The notes beneath the pieces were generated by a model. It saw only the letters and a program-made list of their open reading frames with translations. It did not search any database and was not told the origin of the DNA. Both the position numbers and the translations under genes were made by a program. From the IMG/VR virus record IMGVR_UViG_3300032242_002878, positions 1-49,411 of that record: a stretch of 49,411 bases of DNA. One strand, written 5' to 3'. Below, one piece after another: positions 1 through 49,411 of this stretch; within the stretch, counting starts at the first letter, position 1; every line of letters starts with the position of its first letter. The DNA is from a virus.

Positions 1-453
1 AGGATGAGTATGAAATGATTGATTTATTTTGGTTGGAAAAAACAAATAATTCAATGTTGGATCACCAAGTCGTGGTGGATAAACCATTAATGAATCAGAG
101 CAACCATCGATGTAAGAAAGCTTACCTGTACTAGTAACATCTTGTGTACCAACCAAATCATGTCCAATAAATCCCAAACGAAATACCACGAACAAATCAT
201 CAGTTGGATCTATTGTTACATCTTGATTTCTAACTGGAATAGAAAAATATTGGTTACTTTTTATATTATAATTTTTTTTACCAATATATAAAGAACTATT
301 ACCAAACGAAAAACCAAACATTGTTGACCATCCAACTTCTGATGCATCAATACAATGTATAGTCCTTGCCATCACAGAATATGTTGGATACATTGTATTA
401 CGTTTATCGATAACGTCGACTGTTTTTCTTTCTTCTGATGAATATATTATCAT
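1..453 (-). CDS. Probable cupin-fold protein, 3' end cut by window edge
   Basis: This reading frame is open from an ATG at 451-453 to the window edge, giving 151 visible residues with the C-terminus missing. The start lies directly after the stop codon of the upstream gene, so the two are translationally coupled. The visible end reads QSFHTHP (residues 145-151), which resembles the first metal-binding motif of cupins (HxH), preceded by a hydrophobic strand, YLFFP. Such small cupin-like proteins occur in other aquatic T4-like phages, but their substrate is not known to me. The first 140 residues are beta-rich with no other recognisable motif. It is the last visible gene of the recombination operon and follows a PP-loop enzyme and an unknown protein. 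The cupin call is inference from one motif at the edge. Confidence 0.6.
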   Translation of the reverse strand, partial: MIIYSSEERKTVDVIDKRNTMYPTYSVMARTIHCIDASEVGWSTMFGFSFGNSSLYIGKKNYNIKSNQYFSIPVRNQDVTIDPTDDLFVVFRLGFIGHDLVGTQDVTSTGKLSYIDGCSDSLMVYPPRLGDPTLNYLFFPTKINQSFHTHP

Positions 454-454
454 T

Positions 455-1060
455 TTACCAACCTTTATGCGTTTGTTTTATATAACTTAACGCTTCTTCA
501 TAATTTTTTTCAGAAACTAATTTTTTAATATTAGAGCGTTGATTATTTAAAAAAAACATAATATTTTTTTTATCTTCTATCTTCATCATTTCTCTTTTTA
601 TAATATCATCTAACGAATAATTGTATTCATTATTTTTTTGAAAATTACTTAAAAAAGTTCCAACTTCTCCAGTAAAATTATACAATCTAATTTCGTCTAA
701 AATATAAAAATCAGTCATTATATCTATGAAATTTTTAGTATACAGTTTTGTATAATTTACTACAAAAAGTTCGAAAAGTTCCCATATATGAAGCTCTAAA
801 GCTTCTTCTTTACATTTGTCGATTATATCTGTCGAATTAGTTTCTTTTCTTACAAGCATTACTTCGCCATTCGAAGTAATGTATCCAAAATGATGGATAT
901 ACTGTTTAATATTTTCTGGAATAAACCCATCAAATATTTCATATCTAAATTCACGAATAGGCGTATACCAAAGTTTATATTCTCTGATGGCAATTAATCG
1001 ACTATCGGATCCAACATACAAGTAATATCTGTTTGTAGTTTGAGGTTGTTCATTTTCCAT
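455..1060 (-). CDS. Hypothetical protein (201 aa)
   Basis: The product is not recognised. It starts with ATG at 1058-1060, overlapping the end of the upstream PP-loop gene by 11 bases, and stops next to the start of the cupin-like gene. The 201 residues are rich in aromatic and charged residues, for example RYYLYVGSDSRL near the N-terminus and a helical, Lys/Glu-rich C-terminal third. There is no signal peptide or membrane segment. Its position between an asparagine-synthase-like enzyme and a probable cupin suggests that the three are co-expressed and perhaps functionally linked. No catalytic motif is visible, so I assign no function. Confidence 0.8.
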   Translation of the reverse strand: MENEQPQTTNRYYLYVGSDSRLIAIREYKLWYTPIREFRYEIFDGFIPENIKQYIHHFGYITSNGEVMLVRKETNSTDIIDKCKEEALELHIWELFELFVVNYTKLYTKNFIDIMTDFYILDEIRLYNFTGEVGTFLSNFQKNNEYNYSLDDIIKREMMKIEDKKNIMFFLNNQRSNIKKLVSEKNYEEALSYIKQTHKGW

Positions 1061-2123
1061 TATTAATACATCCTATAATTTCTTCCATAGTCATGGAATT
1101 TAAATTTTCATCAAAAGCATAACATCTATCAAAATTACCCCAAACAAATTGTAAACTTCCTATCTTTGGCTTGTTGAGATAATTTACAAATTTAGTATGT
1201 TTGACTATGTATTCTTTAGCAGTGTATTTATACGAGTTTAATGTTTTTTGAATTTTTAAATCATGATTATCCAAAGACCATCTTTGAAATTCAGGAGTGT
1301 CAAAAAAATTAATAATTTTAGATACTTGTTCTTTTGGATTATCAAATCTACTTTGACTTAAAACTCTATACTTTACTAACTGCCATTTGTTTGTAAAATT
1401 AAACCACCACAAAAAATCAAAACAAGATTTGATTTCGAATGGACAATATTCGCATGTTTCTGAATACATATTAATGAATAAATCTATATCAAAATTTTTC
1501 GAAAATATTGTACTATAGAAGGTTTTAATATTATCTTTCCAAGGCATATGAATACCTTCTTCGCCATAATAATCAACTAAAGAAAGAATTATATCACTAC
1601 CAAAAAGTTGATCACCCAACTCACCTGTAATAATATAACCTTCATTAAGGAATATATTTGTATCAACAAGAGAATTAATGATTCTACCTTTAAATTTTTG
1701 ATTTATTACAGACCACATTTCTGGAAATTCTAAAATAGATCTATACGACATCAATATGTAAACACGTTTTAAATCTTCTTCATCCCATGTATTCATTATA
1801 CCAACAAGAGCAGAAGTACTATCAATACCGCCACTATACATCAAATAAACATTAGAACCTTTAGTTTTTTCTTTAATTTCTAATGCTGTTTTATGTACTT
1901 GATCTTCAAATGAAAAATTGTTATTAGGTAATGTTAATATTTCTTCAATAGTTTCTGAAGCTATAACGGATTTAAATGCATTTAGCTTATTACTATAATC
2001 AGAATTTATTCTGTTTATAGATTGAACAAAAGTTAATCTAGATTTTGGAATCCAACTAGGTAAATTTAATTTTGATCGTTTTGGATTATTACCACCAAAA
2101 TATATTAAAAGTTTTTTTTCCAT
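1050..2123 (-). CDS. Asparagine-synthase-like PP-loop ATP pyrophosphatase
   Basis: PP-loop enzymes activate a carboxylate or similar group by adenylation. Counting from the ATG at 2123, the P-loop SGGIDS lies at residues 97-102 and a second motif, GELGDQLFG, at 167-175 resembles the GDGGDELF motif of asparagine synthetase B and related amidotransferases. A CEYC pair (224-227) may bind metal. There is no N-terminal glutaminase domain with a leading catalytic Cys, so the protein would need free ammonia or another nitrogen or sulfur donor, or may do different chemistry. A GTG at 2135 that overlaps the gp46 stop is an alternative start without a visible ribosome binding site. The gene sits directly after gp46 and overlaps the next gene. 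The substrate is unknown. Confidence 0.75.
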   Translation of the reverse strand: MEKKLLIYFGGNNPKRSKLNLPSWIPKSRLTFVQSINRINSDYSNKLNAFKSVIASETIEEILTLPNNNFSFEDQVHKTALEIKEKTKGSNVYLMYSGGIDSTSALVGIMNTWDEEDLKRVYILMSYRSILEFPEMWSVINQKFKGRIINSLVDTNIFLNEGYIITGELGDQLFGSDIILSLVDYYGEEGIHMPWKDNIKTFYSTIFSKNFDIDLFINMYSETCEYCPFEIKSCFDFLWWFNFTNKWQLVKYRVLSQSRFDNPKEQVSKIINFFDTPEFQRWSLDNHDLKIQKTLNSYKYTAKEYIVKHTKFVNYLNKPKIGSLQFVWGNFDRCYAFDENLNSMTMEEIIGCINNGK

Positions 2124-2131
2124 AATATCTT

Positions 2132-3841
2132 TCACATTGCAATTTTACTGAAGTTTTTATGCTTCTCAAATTTAATTACGTTACTAAACTTATCATACAG
2201 CTGATCTGTTTTATGGCTGATGATGAATGTATTAGTATCAGTTGTCAAGTTATTTAGTATCTTAAGAAATTCTTCTGTTCCGTTCGAGTCTAGGGAGCTA
2301 TCGAAAACTTCATCCATAATAAGAAGATTAGTAGAGATAGAATTACGCAACTTAGCCACAGCACGCCATGTAAACAACACAGCAAGATTAATTCGCATCT
2401 TTTCACCCTCAGAAAATGAGGCGTAAGAGAACTCGTCTCTGAAGCGCGACTTGATTGTTTCATTAAATTCCTCGTCAAGTTCGAACTGTACAAAGAAATC
2501 CATAGCTGAAAGATACTTATTGATAAGCTTATTAATAACAGGAACATACTGCTTAATAATCCTTGATTTAATTCCACCATCTTTCAATAACATAGCAGCT
2601 GCTGTATAAATTTGCTTTTGATCCATAGCATCATTATATCGAACAGCAACTAAATTTAACTCAGTTTCCAACTCATTCATCTTATCTTCTTCGTCAGCTT
2701 CATGATAAGCATTGATATTTTGAATTTCTTTTTCAAGCTGATTACGATATTTTAACAACGAATCTATATTAGAACGAAGCTTGATATTTTGTATTTGCAA
2801 TGTTTGTACGTTAGCGTGTACTTCAATTACTTCGTTTAGACGAGCATTCGTTTCATCATATTGTTTAACAAGATCCGTAAGAGCAATATCAATATTTTCA
2901 ATTTCATTATTTTTAGAAATCATTGTTACTTCACGAAACTCGGGACTAATTGCTTGAGTGCAGGTAGGACAGTTCTCGTGTTTTTTAAAAAAGCTAATAT
3001 CATTATTAATCAATGCACGCTTTGCTTCAATCTTATGTCTTAGTTGCGACAGCTGATTAATACGCTTACTAATTTTAGGTTCGTCTTCGATACTTTCATT
3101 TAGATCATCTATCTTCTTTAAAAGATCCAAGCTTTGATTATTAAGCTGGGATATTTTTTCCATAGTATCATCAATAATATTGACTTTTTCTACAACAAGT
3201 TTTTCGTTGTTGTTTTGTTTTTCTAACAGCTGTTGCTTGATAATTTTGATTTTTTCCATCACAACTTTTTGATCAGTGTTGATGTCAGTAAGATCATTAT
3301 TGTTATTGGATATACGTTCCTTAAGAAGTAAATTCATAGTTGTGAATATTTGAAGATCAAGAAGATCCTCAATAATTTCTCTGCGCTGACCCCCAGGAAG
3401 CTGCATAAATGGTTGAAACGTAGCAGAGCCAAGAACAACTACTTGACAAAAAGACTTCTGATTTAACTTGAGAATTTGCTTCTCAAGAATTTCCTGATAG
3501 TCTTTCATTTCAGCTGATTGATTTAAAAGTACACCGTTCTGATATACTTCAAACACTGTTGGCTTTATGCCACGAACAATCTTATACTCATTAGTTGAAA
3601 TGTTAAATTCAATTTCAACAATAAGATCTTTCTTCGTGATTGTGTTGAGTAGTTGTGGCTTGTTAATCTTTCGAAAAGGTTTGCCGAACAGTGCAAACGA
3701 CAAAGCGTCGAGAATGGTAGACTTCCCAGCTCCATTCTCGCCGACAATAAGTGTGTTGTTTGATTTAGCTAAATCTATCTCTGTAAAAATATTACCAGTT
3801 GAGAGTAGATTTTTCCAACGCAGTTTTTTAAAAAATATCAT
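2132..3841 (-). CDS. 46: gp46 recombination endonuclease subunit (Rad50/SMC-like ATPase)
   Basis: gp46 pairs with gp47 to resect DNA ends for recombination-dependent replication and host DNA breakdown. The protein has the Rad50/SbcC layout: Walker A GENGAGKS at residues 34-41, a long central coiled coil, a zinc-hook CPTC at 291-294, then the ABC signature (FSEGEKMRIN) and Walker B (LLIMDEVFD) near the C-terminus. Its length, 569 aa, is close to T4 gp46 (560 aa). The start ATG overlaps the gp47 stop in an ATGA arrangement, which is typical of coupled subunits. Identification is secure from motifs and from the neighbouring gp47. Confidence 0.97.
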   Translation of the reverse strand: MIFFKKLRWKNLLSTGNIFTEIDLAKSNNTLIVGENGAGKSTILDALSFALFGKPFRKINKPQLLNTITKKDLIVEIEFNISTNEYKIVRGIKPTVFEVYQNGVLLNQSAEMKDYQEILEKQILKLNQKSFCQVVVLGSATFQPFMQLPGGQRREIIEDLLDLQIFTTMNLLLKERISNNNNDLTDINTDQKVVMEKIKIIKQQLLEKQNNNEKLVVEKVNIIDDTMEKISQLNNQSLDLLKKIDDLNESIEDEPKISKRINQLSQLRHKIEAKRALINNDISFFKKHENCPTCTQAISPEFREVTMISKNNEIENIDIALTDLVKQYDETNARLNEVIEVHANVQTLQIQNIKLRSNIDSLLKYRNQLEKEIQNINAYHEADEEDKMNELETELNLVAVRYNDAMDQKQIYTAAAMLLKDGGIKSRIIKQYVPVINKLINKYLSAMDFFVQFELDEEFNETIKSRFRDEFSYASFSEGEKMRINLAVLFTWRAVAKLRNSISTNLLIMDEVFDSSLDSNGTEEFLKILNNLTTDTNTFIISHKTDQLYDKFSNVIKFEKHKNFSKIAM

Positions 3842-4902
3842 TCTATAGCTAACGCCTCATTATAAAGTTCGACAATAGTTTGTTCGAGTTTGATCTTATC
3901 AAGGTTAGCAGAGTTTACCTGATCTATATATTTTTTGAAAATACCAATAGTTGACTCGGCTTCGTTTACGATATCTTCGTCTTCGGTAACGCCAAGGTTA
4001 AGATGATCTTCGACAATTTGCATTTCAAGCACACCAATTTTTTCGAATGCATCGATAAACCTATCGAATTTGTAAAGATCTGTTTTGTTTTGTACAATGA
4101 TCTTAACGATTTTACCTTTGAAATATTCAAGATCAAAACATTCTGGAGGCGACGTTTTAGATAGATCATCGTACCAGAACTTACCAAACATTGTAAACTT
4201 ATTTTCGATAAAAGTCAAGTCCCTGGTTTCTGTATCCAGGATGTGAAAGCCCTTACGATCATCATAGTCACTCCAAGTAAACTCAGCGTGGCTACCCAAA
4301 TAATGAATAGAACCATCACTGGAACGATGATGATAATGGCCACTGAGAACCATATCAAAACGATCAAAGAGTTTACGATCGTCTCCATGAGAGACCATTG
4401 ACCCACGATGCATTTCAAATCCCGCAAGTTCAAGGTGGCCCATAATAATTTGAGACGGCGTAGAGCGTATTTTGTCGAGGCAAAGTTGTCTGTTTTCATC
4501 ACATATCCATGGTAGCATTAATACAGTTGCACTATCAAATTCTACTTCGCGAGGAATTTGATCATAAACTCTAAAGGAGTACTTGTCTACGACGAGTTCT
4601 TGGAGCGCATTGACAGAGTTAGTGTTCTTAAAATAAGTATCATGGTTGCCAGCAATGAAGTGTACATTATACTCTCCATGAGAGAGAGGCTCAAGAAAAT
4701 CTTGACGAAGACGATTAGCTGTACGAATGTTTATATATTTACGACGATCTACCAGGTCGCCAAGATGAACGACATTACGAATATTGTTATCATCCAAATA
4801 AGGAAAAAATACTTCATCCAGAAATTTCTTACTGTTATCCATAAATGCAATGTTGTCATTGCGAATACCCCAGTGCGTATCAGTAATCAGCGCTATCTTC
4901 AT
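3838..4902 (-). CDS. 47: gp47 recombination endonuclease subunit (Mre11-like nuclease)
   Basis: This is the nuclease partner of gp46. The N-terminus carries the metallophosphoesterase motifs in order: TDTHWG (D8, H10), HLGDLVDRR, the AGNHDTY motif, and further on GHLEL and SGHYHHRS. These are the Mn-binding residues of the Mre11/SbcD family. At 354 aa it is close to the T4 protein (339 aa). The ATG at 4900-4902 overlaps the stop of the small gene before it, and the stop overlaps the gp46 start. The gene order 55-(small ORF)-47-46 matches other aquatic T4-like phages. Confidence 0.97.
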   Translation of the reverse strand: MKIALITDTHWGIRNDNIAFMDNSKKFLDEVFFPYLDDNNIRNVVHLGDLVDRRKYINIRTANRLRQDFLEPLSHGEYNVHFIAGNHDTYFKNTNSVNALQELVVDKYSFRVYDQIPREVEFDSATVLMLPWICDENRQLCLDKIRSTPSQIIMGHLELAGFEMHRGSMVSHGDDRKLFDRFDMVLSGHYHHRSSDGSIHYLGSHAEFTWSDYDDRKGFHILDTETRDLTFIENKFTMFGKFWYDDLSKTSPPECFDLEYFKGKIVKIIVQNKTDLYKFDRFIDAFEKIGVLEMQIVEDHLNLGVTEDEDIVNEAESTIGIFKKYIDQVNSANLDKIKLEQTIVELYNEALAIE

Positions 4903-5087
4903 CTAGCAGTTTTCTTCCTGTTATGCGAAAATGACATAATATTCTTATTGAGCGATTCTGTTATAAAAGATGCAGTAGCTTCTAATCTAAGAACATAATT
5001 GTTACGTTCGTTTTCACGAATTGATTTATCATTAATTTTTTCAACCAGATCTACAATATTAACTGGCACTAGGTGTAAGTTCTTCAT
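4899..5087 (-). CDS. Small hypothetical protein between gp55 and gp47 (62 aa)
   Basis: A 62-residue protein with ATG at 5085-5087. It overlaps the 3' end of gp55 by 29 bases in another frame and overlaps the gp47 start by 4 bases. The sequence is helical and charged (NDKSIRENERNNYVLRLEA in the middle) and ends in a basic tail, HNRKKTAR. The tight overlap on both sides makes it a real translated gene rather than a shadow frame. I know of no function. Small ORFs in this position are common in T4-like phages of aquatic bacteria. Confidence 0.75.
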   Translation of the reverse strand: MKNLHLVPVNIVDLVEKINDKSIRENERNNYVLRLEATASFITESLNKNIMSFSHNRKKTAR

Positions 5088-5616
5088 TTACTTCTTCCTC
5101 TACAAATTTTTCTAATCCTACTTTAGCTTTCTTTGAATTTTTAACTAACTTACTTTCAAAATTTCTAATAATATCATCTGAGTATTCGTTATGTTTGATT
5201 TGAATAAACTGACTGCCTTCTTGTTGTTCGTATAGTTCATCCATAATACCAGAGTTTTCAAAATTCTTATGTTTGATATATGCTTGCTTTTTCTCTTTAT
5301 GAATTCTACGTATGAAAGCATTCCAAGCAATTTGAGTAAAATACGCAAATGGATTATTAGATTTGTTTGGGTCAAAACTATGTGCAGCTGATACACAGTT
5401 TTCTATTGCATCAGAAATCATTTCGTCTCTGTATGAATATCCCATGAAATTAGGTTTTGTTGAAAGCTTATTACATATCAACATAAAACAAACACCAATG
5501 TAATCAGGTATTACAGGAATTGGTCTATTTTCTGCTTTTGCTTTTTCAACTTTTTCTTTATATATTACCATTGCATTATATAAATCTTTACCATTAACGT
5601 AATGCTTTTTTGCCAT
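5059..5616 (-). CDS. 55: gp55 late-transcription sigma factor
   Basis: gp55 is the minimal sigma-70-family factor that lets host RNA polymerase recognise phage late promoters (TATAAATA) with the sliding clamp gp45 as activator. The protein has 185 aa, the same length as T4 gp55. Residues 38-110 form the sigma region 2-like core, with SAAHSFDPNKSNNPFAYFTQ and then a helix, WNAFIRRIHKEKK, matching the T4 pattern FD..K..NP.AY.TQ..FNAF..RI.KE. The C-terminal segment GLEKFVEEE (167-175) resembles the hydrophobic/acidic clamp-binding tail of T4 gp55. The NATAAATA motifs elsewhere in the window are its expected targets. Confidence 0.93.
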   Translation of the reverse strand: MAKKHYVNGKDLYNAMVIYKEKVEKAKAENRPIPVIPDYIGVCFMLICNKLSTKPNFMGYSYRDEMISDAIENCVSAAHSFDPNKSNNPFAYFTQIAWNAFIRRIHKEKKQAYIKHKNFENSGIMDELYEQQEGSQFIQIKHNEYSDDIIRNFESKLVKNSKKAKVGLEKFVEEEVNEELTPSAS

Positions 5617-7067
5617 TATGCGCCCTTCAAATTAATTGGATAAATTCTATAATCAAACTTTTCCTCATTATAAATTGCTATACGTGTCATAAAATGTAAT
5701 AGTGTAAAATTCTGTCTTGATTTCCAAGTTAGATCATCAGCGATGTCATAAAGAGTTGCGCCATCTTTATCAGCTGACTTGCGTAATACGCGACCAATTG
5801 ATTGTAAATTTCGAATCTTGGATTTTGAAGGACTAGCAGATATAATGTTACGCAAACTAGGAATGTTAACACCTGTGGAGAAAGTTCCCACACTAGCGAT
5901 GATAATAGCTTCTTGTTGTGTTTCCAAAAATTTACGAATTTGTTCACGATCTTCTCCATCAACACCACCATGAACAAAATATACTTCACGACCACAATCC
6001 TTAATCATATCATACAATACTTTGCCATGTTTTTCAACAAATTGAAATAACAATAGCGTGTTACCCGACAGCGAAAGCGTCAGGTTCATAATAAATTTAT
6101 TACGTGCATCATTACGCACAAGATAATCTAACTCTGCTTGATAATCAAGCTTCGCTATTTGTTTACGTATTTCATCAGGATATTTTAATATTATAGCCTT
6201 AATTTCGAATTTAGTCAAGTGTTTTTGTTCAATTAGTTCGGCAGTACTAATAATGCGTTTAATAGGACCGAACAAACCTTCAAGAACAAGCTGATTAGTT
6301 TGAGTACCGTCAAGAGTACCTGTGAATCCAAAACGATATCTACAGCTATTAAGCTTAGACATAATGCTAGTAAGACTCTTCGCTTTAAATAAGTGTGCTT
6401 CATCGCCTATGACCACATCAAATTGTTCGAAGTATTTTTGAGGCATCTTATATATGGACTGCCAGGTTGAGATGGTAATTGGTTTATCCGTTTGTTTATC
6501 TTGCCCAGCAAAGATTCGATGAACGAACTTATCAGATACAAAGCCATAATCGCTAAAGTCAGAGGCAAGTTGGCTAACCAGAGAAGTAGTTGGAACAATA
6601 ATAAGAGTCCGTGCATTATAGTACCTCGTTATTAGGTAGATGATAAATGATTTGCCTGAGGCTGTTGGTGAGAGAAGTAAAGATCTACGATTACGTACAG
6701 CATGAACGAAAGCCTTTATTTGATAATCTCTAGGTTCATATTTCGATGGTAGGTTGATTGTTTTGACAAACTCTAATGCTTCTTTAACTGAAAATTCATC
6801 AGCTGAGAAATCTGATTTGTATACTATCTGATAGTTTCGTTTATCAGCAAACTCTTTCACATATTCATTGAGACCTGCGTAAAGCAAGCAAGACATAACA
6901 TTGTACAAACGTATTTTACCATCCCATACTTTGTTACGTACGGATGGCATAAACTTAGCACCTGGAACTTCGAAAGTGAAATATTCACTGAGTTCGAAAC
7001 CAATGCCAGGATCGCATGTTATTTTGTTATACGTCTCGTCGAAACGCTCGATCTCAATTATATCCAT
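5616..7067 (-). CDS. uvsW: UvsW DNA/RNA helicase
   Basis: UvsW is a superfamily 2 helicase that unwinds R-loops and branched DNA, shifting T4 from origin-dependent to recombination-dependent replication. The motifs are in order: a Q-motif-like RDYQ at 113-116, Walker A SPTASGKS at 133-140, DEAH at 222-225, GFTGTL at 247-252, and the C-terminal helicase motif SIGRVLRK. The N-terminal 100 residues match the small DNA-binding domain of the family. The length, 483 aa, is close to T4 UvsW (about 500 aa). The start ATG overlaps the uvsY stop by two bases and the stop touches the gp55 start. Confidence 0.96.
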   Translation of the reverse strand: MDIIEIERFDETYNKITCDPGIGFELSEYFTFEVPGAKFMPSVRNKVWDGKIRLYNVMSCLLYAGLNEYVKEFADKRNYQIVYKSDFSADEFSVKEALEFVKTINLPSKYEPRDYQIKAFVHAVRNRRSLLLSPTASGKSFIIYLITRYYNARTLIIVPTTSLVSQLASDFSDYGFVSDKFVHRIFAGQDKQTDKPITISTWQSIYKMPQKYFEQFDVVIGDEAHLFKAKSLTSIMSKLNSCRYRFGFTGTLDGTQTNQLVLEGLFGPIKRIISTAELIEQKHLTKFEIKAIILKYPDEIRKQIAKLDYQAELDYLVRNDARNKFIMNLTLSLSGNTLLLFQFVEKHGKVLYDMIKDCGREVYFVHGGVDGEDREQIRKFLETQQEAIIIASVGTFSTGVNIPSLRNIISASPSKSKIRNLQSIGRVLRKSADKDGATLYDIADDLTWKSRQNFTLLHFMTRIAIYNEEKFDYRIYPINLKGA

Positions 7068-7501
7068 TATGCTCCCATTGTAAATTTATGCCAATCAATT
7101 GCCGATTTAATTTGAAATCCCCTGTTGACTAGGCTTTTGATAATAGATTCGAGTAATTCTACTTTTTCTTGCTGCAATCCAATTTTTAAAGACAAAGCAA
7201 TAATTTCTCTGTCTCCTTCCATATACATAGGCATTTCTTGTTTAAGAATCATACCTCTAGATGGCATTTCCCAACCAAGTTCTTTAGTTTCAGCTGATGG
7301 ACCCTGTGTATAAAACTCATACTTAGCTAGTTTTAATGATTTCATTTCAGCTTCGTACTTACGCAACAGTAGCTTTTCACTAGTATATAGCTTATAATAT
7401 TTGTTATGTAATTTAGGTATCTTAATACTTTCAGTACCTAAATCAGTAGTATCGATATCGCTATCTGCGTCCCACTCTGTGTATATTTCTTCTAACTTCA
7501 T
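7067..7501 (-). CDS. uvsY: UvsY recombination mediator
   Basis: UvsY loads the UvsX recombinase onto gp32-coated single-stranded DNA. The 144 aa compare with 137 in T4. The pattern of the T4 protein is recognisable: an N-terminal MKLEEIYTEWDADSDID for MRLEDLQEELKKDVFID, a middle Lys/Glu helix followed by FYTQG, then the basic DMPMY-like central region and a C-terminal helix ending SLVNRGFQIKSAIDWHKF, matching SRGFAIKHIQDMRAF. It is the first gene of the recombination operon and has its own leader with possible sigma-70-type promoter elements. UvsX itself is not in the window. Confidence 0.9.
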   Translation of the reverse strand: MKLEEIYTEWDADSDIDTTDLGTESIKIPKLHNKYYKLYTSEKLLLRKYEAEMKSLKLAKYEFYTQGPSAETKELGWEMPSRGMILKQEMPMYMEGDREIIALSLKIGLQQEKVELLESIIKSLVNRGFQIKSAIDWHKFTMGA

Positions 7502-7513
7502 ATGACCTCACTT

Positions 7514-7549
7514 TAATCATATTATAGCTCAATTATTAGTAAAAGTATA
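7514..7549 (-). promoter_or_regulatory. Candidate early/middle promoter region upstream of uvsY
   Basis: The 48-base leader before uvsY contains two -10-like hexamers on the minus strand: TATAAT (7521-7526) and TATACT (7544-7549). The second has a weak -35 match, TTTACG, 17 bases upstream inside the preceding gene. No NATAAATA late motif is present. A promoter is expected here because the operon switches from late virion genes to recombination genes. The call is inference from sequence only. Confidence 0.35.
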
Positions 7550-8071
7550 CTATAATTTTACAACATCGTAAAGTACATATTTGAAATCTGCAGATGCAGT
7601 AATGTAATTAACTGTTTCTTCTGTTACATCGAACTGTAAATCAGAAAGAGAAACTGGGAATGCATCTCTAAATGTTATTTCAAATGCAGGAAGCTTAACT
7701 TGATTTAAAATTACTAATGTAATGTCGGATACAATACCTTCACCAGAAGCTTTTGGTGCAGCAGTTAATTTTTTATACTCTTCAAATTCATAAGGGAAAC
7801 CTAAATTTCTAATCCAGTTATGGACTTCAAACCAGTTCTGCATATCTTCGTCGACTTTAAAAGAAACTCTCAATGTACCGAATTCAAGATGTTCTCCTGA
7901 AATAGGAATATGAACAAATGGGTTTGGTTGTTCAGGGAAATTGACAGAAACAGATGGAAGATTTACTTGCTGGACGAAGAAATTTAAATGAGGGGAACGC
8001 TTGATTTGAAATACAATATTAAGCGGACTAAGAAAATTCTTATTGTATGGTGTGTTATCAATAGCAGTCAT
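7550..8071 (-). CDS. Second tail-tube-fold (gp19-like) virion protein
   Basis: The 173-residue protein shares the arrangement of T4-type tail tube proteins, and specifically of gp19 in this window. It has an early NFFVQQVNLPS strand like RFTCRGASLPA, a core VSFKVDEDMQNWFEVHNW like VTVMNDEDFLVRSMFEKW, and a C-terminal FPVSLSDLQFDVTEETV like FPTDVSEIALDWDTTNQ followed by a final beta strand. It is therefore probably a tube terminator, tail-completion protein or baseplate-tube adaptor. Its place just after gp23 is where aquatic T4-like phages often carry a tail-completion gene (gp3 position). It has its own late promoter and no strong terminator before uvsY. Confidence 0.65.
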   Translation of the reverse strand: MTAIDNTPYNKNFLSPLNIVFQIKRSPHLNFFVQQVNLPSVSVNFPEQPNPFVHIPISGEHLEFGTLRVSFKVDEDMQNWFEVHNWIRNLGFPYEFEEYKKLTAAPKASGEGIVSDITLVILNQVKLPAFEITFRDAFPVSLSDLQFDVTEETVNYITASADFKYVLYDVVKL

Positions 8072-8093
8072 CAGTACCTCCTGGAGCTATTGT

Positions 8094-8101
8094 TATTTAT
8101 T
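8094..8101 (-). promoter_or_regulatory. Late promoter motif AATAAATA upstream of tube-like gene
   Basis: The minus strand reads AATAAATA 23 bases before the ATG at 8069-8071, leaving room for the ribosome binding site CAGGAGGT. It fits the NATAAATA form of T4-like late promoters recognised by gp55. Confidence 0.6.
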
Positions 8102-8149
8102 ATCATCCTCTCATATATTATTATACTGGTAAACTGAAAAAAAGTCAAG

Positions 8150-8175
8150 AAAAAAGGGGACCCGAAGATCCCCTT
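8150..8175 (-). terminator. Rho-independent terminator after gp23
   Basis: On the minus strand AAGGGGA (8175-8169) pairs with TCCCCTT (8160-8154). The stem is extended by a U-G and a C-G pair and closed by a UUCG tetraloop (8166-8163), and it is followed by a T-run (8155-8150). This is a textbook intrinsic terminator 35 bases after the gp23 stop. It separates the abundant capsid transcript from the downstream tube-like gene. Confidence 0.93.
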
Positions 8176-8209
8176 AAAGTTTGCGGCTTGAAACCGTCTT
8201 ATTCCTAAC

Positions 8210-9640
8210 TTACATTAGGTTATTTACGATCATACGGCGATAGTAACGGTTAGTATTGATAGCAAGTTCACCAGCGCCTCTTAGTGGCTGATAAGAAGGA
8301 TTCATTTCAGCGAATGGATTGGCTACCATGCCGTAACGAGTCTTAAAGCCGATCTTTGGCTGGAAGGACTGCTGATCAACTGCACGAACCATCTGAAGTG
8401 GTACGTATGGGCAATAGAACAAGCCAGCGTCGAATGCTGAAGAACCCTTATAACCAACAGTTAGGTAGTTGCCACCGATTGCGTATGGATCGATGTAAAC
8501 CTTTAGACGACCATTAAGAACACCAGCGAAAGTGTTACCAGTGTCATCTACCTGAAGATTGTTTGAGTTAAGAGCTGGAGTATAATCAAGAACACCTGCC
8601 ATCTGAAGTGCAGAAGCAACGTCAGAAGAACAAATTACTAGATTACCCTTACCACGACGAGTCTGACGGGCAATTGCGTTAGCTTCTCTTTCAAGCTGGA
8701 ACATAAGACCCTTGAACTTTTCAACTGACCAACGACCGTTTGAGTCGGTGTCAAGGTCGAAGATACCAGCAGTAGTGGTATTGTCCTGAGCGCCAGGAAC
8801 AGCAGTGATGTTGATAGTACGAACTACTTCACGATTAATTTCTGCAAGAATTTCAGCAGAAAGAATGTTAGCAAGTTCTGTTTCAGCATCAAGACCATGG
8901 ATTGCCTTTAGATCCTGGGCAAGTTCCATAGTGTATTCTGCCTTTAGAGCACGTGACTTAGCAGTAACAGTTACCTTTTCGATTGAGAAGGCCATCTGGT
9001 TGAAGTCATTAGCGCCAGAAGTATTGGAGCCAAGAATTTCAGCCTGAGCTGTTGTCATACCAGTACCAGTGTTATAGGTATTAGTAGCAGTAAGGTTTGT
9101 AGTATTTGAGTTGCCTGGGAAAGTACCCTTGTTAGCAGTGAATGCTACGTTGGCATCTGAAATAGTCTGAAGTGAAGAGAACGCTGTATTAACTTCCTGA
9201 TAGAAAGTTTCGTTAGTTACAGCAGCACCCTGAGCACCACCAGCGCCATTTGACTGAAGACCCTGGTTAGCGTACATTGAACGCATTGCGAAAATAAGTC
9301 CAGTAGGACCAGTCATTGGCTGAACGCCGCAGATATCATAAGCAATAAGGTTAGGCATTGCACGACGTACAAGAGAAATCAATACTGGATCGAAAGTATC
9401 AATACCGCCTGAACCAGCAGTTGAGCTTGAAGAGCCCATTGCGTTAACTGCACCAGGAGCAATACCTGCTTCTGTTAGAGTCTGGTATGAACCATGAGCA
9501 GATGCTTCACGGAGAGCGTTCTCTGTGTTTTCAAGCATTACTGCAGTTACTGAGCGACGGTGTTGATCCTTAATTGCTCCAAGAGCGTCATGATCGAGCA
9601 CAGGTGCCCACTTATTTTGAATTGCCTCAGCTAGATACAT
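8210..9640 (-). CDS. 23: gp23 major capsid protein
   Basis: This is the major head subunit, 476 aa against 521 in T4. Recognisable family stretches include LIAYDICGVQPMTGPTGLIF and FAMRSMY in the first third, and the conserved central region on A-domain folding (RQTRRGKGNLVICSSDVA). The N-terminal propeptide ends in LTEAG: a gp21 protease site of the (I/L)xE type would cut after Glu57, comparable to Glu65 in T4 gp23. The gene has its own TATAAATA promoter 34 bases upstream and a UUCG-loop terminator after the stop, consistent with a very abundant monocistronic late transcript. The ATG at 9638-9640 has a GGGAGAC ribosome binding site. Confidence 0.97.
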   Translation of the reverse strand: MYLAEAIQNKWAPVLDHDALGAIKDQHRRSVTAVMLENTENALREASAHGSYQTLTEAGIAPGAVNAMGSSSSTAGSGGIDTFDPVLISLVRRAMPNLIAYDICGVQPMTGPTGLIFAMRSMYANQGLQSNGAGGAQGAAVTNETFYQEVNTAFSSLQTISDANVAFTANKGTFPGNSNTTNLTATNTYNTGTGMTTAQAEILGSNTSGANDFNQMAFSIEKVTVTAKSRALKAEYTMELAQDLKAIHGLDAETELANILSAEILAEINREVVRTINITAVPGAQDNTTTAGIFDLDTDSNGRWSVEKFKGLMFQLEREANAIARQTRRGKGNLVICSSDVASALQMAGVLDYTPALNSNNLQVDDTGNTFAGVLNGRLKVYIDPYAIGGNYLTVGYKGSSAFDAGLFYCPYVPLQMVRAVDQQSFQPKIGFKTRYGMVANPFAEMNPSYQPLRGAGELAINTNRYYRRMIVNNLM

Positions 9641-9673
9641 TTTTGTCTCCCTTTCTAAAGGTGTTGTATTTTA

Positions 9674-9681
9674 TATTTATA
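9674..9681 (-). promoter_or_regulatory. Late promoter TATAAATA for gp23
   Basis: A perfect T4 late promoter, TATAAATA on the minus strand, lies 34 bases before the gp23 ATG, within the short gap after gp22. It is followed by a GGGAGACAA ribosome binding region. Confidence 0.85.
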
Positions 9682-9685
9682 AAAG

Positions 9686-10987
9686 TTATTTCTTTACGTT
9701 TTTAGTAATTGCTTGTACGTAACGATTAACGACTGGATCAATAGAAACTGTATTCATTGAAGATGTTTCGCCTTCAAAAGTTTCTTCTTCAATATTAGTA
9801 GAAACTACTGACTTCTTAGCAGCGAAATAACTTTCTTTAACAAAAGCTAGCTTCTTACCATAAGTTTCCAAATCGCCATCAAAGTCAATGCCTTCTGCAA
9901 GAGCCTTGAACTTCTCTACTTGTGATAGAGCAAGGTCATCACATAGGCTTTCAAGGATACCATCCTTTTCACTTTCTGTCATAGTTTTCTTTAGCTCTAC
10001 GTTTTCATTGATAGAATCATTAAGAGCTGCTTCAAGTGTTTCTACCTTTTCAGCAAGAGCTTCGATTACACTAACCTTTTCCTGTGGAACGTCAATATAA
10101 TGTTCAGCGAATAGACCCTTCATGCCATCAATAAATTCTTCCATTAATTCGTTACGAAGTGTTGATTCGATAGCAACTTCATTATCTTCCATCCACTGCT
10201 CAGTTACATATTCAAGATATGAATCAAGCTTAGATGTAAGTTCTTCTGTAATATTTTCTACAGATTCAGCGAAAGCTGCTTCGTACTCTTCTTCAAGACG
10301 AGCAATTTCAACCATTGCACGTGCATTTACTGCTGCTTCAAAAAGTGTTGCAGCGTTTGATTTAAATTCTTCTGAAAGATCAGAATTAGCAAACATTTCT
10401 TCAACATCTTCCTTAACAGAAAGCTTTGGCATTGGATCATTTGCAGATGCACCCTGATGACCAACAGCGTTAGATGGCTTCATTTGAATTGACTTTTCAT
10501 TTGAAGCTTTGTGATTACCAACACCCCAATCCTTACCTGGACCATAAAGAGACATAGTGCTATCAAACCACTTAACAAGATCTTCCTTACCCATAGCGTG
10601 CATAGCACCAATCATATGAGCAATCATGCCAATCTTAGACTTAGGATCGTCAACTGAATGAGAAGCTGGCTTTAGAGAAGCCATAGCAGTAGTATCTTCT
10701 TTCATAGCTTTCTTCTTGCCATCTTCTTCTTCATCATCCTCTTCGTCGTCTTCTTCTTTTTTCTTTGATTCTTTTACATGCTTGCGCTTGTACTTTCCAC
10801 CAGATTCTTCTTCGTCATCTTCTTCATCGTCTTCTTCATCGTCTTCTTCTTTAGAAGACTTCTTTTCGATAACGAACTCTTCGTCCATTTCGTCTTCTTC
10901 GTCGTCTTCTTCTTTTTTCTTCTTCTTAGCTTCGTTCATAGCAACCTGATTTAGAAGGTCTTTCATTTGAAAACTTTTAATTGACAT
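9686..10987 (-). CDS. 22: gp22 prohead core scaffolding protein, with acidic N-terminal region
   Basis: gp22 is the main internal scaffold of the T4-type prohead and is degraded by gp21 during maturation. The 433-aa product has the expected layout: after residue 200 it is a long acidic, helical coiled-coil region (for example MVEIARLEEEYEAAFAES) ending in a conserved tail near AITKNVKK. The N-terminus begins MSIKSFQMKDLLNQVAMNEA and is followed by about 75 residues of alternating Lys and Glu/Asp runs, which makes this protein longer than T4 gp22 (269 aa). Position between gp21 and gp23 and a late promoter motif upstream support the call. The acidic tract may fold in functions carried by separate acidic core proteins elsewhere. 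Confidence 0.88.
   Translation of the reverse strand: MSIKSFQMKDLLNQVAMNEAKKKKKEEDDEEDEMDEEFVIEKKSSKEEDDEEDDEEDDEEESGGKYKRKHVKESKKKEEDDEEDDEEEDGKKKAMKEDTTAMASLKPASHSVDDPKSKIGMIAHMIGAMHAMGKEDLVKWFDSTMSLYGPGKDWGVGNHKASNEKSIQMKPSNAVGHQGASANDPMPKLSVKEDVEEMFANSDLSEEFKSNAATLFEAAVNARAMVEIARLEEEYEAAFAESVENITEELTSKLDSYLEYVTEQWMEDNEVAIESTLRNELMEEFIDGMKGLFAEHYIDVPQEKVSVIEALAEKVETLEAALNDSINENVELKKTMTESEKDGILESLCDDLALSQVEKFKALAEGIDFDGDLETYGKKLAFVKESYFAAKKSVVSTNIEEETFEGETSSMNTVSIDPVVNRYVQAITKNVKK
10700..10950 (-). repeat. Low-complexity GAA/GAT/GAC codon tract in gp22
   Basis: On the plus strand the region is a run of CTT/ATC/GTC triplets, encoding Glu/Asp blocks separated by Lys-rich blocks (about residues 16-95 of gp22). 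Triplet slippage could change its length between relatives. On the plus strand it gives a meaningless poly-Ser frame. Confidence 0.8.
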
Positions 10988-11015
10988 CGTAAGGTCTCCC
11001 TGTGGAATTTAGAAT

Positions 11016-11030
11016 TATTTATTATTTATT
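11016..11030 (-). promoter_or_regulatory. Late promoter motif(s) AATAAATA upstream of gp22
   Basis: Two overlapping AATAAATA motifs on the minus strand (11023-11016 and 11030-11023) lie across the gp21 stop codon, 29 and 36 bases before the gp22 ATG. A GGGAGACCT ribosome binding site follows. The same motif form occurs upstream of gp19. Confidence 0.6.
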
Positions 11031-11699
11031 GATTTTAAAAGCTAAAGAGCTAATATAGTTTTCGAAAATGGCAAGTTTCTGCTCTTCAATTTCTCTTATA
11101 GACATAGTATGTATTTTTTTCTTGATAACCTCAAGTTTTTCTTCGCGCCAAGTATCTTTAACTGAGTCATAAACCCAGTCTACGTTTTCCATAATACCTT
11201 TAACAAATGCATCGGGAGCTGATGGGTCAGCAACAATATCAGCTGCTGTAGCAAGACGAAGATCAGGTTGGACCATCATAGCACCAGTTTTTTGATCTGG
11301 TTGTAAAGATCCTAAAGCACGCGAAGAAACACCAAGATTAGCACCAGATTCTAAAAGACCTCTAGCAATGTTACCCATTGGTGTATTAGTAAGTTTAGCT
11401 TTACCAATGAAATTACTACCACTACGTTTTAATTCTGTGATAATATGTGATACTCTATCAAGATTAATAGCTGGACCTTCTGGATGTCCTAGTTCTCCAT
11501 AAGCTCTATTACTCTTAATAACTTCAGTTACATAACGATTTACTTCTGGCTCTAAAACAGTCATTTCATAAATGCGACCGTTTCTATTTTTTCTATCAGC
11601 CTGTAGAAAAATTCCTTGAATATAATGCTGCTTTTCGCCAGACTCTTTGGCTTCAGTAATATATTCAACACTTTCTACTAATTCGGTAATGAGTTTCAT
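11022..11699 (-). CDS. 21: gp21 prohead core protease
   Basis: gp21 is the serine protease of herpesvirus-assemblin type that cleaves gp23, gp22 and other core proteins at (I/L)xE sites. The 225-aa product, against 212 in T4, shows the core of the family: GIFLQADRKNRNGRIY (30-44), the putative catalytic His in AYGELGHPEG (H72), and the putative catalytic Ser in NLGVSSRALG (S125/S126). An autocleavage-like C-terminal extension with Lys/Glu residues follows. The start is the ATG at 11697-11699 with an AGGTGA ribosome binding site. It lies between the small gene at 11709 and gp22. Confidence 0.95.
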   Translation of the reverse strand: MKLITELVESVEYITEAKESGEKQHYIQGIFLQADRKNRNGRIYEMTVLEPEVNRYVTEVIKSNRAYGELGHPEGPAINLDRVSHIITELKRSGSNFIGKAKLTNTPMGNIARGLLESGANLGVSSRALGSLQPDQKTGAMMVQPDLRLATAADIVADPSAPDAFVKGIMENVDWVYDSVKDTWREEKLEVIKKKIHTMSIREIEEQKLAIFENYISSLAFKINK

Positions 11700-11708
11700 T
11701 TTATCACC

Positions 11709-11987
11709 TTAATTCTTGTAAGCAACAGGAACAACTACTAATGTAGCTACCGTATTATTTGAAGTTAATATATCTGTTGCGCCTTTTTCGAAAATTAAAG
11801 TTTCACCACCAATAACAGAAGCCGTCCATTTAGTAGTAGTATTTGTAGAATCTTTACAAGTAATAAGAGCTAATGTTGTAACTGCAGAAGCATGTGATAT
11901 TTTTACTAATGTACTATTGCTGTAAGAACTGAAAGTTGTTGTATTACAAACAGATTCTGTTCCGAGTGGTTTAATAATCGCGCTCAT
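11709..11987 (-). CDS. Small Thr/Val-rich probable virion protein (92 aa)
   Basis: The product is not recognised. It has 92 residues, is rich in Thr, Ser, Val and Ala, is predicted to be mostly beta strand, and has few charged residues and no membrane segment. The start overlaps the stop of the 465-aa gene by 4 bases, and it precedes the prohead protease. Both composition and position suggest a head-associated structural or decoration protein rather than an enzyme, but that is inference. Composition resembles that of the 110-aa protein in the fibre region (31361-31693), though I see no clear shared motif. Confidence 0.75.
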   Translation of the reverse strand: MSAIIKPLGTESVCNTTTFSSYSNSTLVKISHASAVTTLALITCKDSTNTTTKWTASVIGGETLIFEKGATDILTSNNTVATLVVVPVAYKN

Positions 11988-13381
11988 ACGATTCTTCCTC
12001 TATCTGGGTCGCCCGCTGGATTCACTAATGTGTTACCAGGACTGGCGGCGGGTGTAATTTGCATTTGAGAATCAGCTTGTTCATCTTCTTCTTGATGGTT
12101 ACCATAAACCATATAATCGTGTACATCATTAATCATTGATTTTGCCTGAGCAATTTTAGCCTGACACCATGGTTCAACATGCATTGATGATGGCATTTGC
12201 ATTACAAGATGCATTGCCTTATTAGCAAGAGCTTTTAGTTCTGCTTTTACCATTTCAACTGCTTCATCAGAATGACTATCGCCTTGAAGTAATGGAACAG
12301 CAAGATCTTCGTTCGTTTTTTTATTTTTATTATCAAGCATACCACGCTTATTAGCTGTAGCCCAAGCGATAGATTCTGCCTTCTTATCAGACTTACCAGC
12401 AGCCTTTTCGCTTGACTTAACATGAGCTACCATACGGTCGACATTAGCGCCTTCATTAGTAAGCTTATCAGCAGCTTTATCAATACCCTTACGACGATTC
12501 ATTATCTTACCAGTATTGCTTTTATCGCCTTTACCAAGATTATATTGACGAGTTGCTAAATCTCTTGAAGCGCCCTGGATATATCCACCAAGTGTTTTCT
12601 TTGAAATTTCATCAAGAGCTTCTTCTTTAACAGTTCCTTTATACTTTGTATCATGCACTTTATGGCCAGCTTTGTGATGCATCATTTGAATATTGAATAC
12701 TGCATCATGCTTGTCTTTAGCTTTAATTTCATGCTTTACTACTTCTTTAGAACCACCATTTTTAGAAATTGTAGCATGAACTTTATGGAATGGAGCTTCG
12801 AAATTAGAAGTAGCTCCCATTACAGCACCTTTTTTACCAGGCATTGTTTTTACTCTATTCATATGCTGCTTTTGTTTAATTGATGCTTCGTCAATAATTT
12901 CTTCTTTAACAGCTTTTTCTTTCTTTTCCTGCGCCATACCCTTATCGCGAAACTTATTAGCTTGCGCTGCACGCTTTTTAAAGATAGGTCCAGAACGACC
13001 CTGAACATCGGTCATTGCTACTTTAGCTGCTTTATGAGCTGCTCTATGTAAAAGATCAGTAGATAATTCTTTAATATTTCTTACTGTACTGCAATCAGCC
13101 ATTTCGTGAATGGGACATTTCGTTCCAGCTGGTGTATGATTACAAGAAACGTCCTCAGCTTTTTTTGACTCATAAACACCATCAGACTGTTTCTTATAAG
13201 CAGCTTCGCTTTTACCACCAGAAAATTGATATTCTGGAGCAGGAGTATGATCATGAACTTCAATTTCATGTTTCTTGACAAACTTCTGTTCGTCACCAGC
13301 CTTTGGCTTGTAAACACCAAGATCGTTTGTCTTTTTGGTAGTAGTGTTTTTACCTAAAACGTCTTTAAGATATTTTGCCAT
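11984..13381 (-). CDS. Lys/His-rich probable internal head protein at the gp68 position (465 aa)
   Basis: This gene takes the place of the prohead core protein gp68 between gp67 and gp21, but the product is much larger (465 aa against 141 in T4). It is strongly basic and helical, rich in Lys, Ala and His, and has no membrane segment. A Cys/His cluster, CNHTPAGTKCPIHEMADC, near residues 80-97 could bind zinc. Two acidic linkers of the form KEEIIDEAS and KEEALDEIS separate basic blocks and could be processed. A segment resembling SIAWATANKRG lies near residue 343. DNA-binding or internal core function is inference from charge and position. I did not recognise a named family. Confidence 0.7.
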   Translation of the reverse strand: MAKYLKDVLGKNTTTKKTNDLGVYKPKAGDEQKFVKKHEIEVHDHTPAPEYQFSGGKSEAAYKKQSDGVYESKKAEDVSCNHTPAGTKCPIHEMADCSTVRNIKELSTDLLHRAAHKAAKVAMTDVQGRSGPIFKKRAAQANKFRDKGMAQEKKEKAVKEEIIDEASIKQKQHMNRVKTMPGKKGAVMGATSNFEAPFHKVHATISKNGGSKEVVKHEIKAKDKHDAVFNIQMMHHKAGHKVHDTKYKGTVKEEALDEISKKTLGGYIQGASRDLATRQYNLGKGDKSNTGKIMNRRKGIDKAADKLTNEGANVDRMVAHVKSSEKAAGKSDKKAESIAWATANKRGMLDNKNKKTNEDLAVPLLQGDSHSDEAVEMVKAELKALANKAMHLVMQMPSSMHVEPWCQAKIAQAKSMINDVHDYMVYGNHQEEDEQADSQMQITPAASPGNTLVNPAGDPDRGRIV

Positions 13382-13385
13382 TTAA

Positions 13386-13568
13386 TTACCCTTGTTCTTC
13401 TGGCGCACTATTGAACATTGATTGTGCAATTTCTATTTTTTTATTTTCAACAGCAGCCTGAAGTTTTTGAACCATTAATTGATCAAATGTTTGACTAAAA
13501 TCTACTGGTTTTTGTTGAGCGCTGAACATAACTAAATCATTCAAATTATATTTATTATCTTGTTCCAT
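13386..13568 (-). CDS. 67: gp67-like prohead core protein
   Basis: T4 gp67 is a small internal core protein needed for correct head shape. This 60-residue product (starting MEQDNKYN) has a helix, QKLQAAVENKKIEIAQSMFN, like the T4 segment with IKEEKIAIARNFL, and the same place directly after portal gp20. It lacks the long acidic tail of T4 gp67; that acidity may reside in gp22 here. I chose the ATG at 13566-13568, which follows an AGGAGA ribosome binding site at good distance, rather than the TTG codon just before it. Confidence 0.65.
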   Translation of the reverse strand: MEQDNKYNLNDLVMFSAQQKPVDFSQTFDQLMVQKLQAAVENKKIEIAQSMFNSAPEEQG

Positions 13569-13578
13569 CAATTATCTC

Positions 13579-15327
13579 CTATTTATTTTTAGCTAAAATT
13601 AAAGAAGCTGACTTCAATTTAGCTTCATCACTTAATGTTCTATTTTTCTTTTGTTGCAACAAATTATATGTTGATTTTGCTGTTTGCATTTTCTTAACAT
13701 CTTTATCATGTTCAGGATCAACAGCTACATCATCATCCCCTGCAGCTGCAGTTTGATCTATACCTTGATCCATTTGCTGCTGCTGTATATCCATTTGTTG
13801 TTCACCCATTTCATTCTGCTGAATCATTGGATTAATCCAACGTGGGTCATCTGAATTATTTTCTTCTTCGATTTGCTTATCCATCTCTTCAATATCATCA
13901 TCTGACTGCTGAAGAATATTTTTACGAAGCCACTCATGTGAGTAATATCTACCAAGCATATCCTGGAAATTACGTGCAAGATTAATACGGTTGTCAAGAA
14001 TTTCACCATCCTTGAGCTCAGTAAAGTAATTATCCTTAGCAAAGTCAAACTGAATTTCACTTGCGATATTGTTCCAGTCTTCAATAGTCATAATTTGCTT
14101 GAGTACAACCTGCTTTTCTAGCAAATTTAAAAACAACTGAGAGAAACGACCACGAAGGCGATTAATAAAACGACTGAACTTTAATTCGTCACGACTAACT
14201 TCAGTCGCACGACCAAGAGAGAACAACGCATCTGAGTTAAGACGATTGATAGGTACATTAAGAGTTTGAAGCAACTTCTTCTGGAAATAAAGAACGTCGT
14301 CCATTTGACCAAGTGTTTGACCGCCAGGCAAGGTAGTAACCTCCGTACCTTTGCCACCTTCACGACGAGGAAGCCAATAGTCTTCCAACATAGTCATGAA
14401 CTTGCGATCGTCGCGAATAGCACCAGAGTCAGCATCATAAATCAAACGATTTTTATGCTTAACCATGATATCGCGAACATATTGTTCTGCTTTCATCTTA
14501 GGAAGATTACCAACGTCAATATACCAAATACGGCGTTCTGGTGCTCTTGCTAAACGATAGATAACCAATGCGTCTTCAAGAGTACGCAACTGATTCAAAG
14601 CTTTAATAGCCTTATGCATATATGAGAGAACCATAGTTCCCTGAGTGTCTGTCAATCCTGAAGTAACATGAAGAATAGAATCCTTGGCAATACGAAGACC
14701 AGTAGTACTAGGACCAGTAACTTTGTTGCCATAGTTAAATCCTTTATCATTAAAGATAAAATATTCATTTTGAGTTTTTGGAATTATAGACTCACCATGC
14801 TCGCCACCTTTGGCTTTACGCTTGGCAATTTCTCTAATTTTACGGATCTTACGTGGATCAACGTAACGAATTTCTTTAATACCTGCCTTGGTATCTTGAT
14901 CGTCAATAATGACATGGTAATATAAACGACCATCGATATACCAACGACGCATAATTTCATAAGCATGCTTACGGAAATCTAGGATAAGCAAACAATTTTC
15001 AAACTCTTCACGAATTTTTTTCTTGATTGTTTCTGGTACATCATGTAAATTATCTAATTTAATTTCTACTAGATCTTTTTCATCAAGACTAACCATTTCA
15101 TTTACAATTTCGTCAACAGCTGCATCAACTTCTGGTTGAAGAGCCATTTCACGATACTTAGTTACTAATTCGGCTTCTGTTCTTACTGTACCATCAAGAT
15201 CTACATATGTACCAAAACTACCGCCAGCTGCAATGACGACTGCACCGTCTTCTTGCTCTTTTGGAGCGAATGACGGTGCGACATCTAAGTCAACTTTACG
15301 TTTAAATTCGAAACCGAATAATTGCAT
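13579..15327 (-). CDS. 20: gp20 portal protein
   Basis: gp20 forms the dodecameric portal that starts head assembly and through which DNA is packaged. The 582-aa protein (T4: 524) carries typical family stretches: PEVDAAVDEIVNEMV near residue 86, a region with RRWYIDGRLYYHVIID, then YRLARAPERRIWYIDVGNLP and LGRATEVSRDELKFSRFI. The C-terminal part is acidic and Gln/Met-rich (QQQQMDQG), beyond the T4 core. The ATG at 15325-15327 has an AAGGAAA ribosome binding site. No clear late motif is seen just upstream; a terminator hairpin lies between gp19 and this gene. Confidence 0.96.
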   Translation of the reverse strand: MQLFGFEFKRKVDLDVAPSFAPKEQEDGAVVIAAGGSFGTYVDLDGTVRTEAELVTKYREMALQPEVDAAVDEIVNEMVSLDEKDLVEIKLDNLHDVPETIKKKIREEFENCLLILDFRKHAYEIMRRWYIDGRLYYHVIIDDQDTKAGIKEIRYVDPRKIRKIREIAKRKAKGGEHGESIIPKTQNEYFIFNDKGFNYGNKVTGPSTTGLRIAKDSILHVTSGLTDTQGTMVLSYMHKAIKALNQLRTLEDALVIYRLARAPERRIWYIDVGNLPKMKAEQYVRDIMVKHKNRLIYDADSGAIRDDRKFMTMLEDYWLPRREGGKGTEVTTLPGGQTLGQMDDVLYFQKKLLQTLNVPINRLNSDALFSLGRATEVSRDELKFSRFINRLRGRFSQLFLNLLEKQVVLKQIMTIEDWNNIASEIQFDFAKDNYFTELKDGEILDNRINLARNFQDMLGRYYSHEWLRKNILQQSDDDIEEMDKQIEEENNSDDPRWINPMIQQNEMGEQQMDIQQQQMDQGIDQTAAAGDDDVAVDPEHDKDVKKMQTAKSTYNLLQQKKNRTLSDEAKLKSASLILAKNK

Positions 15328-15340
15328 TTCTTTTCCTTCA

Positions 15341-15372
15341 AATAAAAGAGGGATTAAGGTTTTAATCCCTCT
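15341..15372 (-). terminator. Rho-independent terminator between gp19 and gp20
   Basis: On the minus strand an 11-base perfect stem, AGAGGGATTAA / TTAATCCCTCT (15372-15362 with 15357-15347), closes on the loop AACC and is followed by TTTATTT. It lies 29 bases after the gp19 stop and just before the gp20 ribosome binding site. Confidence 0.9.
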
Positions 15373-15400
15373 CTAATAACAAACTTATTTAATATATAGA

Positions 15401-15997
15401 TTAAGTTGAAACAGGGCTAACAGCATCGCTAAGGTATGCGTTAACGTCTTCAACTGTTGGTAGCCAGTAGTCATAAGCAAATCTAACAGTGAATGTTTCG
15501 ATCTGGTTAGTTGTATCCCAATCAAGAGCGATTTCAGATACATCTGTTGGGAATCCGCCGATGATAGTATACTGACGAATTACCGAACCATCCTTAGCGT
15601 ACTGAATAACATCCATATCAACTTTATATGAATTTTCTTCTTCAGCGAACTGAGGATCACGAATGTTTGATTCCATTCTGTTAAGAGCGTTTGACCACTT
15701 TTCGAACATAGAACGAACAAGGAAATCCTCGTCGTTCATTACTGTTACCTGCCAGTCAGCAAAAGTTCTATCGCCCTGAACCTTGATCTTACGACCAAAG
15801 TAACCAACGTCAATAGCCTGAATAGTTGCAGCTGGTAGAGAAGCTCCACGACATGTGAAGCGGAACTTATCTTGAGAGTTTTGATCAACTCCGATGCCTG
15901 GAGGTGGTGTCAAATACACTTCGAAAAGTGTAGGGCGAGCACCACCCATTGTAAGACCTCTAGTCTTGAAAGTACTAATATTAAATCCTGATGCCAT
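15401..15997 (-). CDS. 19: gp19 tail tube protein
   Basis: gp19 stacks as hexamers to form the inner tail tube through which DNA passes. At 198 aa it is near the T4 length (163 aa) with a short insertion. The family pattern is clear: FRFTCRGASLPAATI, YFGRKIKVQGDRTFADW, then VMNDEDFLVRSMFEKW and, near the C-terminus, PTDVSEIALDWDTTNQIETF with a final YDYWLP. It lies directly after the sheath gene gp18, has an AATAAATA motif upstream, and ends at a strong terminator. A paralogue lies at 7550-8071. Confidence 0.95.
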   Translation of the reverse strand: MASGFNISTFKTRGLTMGGARPTLFEVYLTPPPGIGVDQNSQDKFRFTCRGASLPAATIQAIDVGYFGRKIKVQGDRTFADWQVTVMNDEDFLVRSMFEKWSNALNRMESNIRDPQFAEEENSYKVDMDVIQYAKDGSVIRQYTIIGGFPTDVSEIALDWDTTNQIETFTVRFAYDYWLPTVEDVNAYLSDAVSPVST

Positions 15998-16024
15998 CTT
16001 TTTTCTCCTTAATGGATTTTAATG

Positions 16025-16032
16025 TATTTATT
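16025..16032 (-). promoter_or_regulatory. Late promoter motif AATAAATA upstream of gp19
   Basis: AATAAATA on the minus strand overlaps the gp18 stop and lies 28 bases before the gp19 ATG, with an AAGGAGAAAA ribosome binding site between them. Confidence 0.65.
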
Positions 16033-18103
16033 AAAACTTGCCGACAATTTCGGAGAATTGAACACCAGTTCTTACAGCAACGAAGTTCAACTGAATAAAG
16101 TTGATAGAACGTGCTGGCTTAATATAGATATCACCCCAGAACTCATTGCGATCAATTCTTTCACCAGTATTATTTGTTCCGTCGCAAACAACTAGGAAGT
16201 CAGTGATACCACGACGACCCTGAACGTCACGAAGGTAAGGTGTGATCAAGCTCTTGAACTGTGCACGAGTAAATTCATCATTGAACTCGAACAAGAAGAA
16301 CTTAGAAGCTGTAGCAATTGCCTTTTCAAGAACAATAAAGAGACGACGAACGTTGATTCTATCGAATGCTGATGGCTTAGACTGAAGTGTCTTATCACCA
16401 TAAAGAACCGTTCCTTGACCTGGGAATGATACAATTGGATTGATACCATTCTTGTAAAGGATATCTCTATCAGCCTGCTTTGGATTCCAACGAAGCTTAA
16501 CAAGATTTTTAATTTGACCACGATTGAAACCAGCTGGTGACCACCATGGGTCTCTAGTATTGTCAGTACGTACACATAGACCTGCAACGTCGCCGTTCAT
16601 TGGAACCCAACGATAAACGTCATTATAACGATCGTACATATACTTATAACCAGAATCCATTACAGCGTATGAACTGTCATGAACTGAATTTCTCCAAGCA
16701 ACCAAAGCAAGTGCTTCGTTACCAGCGTTAGCTGTTACTTGAGAATCGTCTGGGGAAATAAGAGCAATACAATCTTTACGAGGTTCGCAAATGTTATCGA
16801 TAAGATAATTTGCAAGCTGATATGTACCACCAGTTCCAGTTGGCTTACCCTGAAGGATAAGAGAAATATCAACATCTTCTGCAGACTTGTAAAGGTCATA
16901 TCCAGCAGCAAGTATTCCTAGTGGAATAGTAGCTTCGCCAACACCATCTTTACCAGAACCGAATGAATATGTAACTGGAGTTTTGTTAGTTGAAGATATC
17001 AAGCTGCCAGCTGTATTTGAAACTGCACCAGCACGATCGTTAATAGCCCAAACATACTTAGATGACTGATTAATTACTGTTTTCCAATAGTTTGCCTGAC
17101 CGCCTACAGTCTTAGAATCAGTTGCGCGAGAAAGACCAGCATAAGATTCTAGAATTGTTCCTGGTACGCCAGTAAATTTGCCTTCTTCGTCACTTACAAT
17201 AACGTGAATGCCGTCTACTGCAGCAGTGTTACCGAACTGCAACTGATAATCAGAAATTGCAGGTGCAGTACCAATAGATGTACTACCTTCCCAAGAACGA
17301 TTAACAGTGGTATTAATTGTAGTGTTTGTAGTGAATGATGTTGAAAGTCTGTAAGTGCTATCGAAACCGATAGTAGCAAAAGATCCAGTTGAGTTTGTAG
17401 TAACGCTACCGATACTAGTAACACGAAGATTCTGTGTACCGATAGTAGTATTACCGATTGTCAAGTAATCACCGATAGAAACATTGGCAATCAAATTATT
17501 GATGTAAGTATTACAGTTTGGAGTACTACCACCAACGCCTGGAAGAACAACAAGATTTGCATAGTTTTGGCCAATGCCAACAGCAAGGTTAGCTGAAACG
17601 TCAAGGTTTTCTGTTGCAGCTAAACCAGACATCTTAAGAGATGAAGAAAATCCTGTTGCGCTATCGCAAACAGAAACCTTCAAAGAATTACCGATAGCGC
17701 CTGCATATCTAGCTACGAAAGCAACATTAGCATCAAATACCTGATTGCCAAAATCTGAAACGCTTTTTACGACTTGAGCTACAAGATTACCTACTGCACC
17801 AGTATTACCAACAGCACTAAGAGTACCAGTTGAAAGATCTGTAGTATTAGCAACACGTGTTACATAAAGACGATTGCCGTATGAAAGGAAATTAGATGCA
17901 GTAAACCATGTTTCATAGTTATTAGAATTTGGCTTACCATAAGTATTTACCAATTTTGTTTCTGTATCAATTAAATGTCTAGTACCGATTGGTCCCCAAT
18001 TAAAAACACCTGCAATCGCACCATCTGTAGTGGCAACTGCAGGAACAATACCTGTAAGATCGATTTCGGTAACATTAACGCCTGGGCTTAGTTGAAATGG
18101 CAT
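16031..18103 (-). CDS. 18: gp18 contractile tail sheath protein
   Basis: gp18 forms the contractile sheath around the gp19 tube. The 690-aa product (T4: 659) starts MPFQLSPGVNVTEIDLTG, the usual N-terminus of T4-type sheaths that forms the inter-subunit arm. The variable protruding domains in the middle are Ser/Thr/Asn-rich. The conserved C-terminal domain contains WSPAGFNRGQIKNLVKLRWN and the late motif NRNEFWG-like RNEFWGDIYIKPARSINFIQ. It has its own TATAAATA promoter 47 bases upstream and precedes gp19. Confidence 0.97.
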   Translation of the reverse strand: MPFQLSPGVNVTEIDLTGIVPAVATTDGAIAGVFNWGPIGTRHLIDTETKLVNTYGKPNSNNYETWFTASNFLSYGNRLYVTRVANTTDLSTGTLSAVGNTGAVGNLVAQVVKSVSDFGNQVFDANVAFVARYAGAIGNSLKVSVCDSATGFSSSLKMSGLAATENLDVSANLAVGIGQNYANLVVLPGVGGSTPNCNTYINNLIANVSIGDYLTIGNTTIGTQNLRVTSIGSVTTNSTGSFATIGFDSTYRLSTSFTTNTTINTTVNRSWEGSTSIGTAPAISDYQLQFGNTAAVDGIHVIVSDEEGKFTGVPGTILESYAGLSRATDSKTVGGQANYWKTVINQSSKYVWAINDRAGAVSNTAGSLISSTNKTPVTYSFGSGKDGVGEATIPLGILAAGYDLYKSAEDVDISLILQGKPTGTGGTYQLANYLIDNICEPRKDCIALISPDDSQVTANAGNEALALVAWRNSVHDSSYAVMDSGYKYMYDRYNDVYRWVPMNGDVAGLCVRTDNTRDPWWSPAGFNRGQIKNLVKLRWNPKQADRDILYKNGINPIVSFPGQGTVLYGDKTLQSKPSAFDRINVRRLFIVLEKAIATASKFFLFEFNDEFTRAQFKSLITPYLRDVQGRRGITDFLVVCDGTNNTGERIDRNEFWGDIYIKPARSINFIQLNFVAVRTGVQFSEIVGKF

Positions 18104-18149
18104 TTTATTTCTCCTTCTGTGGAAAAAAGATAGAGTAATTTGTCTCTTT

Positions 18150-18157
18150 TATTTATA
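18150..18157 (-). promoter_or_regulatory. Late promoter TATAAATA for gp18
   Basis: TATAAATA on the minus strand overlaps the gp17 stop codon and lies 47 bases before the gp18 ATG. An AGAAGGAGAAAT ribosome binding site sits before the ATG. Confidence 0.8.
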
Positions 18158-19793
18158 AATATTCGTCTTTTAAATCTGACATCCAATTTCCACGGGGAGT
18201 CATGTCTATAATTTCTTCAAAATCATCCCTACCATCATCTATAAACCCGAAAGGCGATAGATCTTGCATAATCTCTTCGTCAGTTTTATCTCGTAATCTC
18301 ATAAGCGTATTTATATCGGTATAATCTTTGAAATATTGTTGTTCTGAAAGCCAACCGAATAGCACCAACCCCATTACAAGATCGTCGTGCGCTCCTTCTT
18401 CCGCTTCATAACTTTTACCTTTACGGGAAAATCTAGACAATTCTTCAATAGTATGGAAATCATTAATAACTAGTTGGTTTTGTTCTATCAATAATTTTAA
18501 TAATGAACAACCATTTGCTTTAACAGGAACAGTAGTTCTTACACCCATATCAATTCCAGATCCGTATCCAGAACTTACCTTTTTACCATTCCTTCCATTA
18601 TTTTCTGTAAATAGAATATTATCATATTCGAAATCATAATGAAGTGCATGGCTAACTTGAGCGCCCATATTATTAACTTCAACTAGAACTGGAGCTCTGT
18701 TATAATTTATAGCTACTTTATGAACAACATCGCCATAATCAAGAGGTGTAATTAAATTGTTTCTATAAACACAAACTTGTTTATATGGCATTTCAGTTAC
18801 ATCTATAACATGAAACGCTGAGTAATCTAATGATCTACCTTCAGAAACGTCAACAACAATAGTATATTTATGATCTTTAATTGGACTTGAATAGACAGAC
18901 AATCCGTCTCTAGTATTTAAAGGCGTTTGATGCACTAACTCTTTTAATTTCCAACCAGCGATAAGAGTACCAGAGCTACCCATAAATTCAACACAGTATT
19001 CCTGCTCAAACTTTTCAGTATTAAAGTTCATTGATGCAAGAGTATCAGTTTTCCATTTTTCATCTCTACCAGGAACACGCTCATATGATACTTTTATAGC
19101 TTGATAATTGTTTCGTTTTTCGATAGCGTTTTGCCATATAGCATAGAAATGGTTTAAACCATTTGGTGTAGAAACGAGAATAATCTTAGATTCTTTACCA
19201 GAAGAAATAGTAGGATAAACTGAGGTAAAAAATGTATCCCAGTTCTCAATGAACGCTGCTTCGTCGATAAACAATAGGTTGATAGAATAACCACGAATAG
19301 CGTCAGAGCTTGTTGCAGCTGCAATAACACGAGAGTTGTTTTCGAAAACGATAGCACCAGCTCTAAATTCTTTAACACCCTGTTGTAGCCAAGCTGGTAG
19401 ATACTGATAAGCTAACTGAATACGCTGGAGAATTTCACGTGCAGTTTCGCCTTTGTTAGCAAGTAAAGCAACAGTTTTTTCTGGATGGAATATAGTATAC
19501 CAAAGAATGAAAGCGCAAGTAACCGTTGACTTGCCAGCCTGACGAGCAGTGGCAACAACATTAAAACGATTCTCAGCAAATGATTGAATCATTTCTTTCT
19601 GATAATCATATAGCTGGAAACTTATTAAACCTCTATCGATATTAACGATCTTCATGTAAGTTTCAGTAAAATAAATTGGATCTTGTGAACACTTTACATA
19701 TTCAGAAACTAATTCTGGCGTCCATTCAATAGATTGATTGGTACGTTTTAGAAGAGCATTACCATTATAACCACTACGTTTTTGGTCCGCCAT
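18153..19793 (-). CDS. 17: gp17 terminase large subunit
   Basis: gp17 is the ATP-driven packaging motor and headful nuclease. The ATPase domain has Walker A ARQAGKS at residues 83-89, Walker B LLFIDEAA at 173-180 and coupling motif VSTPNG at 207-212. The RNase H-like nuclease domain starts near residue 305 with the catalytic Asp in VVDVSEG (D315) and ends with EGAHDDLVMGL, which carries the C-terminal acidic pair. At 546 aa it is shorter than T4 gp17 (610), mainly in the N- and C-terminal tails. The start overlaps gp16 by 20 bases, consistent with coupled translation of the two terminase subunits. Confidence 0.97.
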   Translation of the reverse strand: MADQKRSGYNGNALLKRTNQSIEWTPELVSEYVKCSQDPIYFTETYMKIVNIDRGLISFQLYDYQKEMIQSFAENRFNVVATARQAGKSTVTCAFILWYTIFHPEKTVALLANKGETAREILQRIQLAYQYLPAWLQQGVKEFRAGAIVFENNSRVIAAATSSDAIRGYSINLLFIDEAAFIENWDTFFTSVYPTISSGKESKIILVSTPNGLNHFYAIWQNAIEKRNNYQAIKVSYERVPGRDEKWKTDTLASMNFNTEKFEQEYCVEFMGSSGTLIAGWKLKELVHQTPLNTRDGLSVYSSPIKDHKYTIVVDVSEGRSLDYSAFHVIDVTEMPYKQVCVYRNNLITPLDYGDVVHKVAINYNRAPVLVEVNNMGAQVSHALHYDFEYDNILFTENNGRNGKKVSSGYGSGIDMGVRTTVPVKANGCSLLKLLIEQNQLVINDFHTIEELSRFSRKGKSYEAEEGAHDDLVMGLVLFGWLSEQQYFKDYTDINTLMRLRDKTDEEIMQDLSPFGFIDDGRDDFEEIIDMTPRGNWMSDLKDEYL

Positions 19794-20193
19794 TTTTCAT
19801 TTCCTCAATAACTTTTTGAAGATCTGCAGTAGAACCAACGAAAAGGTTATTTGTTACTTGTTGTGCTTGTTCATTAGTAGGCGCATCAGCTGCGCTAATT
19901 TGTCTAATTTGTTTTTGAAGTTCCATTAGATCTTTATTAGCCTGAAGCATGGTATCCATAAGTTTGGCTAACACTTCAAAAGCTCTTGGGTGTTGAGATG
20001 AGTCAGCTATCTGAGCTAACTTTTCCATCGCGTATGTGCCGTTTTGAATGACTTCGTGTATATTTCCTCGAGCCATTTCGAAATCGTTTTTTGCACTATC
20101 ATCATGCGCCTTAGCGACAATTGCTTTTACAGGGTCAGCTATAGGTGAAAGGTTTAACGCATTAAATATAGGATTATTGTTTCCAGTTGTCAT
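19774..20193 (-). CDS. 16: gp16 terminase small subunit
   Basis: gp16 recognises DNA and stimulates the gp17 ATPase. The 139-aa product (T4: 164) is mostly helical, with the central coiled-coil segment FEVLAKLMDTMLQANKDLMELQKQ that forms the ring in this family, and a more flexible C-terminus. No DNA-binding motif can be picked out by eye. The identity rests on size, helicity and location immediately before gp17 with a 20-base overlap. The start overlaps the gp15 stop by 4 bases. Confidence 0.9.
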   Translation of the reverse strand: MTTGNNNPIFNALNLSPIADPVKAIVAKAHDDSAKNDFEMARGNIHEVIQNGTYAMEKLAQIADSSQHPRAFEVLAKLMDTMLQANKDLMELQKQIRQISAADAPTNEQAQQVTNNLFVGSTADLQKVIEEMKNGGPKT

Positions 20194-21032
20194 GTGCTCA
20201 CATTAGTGTTGCTTACTACATAACCAAAATCAGATGTTGCAGTAATTAAATTAGGATCAATAGATAGAGAAACATTAGATGTAGGTAGTCCAGCTGGTGT
20301 TAAACCTGGTTGTGTTTGTAAAAACGCAACAGGATCTGTATTACCAACATACTTATACAGTTCGCCATCATTAGCGCCTTGGGGAGTATAAAATACGCTA
20401 TTAGCAAACTTAATAATTTTACCTGTTTTGATTGGTCCAAATATGTAACCTTTCATTGTAAAATCAAGAGTCCAGGTTAAAGATCTACGATCTTTCCAAT
20501 CTCCTTCATAAACATCATCCTGCGAAATACCATTTAGAATAAGTGGTATTTCCATAGTTACTTCCATTTCTGGAATTAAATGAACCGTAGTTGTCCAGTC
20601 TGGTGTAAAATATGGAAGAATTTGTTCTATAATTTTAGTACCATCTTCTGCATTTTTACACATAATATGTAATCTAAATCCAAAATTATATGGTACTGGT
20701 ACGAACTGATATTTCATTATTTCTGAATTTTCTATATTACCAACAGCATATTTTTTTACAGTGCTAAGTTTTCTACTACCATCATATAGTATATCTGTCA
20801 TTTCGAATGACATAAGTGGTAATGTAGGAACAGCTGTTTGACGATCTAAGTTTGGATCTGCACCAACACGTGCTAACATTTTTTCTTTAGGGCTGTATGT
20901 AATTGGTACTTTAATAAAAGCGTTTAAATGACCAGTACTATCAGTTCTAGTTATATTGATACGATCAAACAATGTACCGAATAACGTAACATATTTTCTT
21001 ATTGATGAAAAATAGAATGATTGACCGAACAT
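20190..21032 (-). CDS. 15: gp15 tail sheath stabiliser/terminator
   Basis: gp15 caps the completed tail and joins it to the head through gp13/gp14. At 280 aa it is close to T4 gp15 (272). Recognised parts include the N-terminal FYFSSIRKYVTLFGTLFDRI and PITYSPKEKMLARV (a gp15 hallmark), LPLMSFEMTDILYDGSRKL, and QILPYFTPDW in the middle. The gene lies in the conserved order 13-14-15-16-17, and its ends touch both neighbours. A short C-terminal extension ending SDFGYVVSNTNVST goes beyond the T4 core. Confidence 0.94.
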   Translation of the reverse strand: MFGQSFYFSSIRKYVTLFGTLFDRINITRTDSTGHLNAFIKVPITYSPKEKMLARVGADPNLDRQTAVPTLPLMSFEMTDILYDGSRKLSTVKKYAVGNIENSEIMKYQFVPVPYNFGFRLHIMCKNAEDGTKIIEQILPYFTPDWTTTVHLIPEMEVTMEIPLILNGISQDDVYEGDWKDRRSLTWTLDFTMKGYIFGPIKTGKIIKFANSVFYTPQGANDGELYKYVGNTDPVAFLQTQPGLTPAGLPTSNVSLSIDPNLITATSDFGYVVSNTNVST

Positions 21033-21775
21033 TATACAACACCTTCACTAAATGGATCTACAACTGTAAAATCAATAAAATCATTAGAACCAGTTGGATG
21101 ATTAGTTGTTCCAGTGTTTAATGTAGTATTTTCTGCTCCTGGTACAATCGTTTCTAAATTGTATGTTTCTTGAACAATATAATTATCGTTTTCGTCAAGA
21201 AGGTAATTACCAGCTTCGTCTGCGATAGAATAATCAAGAACATTAGTTGAAAATTTAGTTTGAAGAATATCAATTTCTGGTATACCAGTGTTAAACTGCT
21301 CATCGCTATATTCAAACAATTCACAAGTAAGTTCCCAAGTTTGTAACCCACCTAACTGATAAAACATTTCAAGTTTGCTTACTGATTTAATTTGAAAGCA
21401 TTTTTTGTTTAATGGGAAGAAAATAATATCGCCTTCATTTGGACGTGTTTTACTTGTTACAGTTCCAATTTCTTCTAACCAAACTCTTTGCGCTACAGAA
21501 AATGTAACTTGATCTCTAATTTCAAGACCAAACTTAGACATGAAATTGCCATCACCAGTAAAGCCATCTACTGATTTTATATACATTTCAATTTCATAAG
21601 CTTTATCATATGTTGATTGATCGTCAGCAGTGTATAGCTGATCGAAATTACCCAACTTGCGTGGGAGATAAAGTATATCTTCACCATATATTTTGATTGC
21701 TTCAATAATTAAATTTTCAAGAAGTAGCTGCTCTTGAGAAGATTTAAAATTATTGAAAAAGAAATTCGTTGCCAT
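21032..21775 (-). CDS. 14: gp14 neck protein
   Basis: gp14 completes the head and forms part of the neck with gp13. The 247-aa product is near the T4 length (256). Typical stretches are the early LIIEAIKIYGEDILYLPRKL, the repeated-strand region with RPNEGDIIFFPLNKKCFQIK, and GLQTWELTCELFEYSDE. The C-terminus is acidic and Asn/Thr-rich. The stop overlaps the gp15 start by one base and the start lies 3 bases after the gp13 stop. Confidence 0.93.
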   Translation of the reverse strand: MATNFFFNNFKSSQEQLLLENLIIEAIKIYGEDILYLPRKLGNFDQLYTADDQSTYDKAYEIEMYIKSVDGFTGDGNFMSKFGLEIRDQVTFSVAQRVWLEEIGTVTSKTRPNEGDIIFFPLNKKCFQIKSVSKLEMFYQLGGLQTWELTCELFEYSDEQFNTGIPEIDILQTKFSTNVLDYSIADEAGNYLLDENDNYIVQETYNLETIVPGAENTTLNTGTTNHPTGSNDFIDFTVVDPFSEGVV

Positions 21776-21777
21776 TG

Positions 21778-22518
21778 TTATCCAATCATATCTGTAATTG
21801 GTAGGCTGTAACTTGAAATCATTTCTGCTTCAAGCTCTTTACGCTCTTCAGTAGCTTCATTATAAATTTGTTGACCATTGAATGTTAATCCACCTGGTAG
21901 CTGCATACCTTGATACTTTTTAATATTACTACCCCACTGCTGCTTAATAAGAGCAGTAGCATAACGAGCTAACCAGCGGTCGCCCCAAGTTTTTGTAAAA
22001 ATATCTGGATCTACAACTTGATATGCTTCAATGATAACATAATCATTTACGTTGATAATACCCCAATCCATATCGATATAAAATCTATTCACGTGACGAT
22101 TATATCTAATAGGCTGTTGACCAACAAGCATTTGCTCAAGGAACTGCACGTGGGTAAGCGCCATATAGTATGGAACCATAGAAACAGAAGTAAGTGTATA
22201 AAGATCGTTCAATGCGATTTGATAACGGATATTGAACAAGTTATTAGTATTTAAAGATTGTCCGACAGGAAATAAATTAACAGCGCCAATGATATTATCA
22301 GGTAATGTGATATATCTGTTTGTTATATCGGTTTGTGTTATTTTATACTTGTAATAAGTTTTTTCAGTTCCATCAAAATGATAATCTGCGAAATACAATA
22401 ATGCTTCATCGATACGATCATCAACCTGATCATCATCTACGTTGATTTCAATAACTGGCTTACCTAATTTACGTAGGCAATATTCTTTGAAGCTTTCTCT
22501 TGAATTTGGAACTGCCAT
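21778..22518 (-). CDS. 13: gp13 neck protein
   Basis: gp13 is the first neck protein on the portal. The 246-aa product, shorter than T4 gp13 (309), begins with the typical FKEYCLRKLGKPVIEINVDD and continues QVDDRIDEALLYFADYHFDG. The conserved core also contains IINVNDYVIIEAYQVVDPD and KQQWGSNIKKYQGMQLPGG. The ATG at 22516-22518 has an AGGAATA ribosome binding site 2 bases after the preceding gene, so this is a continuous operon with the DUF4376-like gene upstream. Confidence 0.94.
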   Translation of the reverse strand: MAVPNSRESFKEYCLRKLGKPVIEINVDDDQVDDRIDEALLYFADYHFDGTEKTYYKYKITQTDITNRYITLPDNIIGAVNLFPVGQSLNTNNLFNIRYQIALNDLYTLTSVSMVPYYMALTHVQFLEQMLVGQQPIRYNRHVNRFYIDMDWGIINVNDYVIIEAYQVVDPDIFTKTWGDRWLARYATALIKQQWGSNIKKYQGMQLPGGLTFNGQQIYNEATEERKELEAEMISSYSLPITDMIG

Positions 22519-22520
22519 TT

Positions 22521-23105
22521 TTATTCCTGTCCGTTATTCGGCCATCCCGAATCGAAATCTGTATTTTCTATTAATTCCATATTTTCAGTATCAATTATTT
22601 CGAAAAATTTACGCTCTCTTTCAAAACAATGATGTACATAATTTCTAACTTTTTTATCAATAGTTCTCATACTAACATAAACAAAATCTGTATCATTTAC
22701 TTTCCAAAATGTTTTGACATTATTTAATGCCATCAATGTATATTTAGTTTGCGATTCTCTATCAGTTTTAAAAACATAATTACCGATTCTTATCCCTGAA
22801 ATTTCTCGATTATATCTTTTTTCAGCAACTATCATTTTTAATTTATAAGAACCAATGTATATTTTAGACCAATTTTGAATCCAAGAATTCGTTTGTTTAT
22901 CATACAAAGGAAAAGCTTCAATAATTTCCCATCCAAGTTTACAAATAGGTTTTGGTGTTTTTACAATTTTAACAAATTCTACACCTTCAATTTTTCCACC
23001 CTGCCAATTTTCAGGGAAAGAAACATGAGTTAATTCATATCGAGGATCTAAATGGTATTTTTTTAAAATACCATTTTCGACAATACCAAAATCATTATTA
23101 AACAT
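22521..23105 (-). CDS. DUF4376-like phage protein (194 aa)
   Basis: The C-terminal half (about residues 100-185) has the pattern of DUF4376, a domain often found at the end of phage tail-fibre-associated or fibre-assembly proteins: IGNYVFKTDRESQTKYTLMA, then a Trp/Asp-rich strand, then a helix with VRNYVHHCFERERKFFEIID. The N-terminal half starts with a short acidic strand and contains WQGGKIEGVEFVKI. Its role is unknown. Placed between the adhesin cluster and the neck genes, it could be a fibre-assembly factor or a minor tail protein. The domain call is from recognised pattern only. Confidence 0.7.
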   Translation of the reverse strand: MFNNDFGIVENGILKKYHLDPRYELTHVSFPENWQGGKIEGVEFVKIVKTPKPICKLGWEIIEAFPLYDKQTNSWIQNWSKIYIGSYKLKMIVAEKRYNREISGIRIGNYVFKTDRESQTKYTLMALNNVKTFWKVNDTDFVYVSMRTIDKKVRNYVHHCFERERKFFEIIDTENMELIENTDFDSGWPNNGQE

Positions 23106-23112
23106 TATTTAA

Positions 23113-24762
23113 TTAACCATAAGTAAAAGTATGATATGCAGGATTATTACCCCACATTATTTGTACAAATCCTCTACCACCTTGATATACAGCAGTTGGA
23201 GCTGTTTGTGCTGATGTCCATATTTGTCCAGGACCGCCAGCTCCAGCGCCTAAACCAGCAGCACCTTTAGTAGTAGCAGTAATTGTCATTGCTCCATTAG
23301 CAGTAACTGACCAACCACCACCCGAATATCCAAAATTGGTACTGCCAGTATTATTCAACATACTAGTATTTGAAGAATTCCAATTGATAATTGCTTCACC
23401 GCCATTTGGTTGAGCAGTAGCTCCTGAAACAGTATAATTTGATCCTACATAATTACCAACTGTCCAAGTAGCATAACTAGCACCATTATAAGCGCCTTCA
23501 TTCGCATTTCTTCCTGTACCAGTATAAAAATCATTAAAATTTAAACCACCAGCTGCGCCGCCTCCACCACCAATAAAAGTATATTGAGTAGCTCCACCTG
23601 ATGCTGCTAAATGTATTTGATTAGTTCCGCCTATACCACCTCTTCCACCACCACCAAGAACAGCAGATGGACCAAGAATATAATTTGCTGAAAATGCATC
23701 ACCAAACCCATCATCTAAAAATTGACGAGTATATGCAAATCCACCTTGAGCCCAAACTATATAATTGCCAGCAGCGTCTTTTACCCAACTATCTCCTGGT
23801 GTTGCTCCTGCTGTAGTATTTGCATTATAAAGTGTACTGATACCAGCATGCCAAGATATTACATCTCCAGGTGTTACAGGATAATCAACAACCATTGATA
23901 AAGCTCCGCCACCACCTGCCTTTATCATAGCTAGAGTATCACCACCTTTAGATCCGCCACCAGCTCCTATTGCCAATACTGAAATTTTTCTAACTCCAGC
24001 TGGTATTGTTATATTACCACCTGCTCCAACGCCTGCAGTTAAACCATTATTTGCAAAAGAATAAAATGTAACATTAGGATCAACGTTGATCGTTATTACA
24101 TCACTATTCGCAGAAAAATAACTAGTATCACCATTAAATCCTGCATAAAAAGTCATAGGACTAAAAAAACCGTCACCAGTTCCTGTAGGATTATTATTAA
24201 CAGTTACAGTTTTTACTGCAAATCCTGTTGTATTTGTTACAGCTGTTCCATAATTAATAGTGAAATCTGTGTTATAAAAATTTATAGTTGCACCAGAATA
24301 ACCTGCTGTTCCAGCTTGCGCTTTAGCAGTTAGTAATACACTTCCACCACTTCTTACAGCAGATGTACTAGCAACATTAGAAGAAATTTGTAAAGTTAAA
24401 GGATTAATGTTTATAACTATTGTATTACTTACAGCAGGATTATACGTAAGATCGCCATCAAACGAAACATAAAATGTCATTGGCGATAAAAAATAATGTC
24501 CATCGCCTATATAATTCCAAGCAGGACTATTATTAACAGTTATAGTTTTTGTTGCAATTCCAGAAGCATTTGTTACAGCTGTTCCATAATTAGTGCCAAA
24601 ATCTTGATTGTAAAAATTTATAGTTGCTCCAGCATAAGCTAAACCACCAACTGTTGCAGTTGCAGTTAATGTTACTGCAGTATTATTCGTTATAGAATAA
24701 CTACTGGAAGTAACTTGCAAACCTATTTGAGTTTTACCACCAAAAAATTCAAATGATAACAT
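23113..24762 (-). CDS. Adhesin: two Ig-like domains plus glycine-rich tip
   Basis: The 549-residue protein begins with two similar bacterial-Ig-like domains (about 14-118 and 119-228). Each has a core of ATINFYN(Q/T)DF, NYGTAVTN and IxTKTxTVNN type, and SPMTFY. The rest (about 230-549) is glycine-rich, with GAGGGSKGG, KAGGGGAL, GGGGRGGIGG and GGGGGAAGG blocks, as in polyglycine sandwich tips of phage adhesins such as the gp38 type. It ends with FVQIMWGN. This is most likely a distal, receptor-binding fibre component. Its last gene place in the adhesin cluster fits a tip protein. Receptor and partner are unknown. Confidence 0.7.
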   Translation of the reverse strand: MLSFEFFGGKTQIGLQVTSSSYSITNNTAVTLTATATVGGLAYAGATINFYNQDFGTNYGTAVTNASGIATKTITVNNSPAWNYIGDGHYFLSPMTFYVSFDGDLTYNPAVSNTIVININPLTLQISSNVASTSAVRSGGSVLLTAKAQAGTAGYSGATINFYNTDFTINYGTAVTNTTGFAVKTVTVNNNPTGTGDGFFSPMTFYAGFNGDTSYFSANSDVITINVDPNVTFYSFANNGLTAGVGAGGNITIPAGVRKISVLAIGAGGGSKGGDTLAMIKAGGGGALSMVVDYPVTPGDVISWHAGISTLYNANTTAGATPGDSWVKDAAGNYIVWAQGGFAYTRQFLDDGFGDAFSANYILGPSAVLGGGGRGGIGGTNQIHLAASGGATQYTFIGGGGGAAGGLNFNDFYTGTGRNANEGAYNGASYATWTVGNYVGSNYTVSGATAQPNGGEAIINWNSSNTSMLNNTGSTNFGYSGGGWSVTANGAMTITATTKGAAGLGAGAGGPGQIWTSAQTAPTAVYQGGRGFVQIMWGNNPAYHTFTYG

Positions 24763-26906
24763 TATCTACTATCTCTCTGTACTAAATTACCACGCCATGA
24801 TGAACCACCATCATCAGTATAAAATACCCATAAATCTGTATTTGATGAAGGTGTTGGAGCTGTTGCAGCTGGCCATTTAGTGCCAGATGGCCAAATTAAT
24901 GTAGGAGCTGCAGAACCGCCACCATAAATTTTAATTACAATAGAAACTAAATTACCGCTTGTAGGAACATTAGTAAAAGAAAATGTTGTACTACCAGAAG
25001 CTACATATGTAAAATAATTACCAGAAGAAACATTAATTACTGGAGTAGAAGAAGTAGATACAGATATAGCATTCATATAATAATTACCAGCAATTTTCAT
25101 AGATCCCGTAAATGTTGGGGATGCTGTATTAGATTTATTATTAAATGTATTCCAATCAGTGTAAGACAAATATCCATTAGCTGAAGTATTAGCAGCTGTT
25201 AATGTTGATTGTTTACTGTTAAATGTATTCCAGTCGGCTGATGTTAGAATACCAGAAACTGATCCAGAAGCATTGGCCAATGCAGGTTGTTTACTATTGA
25301 ATGTAACCCAATCAGTTGAAGAAAGGATACCTGTGACAGTTGCTGAAGCGGTGGATGAATTAGCTGGTGTATATCCTAATGCAGTAGTAATTTGAGAAGT
25401 TAATAAAGTGCCAGAATATTGACCAGTTATAGTAGAAGCAGTACCATCGATACTGATACCAGTCAAACTTTGTGAACTACTTGCTCTATTGAGAGCAATT
25501 GGAGTAGTACCAATATAATGAGTATCGGCTTTTAATGCATAAGAAGCTGCAAGTGTACCGCCAAGCTTATCAGAATCAGCTGATTTACCAGTATATGAAG
25601 TGCTATTAACAGTAGCACTACCAACAGCAATAGTATTAGCAACTGTTAAATTATTACCTGTTGCAGCAAAAGATAATCCAAGAGAAGAACCAAAGGTCGT
25701 ACCGTTCCAATATTGAACAGCGCCAGTACCACCTGCTGTGTTTGCACCAGGAGCGAATCCCCAATAAGCATTGGCGCCAGTACCACCAGAAATTAACTGT
25801 TGACCAATAGTACCATAGTTACCATTAGCTGAAATAGCATTTGCAAATATTGCATTGCCAGTAATTGTAACTGTGTTTGAAAATGATTGATTATTAGTCC
25901 ATGTATATTGTGCAGCTACGTTAGGTACAGATGTCCAATAAACATTTTTGTTAGGACCACCAGAAGTAAGAACCTGGCCAGCTGCGCCTTGATCGCTATT
26001 GTTTGCAGTAATACTATTTGATATAGTAACATTACCAGTATGAACAGTTGAATTATTAAAATTTATGGCGCCGCCGATAGTATAGTTACCGCTATTAGCA
26101 ACGTAGGTTGCAGCTAAGGCTCCACCAAGTCTAGCAGAATCAAATGCTGTTGCAGTCGTATTTACATAATTAGCAAGATTAGCTGACAGCTGAGAACTAT
26201 TAACATATGGTAAAAGAGTAGTTGCTAATGATGTACTGTTAACATAAACACTAGATAATTGACCGCCAAAATAAGTTGTACTGTTAGCAGATCCAGTATA
26301 TGCAGTAGAATTAACTGTAGCGTATACTGCAGTATTACCAATTGTTAAGGTGTTTGAAGTTTCATCATATTTAAAAGTAGCATTAGAACCAAGTATAGTT
26401 CCATTATAAAACTGAATAGCACCAGTACCACCATTGATATTCGCTGATAGTTTTGGTGTTGACCAATATGCACTTGTTCCGTTAGAAGTAAGTACTTGAT
26501 TAGCTGTACCGAAAGAACTGTTAACTGAAATACCAGCTGGGTTAGTAATTACAATATTAGCTGCATACGTATGTACGCCACTAATAGTATAAGCGCCAGT
26601 TGAATTTACGTAAGCTGTAGAAACAACACCACCAAGCTTAACAGAATCTGCAGCTGTGCCAGTTGTTGTTAAATATCCGCTAGCAGTAACACCTCCAAGT
26701 TTATCAGAGTCGGCTGACTTACCAGAAAATGTTGTTGAAGTAATTACTGAATTTACAGTAGAGTTACCAACTACAACAGCGGTATTATTTGCGAAAAACC
26801 CATTAGAAGTAGAGTTGATCGTGTTGAGAGTAATTTGCGAACCATTAGCAGCGAAAGACGTATTAGCTACGATACCATTTTTAACTACGAAATCTTTATC
26901 TGCCAT
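24762..26906 (-). CDS. Repeat-rich tail fibre protein (714 aa)
   Basis: The sequence is Asn/Ser/Thr/Gly-rich with short, degenerate repeats. One type is SADSDKLGGVTASGYLTT and its variants, another NSTVNSTxYTGK, and a third GAAGQVLTSGG with an aromatic YW ending. In the C-terminal third a third set (TGILSSTDWVTFNSKQP and variants of DWNTFNSKQ) occurs three or four times. All are typical of shaft segments in trimeric phage fibres. The C-terminus (TFSFTNVPTSGN to WRGNLVQRD) is a small beta-rich domain probably forming the end cap. The gene has a TATAAATA promoter and is likely a structural fibre. No enzymatic domain is seen. Confidence 0.8.
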   Translation of the reverse strand: MADKDFVVKNGIVANTSFAANGSQITLNTINSTSNGFFANNTAVVVGNSTVNSVITSTTFSGKSADSDKLGGVTASGYLTTTGTAADSVKLGGVVSTAYVNSTGAYTISGVHTYAANIVITNPAGISVNSSFGTANQVLTSNGTSAYWSTPKLSANINGGTGAIQFYNGTILGSNATFKYDETSNTLTIGNTAVYATVNSTAYTGSANSTTYFGGQLSSVYVNSTSLATTLLPYVNSSQLSANLANYVNTTATAFDSARLGGALAATYVANSGNYTIGGAINFNNSTVHTGNVTISNSITANNSDQGAAGQVLTSGGPNKNVYWTSVPNVAAQYTWTNNQSFSNTVTITGNAIFANAISANGNYGTIGQQLISGGTGANAYWGFAPGANTAGGTGAVQYWNGTTFGSSLGLSFAATGNNLTVANTIAVGSATVNSTSYTGKSADSDKLGGTLAASYALKADTHYIGTTPIALNRASSSQSLTGISIDGTASTITGQYSGTLLTSQITTALGYTPANSSTASATVTGILSSTDWVTFNSKQPALANASGSVSGILTSADWNTFNSKQSTLTAANTSANGYLSYTDWNTFNNKSNTASPTFTGSMKIAGNYYMNAISVSTSSTPVINVSSGNYFTYVASGSTTFSFTNVPTSGNLVSIVIKIYGGGSAAPTLIWPSGTKWPAATAPTPSSNTDLWVFYTDDGGSSWRGNLVQRDSR

Positions 26907-26935
26907 GGTTCACTATCCCCTTGTTGTTTTTATTA

Positions 26936-26943
26936 TATTTATA
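26936..26943 (-). promoter_or_regulatory. Late promoter TATAAATA upstream of 714-aa fibre gene
   Basis: TATAAATA on the minus strand lies 30 bases before the ATG at 26904-26906 and overlaps only the gap after the preceding gene. The intervening bases include AAGGGGATAG as ribosome binding site. Confidence 0.75.
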
Positions 26944-26944
26944 C

Positions 26945-27322
26945 TTATGGAAGTTCTACTTCTTTCCAAGATGTAGTAGCTTCATTCCAAGTATAAGCTT
27001 TACCATCATCTGGATAAGCAATTGGAGGTTGCCACAACCAATTTGTTTCAGCTGAAATAGTCCAGCTATCGAATGGTCTCGCAGGATAGAACACATCATT
27101 TACTGCATCATATGTGTATCCTATACCAGCATAGTTACCACGAAGAGCTGGCTCGCCATCTGGCTCATTTGTGTTTGGTGCATAGTGGACATTGCCTCTT
27201 GTATTATATGAGGTTTGAATCCACTGACCAGGTGATGAATCAACAAATGTGTCAAAGAAATCTGGCTCTGCCACAATTACGTTTACCACTGTTCCGTTTA
27301 CTACTTTTGCAAAATGTCCCAT
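26945..27322 (-). CDS. Conserved small phage structural protein (125 aa)
   Basis: The 125-residue product starts MGHFAKVVNGTVVNVIVAEPDFF and contains WIQTSYNTRGNVHYAPN, LRGNYAGIGYTYDAVNDVFY and a Trp/Pro-rich C-terminus (NWLWQPPIAYPDDGK). This is a recurrent family among fibre genes of marine T4-like phages and related groups. Its function is not established to my knowledge; size and place suggest an accessory fibre or tail protein. The ATG at 27320-27322 follows an AAGGAGAAAT ribosome binding site 18 bases after the preceding glycine-rich gene. Confidence 0.75.
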   Translation of the reverse strand: MGHFAKVVNGTVVNVIVAEPDFFDTFVDSSPGQWIQTSYNTRGNVHYAPNTNEPDGEPALRGNYAGIGYTYDAVNDVFYPARPFDSWTISAETNWLWQPPIAYPDDGKAYTWNEATTSWKEVELP

Positions 27323-27340
27323 AATTTATTTCTCCTTTTA

Positions 27341-28456
27341 TTAAGCTGTATAAGAGCCAGATGCTGTGAATGTTAGAATAGTATATCCGCCATTAGTGGT
27401 TACAGTTGGCGAACCTGTTTTAATTCCAGTATAGCTTCCTGTTGGTATAGAAATAATAACAACACCAGAACCACCAGCTGAACCAGCACCAAAATTATTA
27501 CCGCCACCACCGCCACCACCGCCTGAATTGACAGTGCCTGCTGTTCCGCCTAGATTATTATTACCACCAGCACCGCCTCCACCAGAACCACCAGAACCAC
27601 CAGTGCCAGTAGTTCCTCCGCCACCACCACCAGCATAATAAACAGATACGCCTGTAATTGAAGAAGCTACACCAACGCCTCCAGTTTGATTTACAGCGGC
27701 GCCACCAGCACCGCCTCCACCACCACCAGCTCCAGATGTATAACTTGCACCAGCATTTCCTTGACCGCTTGTTCCAGAACCACCTGTTCCTGAAGGATAT
27801 CCACCACCACCACCAGAACCACCTGCATTACCATTAAATGTAGGGGATGATCCAGCTGTTCCACCGCCACCACCACCAATAGCTGTTGTTAACCCAGTTA
27901 TTGAAGAATTTGCTCCATTACCACCTTGACCAGAAGTAGCACCACTAGCGCCTCCAGAACCAACCTGTATTGAATATACTGCACCAGGAGTAAATGATGT
28001 TGTTCCAGTAAGTAAACCACCAGCGCCTCCACCACCAGAAAGATTGTATGCACCTCCACCGCCACCTGCAACTATTAAATATGTTACTGTATATGGTCCT
28101 ACTGGATTATTAACAAAGTTTCCATACCCTAACCAACCTTGAGTAGAATCAACATAAACAATAGAAGCACCTTCTCTTGAAGTAGCTAATACAGCATTAG
28201 CTGATGAACCAGATATTTTACCACCATTAGGATTGATAATGCAATTGTTACCAGCAAAGGTTCCAGCATAGTCAGTAATAGAAATTTGTTGTCCAATAGT
28301 AGGAGAAGCTGGTAATGTTACATAAACAGGTCCAGAAGATGTATTAACAGGATAAGCATAGTTTGCTGTGGCAGTAAAACTAGATGTTTGAACAGCTTGC
28401 CAAACAAGCCCACCACCCTGATTACCAAATAAACTAAACTGTTGAATCTGAGTCAT
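27341..28456 (-). CDS. Glycine-rich adhesin tip protein (371 aa)
   Basis: After a beta-rich N-terminal 125 residues with FGNQGGGLVWQAV, the protein becomes a glycine-rich domain: GGGGGAYNLSGGGGAGG, GGGGGGTAGS, GGGGGYPSGTGG and more, separated by conserved strands such as SIQVGSGG and SITGLTTAIGG. Such Gly blocks form stacked polyglycine helices in phage receptor-binding tips. The last segment, LTFTASGSYTA, is repeated as a relic elsewhere (34008-34034). It is translated just after the 963-aa LamG gene (13-base gap). The receptor is unknown. Confidence 0.75.
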   Translation of the reverse strand: MTQIQQFSLFGNQGGGLVWQAVQTSSFTATANYAYPVNTSSGPVYVTLPASPTIGQQISITDYAGTFAGNNCIINPNGGKISGSSANAVLATSREGASIVYVDSTQGWLGYGNFVNNPVGPYTVTYLIVAGGGGGAYNLSGGGGAGGLLTGTTSFTPGAVYSIQVGSGGASGATSGQGGNGANSSITGLTTAIGGGGGGTAGSSPTFNGNAGGSGGGGGYPSGTGGSGTSGQGNAGASYTSGAGGGGGGAGGAAVNQTGGVGVASSITGVSVYYAGGGGGGTTGTGGSGGSGGGGAGGNNNLGGTAGTVNSGGGGGGGGNNFGAGSAGGSGVVIISIPTGSYTGIKTGSPTVTTNGGYTILTFTASGSYTA

Positions 28457-28469
28457 TGATTACCTATAA

Positions 28470-31361
28470 TTATGTTGAGAATGGTGATAGATATGCCATC
28501 TTGGTTGAACCAGTATTCGTTATTGAAAACTGATTTGGACCAGCATCATATATTCTATTTGATTGAAGAGTTAACAATACTGTATTTGCAACAGGAAGTA
28601 ATGGTCCTACTGATGGTGTAAAGTTAGCTGTATACATTCCTGTACCCTTGACAACACGAAGGTTTGAGATATATCCATTGAAAAAAGCCAAACTAGTTCT
28701 ATATGCGCCTATATTTAATCCTGTTGTATTAGTATAATTTGTAGCGGTTGAAGTATTAGCGCCAAGCTGAGTGCCATTTATATAAGCTCTAAAAACATTA
28801 CTGTTTCTAGAAAGAGCAACATGCGTCCAAGTATTCAATACAATAGCTGTAGAAAAAAGGTCAGTAGCGCCATCGTTAAATTTTAGAGCATTGTCAGAAG
28901 AATTAAAATATGTACTAAATTCACCTGACCCACCTGATCCTCTAAAGTCAACTAGATTTTGTTGTCCATAAACTTGTGCATAATACCAATATTCAAAAGT
29001 AAAATCTCCAGTACCAAAAGAAAATGCAGCGTTTTGAGGCACATTTAAAATGTTACTTCCAGTAAATTTACCACTATAATTTTTAAGGTTATTTGGCGCA
29101 GCAAATAAATTTGTAGCAACTGCTGGTGCAGCGCCTGTGTTTGTTATTGAAAAATTATTTACTGATGCATCAAACAATTCAGCATATTTACAAGTCAATA
29201 ATGATGTGTTTGTAATAGCTGTTAATGGTGATGTTGTTGGAGTAAATGCACCTGTATAAACAGCTGTGCCCTTAACAATACGAAAGTTTGTAATATAGCC
29301 CGTAAATCTCTGACCTGCAGAAGAATTAGAACCAATATACAATATACCATTTGATGTTGGTGCATTAGCATTTGATGTTGTTGCAGCAGAAGCTCCATCT
29401 ATCCACAATGTGTAGGTATTTCCACTTCTTGTAATAGCAAAATGATGCCAAGCACTTAACGATGCTGTTCCAGCAAGAGTAAAATAATTTGAAGAACCGT
29501 TACCAACTTCAAGAGTCCAAGTTGTACCATTATGATAAAACAAACAAGTAAAGTTACCATAATTAAATACTTGATCAACAGCGTTTGTTGTTGTTGTAGC
29601 AAACGCCCAAAATTCTATTGTGAAATCAGCCGAAAGAGTTATGGCAGCATTAGCAGGAACACTTAAATTTTGAGTGCTACCATTAAAAGCATAAGCATAA
29701 TTATCAAATGGGTTAGCAGTAGAAGCTGGTGCTGTACCAGTATTTGTTATTGTAAAATGATTCGTTGATGCATCAAACAATTCTGGATATTGACAAGTCA
29801 ATAATGATGTATTTGTGATAGCAGATAATGCTGCTGTTGGTGGGGTAAAGTTAGCAGTATAAACTGCTGTACCTTTAACAAGTCTTGCATTAGATATATA
29901 ACCACTTAAATAAGCATATCCTGGACTATCACCAACAGTTCCAATATAACATGGACTTGCTGTTCCAAAATCATTTGTATCAGCATATGTTGATCCAGTT
30001 TGTAATCCATTAATATATAAAGTTGTTGTTCCACTATTTCTAACTAGAGCAATATGATACCATTGTCCAGTACTTAAAGCACTAGAAGAAGAAATTCTTG
30101 CAGTATTTTGAGTTTGATATGTTAATATATTACCAGTGGTAAATATTAATGTTGGTTTAATTTGAGAACCACCACTTCCACTTATTCTTAAATCGAAGAA
30201 AGAAGAAGTTGCCGCTGTGCTATTAAAAAACGCCCAACACTCAAAAGTAAAATTGCCAGTACCAACTCCAAATGCTGCATTAGATGCAACTGTTAAATAC
30301 TGAGAAGTACCATTGAATGACATACTATAATTACCAAATGGATTTTCACCACTGATTAAAGTACCACTATTAGTCAGAGTGAGTGCATTTGTTGAAGCAT
30401 CACTAAGAGTTCCAGATTTACCAGTTAATACTACTGTGTTTGTGATAGCTGTTAATGGTCCTACTGGTGGAGTAAATGCAGCTGTATAGACAGCTGTACC
30501 ATTGACAAATCTAAAATTGCTTATATAACCTTGAGTATCATATCCAGATATACCATTATCTTTTGTACCAAGTCTTGGAGCAGTTGTTCCTGGTGAAATA
30601 GAACCAGAACCATATGCAGGAACATCTAAATCTACAACTCCATTAACGTAAATACGGAGTCCAGCACCAGACCTAACCCAAGCAATATGTGTCCAAGTAT
30701 TTGTTGGTATAGTAGTCGCTCCAGCACTAGCACCTGCATTATAAAATTGAGCTTTACCACCACCACTAATGTTAACTAGCCAAGCAGCTGCCGTTCCACC
30801 AGATACTCTACAATCAAATATACCCCAATCACCAGCTGTTTGATTTATAAGATTCACCCAACATTCAACAGTAAAATCGCCTGTTAAATTATAAAGGCTT
30901 GATGAGGATGGAAGCGAAATATATGTTTTGCTCGTTGTTGGAAACAATATACTATAATTTATTGGTGAAATACTAGTATCTAAAATATTAGCAGAAGATG
31001 TAGATGCCACAATAGTTCCAGAAACAGAACCAGTAAGCAAATTGAATATGAAAGTTTCTGTACCTTCAGTTACAAGATCAGCCAATACTGTTCTTGTAAC
31101 AGTTCCTGTGTTGTTAGTGATCGTTACGCTACCAGATACTACACCATCAGAAAAGTCAGCTGCTGAAGTTGTACCAGTTGTTGTCCAATATAATACCGTT
31201 CCATCAACAATGCCAGTAGTTGTTATTGTAATGGTAATCGTATCGCCTTCGTTATACGAAGCTGCAAGACTCGAAAGGCTATATGTAGCTACTGGTACTG
31301 CATTGATTACATTATAATTTCTAGAGGCAAAATTTTGTCTGGAATACGGTTTAACTGTCAT
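28470..31361 (-). CDS. Calx-beta plus four LamG-like domains adhesin (963 aa)
   Basis: Beginning at the ATG at 31359-31361, a Calx-beta domain occupies about residues 23-130 (ASYNEGDTITITITTTG, SAADFSDGVVSGSVTI, TEGTETFIF). Four concanavalin/LamG-like domains follow, each of about 190-210 residues, with the recurring core SLYNLTGDFTVECWV or FTxEFWxF, a WHHxAxxRxxxxYxLY(I)NG strand and a YISNxRxVKGTAVYTxxFTP ending. Such domains bind sugars or proteins on other surfaces. I prefer this ATG to a GTG at 31391 because it abuts the preceding stop (TAATG) and has a GAGA upstream. This is probably a multivalent host-binding fibre. Confidence 0.85.
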   Translation of the reverse strand: MTVKPYSRQNFASRNYNVINAVPVATYSLSSLAASYNEGDTITITITTTGIVDGTVLYWTTTGTTSAADFSDGVVSGSVTITNNTGTVTRTVLADLVTEGTETFIFNLLTGSVSGTIVASTSSANILDTSISPINYSILFPTTSKTYISLPSSSSLYNLTGDFTVECWVNLINQTAGDWGIFDCRVSGGTAAAWLVNISGGGKAQFYNAGASAGATTIPTNTWTHIAWVRSGAGLRIYVNGVVDLDVPAYGSGSISPGTTAPRLGTKDNGISGYDTQGYISNFRFVNGTAVYTAAFTPPVGPLTAITNTVVLTGKSGTLSDASTNALTLTNSGTLISGENPFGNYSMSFNGTSQYLTVASNAAFGVGTGNFTFECWAFFNSTAATSSFFDLRISGSGGSQIKPTLIFTTGNILTYQTQNTARISSSSALSTGQWYHIALVRNSGTTTLYINGLQTGSTYADTNDFGTASPCYIGTVGDSPGYAYLSGYISNARLVKGTAVYTANFTPPTAALSAITNTSLLTCQYPELFDASTNHFTITNTGTAPASTANPFDNYAYAFNGSTQNLSVPANAAITLSADFTIEFWAFATTTTNAVDQVFNYGNFTCLFYHNGTTWTLEVGNGSSNYFTLAGTASLSAWHHFAITRSGNTYTLWIDGASAATTSNANAPTSNGILYIGSNSSAGQRFTGYITNFRIVKGTAVYTGAFTPTTSPLTAITNTSLLTCKYAELFDASVNNFSITNTGAAPAVATNLFAAPNNLKNYSGKFTGSNILNVPQNAAFSFGTGDFTFEYWYYAQVYGQQNLVDFRGSGGSGEFSTYFNSSDNALKFNDGATDLFSTAIVLNTWTHVALSRNSNVFRAYINGTQLGANTSTATNYTNTTGLNIGAYRTSLAFFNGYISNLRVVKGTGMYTANFTPSVGPLLPVANTVLLTLQSNRIYDAGPNQFSITNTGSTKMAYLSPFST

Positions 31362-31693
31362 TAGGTAATCTCTGATCCAAATAGTGTCCACGTAATAGAA
31401 CTAACAGCACTAGCATAAACGCTAACAACATCTGTAGCTGCCAATGTTATTCCTAACGAAAGAGCAACTGCATCGTTTGCAGCAATTGTAAAATCATATG
31501 CAAGATATTGGTTAGCAGCAAGAACAGCACCAGCTTTGCGAACTGCAATTCTTACTGTTTTTGCTCCTGATGTTCTGTTACAGATATTTAGCGATGAAAT
31601 AACAGCTGATGTACTTGATGGAACCGTATAAAGAGTCTCAAAAGTTGTAGCAGCTGAATCTAATTGTCCTAATATTTTATATGCTGTTGCCAT
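31361..31693 (-). CDS. Small conserved structural protein (110 aa)
   Basis: The 110 residues are Ala/Thr/Val/Ser-rich and beta-stranded: an N-terminal YKILGQLDSAATTFETLYTVP, SSLNICNRTSGAKTVRIAVR, and a C-terminal TLAATDVVSVYASAVSSITW. This family recurs in the fibre clusters of marine phages. A similar beta-sandwich module is often found attached to tail or head decoration. No function is established. The start ATG has GAGGGTAAT upstream, 11 bases after the stop of the 760-aa gene, and the stop overlaps the start of the LamG gene. Confidence 0.75.
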   Translation of the reverse strand: MATAYKILGQLDSAATTFETLYTVPSSTSAVISSLNICNRTSGAKTVRIAVRKAGAVLAANQYLAYDFTIAANDAVALSLGITLAATDVVSVYASAVSSITWTLFGSEIT

Positions 31694-31703
31694 ATTACCC
31701 TCT

Positions 31704-33986
31704 TTATAATCCTAGTAGAAATACTGAAACAAATGTGTCTGATAAGTTAACTGAAGTAGAATTGTTGATAGTCACACTAGTAAATAGTGGTCCGACAGTA
31801 GTAGATGCTGTTGCCGCACCTGTATTGGTAATTGTTAATGGACTATTTGAACCGTCTACAATTGTTGGACCATTACAAGTTAACAATACAGTTTGGTTAG
31901 CAGAAATTGCAGAAATAGCAGTACCAGATGCAGCTTGAACAGCTGTTAATGGACCAATTGGTGTAAAATTGCCAGTATATACCGCAGCACCATTAACTAT
32001 ACGAAAATTTGAAATATAACCTGCAAAAGTAGTACCATAAGCTTCACCAATATAACCAATATTAAATGGTTGTGTAATACTACTCATACTTGCTACTGCA
32101 CCAGTAGTTTTAGAAACACCATTAATGTATAATGCAGTTTGATTGGTGCTAGTTCCTGATCTAACTATTGCAATATGATTCCATGCGTTTATTGTGATGT
32201 TTGAAATGGGAGTTGATAAAGCAGTTCCAGATATACTTCCTGTATCTAAAACTAGATTTGAACCATTTATATAAAAAATAAACTTTGGTATAGTACCACT
32301 ACCGTTATCTGTACCAAAAAAATTAATTAATGAAGCTACAGATGTTGGATAAAACCAACCTTCAACAGTAAAATTGTTTGCTCCAAAATTAATATTAGGA
32401 ACACTTAGATAATTACTGCTGCCGCTAAATTGTACACTGTAAGTAGCTGGTGTTATTGAACTGTAGGTAGTTGCAGTTGTTGCAACCACATCAATTAATG
32501 CTCCAGATGGTGGAGCAACTGCAAATGTTATTGTTGTTCCTGAAGTAACAGTAACGTCTGTACCGTTTCTAAATCTCAAACCATTGACAAACACATCAAT
32601 AGCGCCAGCTGTATATCCACCAGATATTGTGAATACAGTTGTCGATCCATCGCCTGTGAATGATTGTCTTAAAGCTGTAGTTGCTGCAGATGTTGATGAC
32701 CAGTAAACATTGCTGCCATTAGAAGTAAGAACTTGACCAGTTGTACCAACACCACCACTAGCAGTTAATGCACCAGTAATAGCAAGGTTGGATACTGATA
32801 TTGATTGACCATTAGTAAAGCCACCGCCACCAGAAGAAGTGGCCCAATAAGGTGATCCAGTAGCACCATTAGATGTTAATACCTGACCAGCAGTACCAAC
32901 ACCACCATTAGCAGATACTGGTGTTGCAATAGTTAACTGAGTTGTATTGGAAATAAAGCTAGTACCAACAGTGTGAGCAGCAGCATTAATTGTACCAGTA
33001 GAATATACGTTAACAACTGTTGTGTTACCAGTTACAGTGGTATTACCACCAAGATATGTTGTACCATTAACTGATAATCTATCAACTGGAGCGTTGTTAC
33101 CGATACCAATGTTACCACCAAGAGGATTCAAAAGAATCGAATAATAAACAGGCGCACCAGCAGAAGAGTAGCCTGACTGAATCCATTGAGCAGAACTTGT
33201 TTGTTGACCAAAAGCAAGATAGTTACCAGAAGCACCACCAAGAGTGGCATAAGCATTACCAACGAATGCACCAGCTGCTACGTTAGCCTGACCATTTATA
33301 TTGTAAAATGTTGCTGTGTTAGAACTACCAATACTGAAAGCATTGACAGCCATCGATGTAGTATTTAAAGAAACAGCAGCTGCAGTTGTATTTGATAAAG
33401 TAAGTGATGTTGCTGTTAATACTAAGTTGCCACTAGCACTTACAAGAACATCAGCTGTGTTATTACCATATCCATAAACAGTAGTATTGCCTGAATAAAA
33501 ATGAGTAGAGTTAGAATAAGTGTTAACAGTAGAGTTACCAATAGTTAATACGTTACCAACACTCACGTTACCAGAAAATGTAATAGTATTAGAGAATGTT
33601 TGAGTATTGGTCCAAGCATACTGTGCTGCAACGTTAGTTCCAGCTGCAGCAGCTGTCCAATAAACGTTAGAACCAGCACCAGCAGAAGTTAATACTTGCC
33701 CAGCAGTACCAACACCACCATTTGCTGAAATAGTGTTTGTGCTTACAATAGCACCAGAAAATGTAATGGTGTTAGAAAATGTTTGAGTATTGGTCCAAGT
33801 GTATTGAGCAGCAGTATTAGTTGCACCACCTAATGGTGAACCACTAACATAAACAGAAGATGAATTGATAACAACGTTTACTGATGAATTACCAACAACT
33901 AATGCATTAGTAATTGTAGAAGTATTTGCTGCCGTGTTGACAGTCAATACCTGACCAAGTAAACCTATGTTTTGATTCTGTGCCAT
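31704..33986 (-). CDS. Fibre-shaft plus LamG-like adhesin (760 aa)
   Basis: The N-terminal part (to about residue 440) contains fibre repeats with GVGTAGQVLTS(N/A)G endings, NSTVN and NTTVTGN segments, and stretches with QYTWTNTQTFSNTITF. Next comes an approximately 65-residue module, FTGDGSTTVFTISGGYTAGA to AVAPPSGALIDVV, that is almost copied in two other genes here. The C-terminal third (about 520-745) is a LamG-like domain: FGANNFTVEGWFYP, NAWNHIAIVRSGTS, YISNFRIVNGAAVYTGNFTP. The gene has an AATAAATA motif just upstream. It is likely a structural fibre with terminal binding domain. Confidence 0.8.
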   Translation of the reverse strand: MAQNQNIGLLGQVLTVNTAANTSTITNALVVGNSSVNVVINSSSVYVSGSPLGGATNTAAQYTWTNTQTFSNTITFSGAIVSTNTISANGGVGTAGQVLTSAGAGSNVYWTAAAAGTNVAAQYAWTNTQTFSNTITFSGNVSVGNVLTIGNSTVNTYSNSTHFYSGNTTVYGYGNNTADVLVSASGNLVLTATSLTLSNTTAAAVSLNTTSMAVNAFSIGSSNTATFYNINGQANVAAGAFVGNAYATLGGASGNYLAFGQQTSSAQWIQSGYSSAGAPVYYSILLNPLGGNIGIGNNAPVDRLSVNGTTYLGGNTTVTGNTTVVNVYSTGTINAAAHTVGTSFISNTTQLTIATPVSANGGVGTAGQVLTSNGATGSPYWATSSGGGGFTNGQSISVSNLAITGALTASGGVGTTGQVLTSNGSNVYWSSTSAATTALRQSFTGDGSTTVFTISGGYTAGAIDVFVNGLRFRNGTDVTVTSGTTITFAVAPPSGALIDVVATTATTYSSITPATYSVQFSGSSNYLSVPNINFGANNFTVEGWFYPTSVASLINFFGTDNGSGTIPKFIFYINGSNLVLDTGSISGTALSTPISNITINAWNHIAIVRSGTSTNQTALYINGVSKTTGAVASMSSITQPFNIGYIGEAYGTTFAGYISNFRIVNGAAVYTGNFTPIGPLTAVQAASGTAISAISANQTVLLTCNGPTIVDGSNSPLTITNTGAATASTTVGPLFTSVTINNSTSVNLSDTFVSVFLLGL

Positions 33987-34001
33987 TCTCTACCTTTTAT
34001 A

Positions 34002-34009
34002 TATTTATT
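34002..34009 (-). promoter_or_regulatory. Late promoter motif AATAAATA upstream of the 760-aa fibre gene
   Basis: AATAAATA on the minus strand lies 16 bases before the ATG at 33984-33986. This is closer than usual, but it still leaves a short leader with AAAGGTAGAG. An identical motif is 34 bases further upstream (34036-34043), flanking a gene relic. Either could be the active promoter. Confidence 0.45.
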
Positions 34010-34034
34010 AAGCCGTATATGAACCAGATGCTGT
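34008..34034 (-). pseudogene. 3'-end relic of a glycine-rich adhesin gene
   Basis: In the minus frame these 27 bases read TASGSYTA and then a TAA stop, the same C-terminal peptide and stop as the glycine-rich adhesin at 27341-28456. The two DNA copies share most bases (GCTGTATA and CCAGATGCTGT blocks). The relic has no upstream reading frame; it sits between two copies of AATAAATATA, directly after the subtilase gene. It is best explained as what remains of a lost glycine-rich adhesin gene. Confidence 0.65.
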
Positions 34035-34035
34035 A

Positions 34036-34043
34036 TATTTATT
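34036..34043 (-). promoter_or_regulatory. Second AATAAATA motif before the relic
   Basis: AATAAATA on the minus strand overlaps the subtilase stop. It would transcribe the relic and then the 760-aa fibre gene, 50 bases before its ATG. The surrounding CTGTATATTTATTAA on the plus strand is shared with the promoter at 37268-37275. Confidence 0.5.
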
Positions 34044-35802
34044 AACGTAATCTCATACCAGTACGAGGATATAAAATACCAGAACTTGGCCTATATAGAT
34101 AATTTTGTTTAGGATACATTTCTCCACTAGTGGGTTTTTCCTGTGGAAAATAAAGATAATTATTTACTGAACCTTGTAAACTAAACGTATCAGAAGTCCA
34201 TGACGGACTTGTTCCACCTGTATCAGATAATTGAGAAGTTTTCGCATAACTTTTTATATATGCCATCGCCTGCGCAGGAGTCATATGTGGATAAATTTCT
34301 AATAGACAAGCAAGTACTCCGCATACCTGTGGCGCTGCCATACTAGTTCCAATATCTCTACCTAAATAATAACTGCTATTTCTACTATCCGTTACACTGG
34401 TTCCCCCAAAATCTGCGTTTACAGTTGCTAAAGAACTTACAATCCAAGTTCCTGGCGCATAAACATCAACTCTTGGACCAGTACTGCTATAATATGCTTT
34501 TCTTTCAGATGCAATAGCATCAACTGCTCCCACACATATAACACCTGGAACTGCTGATGGCGCAGTTCCTTTATGCTGGTTCCATAGATAAAATGAAGTC
34601 GAAGTTCCATATGCTGCCACAAACCAATTGGCATAATCAGATCCTGTTGGAGTATCAATGAAAAAACTTTCATTTCCCGCTGATGCTACGATTATTATAC
34701 CATCAGCGATAGCAGCTGCTATATCTGCTGCATCAGAAGCAACATAATATGGAACTGTAGTATATACTGTTCCAGAAACTGTACGATTATACATTCCAAC
34801 AGCATTCAATTGCGCTGAAGTAAATGGAGTATAGGGACTAGAACCAAACGGACCAGTAGTAGTTCCTCTTCGATTAGCTTGTACTACTGAATATAACGTT
34901 AAACTAGTAGTAGGGAATGTTAACGCACTGCCATAACTACAATTACAGATAGTAGGATTTTGCCTACCTGTTATTGGATTAATTGGTTTATTTTTATGGA
35001 ATGCTCTAACATAATCCCATACACCAATTCCAAGTCCTTGTTCTCCTAATGGGCCAATTTGATAAATATTGGCATCTCTTGCCCATCCACAAGTATTACC
35101 AGCAACTGTACCTGCAGTATGCGCTCCATGGTTAGCATTAGATATTGTAGCATCCATGGCATAAGAATATGATCCCGTTAACAACGTTGCACCGTCAGTA
35201 TTCAACCCACTGGCTATACTCTGTAACTGATACCAATCATATTGTTGATATCTGCTGCCACCTGTGCCGTCGGCATTTACAGCAAATTCTGGATGATTTG
35301 GTACTCCACAAATTCCATCCATTGAGATAAAATCAACATTTTTACCTGTCGGACCAATGGTAATTGTAGCACTTTGATTTTCAGACGTATATGTAGCAGT
35401 AGTGTATCCTGATGTTGTATACGTATTACTAGTACCCCACCCTGATCTTTGAGCTCCTTCGATGCATCTCAATAATCCCCAATTTCTGTAACTAGCATCC
35501 AGTGTTACATTGGCTGGCGTTTTACTAAAGTTTCCAGTTTGTGTATACGAATTCAATGTTCTACTGGCCAGTATTAATTTAACAGGGTCAACTCCAATGA
35601 CACGAGGATCATTTTTTAAAGCATTGGCTTCTTCTAATGTAAGCATATAATGTGTATTTTGACTCAATGGTCTGCGTAGGTAAACTGGAACGGCTCTATC
35701 TGGGATTGCATCAGTTCCACCAGAAGTTTCTAAGTCATTATATAAAGAATTTAAATCTTCCATAGATTTACAAGTAACAACAAATTCTTCTAATTGACTC
35801 AT
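34042..35802 (-). CDS. Subtilisin-family serine protease (peptidase S8) in the fibre cluster
   Basis: The catalytic set is complete: Asp in SMDGICG (D162, followed by NHPEF as in many subtilases), His in ANHGAHTAGTVAG (H225), oxyanion Asn in SAGNESF (N377), and Ser in GTSMAAPQVCG (S487). The first 80 residues resemble an inhibitor I9-like propeptide (FVVTCKSMEDLNSLYNDLE to DPRVIGVDPVK). There is no signal peptide, so the protein is probably made in the cytoplasm and built into the virion or released at lysis. The last 40 residues are a Tyr/Pro-rich tail. It could cut host surface proteins or process neighbouring fibres. The protease call is firm; location and target are inference. Confidence 0.93.
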   Translation of the reverse strand: MSQLEEFVVTCKSMEDLNSLYNDLETSGGTDAIPDRAVPVYLRRPLSQNTHYMLTLEEANALKNDPRVIGVDPVKLILASRTLNSYTQTGNFSKTPANVTLDASYRNWGLLRCIEGAQRSGWGTSNTYTTSGYTTATYTSENQSATITIGPTGKNVDFISMDGICGVPNHPEFAVNADGTGGSRYQQYDWYQLQSIASGLNTDGATLLTGSYSYAMDATISNANHGAHTAGTVAGNTCGWARDANIYQIGPLGEQGLGIGVWDYVRAFHKNKPINPITGRQNPTICNCSYGSALTFPTTSLTLYSVVQANRRGTTTGPFGSSPYTPFTSAQLNAVGMYNRTVSGTVYTTVPYYVASDAADIAAAIADGIIIVASAGNESFFIDTPTGSDYANWFVAAYGTSTSFYLWNQHKGTAPSAVPGVICVGAVDAIASERKAYYSSTGPRVDVYAPGTWIVSSLATVNADFGGTSVTDSRNSSYYLGRDIGTSMAAPQVCGVLACLLEIYPHMTPAQAMAYIKSYAKTSQLSDTGGTSPSWTSDTFSLQGSVNNYLYFPQEKPTSGEMYPKQNYLYRPSSGILYPRTGMRLR

Positions 35803-35803
35803 T

Positions 35804-37243
35804 TTATAGTTCCATCTGTACCACAGTAAGTGTTACTGTAACTGCTTGAGTGCTGGCATTATAGTTAGTAACTGCCATGTATATATTTGCGCTAGGAGTT
35901 CCATCATTATTAAATCCAAATATACCTGGAGTTATTAACTGTGTTAAATATCCCGTTGTTGTTAATATTTCTGTTATGACACCACTTCCTGGAACTGGAT
36001 CTGTGCCAATAGTTCTAGATGCATCAGATGTTCTAGAAGCACTGTCAGTATATAATCTGACCCACGCTTCACATGATGTTTGTATTTTTAATAATGCGTA
36101 AGATTTATAACCTGTTGCAGTAATATTACCAGTAGCAAGATTTGCCAATGATGCAGTTGTTGCTGATACAGTAGATCTTGCTACTAAACCAGTACCACCT
36201 GAAGATCCGCCTGACCCATTACCTATAGCATCAATTAATGCGCCCGATGGTGGTGCAGAAACAAATACGACAGCTGTACCACTAGTTACTGTTACTTCAG
36301 TACCATTACGAAGCATCACACCATTAAGAAATACGGAAATAGCGTTAGCAGTATATCCACCAGTAACTGTGAATGATGTTGTTGTTCCATCACCAGTAAA
36401 TTGTTGTCTGACAGTTGTTGGTGGAGCTGACCAATATGTATTGCTTGTACCACTAGATGTTAGATAATAACCAGCTGTGCCAGCAGAACCATTAGCAGAT
36501 ACGACACCAGTAATAGCAAGATTCGAAACTGAAATTGATTGACCATTGGTAAATCCGCCACTAGAAGCAGTTGACCAATATGCAGTAGTTCCGTTAGATG
36601 TTAATACCTGACCAGCAGTACCATAAGAACCATTGGCAGAAATGCCAGCTGTTGTTCCAATTACAATGTTAGCGTTATATGTATGAACGCCAGTAATAGT
36701 ATAAGAAGATGAAGTATTAACATATGAAGCAGCTGCAACACCCCCAAGGTAAGATGCATTATTAGCTGTAAGAGTAGCTACGTTAGTTGACAATCCAGCT
36801 GTTGTTTGATAATTAGCTAAGTTACCTGATAGTTGAGTAGTAGAAATAACATTAGCTGCTGGTAATAAACCGATATAATTTGCGCTGTTCGCAGCAAGAG
36901 TTGCTACGTTAGCTGATAATCCAGCAGTTGTTTGATAGTTATTAAGATTTGAAGATAACTGTGCTGTGTTAACATAATTAACAAGATTAGCAGTTAATTG
37001 ATTATTCGATACTACGTTAGCTGCGGAAACAGTTCCTACATAGCTAGTATTATTTGCTGTTAGTGTTGCTACGTTAGCAGATAATCCAGCTGTAGTTTGA
37101 TAACTAGCAGCTGCAACTCCACCAAGATTCAATGCATTATTAGCATCGCCCCAAGTAACGCCAGTAGAATTAGCAACAAGAACTTGTCCTGCTGTTCCAC
37201 CAGTATTAGCTATTTGTTGCGAGAGTATCTTTTGTACAGCCAT
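35804..37243 (-). CDS. Repeat-rich tail fibre protein (479 aa)
   Basis: The N-terminal half consists of the YQTTAGLSANVATLTANN / YVGTVSAANVVSNNQL repeats that also make up much of the 1458-aa fibre, in about three to four copies. It continues with GVHTYNANIVIGTTAG, GTAGQVLTSNGTTAYWS and the FTGDGTTTSFTVTGGYTANA to FVSAPPSGALID module found in two other genes of the window. The C-terminal 120 residues (from VARSTVSATTASLANLATGN) look like a small beta-rich domain with YKSYALLKIQTSCEAWVRLYT, related to conserved phage tail fibre end domains. It starts 2 bases before the subtilase in the transcript, and has an AATAAATA motif upstream. Confidence 0.8.
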   Translation of the reverse strand: MAVQKILSQQIANTGGTAGQVLVANSTGVTWGDANNALNLGGVAAASYQTTAGLSANVATLTANNTSYVGTVSAANVVSNNQLTANLVNYVNTAQLSSNLNNYQTTAGLSANVATLAANSANYIGLLPAANVISTTQLSGNLANYQTTAGLSTNVATLTANNASYLGGVAAASYVNTSSSYTITGVHTYNANIVIGTTAGISANGSYGTAGQVLTSNGTTAYWSTASSGGFTNGQSISVSNLAITGVVSANGSAGTAGYYLTSSGTSNTYWSAPPTTVRQQFTGDGTTTSFTVTGGYTANAISVFLNGVMLRNGTEVTVTSGTAVVFVSAPPSGALIDAIGNGSGGSSGGTGLVARSTVSATTASLANLATGNITATGYKSYALLKIQTSCEAWVRLYTDSASRTSDASRTIGTDPVPGSGVITEILTTTGYLTQLITPGIFGFNNDGTPSANIYMAVTNYNASTQAVTVTLTVVQMEL

Positions 37244-37267
37244 TTAAAAATCCATTTAGTTACTGTA

Positions 37268-37275
37268 TATTTATT
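37268..37275 (-). promoter_or_regulatory. Late promoter motif AATAAATA upstream of 479-aa fibre gene
   Basis: AATAAATA on the minus strand lies 25 bases before the ATG at 37241-37243 in the short gap after the Calx-beta gene. This promoter could drive both the 479-aa fibre and the subtilase, which follows at a distance of one base. Confidence 0.65.
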
Positions 37276-37281
37276 AATTGT

Positions 37282-38658
37282 TTATGGGAAGCTAGTTACT
37301 GTAGGACCATTATAACTAGTGATAGTATAAGCATTCCCAGAAGAATCAGTGGTACTTGAAGATGACTGGCACGCTATAAGTGTTGTACCTGAAGTATATG
37401 GTACTGGAGGATATGGTACACCTCCTGCATAAAATAACCCAACGCCTTTAATTATACGAACACCACTCAATCTACAGTTTGCATAAGATGTAGCGCCAGA
37501 ATATAAGAAGCCGCCTATAACTGTTGCTCTTGCAGTTACTGATTTTGTAATGGTCACATAGCCATTATTTCCAGAACCTGTGTTAGTCGATGTTGTTCCC
37601 CCTTGAACATATTCCTGATAACCATTTACATAAAAGCTACAAACACCAGAATTTCTTGAAAAACAAACATGATACCAATTGTTTATATCGTATCTAGTAT
37701 TTGATGTGATGTATGCTTGAGATGAAGTATCTCTTATCTGCGCCCCAAAATAAACTTGACTGCCAGATACAAAATAAGAAAGGTTAAAATAGTTATTATT
37801 TGTCGCTGCTCCATCACTTGAGTTTGTAACCATAATTTTAGATGCAGCTGATCTAGGATACACCCAACATTCAACAGTAAAATCACCAGTTCCAAAATTA
37901 GAAATAGCAGTACTTGGTGCTAACAAATACTGGTTTGTACCATTAAAATCAACAGCATATGCTGGTGATAATGAAGTATCATTAACAGTAACTGAACCAC
38001 TAGTGGCTAATATTGTTCCACTAGTTGAACCTGAACGTATCGAAGCTGTGAATGTTTCTGCTCCTTCAGTAACACTGTCGGCTGTTGGCGTTACACTGAA
38101 AGCTCCAACATTACTAGTAATAGTAAACGATCCACTGGAAGCTGAAAAATCTGCACTGTTTGTTGTACCATTATTAATTGTCCAGTAATATGTTCCATCT
38201 GTGATACTAGAACCAGTAACATTAAATGTTAAACTGCTTCCTTCGTTTACGCTGCTAGCAGCTGGAGATACACTATATGATGTTGGTGTCACACTTGTAT
38301 CGTTAATAGTAACAGTTGATGTAGCAACTATTGGTCCAGAAGTAGAATCAGCGCGTAAATTAATTATCATAGTTTCTGGACCTTCAGTAGTATTATCAGC
38401 TAATACAGGTCTAGAAATAGTAGCAGTAACTGCAGCTAATCCATCAGTAACAGTGAAACTACCTGAATTTACACCATCAGTAAAGTCAGCTGTCGACGAT
38501 GTACCATCATTAGTCCAGTATAATGTTGTACCGTTTGTCAAACCTGTGGTTCTGACAGTAAATGTTACTGTTCCTCCTTCATTTACTGAAGATGAACTAG
38601 GAGTAATACTATATGATTTTACTGAAGTAGAACTGGCAATTAAAAGATTAGGTTTCAT
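37282..38658 (-). CDS. Two Calx-beta domains plus LamG-like adhesin (458 aa)
   Basis: After a short leader, two Calx-beta-like domains follow (about 15-130 and 132-230): SSVNEGGTVTFTVRTTGL, STADFTDGVNSGSFTV, TTEGPETMIINL; and SSVNEGSSLTFNVTGSS, SADFSASSGSFTI, TEGAETFTASI. Each ends in a VxxNDTS strand. The C-terminal 220 residues form a LamG-like domain: SNFGTGDFTVECWVYP, NNWYHVCFSRNSGVCSFYVNG, LSGVRIIKGVGLFYAGG. The start ATG overlaps the stop of the 1458-aa gene. Calx-beta linkers with a terminal lectin-like domain suggest an extended, calcium-stiffened binding arm; calcium use is inference from the family. Confidence 0.85.
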   Translation of the reverse strand: MKPNLLIASSTSVKSYSITPSSSSVNEGGTVTFTVRTTGLTNGTTLYWTNDGTSSTADFTDGVNSGSFTVTDGLAAVTATISRPVLADNTTEGPETMIINLRADSTSGPIVATSTVTINDTSVTPTSYSVSPAASSVNEGSSLTFNVTGSSITDGTYYWTINNGTTNSADFSASSGSFTITSNVGAFSVTPTADSVTEGAETFTASIRSGSTSGTILATSGSVTVNDTSLSPAYAVDFNGTNQYLLAPSTAISNFGTGDFTVECWVYPRSAASKIMVTNSSDGAATNNNYFNLSYFVSGSQVYFGAQIRDTSSQAYITSNTRYDINNWYHVCFSRNSGVCSFYVNGYQEYVQGGTTSTNTGSGNNGYVTITKSVTARATVIGGFLYSGATSYANCRLSGVRIIKGVGLFYAGGVPYPPVPYTSGTTLIACQSSSSTTDSSGNAYTITSYNGPTVTSFP

Positions 38659-41600
38659 TATGACACACCTGGACCGCTAATTGTAAACGTATCAGTACCA
38701 ACAGATATGATTGTGGCTAATCCGTATGGTCCTAATGTTCTGTTACCAGTAGTTGGAGTAGTTGCTCCAGCAAGATACATTGTAGTTGATGTACCCTGGA
38801 TAATTGTCTGATTCGATGAACTGTTATTAAATACAGTCACGTTCATTCCAGAAGTAAGAACACCAGAAGGAACAGTTATACCACCAGTAGTAATTGAAAC
38901 CATATTACCATTATCAGAAGCTTGCAATGTATAAGCAGATGATTGTGGATATATCGCGATAGTAGAACTACCAGCTCCACCACTAATAAGAGCCACACCT
39001 TCCATACTTCTTGCTTCAACAATAGCACCAGAATAAGGAGCAGTTGTAAATGTTAATGAATTTCCTGTAATTGTATAATGAGTAGTTGGTACCTGTAACA
39101 AACCATTCAACGAAACAATAACATTTCTTTGATTAGCTATTAAATTAGTAAGAGTAAACGTAGTTGTTGTACCATCACCAGTAAATGATTGAGAAGTAGC
39201 ATTAGCAGCTGTTACAGAAGCAGCTGCAGCAGCCCAGTAAGTTGAACTACCATTAGATGTTAATACTTGACCAGCTGTGCCTGTTGATGAATTAGCTGTT
39301 ACAGAGCCAGTAATAACAAGGTTAGCGACTGAAATTGACTGACCATTAGTAAAGCTACCAGCACCAGTTGCAGCCCAGTATGCAGTAGTACCATTAGATG
39401 TCAATACTTGACCAGCAGTACCGAATGAACTATTAACGGAAATACCTGCACTCAAAACAAGATTGGCAGTATGTGTATGAACGCCAGAAATTGTATAAGA
39501 ACCAGTTGAGTTAACATAAGAAGCTGCAGCAACTCCACCAAGGTAAGAAGCGTTGTTGGATGAAAGCGTTGCTACGTTTGAACTTAACCCAGCTGTTGTT
39601 TGATAGTTAGCTAGATTAGCAACTAACTGTGCATTAGATACTACGTTGGCAGCTGGAAGAGTACCAATATAAGAAGAACTATTTGAAGTTAATGAACTAT
39701 TAACATTCAAATTACTTTCAGTTTTACCATTAAGGTAAGTAGCAGAATTGGCAGCAAGAGTAGCTACATTAGATGCTAGACCAGCAGTAGTTTGGAAGCT
39801 AGAAAGATTAGCAGAAATTGTTAATGTTTTAGGGGCAGTATTACTTGTTGTTAGAGTAATATAACTTCCATTAGCAATATTAAGCGTGTCTTCACCAACA
39901 GCTGTAATAGTTGTTTGGCCAGCCACAGTAATATATTTGTATCCTGAACCAAGGCTAACGAATACGTTACCAGACCCCTGATCAGTAACATGTAAACCTG
40001 TAGACTCATCAAAGTTAATACCTGTGACATTAGTTACAGTAGTATTAACTGTACCGCCATTACCATTTGTACTTCTTACAACTAAGTTAGCTGACAAACT
40101 AGACCAGTAAACATTACCAGCCCCATTAGAAGTAAGAACCTGACCAACAGTACCACTATTACCACCAGCAATAATAGATGAATTAACAACAAGATTAGCT
40201 GTGTGAGTATGGATACCTGTTATTGTATAATTACCAGATGTATTAGTATATAAAGCGGCGGCAACTCCACCAAGGTAAGATGCATTGTTCGCAGATAAAG
40301 TCGCTACGTTAGATGACAATCCAGCTGTTGTTTGATAGTTGGCTAGATTAGCAATTAATTGTGCATTAGATACAACATTTGCTGCTGTTACAGTTCCTAC
40401 ATAAGTTGTATTGTTTGCTGTTAAGGTAGCAACATTAGCTGATAAACCAGCTGTCGTTTGATATGATGATAATGAACTTGTTAGCGCATAATTAGCAAGA
40501 TTGGCTGATAGTTGCGCATTAGATACCACGTTAGCAGCAGATACTGTACCAACATACGCTGTGTTGTTTGCAGTAAGGGTAGCTACGTTAGCTGCTAAAC
40601 CAGCTGTTGTTTGATAGTTAGCTAATGTACTGGATGTTGCAAAAGAAGCTAAATTAGCAATCAACTGTGCGTTCGAAACAACATTAGCAGCTGATACTGT
40701 GCCAACATAATTAGTACTGTTAGATGTAAGTGTTGCTACATTAGAAGCTAATCCAGCAGTAGTTTGGTATGATGATAATGAACTTGTTAATGCATAATTA
40801 GCAAGGTTAGAACTCAGCTGAGCATTAGATACAACATTAGCTGCTGATACAGTTCCTACGTAGTTAGTATTATTAGCAGTACCAGTATAGATTGTAGAGT
40901 TAGTTGTTGCATATACAGTAGAGTTACCAGAATAAAATGTATCAGCCTGAATAGTACCAAGAGCAGTTCCAGTAGGATCAGCTAATGCAGCATCTGTTGA
41001 TGTTTTGTAATACGTAAGAAACGTATTAGCTGGATTCATCGCAAGTAGTGCTTGTTTATCAGAGGTATCATAATAATGGAAAGCAGTACCGATTATCTTA
41101 CCATCATTAACAGTCCACGGTGCAAGGTTAGCCTGAGTGTGAAGACTGATAACAGCGTCTTGTACTACTAAACTGTTAGCGCCAACGAACAAACTGTTAG
41201 TAGAAAGAGTTAAGTTTCCAGTAACAGTTAAATTGTTAGAAACAACAACAGCGCCAGTAAATGTAGCTCCACCAAGAGAAGCATAGCCTGCGAGGTTAGC
41301 TGATAGTTGCGCATTCGAAACAACATTTGCTGCTGTCACAGTTCCTACATAAGTAGTATTGTTTGCAGTCATTCCTAATACACGAGTAGCTTCTCCTGCC
41401 AAAGTTCCGTAGTTAGCTAAGTTAGAACTCAGTTGTGCATTCGATACTACGTTAGCAGCTGATACTGTACCAACATATGATGTGTTGTTTGATGTTAAAG
41501 TAGCTACATTAGAAGCTAACCCAGCTGTTGTTTGATAAGCTGACATACCAGAAGTTAATTGGTAGTTAGCTAGGTTAGAACTTAGCTGAGCATTCGATAC

Positions 41601-43034
41601 TACGTTAGCAGCTGATACTGTACCAACATAAGTAGTATTGTTTGCTGTTAACGTAGCAACATTGGCTGACAATCCAGCTGTTGTTTGATAAGCTGTCATA
41701 CCAGAAGTTAATTGGTAGTTAGCTAGGTTTGATGATAATTGTGCATTTGATACAACATTAACAGCAGATACTGTACCAACGTATGATGTATTATTAGAAG
41801 TTAAAGTAGCAACATTAGCTGACAATCCAGCTGTTGTTTGATAGTTAGCTAAGTTTGAGCTTAATTGCGCATTTGATACTACGTTAGCTGCGGATACGGC
41901 GCCAACAAAATTCGTACTATTAGAAGTCATTCCTAATACACGAGTAGCTTCACCAGCGAGAGTACCGTAGTTAGCTAGGTTTGATGATAACTGTGCATTT
42001 GAAACTACGTTAGCTGCGGATACAGTTCCTACGTAGCTAGTGTTATTTGCTGTTAACGTAGCAACATTTGAAGAAAGACCAGCTGATGTTTGATAATTTG
42101 ATAAATTACTTGACAACTGCGAAGTATTGACGTATAATTGAGATGTAACAAATGAAACAGCATTCGAATATGCAGTAGCAGAGTTAGCTGTGATAGCTGT
42201 ATTTACTAATCCAATTTTGGTGTCTACGTAGGTTACTGCGTTTGAATAAGCTGTTGCAGAGTTAGCAGTGATAGCTGTATTAACCAATCCAATTTTAGTA
42301 TCGATATAAGATATAGAATTACTATAAGCAGCTGAAGAATTTGCTACAATAGCTGTATTAACTAATCCAATTTTAGTATCGGTATAAGTTACTGCATTAG
42401 AATACGCAGTAGCAGAGTTAGATGTAATCGCTGTATTTACTACACCGATTCTAGTGTCTGTATATGATACTGAGTTAGTATAAGCAGCTGAAGAATTTGC
42501 TACGATAGCATTATTAACTGTACCGATTCTAGTGTCAGTATAAGAAATAGCAGCACCAGCTTTTTGTGATGCATCAGCTGCAGCTATATTCACAGCGTTA
42601 GTATAAGCAGCTGAAGAGTTAGCAATTATTGCAGTAGCTACTCTTCCACTTATTTGTGTATCAACATAGGATACTGAATTAGAGTAAGCAGTTCCAGACA
42701 TAATTTCTGAATAAGCTCTAAGCGTACCTGCGGTGTTACCATTAAGGTAAGTAGCAGAATTGGCAGCAAGAGTAGCTACGTTAGATGCTAGTCCAGCAGT
42801 AGTTTGATAACCAGTCGCAATAAGCCCACCGAGATATGTGGCATTGTTTGCGTACCAAGCGTTATTTGCTTGTTGTGCAATAGCATAAATTAGATTAGTC
42901 CAAGGAGTAATACCATCACCGATTTTATAATAACTGGTATCTATTTCTAATCCAAGTTCGCCTTGTGCTAGTGTAGTGTTCGCAGAAGCCCATTGGGCAG
43001 CTGTTCCTCTGCGAAATTGAATTTGAATTGCCAT
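38658..43034 (-). CDS. Giant repeat tail fibre with Mtd-like N-terminus (1458 aa)
   Basis: The N-terminus, IQIQFRRGTAAQWASANTTL and AQGELGLEIDTSYYKIGDG, is the domain known from phage tropism determinant and hyaluronidase-type fibre proteins. Two repeat arrays follow. Residues about 110-300 hold seven or so copies of a 25-residue unit, SATAYSNAVTYVDTKIGLVN. About 300-600 and 740-930 hold many copies of a unit of about 40 residues, SSNLANYQTTAGLSANVATL plus TANNTSYVGTVSAANVVSNAQL. Between them is NSLVVQDAVISLHT to a conserved DTSDKQALLAMNP domain. Near the C-terminus lies the FTGDGTTTTFTL module. This is a long trimeric fibre shaft; no catalytic motif is seen. A TATAAATA motif lies 32 bases before the ATG. 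Confidence 0.85.
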   Translation of the reverse strand: MAIQIQFRRGTAAQWASANTTLAQGELGLEIDTSYYKIGDGITPWTNLIYAIAQQANNAWYANNATYLGGLIATGYQTTAGLASNVATLAANSATYLNGNTAGTLRAYSEIMSGTAYSNSVSYVDTQISGRVATAIIANSSAAYTNAVNIAAADASQKAGAAISYTDTRIGTVNNAIVANSSAAYTNSVSYTDTRIGVVNTAITSNSATAYSNAVTYTDTKIGLVNTAIVANSSAAYSNSISYIDTKIGLVNTAITANSATAYSNAVTYVDTKIGLVNTAITANSATAYSNAVSFVTSQLYVNTSQLSSNLSNYQTSAGLSSNVATLTANNTSYVGTVSAANVVSNAQLSSNLANYGTLAGEATRVLGMTSNSTNFVGAVSAANVVSNAQLSSNLANYQTTAGLSANVATLTSNNTSYVGTVSAVNVVSNAQLSSNLANYQLTSGMTAYQTTAGLSANVATLTANNTTYVGTVSAANVVSNAQLSSNLANYQLTSGMSAYQTTAGLASNVATLTSNNTSYVGTVSAANVVSNAQLSSNLANYGTLAGEATRVLGMTANNTTYVGTVTAANVVSNAQLSANLAGYASLGGATFTGAVVVSNNLTVTGNLTLSTNSLFVGANSLVVQDAVISLHTQANLAPWTVNDGKIIGTAFHYYDTSDKQALLAMNPANTFLTYYKTSTDAALADPTGTALGTIQADTFYSGNSTVYATTNSTIYTGTANNTNYVGTVSAANVVSNAQLSSNLANYALTSSLSSYQTTAGLASNVATLTSNSTNYVGTVSAANVVSNAQLIANLASFATSSTLANYQTTAGLAANVATLTANNTAYVGTVSAANVVSNAQLSANLANYALTSSLSSYQTTAGLSANVATLTANNTTYVGTVTAANVVSNAQLIANLANYQTTAGLSSNVATLSANNASYLGGVAAALYTNTSGNYTITGIHTHTANLVVNSSIIAGGNSGTVGQVLTSNGAGNVYWSSLSANLVVRSTNGNGGTVNTTVTNVTGINFDESTGLHVTDQGSGNVFVSLGSGYKYITVAGQTTITAVGEDTLNIANGSYITLTTSNTAPKTLTISANLSSFQTTAGLASNVATLAANSATYLNGKTESNLNVNSSLTSNSSSYIGTLPAANVVSNAQLVANLANYQTTAGLSSNVATLSSNNASYLGGVAAASYVNSTGSYTISGVHTHTANLVLSAGISVNSSFGTAGQVLTSNGTTAYWAATGAGSFTNGQSISVANLVITGSVTANSSTGTAGQVLTSNGSSTYWAAAAASVTAANATSQSFTGDGTTTTFTLTNLIANQRNVIVSLNGLLQVPTTHYTITGNSLTFTTAPYSGAIVEARSMEGVALISGGAGSSTIAIYPQSSAYTLQASDNGNMVSITTGGITVPSGVLTSGMNVTVFNNSSSNQTIIQGTSTTMYLAGATTPTTGNRTLGPYGLATIISVGTDTFTISGPGVS
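40240..42130 (-). repeat. About 120-bp periodic coding repeats in the 1458-aa fibre
   Basis: A unit of about 40 codons (ANYQTTAGLSANVATL, TxNNTxYVGT, VSAANVVSNAQL) recurs roughly ten times, interrupted by one non-repeat domain at about 40880-41290. Copies differ mainly at synonymous sites, with two longer blocks (including GTLAGEATRVLGM) repeated at two to three places. The array could change in number by recombination. Confidence 0.8.
42130..42670 (-). repeat. About 75-bp periodic coding repeats near the fibre N-terminus
   Basis: About seven copies of a 25-codon unit (SATAYSNAV, (T/S)YxDTKIGLVN, TAI(T/V)AN) are arranged in tandem. Pairs of copies share long identical stretches of DNA. The regular helical pattern suggests a coiled-coil or beta-helical shaft section. 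Confidence 0.8.
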
Positions 43035-44401
43035 TAATACACTCCACCAGCATCGAGTCTAGGATTATTTATATACGATGAAAGAGGGCTACCTCCATCA
43101 AAAATACCACCACTGGCATTGGTGACATCTGACCAATATACTCCACCGTGTCCGTTCGAAGTAAGCACTAAACCTCTATCTCCTGCAAATGCATTAGCAG
43201 TAACAGCTCCAGTAACAACGAGATTATTAACTGAAATTGATTGACCGTTTGTTGTTTGCCAAAATACATTACCATTAGCATCAGAAGCAAGAACCTGACC
43301 AACAGTACCAGATGCACCGTTAGCCCATAAAGCTGCTCTTATTTGAACATTAGCTAAATGATTATAAACGCCAGTAATTATAGCATTAGAGTATTTATTT
43401 GGATACCAAGTTGCTGCTACACCGCCAAGATAGTCAGAATTATTAGCAGTTAAATTATGTACGTCATTTGATAAATCAGCTTTAGTTTGAAGTGTTGGTA
43501 TTACGTTAGCAAAAGCATATTGATTTGCTGCATAATTTCCAAGGTAATCAGAACTGTTAGCTGTCAGTTTATGAACATCAGTTGCTAAGTTTGCTACCTT
43601 TTGTAAAGTTGGAAGTAGCGTCATTAACATATATTCACTGGCAACAATACCACCAAGATAATTCGAATTATTAGCAGTTAACGTAGCAACATTACTTGCA
43701 ATTCCAGCAAGAGTTTGATAGCTTGATAGGATAGAGTTTGCTGCGTAATATGTACTTGGCTGACCATTAAGGTTAGTTGAATTATTTGCATTATAAGAAA
43801 TACCAGTAAAATATACATTGCTAGAGTTAGCGAACATTATCGCATTAACGCTAGAATTACCGATAACAATATTTGATGAATGAGTATGAACACCACTGAT
43901 AGTATAATCAGCAGAAGAGTTAACATAAAAATAAGATGGAACTCCACCTAAATTTAAAGCATTATTTGCCGAATCAGACCAATACTGACCAGCTCCATTA
44001 GATACGTATACTTGACCATCAGCGCCAGTAGCATTATTTGCAAATATTGGTCCATTAAAAAATGAAGGACCAGAAATATACAACCCATTTTGTCCAGATA
44101 TCATACCAGAGAAAGAAGCAGAAAATGGTCCAATAAATGTTGTTAAACCAGAAGAATTAAGATAGAAACTAAATGGGTCTATAGTAACATTTGATGTATC
44201 ATTACCTGCTACAAAACTGTAAGTACTGATGTTAGATGGTGTTAAATACGTATAAACCGAAGAGTTACCGATACTTAATATACTAGCATTTGCATATAAA
44301 TTATTAGCAGTTTGATCTGCTTGTCCGTCAAGAAGCTGGCTAAGAGTTTCAATAGCTAAATGGTCAGAAGATAAAATCGAAGAAAATGTTGAATTAGACA
44401 T
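43034..44401 (-). CDS. Repeat-rich tail fibre protein (455 aa)
   Basis: The protein has no catalytic motif and reads as fibre shaft: Asn/Ser-rich strands with GNSSVNAIMFANSSNVYFTG, GADGQVYVSNGAGQYWSD and GTVGQVLASDANGNVFW endings. In its middle it carries three copies of a NxxTxxTxNSxYLGxxxAxxYxxxxxLPTLQ unit (for example LTANNSNYLGGIVASEYMLM). The C-terminus (INNPRLDAGGVY) is short. The gene is in tight series: its stop overlaps the start of the 1458-aa fibre by one base, and its start lies 10 bases after the stop of the 940-aa gene. A late promoter for the next gene lies within its last codons. Confidence 0.78.
   Translation of the reverse strand: MSNSTFSSILSSDHLAIETLSQLLDGQADQTANNLYANASILSIGNSSVYTYLTPSNISTYSFVAGNDTSNVTIDPFSFYLNSSGLTTFIGPFSASFSGMISGQNGLYISGPSFFNGPIFANNATGADGQVYVSNGAGQYWSDSANNALNLGGVPSYFYVNSSADYTISGVHTHSSNIVIGNSSVNAIMFANSSNVYFTGISYNANNSTNLNGQPSTYYAANSILSSYQTLAGIASNVATLTANNSNYLGGIVASEYMLMTLLPTLQKVANLATDVHKLTANSSDYLGNYAANQYAFANVIPTLQTKADLSNDVHNLTANNSDYLGGVAATWYPNKYSNAIITGVYNHLANVQIRAALWANGASGTVGQVLASDANGNVFWQTTNGQSISVNNLVVTGAVTANAFAGDRGLVLTSNGHGGVYWSDVTNASGGIFDGGSPLSSYINNPRLDAGGVY
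43066..43073 (-). promoter_or_regulatory. Late promoter TATAAATA inside the 455-aa gene, before the 1458-aa fibre
   Basis: TATAAATA on the minus strand lies within the last codons of the 455-aa gene, 32 bases before the ATG of the giant fibre. Spacing equals that of the gp23 and 26906 promoters, which argues against chance. Confidence 0.6.
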
Positions 44402-44410
44402 TTATTATCC

Positions 44411-47233
44411 TCAAGTGGTGTTAGCTCTTATAGTAACTGGTGGTGACATAGAAACGATAGGACCATTTATAGAACCAGTTCTTAATGCAAATATAAAAGT
44501 TTCTGCGCCTTCTGTTATACCATCTGCTAAAATAGTTTGAATGTAAGAACCGTATTTGTTTTGAATTACTATATTTCCTGAGTTGAACCCATTTGTAAGA
44601 TCAGCTCCTGAACTGGTCCCTTCATTTGTCCAATATAACATAGTGTTGTTTGGAACTTCGGCGTATATAGTATATGAAAGAGTATAATTTTCTGATACAA
44701 TTGAATTATTGTAAGAAGTAATTCCATAATATGTACTTGTTGAAGTTGAAGTATCAGTAACAGTTACTGTAGGAGCATACGCTACAATTGGACCAGAAGT
44801 TGATTGAGTACGAACTTGGAATATAATAGTTTCTGAACCTTCAGTTAATAAATCATAAGCTATAACTCTTGAGATTAATCCTATGTTATTTGATATAGTA
44901 AAGCTACCTGAGTTTATACCATCATAGAAATCGGCTGCGGTAGTAGTTCCTGCATTAGTCCAGAACAACGTTGTTCCATCAGGCACGCCCTGAGTTGTAA
45001 CTGTAAAGGTAACTTTATAACCTTCACCAACAGGCGAAAGATCCGCAACAGCGGCATAAGTTTCAATAGACGTATCAAGTACAGCAACTTGACTAGATGT
45101 GACAACTACTGGGCCATTGATTGAACTAGAATGAATTTCCATTATAATAGTTTCTTGGCCTTCTGATTTAAAGTCATTGACAATTGTCTTAGTAATATTA
45201 CCACTGTTATTAGTAATAGTAAGCGAACCTGAATTTAATCCATCATCAAAATCAGCTGCGCTCGTAGTACCTATATTTTTATAATACAGTACTGTACCAT
45301 CTGAGACACCCTGAGTTGTAACTGTAAATATAACAGTTTGACCTTCGTTTCTATAAGAGAAGTCTGAAGATATATTGTAAGTTTGTATTGAAGTATCGTT
45401 AACATATACAGTAGCTGCTGTTGTTAGTATTGGTCCTGAAGTAGAATATCTACGAACCTCGAATACTATTTGCTCTTGACCTTCAGCTGTGTAATCGTTA
45501 AGTAATGTTTTACTAATATAACCAATGTCATTTACAATATCGATAGTTCCATAATTTACACCATCTGTAAAATCAGCTCCAGTTACAGTGCCACTGTTTG
45601 TCCAATATAATGTTCCTGTACCGAAATTAGAGGTTGTAATAGTATATGTAACTGAATCGCCTTCGTTCAACGAAAGTACACTTGGTTGAACTGTAAATGT
45701 TGGTGGTGTTAATGTTTCTACAGCTGTAGGTTTAAATACTCTTGAACCAGCAACATCGATAATATTACCAATGGTATTGTTGCCAACGTAAACAGCACTA
45801 TCAAGAACATAAATTAATTTTGATCCGTTTTTGATTGTTATACCAGTTGGATTCGTAGCATAAATTTCTCCACTAATAGAACTAGTATCTAAATACGGAC
45901 ATAGCTGAGAAGTGTTTAATACTGTACCTGTATCTGTAAAATCGACCAAGATAGATCCACTAGATAAAGTTATAGCTGATTGCGAACCAGAAAAAAACCA
46001 TCTGTAACGATATTCCATAGTCGCAAATATCATTTGAATTAAAATAGTATTGTCATTATTATATTGAATACTATCGATAGTGTAAGATCTATAATTTGTA
46101 GTAGATGTTTTACTGAACCAAGAAGGAGAAGCAGCTTTTGCGCCAGCTACATAACCTACCAAATCATACGTTTCAGCATTATTAGGACCAGCTGCTTGAA
46201 ATGGAAACCCAGAAAAAGTAATAAGGTCGCCTTTTTTAAAATCAGATAATAACGAACTTGCTGCTTTCAATTGTAAATATTTTTGGCCTGTTCTTAATGA
46301 ATTATCCGTCAATGGTCCTGCATATAAAGAAAGTGTAGCGCCAGCAAGACTTCTACCAGCACTTGAATATCCACTTTGAGTATAATTAACTGTAAAAGGA
46401 TCAATAACAGTTAATGATGAAGGCACAGGCAATCCAGATCCATCTAAGAATGTAAATGGTGGTTTACTTGGATTATACTTTACATTTGTTGTATATGCTT
46501 TATCGCCATTTTGATAAAGGTGCGGTCCTTTGGTTACAACAGTAACAACGCCTTGTGTATTTCTATTAATGTATGTAATTGTTCTATCACCCCATCTGTA
46601 TTTAAAATCAGATGTTGGTATATTTACAGTGATACTATTTGCTGAAGGGATAGAAAGTATATTAAAACCAGCTGGATTATAATCAGAACTATAATTAGCC
46701 GTATTCATAGAAACTTGTGAAGTATTAACGTATAACTTCGCCTGAGTGACAAGTGTAATATTGTGATTGACAGTTGTTTGAATTGTAGCTACACCACCAG
46801 CATTAATTTTCATTGTACTGATAGGTATTGTTTTAATACCACCAGTAACGTCCAAAGAAATATTAGCTACATTGTTTCCAACATAGATTGTTGTTGGATT
46901 GATTACTGTATTACTTGTGTTATTTTGAACGGAAATAGAAGTAGTGTTTACTGATGTATTAGAATTTGCGTTGCCAGTAAATACAGAAGATGAATTGACT
47001 ACAAGTAAACTAGATTCTATAGAACCAATACGAAGAGAATCGGCAAGTGTTAATGAGGTGCCAGAAGATCCAATGGTAATTAATGAGCTGCCATTTGACG
47101 TATATAGCTGTTTGTCCGCCATATTAAGCGCAAATTCACCAGCTGCGATATACATCGAGTTAGATGAATTGGTCGTATTAGGAACACGGCCAGCAACGTT
47201 CGTGCGCTTAATTTGAATTTTATTATTAGCCAT
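44411..47233 (-). CDS. Mtd-like N-terminus plus four Calx-beta domains fibre (940 aa)
   Basis: The N-terminus (IQIKRTNVAGRVPNT, YIAAGEFALNMADKQLYTSNG) is the short phage-fibre head domain also seen, in a variant form, in the 1458-aa fibre. The next 450 residues are fibre-like beta strands with SVNTTSISVQNNTSNTVIN and several Trp/Tyr-rich strands, perhaps a receptor domain (YRYRWFFSGSQSAITL). From about residue 505 to the end are four Calx-beta-like domains of about 105-110 residues each. They carry NEGDSVTYTI / NEGQTVIFTV / GEGYKVTFTV / SENYTLSYTI at the start, GADF-type Asp motifs and EGxETIIFxxR at the end of each. It is the largest Calx-beta protein in the window and probably forms an extended stalk. 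It has a palindrome in its leader. Confidence 0.83.
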   Translation of the reverse strand: MANNKIQIKRTNVAGRVPNTTNSSNSMYIAAGEFALNMADKQLYTSNGSSLITIGSSGTSLTLADSLRIGSIESSLLVVNSSSVFTGNANSNTSVNTTSISVQNNTSNTVINPTTIYVGNNVANISLDVTGGIKTIPISTMKINAGGVATIQTTVNHNITLVTQAKLYVNTSQVSMNTANYSSDYNPAGFNILSIPSANSITVNIPTSDFKYRWGDRTITYINRNTQGVVTVVTKGPHLYQNGDKAYTTNVKYNPSKPPFTFLDGSGLPVPSSLTVIDPFTVNYTQSGYSSAGRSLAGATLSLYAGPLTDNSLRTGQKYLQLKAASSLLSDFKKGDLITFSGFPFQAAGPNNAETYDLVGYVAGAKAASPSWFSKTSTTNYRSYTIDSIQYNNDNTILIQMIFATMEYRYRWFFSGSQSAITLSSGSILVDFTDTGTVLNTSQLCPYLDTSSISGEIYATNPTGITIKNGSKLIYVLDSAVYVGNNTIGNIIDVAGSRVFKPTAVETLTPPTFTVQPSVLSLNEGDSVTYTITTSNFGTGTLYWTNSGTVTGADFTDGVNYGTIDIVNDIGYISKTLLNDYTAEGQEQIVFEVRRYSTSGPILTTAATVYVNDTSIQTYNISSDFSYRNEGQTVIFTVTTQGVSDGTVLYYKNIGTTSAADFDDGLNSGSLTITNNSGNITKTIVNDFKSEGQETIIMEIHSSSINGPVVVTSSQVAVLDTSIETYAAVADLSPVGEGYKVTFTVTTQGVPDGTTLFWTNAGTTTAADFYDGINSGSFTISNNIGLISRVIAYDLLTEGSETIIFQVRTQSTSGPIVAYAPTVTVTDTSTSTSTYYGITSYNNSIVSENYTLSYTIYAEVPNNTMLYWTNEGTSSGADLTNGFNSGNIVIQNKYGSYIQTILADGITEGAETFIFALRTGSINGPIVSMSPPVTIRANTT

Positions 47234-47248
47234 ATGGCATCCTCATAA

Positions 47249-47262
47249 TCGGTATATACCGA
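47249..47262. promoter_or_regulatory. 14-base perfect palindrome upstream of the 940-aa fibre gene
   Basis: TCGGTATATACCGA (47249-47262) reads the same on both strands and lies 16 bases before the ATG, next to the GAGGATG ribosome binding region. In RNA it would form a 5-bp hairpin with an AUAU loop. It is not followed by a T-run, so it is not a standard terminator. It could be an operator, an RNA hairpin affecting translation, or an RNA processing site. Confidence 0.45.
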
Positions 47263-47271
47263 GGTCTTATC

Positions 47272-47616
47272 TTAGCTTTTTACTATTGATTTTACATTTT
47301 TTTGATTTTCAGAAGCTAAAACAATTGCTTGTTTCAATGATTCGATTTCTTCAATCAACTTTTTATTATTCTCAATCAATAATTGATTTTCTTGATACAA
47401 CTCTTTATTCTTTTCTGTATAGTTTGTTACAACTTCATTTTGTACTAGTTTAAAATTTTCAAAATCATCAGTTGTTTTCTTCTTTTCTTCATTTAACTTA
47501 CCAACCATTTTCTCGGCGATAAGCAATCTTGTTTGAAGAAGTATTTCTGAACGAGTTAACTCTTCAATTTTTTTATTATTCATTTCAATATATGTATTAA
47601 CGAATTCTTCATTCAT
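47272..47616 (-). CDS. Coiled-coil protein between fibre genes (114 aa)
   Basis: The 114-residue protein is almost entirely predicted helix: NKKIEELTRSEILLQTRLLI, then KLNEEKKKTTDDFENFKL, then KNKELYQENQLLIENNKKLI. Leu/Ile residues at heptad spacing indicate a coiled coil of about 100 residues. There is no signal peptide or transmembrane segment. Between two fibre genes it may be a fibre trimerisation or linker protein, or an assembly chaperone, but no family is recognised. The gene starts with an ATG at 47614-47616 that follows a GGAGTT ribosome binding site 16 bases after the preceding fibre gene. Confidence 0.75.
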   Translation of the reverse strand: MNEEFVNTYIEMNNKKIEELTRSEILLQTRLLIAEKMVGKLNEEKKKTTDDFENFKLVQNEVVTNYTEKNKELYQENQLLIENNKKLIEEIESLKQAIVLASENQKNVKSIVKS

Positions 47617-47632
47617 AATATAACTCCATTAA

Positions 47633-49411
47633 TTAAAAAGATCCACCATCCAAATCAGCATAACGTGGAAGATTTTGATCTGAAATTTGTAACACTTGTC
47701 CAGCAGCACCTACAGATATTTTAGTAAATGATGATGAACTAGAAGCATAAATCATATCACCAACACTATAAGATGATATACCTGTACCACCGCTACAAGC
47801 AGTCAACGCACTACTTAGTGATAATGAAGTAGAGGTGATAGTGTTGGCAGTAATATTTACGGATACACTGTTATTAGCAGAAACAGAAATAGCTGAAGAG
47901 TTTACAACAAATCTACCACCAACACCATATGGTTCAAGGTAAGCATATAATGTACCAAGCTTATAGCTAACATCCGTTTCACTGTCTGTTAATGCAGAAA
48001 CAGTTGAATTAGAAATAGATCCTGATCCTGTTCCGCTTTTAGCAGCGAACAATTTCCAAACCGATTTACTGTAGTGACCGTCAGATACATTAGCATCACG
48101 ATACAAACCAGCGTACCAAGTATTTGCTGTATTACCGAATTGACCATAAAGAGTAAAATCGATAGCGTCAGTGTATGAAGAAGTATTAGCTTGCTGATCA
48201 GCTAAAAGTATACTATTATCTTTTATTTGAAGTTCTGTACTATTGATTGTTGTCAATGTTCCAGAAATATTCAAATTGCCGCTAAGATTAATATCTTTTG
48301 CTGAAACTACGTTGTTAAACGTAACATTAGAATTAAATACTGTGTTAGTACCACCGAAAGTATTGTTGCCAGAATACGCACTATTTCTAGTTAGCGTATT
48401 ACTCATAGCATTAGTATATGCTCCAGCAGCTGCATCTGTTGCGTAACCAACTTGAATGTTGGTATAATTTACCGCATTAGTATAAGCAGCGCCAGCTTTA
48501 GTATCAACGTATGATTGTGTTGCGCCACCATAAGAAGCATCATAAATTAACGCTACAACTTCTGAACGTGGTGCGAAATCAGATGCAGCTGTAGTACCCA
48601 AATATGCAGCTGCATTAGCATTATACGCAACTCCAGTAAAATACACATTAGTAGTGTTAGCTGTTATAAAACCGTTAACGCTGTTATTACCGATAGCAAT
48701 ATGTGTTGTATTGACCACAACACCTTTGGATACTAATCCATATCCTCCACCAGTGCTATGAGAATAAGCATTTATAGAACCACTAAAATTTGCTCCAGAA
48801 AGAGATGCATAGTTCGTAAGATTAGCAATCAATTGTGCGTTAGATACAACATTAGCTGCCGAAACTGTACCAACATAATTTGTACTACCAGCAGTAAGAT
48901 TTAATACATAACCAGCTAACGATGTATTAGTAGTAAAGTAATCAGGTAAATGACCATTTAAACGATCTGCTGAATATGCAGTAAGCGTTGATACAACGCC
49001 TGGTAATCCTGCTATCGTTTGGAACCCAGTTACAGAAGCAGCTGTAGCATAATACGCAGGTAGTTGCCCACCAAAATATGCTGTGTTATTTGCTGTTATT
49101 AAAGCAACACTTGCACTTAACCCAGCTGTTGTTTGATAACTACCTAATGAAGCAGCTGTAGCATAATACGCAGGTAGTTGCCCACCAAAATATGCTGTGT
49201 TATTTGCTGTTATTAAAGCAACAGCGCTGCTTAGTCCTGCTGTTGTTTGATAACTACCTAATGAAGAAGAAGTAGCATAATAAGAAGGTAATTGCCCACC
49301 GAAACGAGTAGCAGAAGCAGCAGTTAAAGTAGCAACATTATCAGCTAGCGCACTACCATTCAATTGATAGTTAGTAGAAAGATAAGTGTTATTAGCATAT
49401 TCACCAGGTAA
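47633..49411 (-). CDS. Repeat tail fibre protein, N-terminus cut by window edge (at least 593 aa)
   Basis: The frame is open to the window edge, with the preceding codons reading LPGEYANNTYLSTNYQLNGS, so the true start lies outside. The N-terminal visible part is three to four tandem 38-residue units (SYQTTAGLSSAVALITANNT, AYFGGQLPAYYATAASLG). It continues with Asn/Ser-rich shaft strands, a middle domain AELQIKDNSILLADQQAN with DAIDFTLYGQFGNTANTWYA, and a C-terminal segment ending GAAGQVLQISDQNLPRYADL. The central domain recurs in weaker form in the 1458-aa fibre (TLSTNSLFVGANSLVVQDAV, YYDTSD). It is a structural fibre; no enzyme motif is seen. Confidence 0.85.
   Translation of the reverse strand, partial: LPGEYANNTYLSTNYQLNGSALADNVATLTAASATRFGGQLPSYYATSSSLGSYQTTAGLSSAVALITANNTAYFGGQLPAYYATAASLGSYQTTAGLSASVALITANNTAYFGGQLPAYYATAASVTGFQTIAGLPGVVSTLTAYSADRLNGHLPDYFTTNTSLAGYVLNLTAGSTNYVGTVSAANVVSNAQLIANLTNYASLSGANFSGSINAYSHSTGGGYGLVSKGVVVNTTHIAIGNNSVNGFITANTTNVYFTGVAYNANAAAYLGTTAASDFAPRSEVVALIYDASYGGATQSYVDTKAGAAYTNAVNYTNIQVGYATDAAAGAYTNAMSNTLTRNSAYSGNNTFGGTNTVFNSNVTFNNVVSAKDINLSGNLNISGTLTTINSTELQIKDNSILLADQQANTSSYTDAIDFTLYGQFGNTANTWYAGLYRDANVSDGHYSKSVWKLFAAKSGTGSGSISNSTVSALTDSETDVSYKLGTLYAYLEPYGVGGRFVVNSSAISVSANNSVSVNITANTITSTSLSLSSALTACSGGTGISSYSVGDMIYASSSSSFTKISVGAAGQVLQISDQNLPRYADLDGGSF
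49035..49262 (-). repeat. Tandem 114-bp coding repeat with a 75-bp exact copy
   Basis: Bases 49035-49109 recur unchanged at 49149-49223, giving a period of 114 bp (38 codons). A third, diverged copy begins near 49263. The repeat encodes a fibre-shaft unit containing AYFGGQLPAYYATAAS. Confidence 0.85.

Follow-up and report, generated by a model that had tools for sequence, protein, structure and literature searches.

The question raised by this locus is how the end of a gene can be present without the gene itself. The window, meaning here the whole stretch of 49,411 nucleotides that was analysed, is a 49.4-kb virus contig with T4-like head, tail and fibre genes, its main genes being on the minus strand, where the parts of this locus are also read. 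From 34034 down to 34008 it encodes TASGSYTA followed by a stop codon, with no gene in front. These 27 bases had been described by the original prediction as a gene end without a preceding gene, and on re-reading of the sequence both their position and their letters proved correct. The order along the minus strand is the last codon of a subtilase (CGT), its stop (TAA), TAAATATA, (A)CAGCATCTGGTTCATATACGGCT-TAA, and then TAAATATATAAAAGGTAGAG-ATG, with which a 760-aa fibre begins. The frame of the tail reads N-K-Y-T-A-S-G-S-Y-T-A-stop. Since no start codon follows the preceding in-frame stop, and since the subtilase closes with two stops in its own frame (TAA TAA), the orphan tail is not translated in any obvious way.

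Glycine-rich fibre proteins of this phage group end, as a rule, in T-A/S-S-G-S/T-Y/F-T-A-stop. The same phage has an intact gene of this kind (27341..28456; Gly_rich_2, E 1.6e-15), identified by Pfam and by alignment of its tail, which ends in TASGSYTA and serves here as a comparison copy, not as the source. The block that the relic and this gene have in common is 31 bases long (34004-34034 versus 27337-27367, 28/31 identical) and takes in four bases past the stop codon; the match has an E value of 5e-7 and was reproduced in 0 of 100 shuffles. With a base-weight model built from 101 intact glycine-rich tails, and reversed sequence as the null, the relic scores 35.4 bits, the intact tails 32.7 on average and the reversed sequence 16.1 at most. 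Among the ~380 loci fetched, it is the only complete orphan tail. Across 145 intact tails, codon positions one and two show little variation, and because third positions vary freely and the DNA after the stop is unconserved, the tail is kept as protein and not as a DNA site; a family-wide conserved recombination site was rejected on these grounds. Also, several contigs (L114, L121, L130, L163 and others) carry two to four different glycine-rich genes each, all with the same TASG[ST]YTA-type C-terminus, and this repetition suggests a role at the protein level, e.g., in folding or attachment. A 125-aa gene (26945-27322; MGHFAKV..., PHROG 7759, function unassigned) lies behind glycine-rich fibre genes in many aquatic phages, with 303 matching stretches in viral contigs.

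Whole phage records were searched with 101 bases spanning the junction, and the orthologous place was found in IMGVR_UViG_3300043409_001462 (G009; 173,384 bp, E 7e-10) and in IMGVR_UViG_3300009182_000243 (G011; E 1e-9). The gene that precedes the homologous fibre in G009 encodes 1041 aa, starts with MAVQKILSQQIANTGGTAGQVLVANSTGVTWGDANN and ends with IIKFTASGSYTA-stop, and its product consists of a stalk beginning MAVQKILSQQ, LamG-like domains, a Gly_rich_2 domain (Pfam, residues 801-1006, E 2.7e-15) and the terminal TASGSYTA. Over its final 27 bases the gene has a single mismatch to the relic, as does that of G011, in which gene end and fibre start are the same, so that 26 of 27 bases are identical to intact gene ends in both. 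The fibre following the glycine-rich module in G009 has an N-terminus 61% identical over 138 residues to that of the 760-aa fibre of the window (31704..33986, MAQNQNIGLLGQVLTVNTAANTSTITNALVVGNSS..., with a LamG-like domain), which is the resident flank on this side. At the orthologous place, the complete glycine-rich end is therefore the C-terminal part of the preceding fibre and not a separate gene. This bears out the reading of the segment as a relic, since a relative (G009) holds the complete module with its matching end. What seems to have been lost is not a whole adhesin gene, as had been proposed, and is instead the C-terminal glycine-rich module of the fibre before it. The relative that had been foreseen, with a complete glycine-rich gene ending in TASGSYTA between subtilase and fibre, was found in part: the module and its end are there, but not between those two genes. 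No subtilase was detected in G009, an empty search answer that counts as weak evidence. The lost module itself being gone, Gly_rich_2 was identified on its relatives, namely the gene at 27341-28456 of the window and the 1041-aa fibre.

The window matches G009 from 34041, where TAAATATA starts, on into the 760-aa fibre, and once more above 36222. Here lies the resident N-terminal stalk (36222..37243, MAVQKILSQQIANTGGTAGQVL...) of the 479-aa fibre of the window, which is 94% identical to the 1041-aa fibre over residues 1-53, the two C-termini being unrelated; at the stalk start the DNA match is 87.6% over 37106-37275. In front of the stalk gene, its leader and late promoter (37244..37281) form a second border, given that promoter and leader are conserved between the window and G009 from just past the stop codon on and the upstream genes differ, with a 458-aa gene in the window and a 360-aa glycine-rich one in G009. 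Elsewhere in the window, the beginning of its own glycine-rich gene (28421-28469, comprising leader and initial codons, MTQIQQ) has 82% identity to that of the post-module fibre of G009, which suggests another exchanged gene start.

Between these resident flanks, the window matches a different phage, IMGVR_UViG_3300032330_001259 (G001; L003 is very similar), with 77.9% identity at the DNA level over 34034-36184, or ~2.15 kb. The matching stretch covers the end of the 479-aa fibre (its C-terminal 127 residues), the complete subtilase and the sequence through the end of TAAATATA; the remainder of the G001 fibre is different and has a collagen-like stalk. The C-terminal module (35804..36184, ~127 aa, ...VTLTVVQMEL-stop) is 87-89% identical to that of G001, and the 586-aa subtilase (34042..35802; Peptidase_S8, PF00082, E 1.8e-24) is 77-79% identical, its domain scoring 87 bits against a Pfam cut-off of 21.8 over residues 209-522. 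After the subtilase, G001 carries a promoter-like sequence similar in form (TAAATATAGATAA). Of the 45 distinct subtilase loci (among L003-L082), 42 have a homologous C-terminal module immediately before the subtilase, typically with one base between the genes, and the pair is also present in the isolate Synechococcus phage S-CREM1, where it is annotated as baseplate wedge subunit and tail pin, and as peptidase. Because the pairing is kept in these loci and in S-CREM1, module and protease belong together. In the subtilase loci the module is ~130 aa long and ends with ...ITVTLTLLQLE-stop. The module had no Pfam match and a PDB profile sequence search was likewise empty; the subtilase was searched for in bacterial and archaeal genome contigs and was not found there.

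Very probably, the 27 bases are the stump of the glycine-rich C-terminal module of a fibre, swapped for a cassette of tip module plus subtilase. From the sequence comparisons, the window is a G009-type backbone with a G001-type insert, joined at 36184-36222 and at 34034-34044. The lost module would have belonged to the fibre gene whose stalk persists at 36222-37243, and would have been replaced by a two-part cassette from another T4-like phage, the C-terminal module being its first part and the subtilase its second. The left crossover would lie in a Gly/Ser linker (GNGSGGSSGGTG, 36184..36222), where G009 homology ends at 36222 and G001 homology begins at 36184, 38 bases apart. The right crossover would lie at 34034-34044, in TAAATATA, the late promoter following the subtilase in the donor type, which resembles the TTAAATAT or TTAAATTC (L-K-Y/F) codons before TASGSYTA, and what remained of the old module, its final eight codons and stop, would stand untranslated before the next fibre gene. 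The swap would have taken the glycine-rich tip out and brought the other tip and the protease in, with the glycine-rich state first, because an orphan tail can sensibly be read only as a remnant. A simple deletion, one of the two routes originally proposed, does not describe this outcome, since the module was replaced and the subtilase is the newcomer. Two homologous N-terminal stalks with different C-terminal parts (479 aa in the window, 1041 aa in G009) and an incoming part whose closest relative sits on another stalk in another phage (G001) are what module shuffling looks like. From what is known of the families, the lost glycine-rich module was probably a receptor-binding tip with a role in host recognition, and the subtilase may act proteolytically on its own tip.

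The reconstruction is made from cousins, G009 and G001 being ~75-78% identical, and the searches turned up no contig identical to the window in all but the swap. The right-hand promoter (34000-34009) and the opening codons of the 760-aa fibre do not agree with G009, and this calls for at least one more exchange or insertion on that side. The exact right crossover is ambiguous by several bases (34034-34044), as the AT-rich sequence aligns both ways. Glycine-rich tails often have L-K-Y/F before TASG, written TTAAATAT or TTAAATTC, and the TAAATATA at 34034..34041, on which the two homology borders meet, doubles as a late promoter or as the K-Y codons of an LKYTASGSYTA tail. In ten contigs, intact LKYTASG.YTA tails carry promoter-like sequence in frame (AAATATAC, AAATATACNGC), and one of these (L391) is 94% identical to the window in a 36-base stretch that starts with TAAATATA and ends with the stop of the tail. 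It is plausible, from these sequences, that the short shared sequence at TAAATATA guided the crossover. An assembly chimera is unlikely, since the overlaps at both joints amount to ~8 bases, far below assembly words, and the parent types are only 75-78% identical.

The tail is flanked on both sides by AATAAATATA (34034-34043 and 34000-34009), and the original prediction had taken these late-promoter-like repeats as recombination joints and as the two ends of a deletion. The sequence occurs four times in the window versus 1.07 expected, and 6 of 100 shuffles reach four, so the repeats alone are unremarkable and within reach of shuffled sequence. It fits the late-promoter consensus NATAAATA described for cyanophages (PMC2984593). 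The promoters here are of the late type AATAAATA only, the single sigma-70-like match in the region being at chance level. The right-hand copy, 34000..34009, before the 760-aa fibre, has no counterpart in G009 and G011, and it occurs in variant form before similar fibre genes behind other upstream genes, a similar leader standing before the MAQN fibre genes of L410 and L095. The left TAAATATA is the recombination joint and the right copy an ordinary late promoter before a fibre gene. The late-promoter joint holds in that the G001 match ends, and the G009 match begins, within the late-promoter-like TAAATATA; the two repeats as deletion ends do not hold, as a deletion between them would have taken the tail away.

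Comparable borders were found elsewhere in the cluster. At the junction before MAYNQQ fibres, three contigs (L118, L108, L109) share ACAGCTTAAGGGTAARTTATGGCATACAATCAACAATT behind three different upstream genes, with the bases from ACAGCTTAA into the fibre gene common to all of them: L118 (3640-3800) has an intact gene ending SGTYTA-stop, and L109 (3690-3920) an unrelated short gene ending DEPTA-stop. L108 (700-860) holds a shorter second scar, an orphan TATACAGCTTAA behind a different glycine-rich gene ending ENY-stop. In addition, the MAQN fibres in L410 and L095 have their late-promoter leaders behind unrelated genes. These alignments indicate that gene ends with late promoters are recurrent exchange borders in this cluster, and the general idea that late promoters serve as exchange joints finds support in the MAYNQQ, MAVQKILSQQ and MAQN leader junctions. 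When 2.9 million viral contigs were scanned strictly for TASGSYTA-stop-TAATAAATA, nothing besides the window was returned. A looser scan, in which 80 of 118 matching stretches were examined, yielded no full orphan, only intact glycine-rich genes with such an end (L306, L312, L320, L343) and many unrelated genes, and a scan for promoter-like sequence running directly into the tail gave the ten intact LKYTASG.YTA genes and no orphan.

Other explanations for the orphan tail have to be weighed against the swap. Simple deletion of a separate glycine-rich gene between the subtilase and the 760-aa fibre is one of the routes that the original prediction put forward. The place can hold such genes, as G001 has a 325-aa glycine-rich gene and another fibre gene between its subtilase and the next fibre, but that gene is of another type, ending FPSTNTGNL and lacking TASGSYTA. 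Moreover, in G009, where both tail and following fibre match, the module is inside the preceding fibre gene and no subtilase was detected, and the G009 homology resumes exactly after the subtilase, which argues against the deletion of a gene; we regard this explanation as unlikely. The tail could also be a short copy of the end of the phage's own adhesin (27341-27367), made by ectopic recombination or template switching, with which the 90% identity over 31 bases, the first post-stop bases included, would agree. However, the orthologous tails of G009 and G011 are closer, with one mismatch versus three, so the resemblance to the own adhesin that the original prediction had noted is not the closest one. 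The three differences from the own copy are all synonymous (chance ~0.03), which makes it probable that they accumulated when the source still coded for protein. The start of the downstream fibre is, in addition, homologous to G009, and an origin from the own copy is highly improbable.

It could further be argued that the segment has a function, whether in regulation, as a short peptide or as a recombination joint preserved at the DNA level, since all eight codons are intact between two late-promoter-like sequences and since L118, L108 and L109 show the same gene end behind different upstream genes. Against this, there is no start codon, no stable hairpin was found around the segment (z +2.0, with 199 of 200 shuffles folding at least as well), no terminator was found at it, and no other full orphan copy is present in the phage collection searched. 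Readings as regulatory RNA, terminator or peptide were rejected, and a function of the segment is the least credible of these explanations, slightly below a copy of the own adhesin.

The swap is a known kind of event. In T4-type phages, the C-terminal recognition part of the fibre and the small gene behind it are exchanged, and glycine-rich adhesins are involved. Tetart et al. 1998 and Trojet et al. 2011 are said to have described such exchange of distal tail-fibre adhesins (gp37/gp38) in T-even phages. The present case is similar in that a C-terminal part is swapped together with the following gene; it differs in that the glycine-rich part is a C-terminal module of the fibre, a subtilase takes the place of the gp38 adhesin as partner, and a coding stump is left at the joint. 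G009 does not have its glycine-rich part as a small adhesin gene of its own behind the distal fibre, as in the gp38 type; the part is fused to the stalk and LamG domains. Mobile regulatory cassettes, with early promoters and a stem-loop, have reportedly been found in T4-type phages (Arbiol et al. 2010). There, as here, gene modules are shuffled at promoter-bearing intergenic sequences, but the sequence at our locus is late-promoter-like, with neither a stem-loop nor an early sigma-70 promoter. In the fibritin of T4-like phages, C-terminal modules have been swapped, mostly anciently (PMC3797505), and in both cases the C-terminal domains of a fibre protein are replaced and the N-terminus stays; the protein is another one, however, and the present swap still carries its scar. 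Modules of tail fibre and chaperone are shared among Alteromonas phages (PMC10579305); the likeness lies in a fibre part and its following gene being shared as one module between distant phages, and the difference in the second gene, here a predicted subtilisin-like protease.

The event is ordinary phage mosaicism, unusually sharply resolved. Mosaicism of fibres is usually inferred from phylogeny; at this locus, a stump without function pins the joint down almost to the base and points to the direction of the swap. The case also brings to attention the conserved pairing of a fibre C-terminal module with a subtilase in aquatic T4-like phages. We tentatively suggest, as a possibility that we ourselves consider doubtful, that in these phages the ~130-aa tip and the subtilase may form a mobile cassette whose protease would mature or trim its own tip, and which would enter fibre genes by crossover at the late-promoter TAAATATA boxes that follow gene ends and take the place of glycine-rich tips.

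Follow-up and report, generated by a model that had tools for sequence, protein, structure and literature searches.

A subtilase gene paired with a conserved fibre C-terminal domain in a T4-like phage genome: a two-gene cassette with a putative role at the fibre tip

The 49,411 nt of viral DNA analysed here (IMG/VR record IMGVR_UViG_3300032242_002878, positions 1 to 49,411; hereafter the window) carry a subtilase gene that directly follows a fibre gene, and what is conserved around the protease is its pairing with one C-terminal domain of that fibre, denoted FTD. This conserved unit was missed by the initial annotation. The subtilase itself is not new: it is a member of PHROG 9158, with annotated counterparts in marine cyanophages. 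What is new is the two-gene cassette of FTD and protease. No description of a cassette combining the FTD, a C-terminal tail and interchangeable proteases was found in the literature searched, although subscription papers lay outside its scope and the negative result is therefore not proof of novelty.

The subtilase gene and its predicted fold

The gene and its main features are:

34042–35802, minus strand: subtilase (S8) gene, 586 aa, ATG start, PHROG 9158 family
35563–35802, minus strand: I9-like propeptide domain, residues 1–80 (AF2 topology, weak PF05922 matches in relatives)
35317–35319, minus strand: codon of the catalytic Asp162, invariant in 129/129 sequences
35128–35130, minus strand: codon of the catalytic His225, invariant in 128/128
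34672–34674, minus strand: codon of the oxyanion Asn377, invariant in 124/124
34342–34344, minus strand: codon of the nucleophile Ser487, invariant in 122/122

The ORF is present as first annotated and is found on the minus strand only, the plus strand across 34042–35802 being full of stops. Its product matches the PHROG 9158 profile over its full length (E 1.5e-103, residues 4–583) and the Pfam profile PF00082 with an E of 1.8e-24 (87 bits, cut-off 21.8). The PF00082 match begins at residue 209, so that the Asp region lies outside it; in an alignment with relatives, D162 falls in the conserved motif GKNVDvvivD. All four residues of the predicted set are intact and carry the numbers originally given to them, with the motifs SMDG (D162), NHGAH (H225), ASAGN (N377) and GTSMAAP (S487). 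The order D-H-N-S with its motifs, the profile match and the predicted subtilisin fold are those of a peptidase S8. The counts of invariant residues refer to the distinct homologous sequences collected in which the column is filled (122–129), and dN/dS is 0.07–0.32 in seven pairs of relatives. Invariance of the catalytic residues and this range of dN/dS place the observation beyond chance; the subtilase is under selection as an enzyme and, from its intact D/H/N/S set, is predicted to be catalytically competent. Two subtilase-like proteins coupled to an FTD, L096:4323–6578 (phage S-CAM1) and L261:6398–8454, carry Glu at the position of the catalytic Asp but retain the His, Asn and Ser.

Thirty-nine phage records match the subtilase, all of them marine cyanophages or marine single-cell-derived viruses; in several, the gene already bears the name subtilisin-like serine protease or peptidase. 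The proteases of cyanophages S-H38, S-WAM2, S-CREM1 (42% identity to the window subtilase) and S-RSM4, and T4-GC 292 of P-SSM2, are full-length homologues. The cyanophage PHROG 9158 genes occupy the same position as the gene described here, behind a fibre or hypothetical gene, but the function given in their records is protease only, with no link to a fibre C-terminal domain. In the main text of a study of cyanophage structural proteomics (Sullivan 2010, PMC3037559), the S8 peptidase T4-GC518 is mentioned only as a gene, and there is no usable statement on the subtilase family. The window itself represents a T4-like myovirus by its portal, sheath, capsid, terminase and neck genes. Its portal (13579–15327) is closest to that of Stenotrophomonas phage DLP6 (56%), followed by those of cyanophages near 52%, which leaves the host uncertain.

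An AF2 model built on a 37-sequence alignment (mean pLDDT 82, pTM 0.80) predicts a proteinase K-like fold with an I9-type N-terminus. Prediction of the N-terminal 80 residues had been proposed as a check on the first reading, and the modelled elements (E5-11, H14-24, E40-42, E49-54, H56-62, E68-73; block-mean pLDDT 75–93 across residues 1–80) follow the I9 order, giving a beta-alpha-beta-beta-alpha-beta fold N-terminal to the catalytic domain. At the sequence level, the Pfam I9 profile (PF05922) does not hit the window up to an E of 10, even when this genome alone is searched, and a profile of the N-terminal domain found no PDB propeptide; assignment to I9 by sequence was dropped for these reasons. 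Seven of 16 relatives give weak, partial, below-cut-off matches to the Pfam profile at the same ~20 positions, nearly always profile positions 55–77, and in two records with coordinates converted by hand (G003 and G004) the match corresponds to subtilase residues ~53–73. Since sequence profiles miss the window, the description of the first 80 residues as I9-like rests on the predicted topology and on these weak matches in relatives.

Foldseek searches with the whole model returned proteinase K-like enzymes (E 2.5e-16, TM to target up to 0.85), with PCSK9 among the structural neighbours. Proforms such as 3afg and 3whi were also returned, with 569–577 columns aligned at an rmsd of 17–19 Å; a full-length fit of this kind supports the fold and not a propeptide that covers the active site. 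Proteinase K and subtilisin (MEROPS S8 with an I9 propeptide) share with the window protein the D-H-N-S order, the fold and the I9-like N-terminal topology. The window protein differs from them in its long insertions, an extra linker (residues 81–107) and a C-terminal YPR tail, and is the product of a phage late gene; inspection of the N-terminus (MSQLEEFVVT...) bears out the original remark that no signal peptide is visible.

The fibre gene and its conserved C-terminal domain

The features upstream and downstream of the subtilase gene are:

35804–37243, minus strand: coupled fibre gene, 479 aa, stop TAA at 35804–35806
35807–36193, minus strand: FTD, C-terminal ~125-aa beta-sandwich of the coupled fibre (12 invariant columns, AF2)
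37268–37273, minus strand: TAAATA, late-promoter-like, 30 nt upstream of the coupled fibre gene (consensus match only)
34036–34041, minus strand: TAAATA immediately behind the stop codon of the subtilase and ahead of the next fibre gene, 31704–33986 (consensus match only)

A single base separates the fibre stop codon from the subtilase ATG at 35800–35802. The TAAATA before the coupled fibre gene lies in the same range of spacing as that before the major capsid gene (8210–9640), there is none directly before the subtilase, and further TAAATA motifs precede the next fibre gene. With a TAAATA before the fibre gene and none before the subtilase, fibre and subtilase form one probable late unit on the evidence of an unmapped motif match, and this arrangement, together with the 1-nt gap, agrees with the joint expression with a fibre gene suggested previously. 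Coupling alone was dropped as evidence, given how often stops and starts overlap in the window; what carries weight is the identity of the conserved neighbour.

IMG/VR loci were also selected by the subtilase only, and of the 76 with sufficient sequence upstream, 72 carry a coupled FTD fibre gene in front of the subtilase. In these loci the two genes are mostly separated by a 1-nt gap (50) or overlap by 1 nt (13). The pairing is present in six of eight cultured phages examined; P-SSM2 and S-SCSM1 have a different fibre C-terminal domain at the same coupling. Cultured cyanophages with the pair include S-CREM1, S-H38 and S-WAM2. In a pairwise comparison of 78 cassettes with subtilase identity below 70%, the FTD was homologous in all 3003 pairs (100%), its presence being required for inclusion (the 72 of 76 loci represent the selection without this requirement), and the subtilase in 2904 of 3003 (97%), whereas the non-FTD part of the fibre was homologous in 398/2211 pairs (18%) and the gene after the subtilase in 147/2278 (6%). 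Because the rest of the fibre and the next gene are so rarely homologous, FTD and protease stand out as the conserved unit. Median identity is 55% for the FTD against 38% for the subtilase, and in 166 of 169 distinct FTD genes the domain lies at the extreme C-terminus. Six fibre genes (L149, L151, L152, L154, L160 and L179) carry two FTD copies, the last of them C-terminal and before the subtilase.

The FTD has 12 invariant columns in 24 sequences and is modelled by AF2 as a beta-sandwich with a pLDDT of 91. Structural comparison with the PDB gave no match at E ≤ 0.001; the best, an archaeal virus turret at 3.8e-3, is not significant, and an identity for the domain was not obtained by this route. 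Searches against viral models returned mainly its own cyanophage relatives, plus more distant matches in other phages. As modelled, the domain would be a generic beta-sandwich.

Genes behind the FTD and the YPR tail

Two FTD-seeded scans and other loci gave a non-redundant set of 169 distinct FTDs, of which 125 precede a subtilase, 36 a member of a family designated ALT and 2 an S53 protease; with each scan limited to its best 80 hits, the shares do not reflect frequencies in the population. Three further FTDs are uncoupled (siphoviruses S-CBS2, S-CRES1 and PSS2) and three are undecided or cut. The bias of the best 80 hits towards the query was checked by a scan seeded with ALT-type FTDs, by the subtilase-only selection and by a scan of cellular genomes, where six independently found FTD loci in genome bins have either a subtilase (3) or an ALT gene (3) behind the fibre.

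ALT proteins are 500–930 aa long, had no Pfam or PDB match, and are coupled to an FTD fibre in L095, L097, L101, L102, L108 and L009. The ALT gene follows the FTD within a few nt in Sf-CH1b, S-BM3, ACG-2014i, AG-345-F15 and S-SCSM1 (ORF231), where the subtilase is absent from that place. Since ALT is not a recognisable protease, the position behind the FTD does not require proteolysis. In two IMG/VR loci (L103:4383–5660 and L233), a kumamolisin-like S53 protease without a propeptide stands directly behind the FTD fibre, and the one tested (L103) matches kumamolisin from the start of the mature enzyme (E 9e-31). These S53 proteins have the same position and tail as the subtilase, but belong to another protease family (kumamolisin/sedolisin) that is absent from the window, and they lack a propeptide. 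A second protease family has been recruited to the same position behind the FTD. On an FTD tree, which is weakly resolved, the type of downstream gene switches 7 times compared to 38.8 times with shuffled labels, suggesting joint inheritance of the cassette in most cases and only infrequent swaps. The window FTD is nearest in this weakly resolved tree to the S53-linked FTD of L103, after its own direct relative.

The window subtilase ends in a short tail:

34045–34092, minus strand: C-terminal tail RPSSGILYPRTGMRLR (YPR tail, putative docking handle)

By a loose pattern, such a PR tail is found in 93 of 113 complete FTD-coupled subtilases and in 14 of 869 other ORFs; a strict pattern gives 79/122 versus 2/689. 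Both S53 proteins (L103, L233) have a tail of the (Y/W)PR type. In ALT cassettes it is found on the gene directly behind ALT, which is mostly small and ends in RRPxxGxxYPR. Occurrence of one tail on otherwise unrelated putative tip proteins suggests a shared handle. The window has the full cassette, with an FTD at the fibre C-terminus, a gene for a putative tip protein within a few nt, and a YPR tail. Tail-less subtilases have other C-terminal modules, some of them cupredoxin-like. The idea that the tail of long tail-less subtilases is carried by the next gene, as in ALT cassettes, was rejected (0/20). In three loci a second subtilase gene without a YPR tail lies downstream of the first cassette (L063:9745–11364, L074:4432–6030 and L076:4646–6265).

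Virion association and possible roles

The GenBank record of phage S-SCSM1 carries virion tags on ORF228, a fusion of subtilase and LamG, and on its coupled partner 227, as well as on the FTD fibre 231, the ALT proteins 232 and 234, and the tail-bearing gene 235. The tag looks experimental and not like a guess from function, since the short tail fibre ORF245 and several hub genes do not bear it. The virion proteome of this phage was reported as 45 proteins identified by mass spectrometry (PMC9602691), whereas 48 tags were counted in the record, and the tag is thus not an exact record of those data. The S-SCSM1 subtilase is only distantly related (about 30% identity) and is part of a fusion, no recognisable FTD was found in its partner 227, and the virion peptide of the fusion could derive from the LamG part. 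The earlier suggestion of a virion-borne enzyme thereby gains a tagged example in one distant relative.

Sugar-cutting enzymes are familiar components of phage fibres; to our knowledge, no class of fibre tips that cut proteins has been established. In T4-type phages, a separate gene (gp38) directly follows the fibre gene gp37 and its product acts at the fibre tip. The cassette resembles that pair in gene order and putative tip role, with a protease as the second gene here and no sequence relation claimed. The favoured explanation, for which the balance of evidence is about even, is that the subtilase is a fibre-docked, propeptide-controlled virion enzyme acting on host-surface proteins. It would be produced alongside one specific fibre, both encoded by a late unit of two genes, fold in the cytoplasm with its I9-like domain and dock on the FTD of that fibre, probably aided by its own YPR tail. 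The mature particle would then carry the enzyme on the fibre tip and, after adsorption, the subtilase would cut host-surface proteins, opening access to a receptor or freeing the particle from unproductive binding. From the data above we infer the docking on the FTD, the tip position, the role of the tail and the host-surface substrate alike. Several points speak against this explanation: ALT, at the same position, is not a recognisable protease; two FTD-coupled relatives have Glu for the catalytic Asp; the FTD is a generic beta-sandwich; the comparison with proforms does not support the canonical propeptide placement; and the S-SCSM1 example is a distant fusion with an inexact tag.

Trimming of the partner fibre or neighbouring adhesins, in the cell or on the assembling particle, by a maturase that then stays or is lost, is an unlikely alternative in view of where the FTD lies. 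Translational coupling to the fibre gene and the lack of a visible signal peptide would suit such an enzyme, and proteases serve virion maturation in phages (PMC7824862). However, the FTD reaches the last residue in 166/169 genes and is the most conserved part of the fibre, making its removal improbable; the non-FTD part, homologous in only 18% of pairs, offers no evident common substrate, and S-SCSM1 virions keep the subtilase fused to LamG domains. The analogy with auto-cleaving chaperones drawn in the initial annotation is not supported in the strict sense: peptidase S74 intramolecular chaperones also place a protease function beside fibres, but the window has no match to the S74 domain at E ≤ 10, and this candidate was rejected.

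Rather doubtful is a tip adhesin with a protease fold, processing itself once, as in PCSK9, and then binding a receptor. A position comparable to that of T4-type gp38 tip proteins, the presence of ALT, not a known enzyme, at the same site, the Asp-to-Glu relatives and the PCSK9 neighbour all speak for it, but the S53 proteins at this position start at the mature domain and have no propeptide to process. A free late enzyme, breaking down phage or host proteins inside the cell or helping lysis and placed beside the fibre gene purely for regulation, would fit the intact catalytic set and the absence of a visible signal peptide. It is the most improbable of these explanations, since it does not explain why a single fibre domain precedes the subtilase in 72 of 76 loci, why the FTD is more conserved than the subtilase, why the tail is shared with S53 and ALT cassettes, or why the S-SCSM1 protein has a virion tag.

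Taken across loci, the cassette suggests that many aquatic phages carry a protein-cutting enzyme on the fibre end. That marine and freshwater T4-like phages have a modular fibre tip (FTD with S8, S53 or ALT) and that proteolysis at the tip is a widespread step of entry is a more tentative proposal, with somewhat less than an even chance of being right. Confirmation of protein-cutting fibre tips would assign a general role to many genes of aquatic phages now labelled 'hypothetical' or merely 'protease', point to host-surface proteins as a barrier to infection, and provide a natural system for exchanging tip proteins on a constant docking domain.

Other fibre-like genes lie near the cassette. 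The protein encoded at 28470–31391 has four LamG (concanavalin-like) repeats, and LamG is also found in the neighbours at 37282–38658 and 31704–33986. A 1458-aa fibre (38658–43034) has an Mtd_N-type N-terminus and many short repeats (YQTTAGLSANVATLTANNTxYVGTVSAANVVS).
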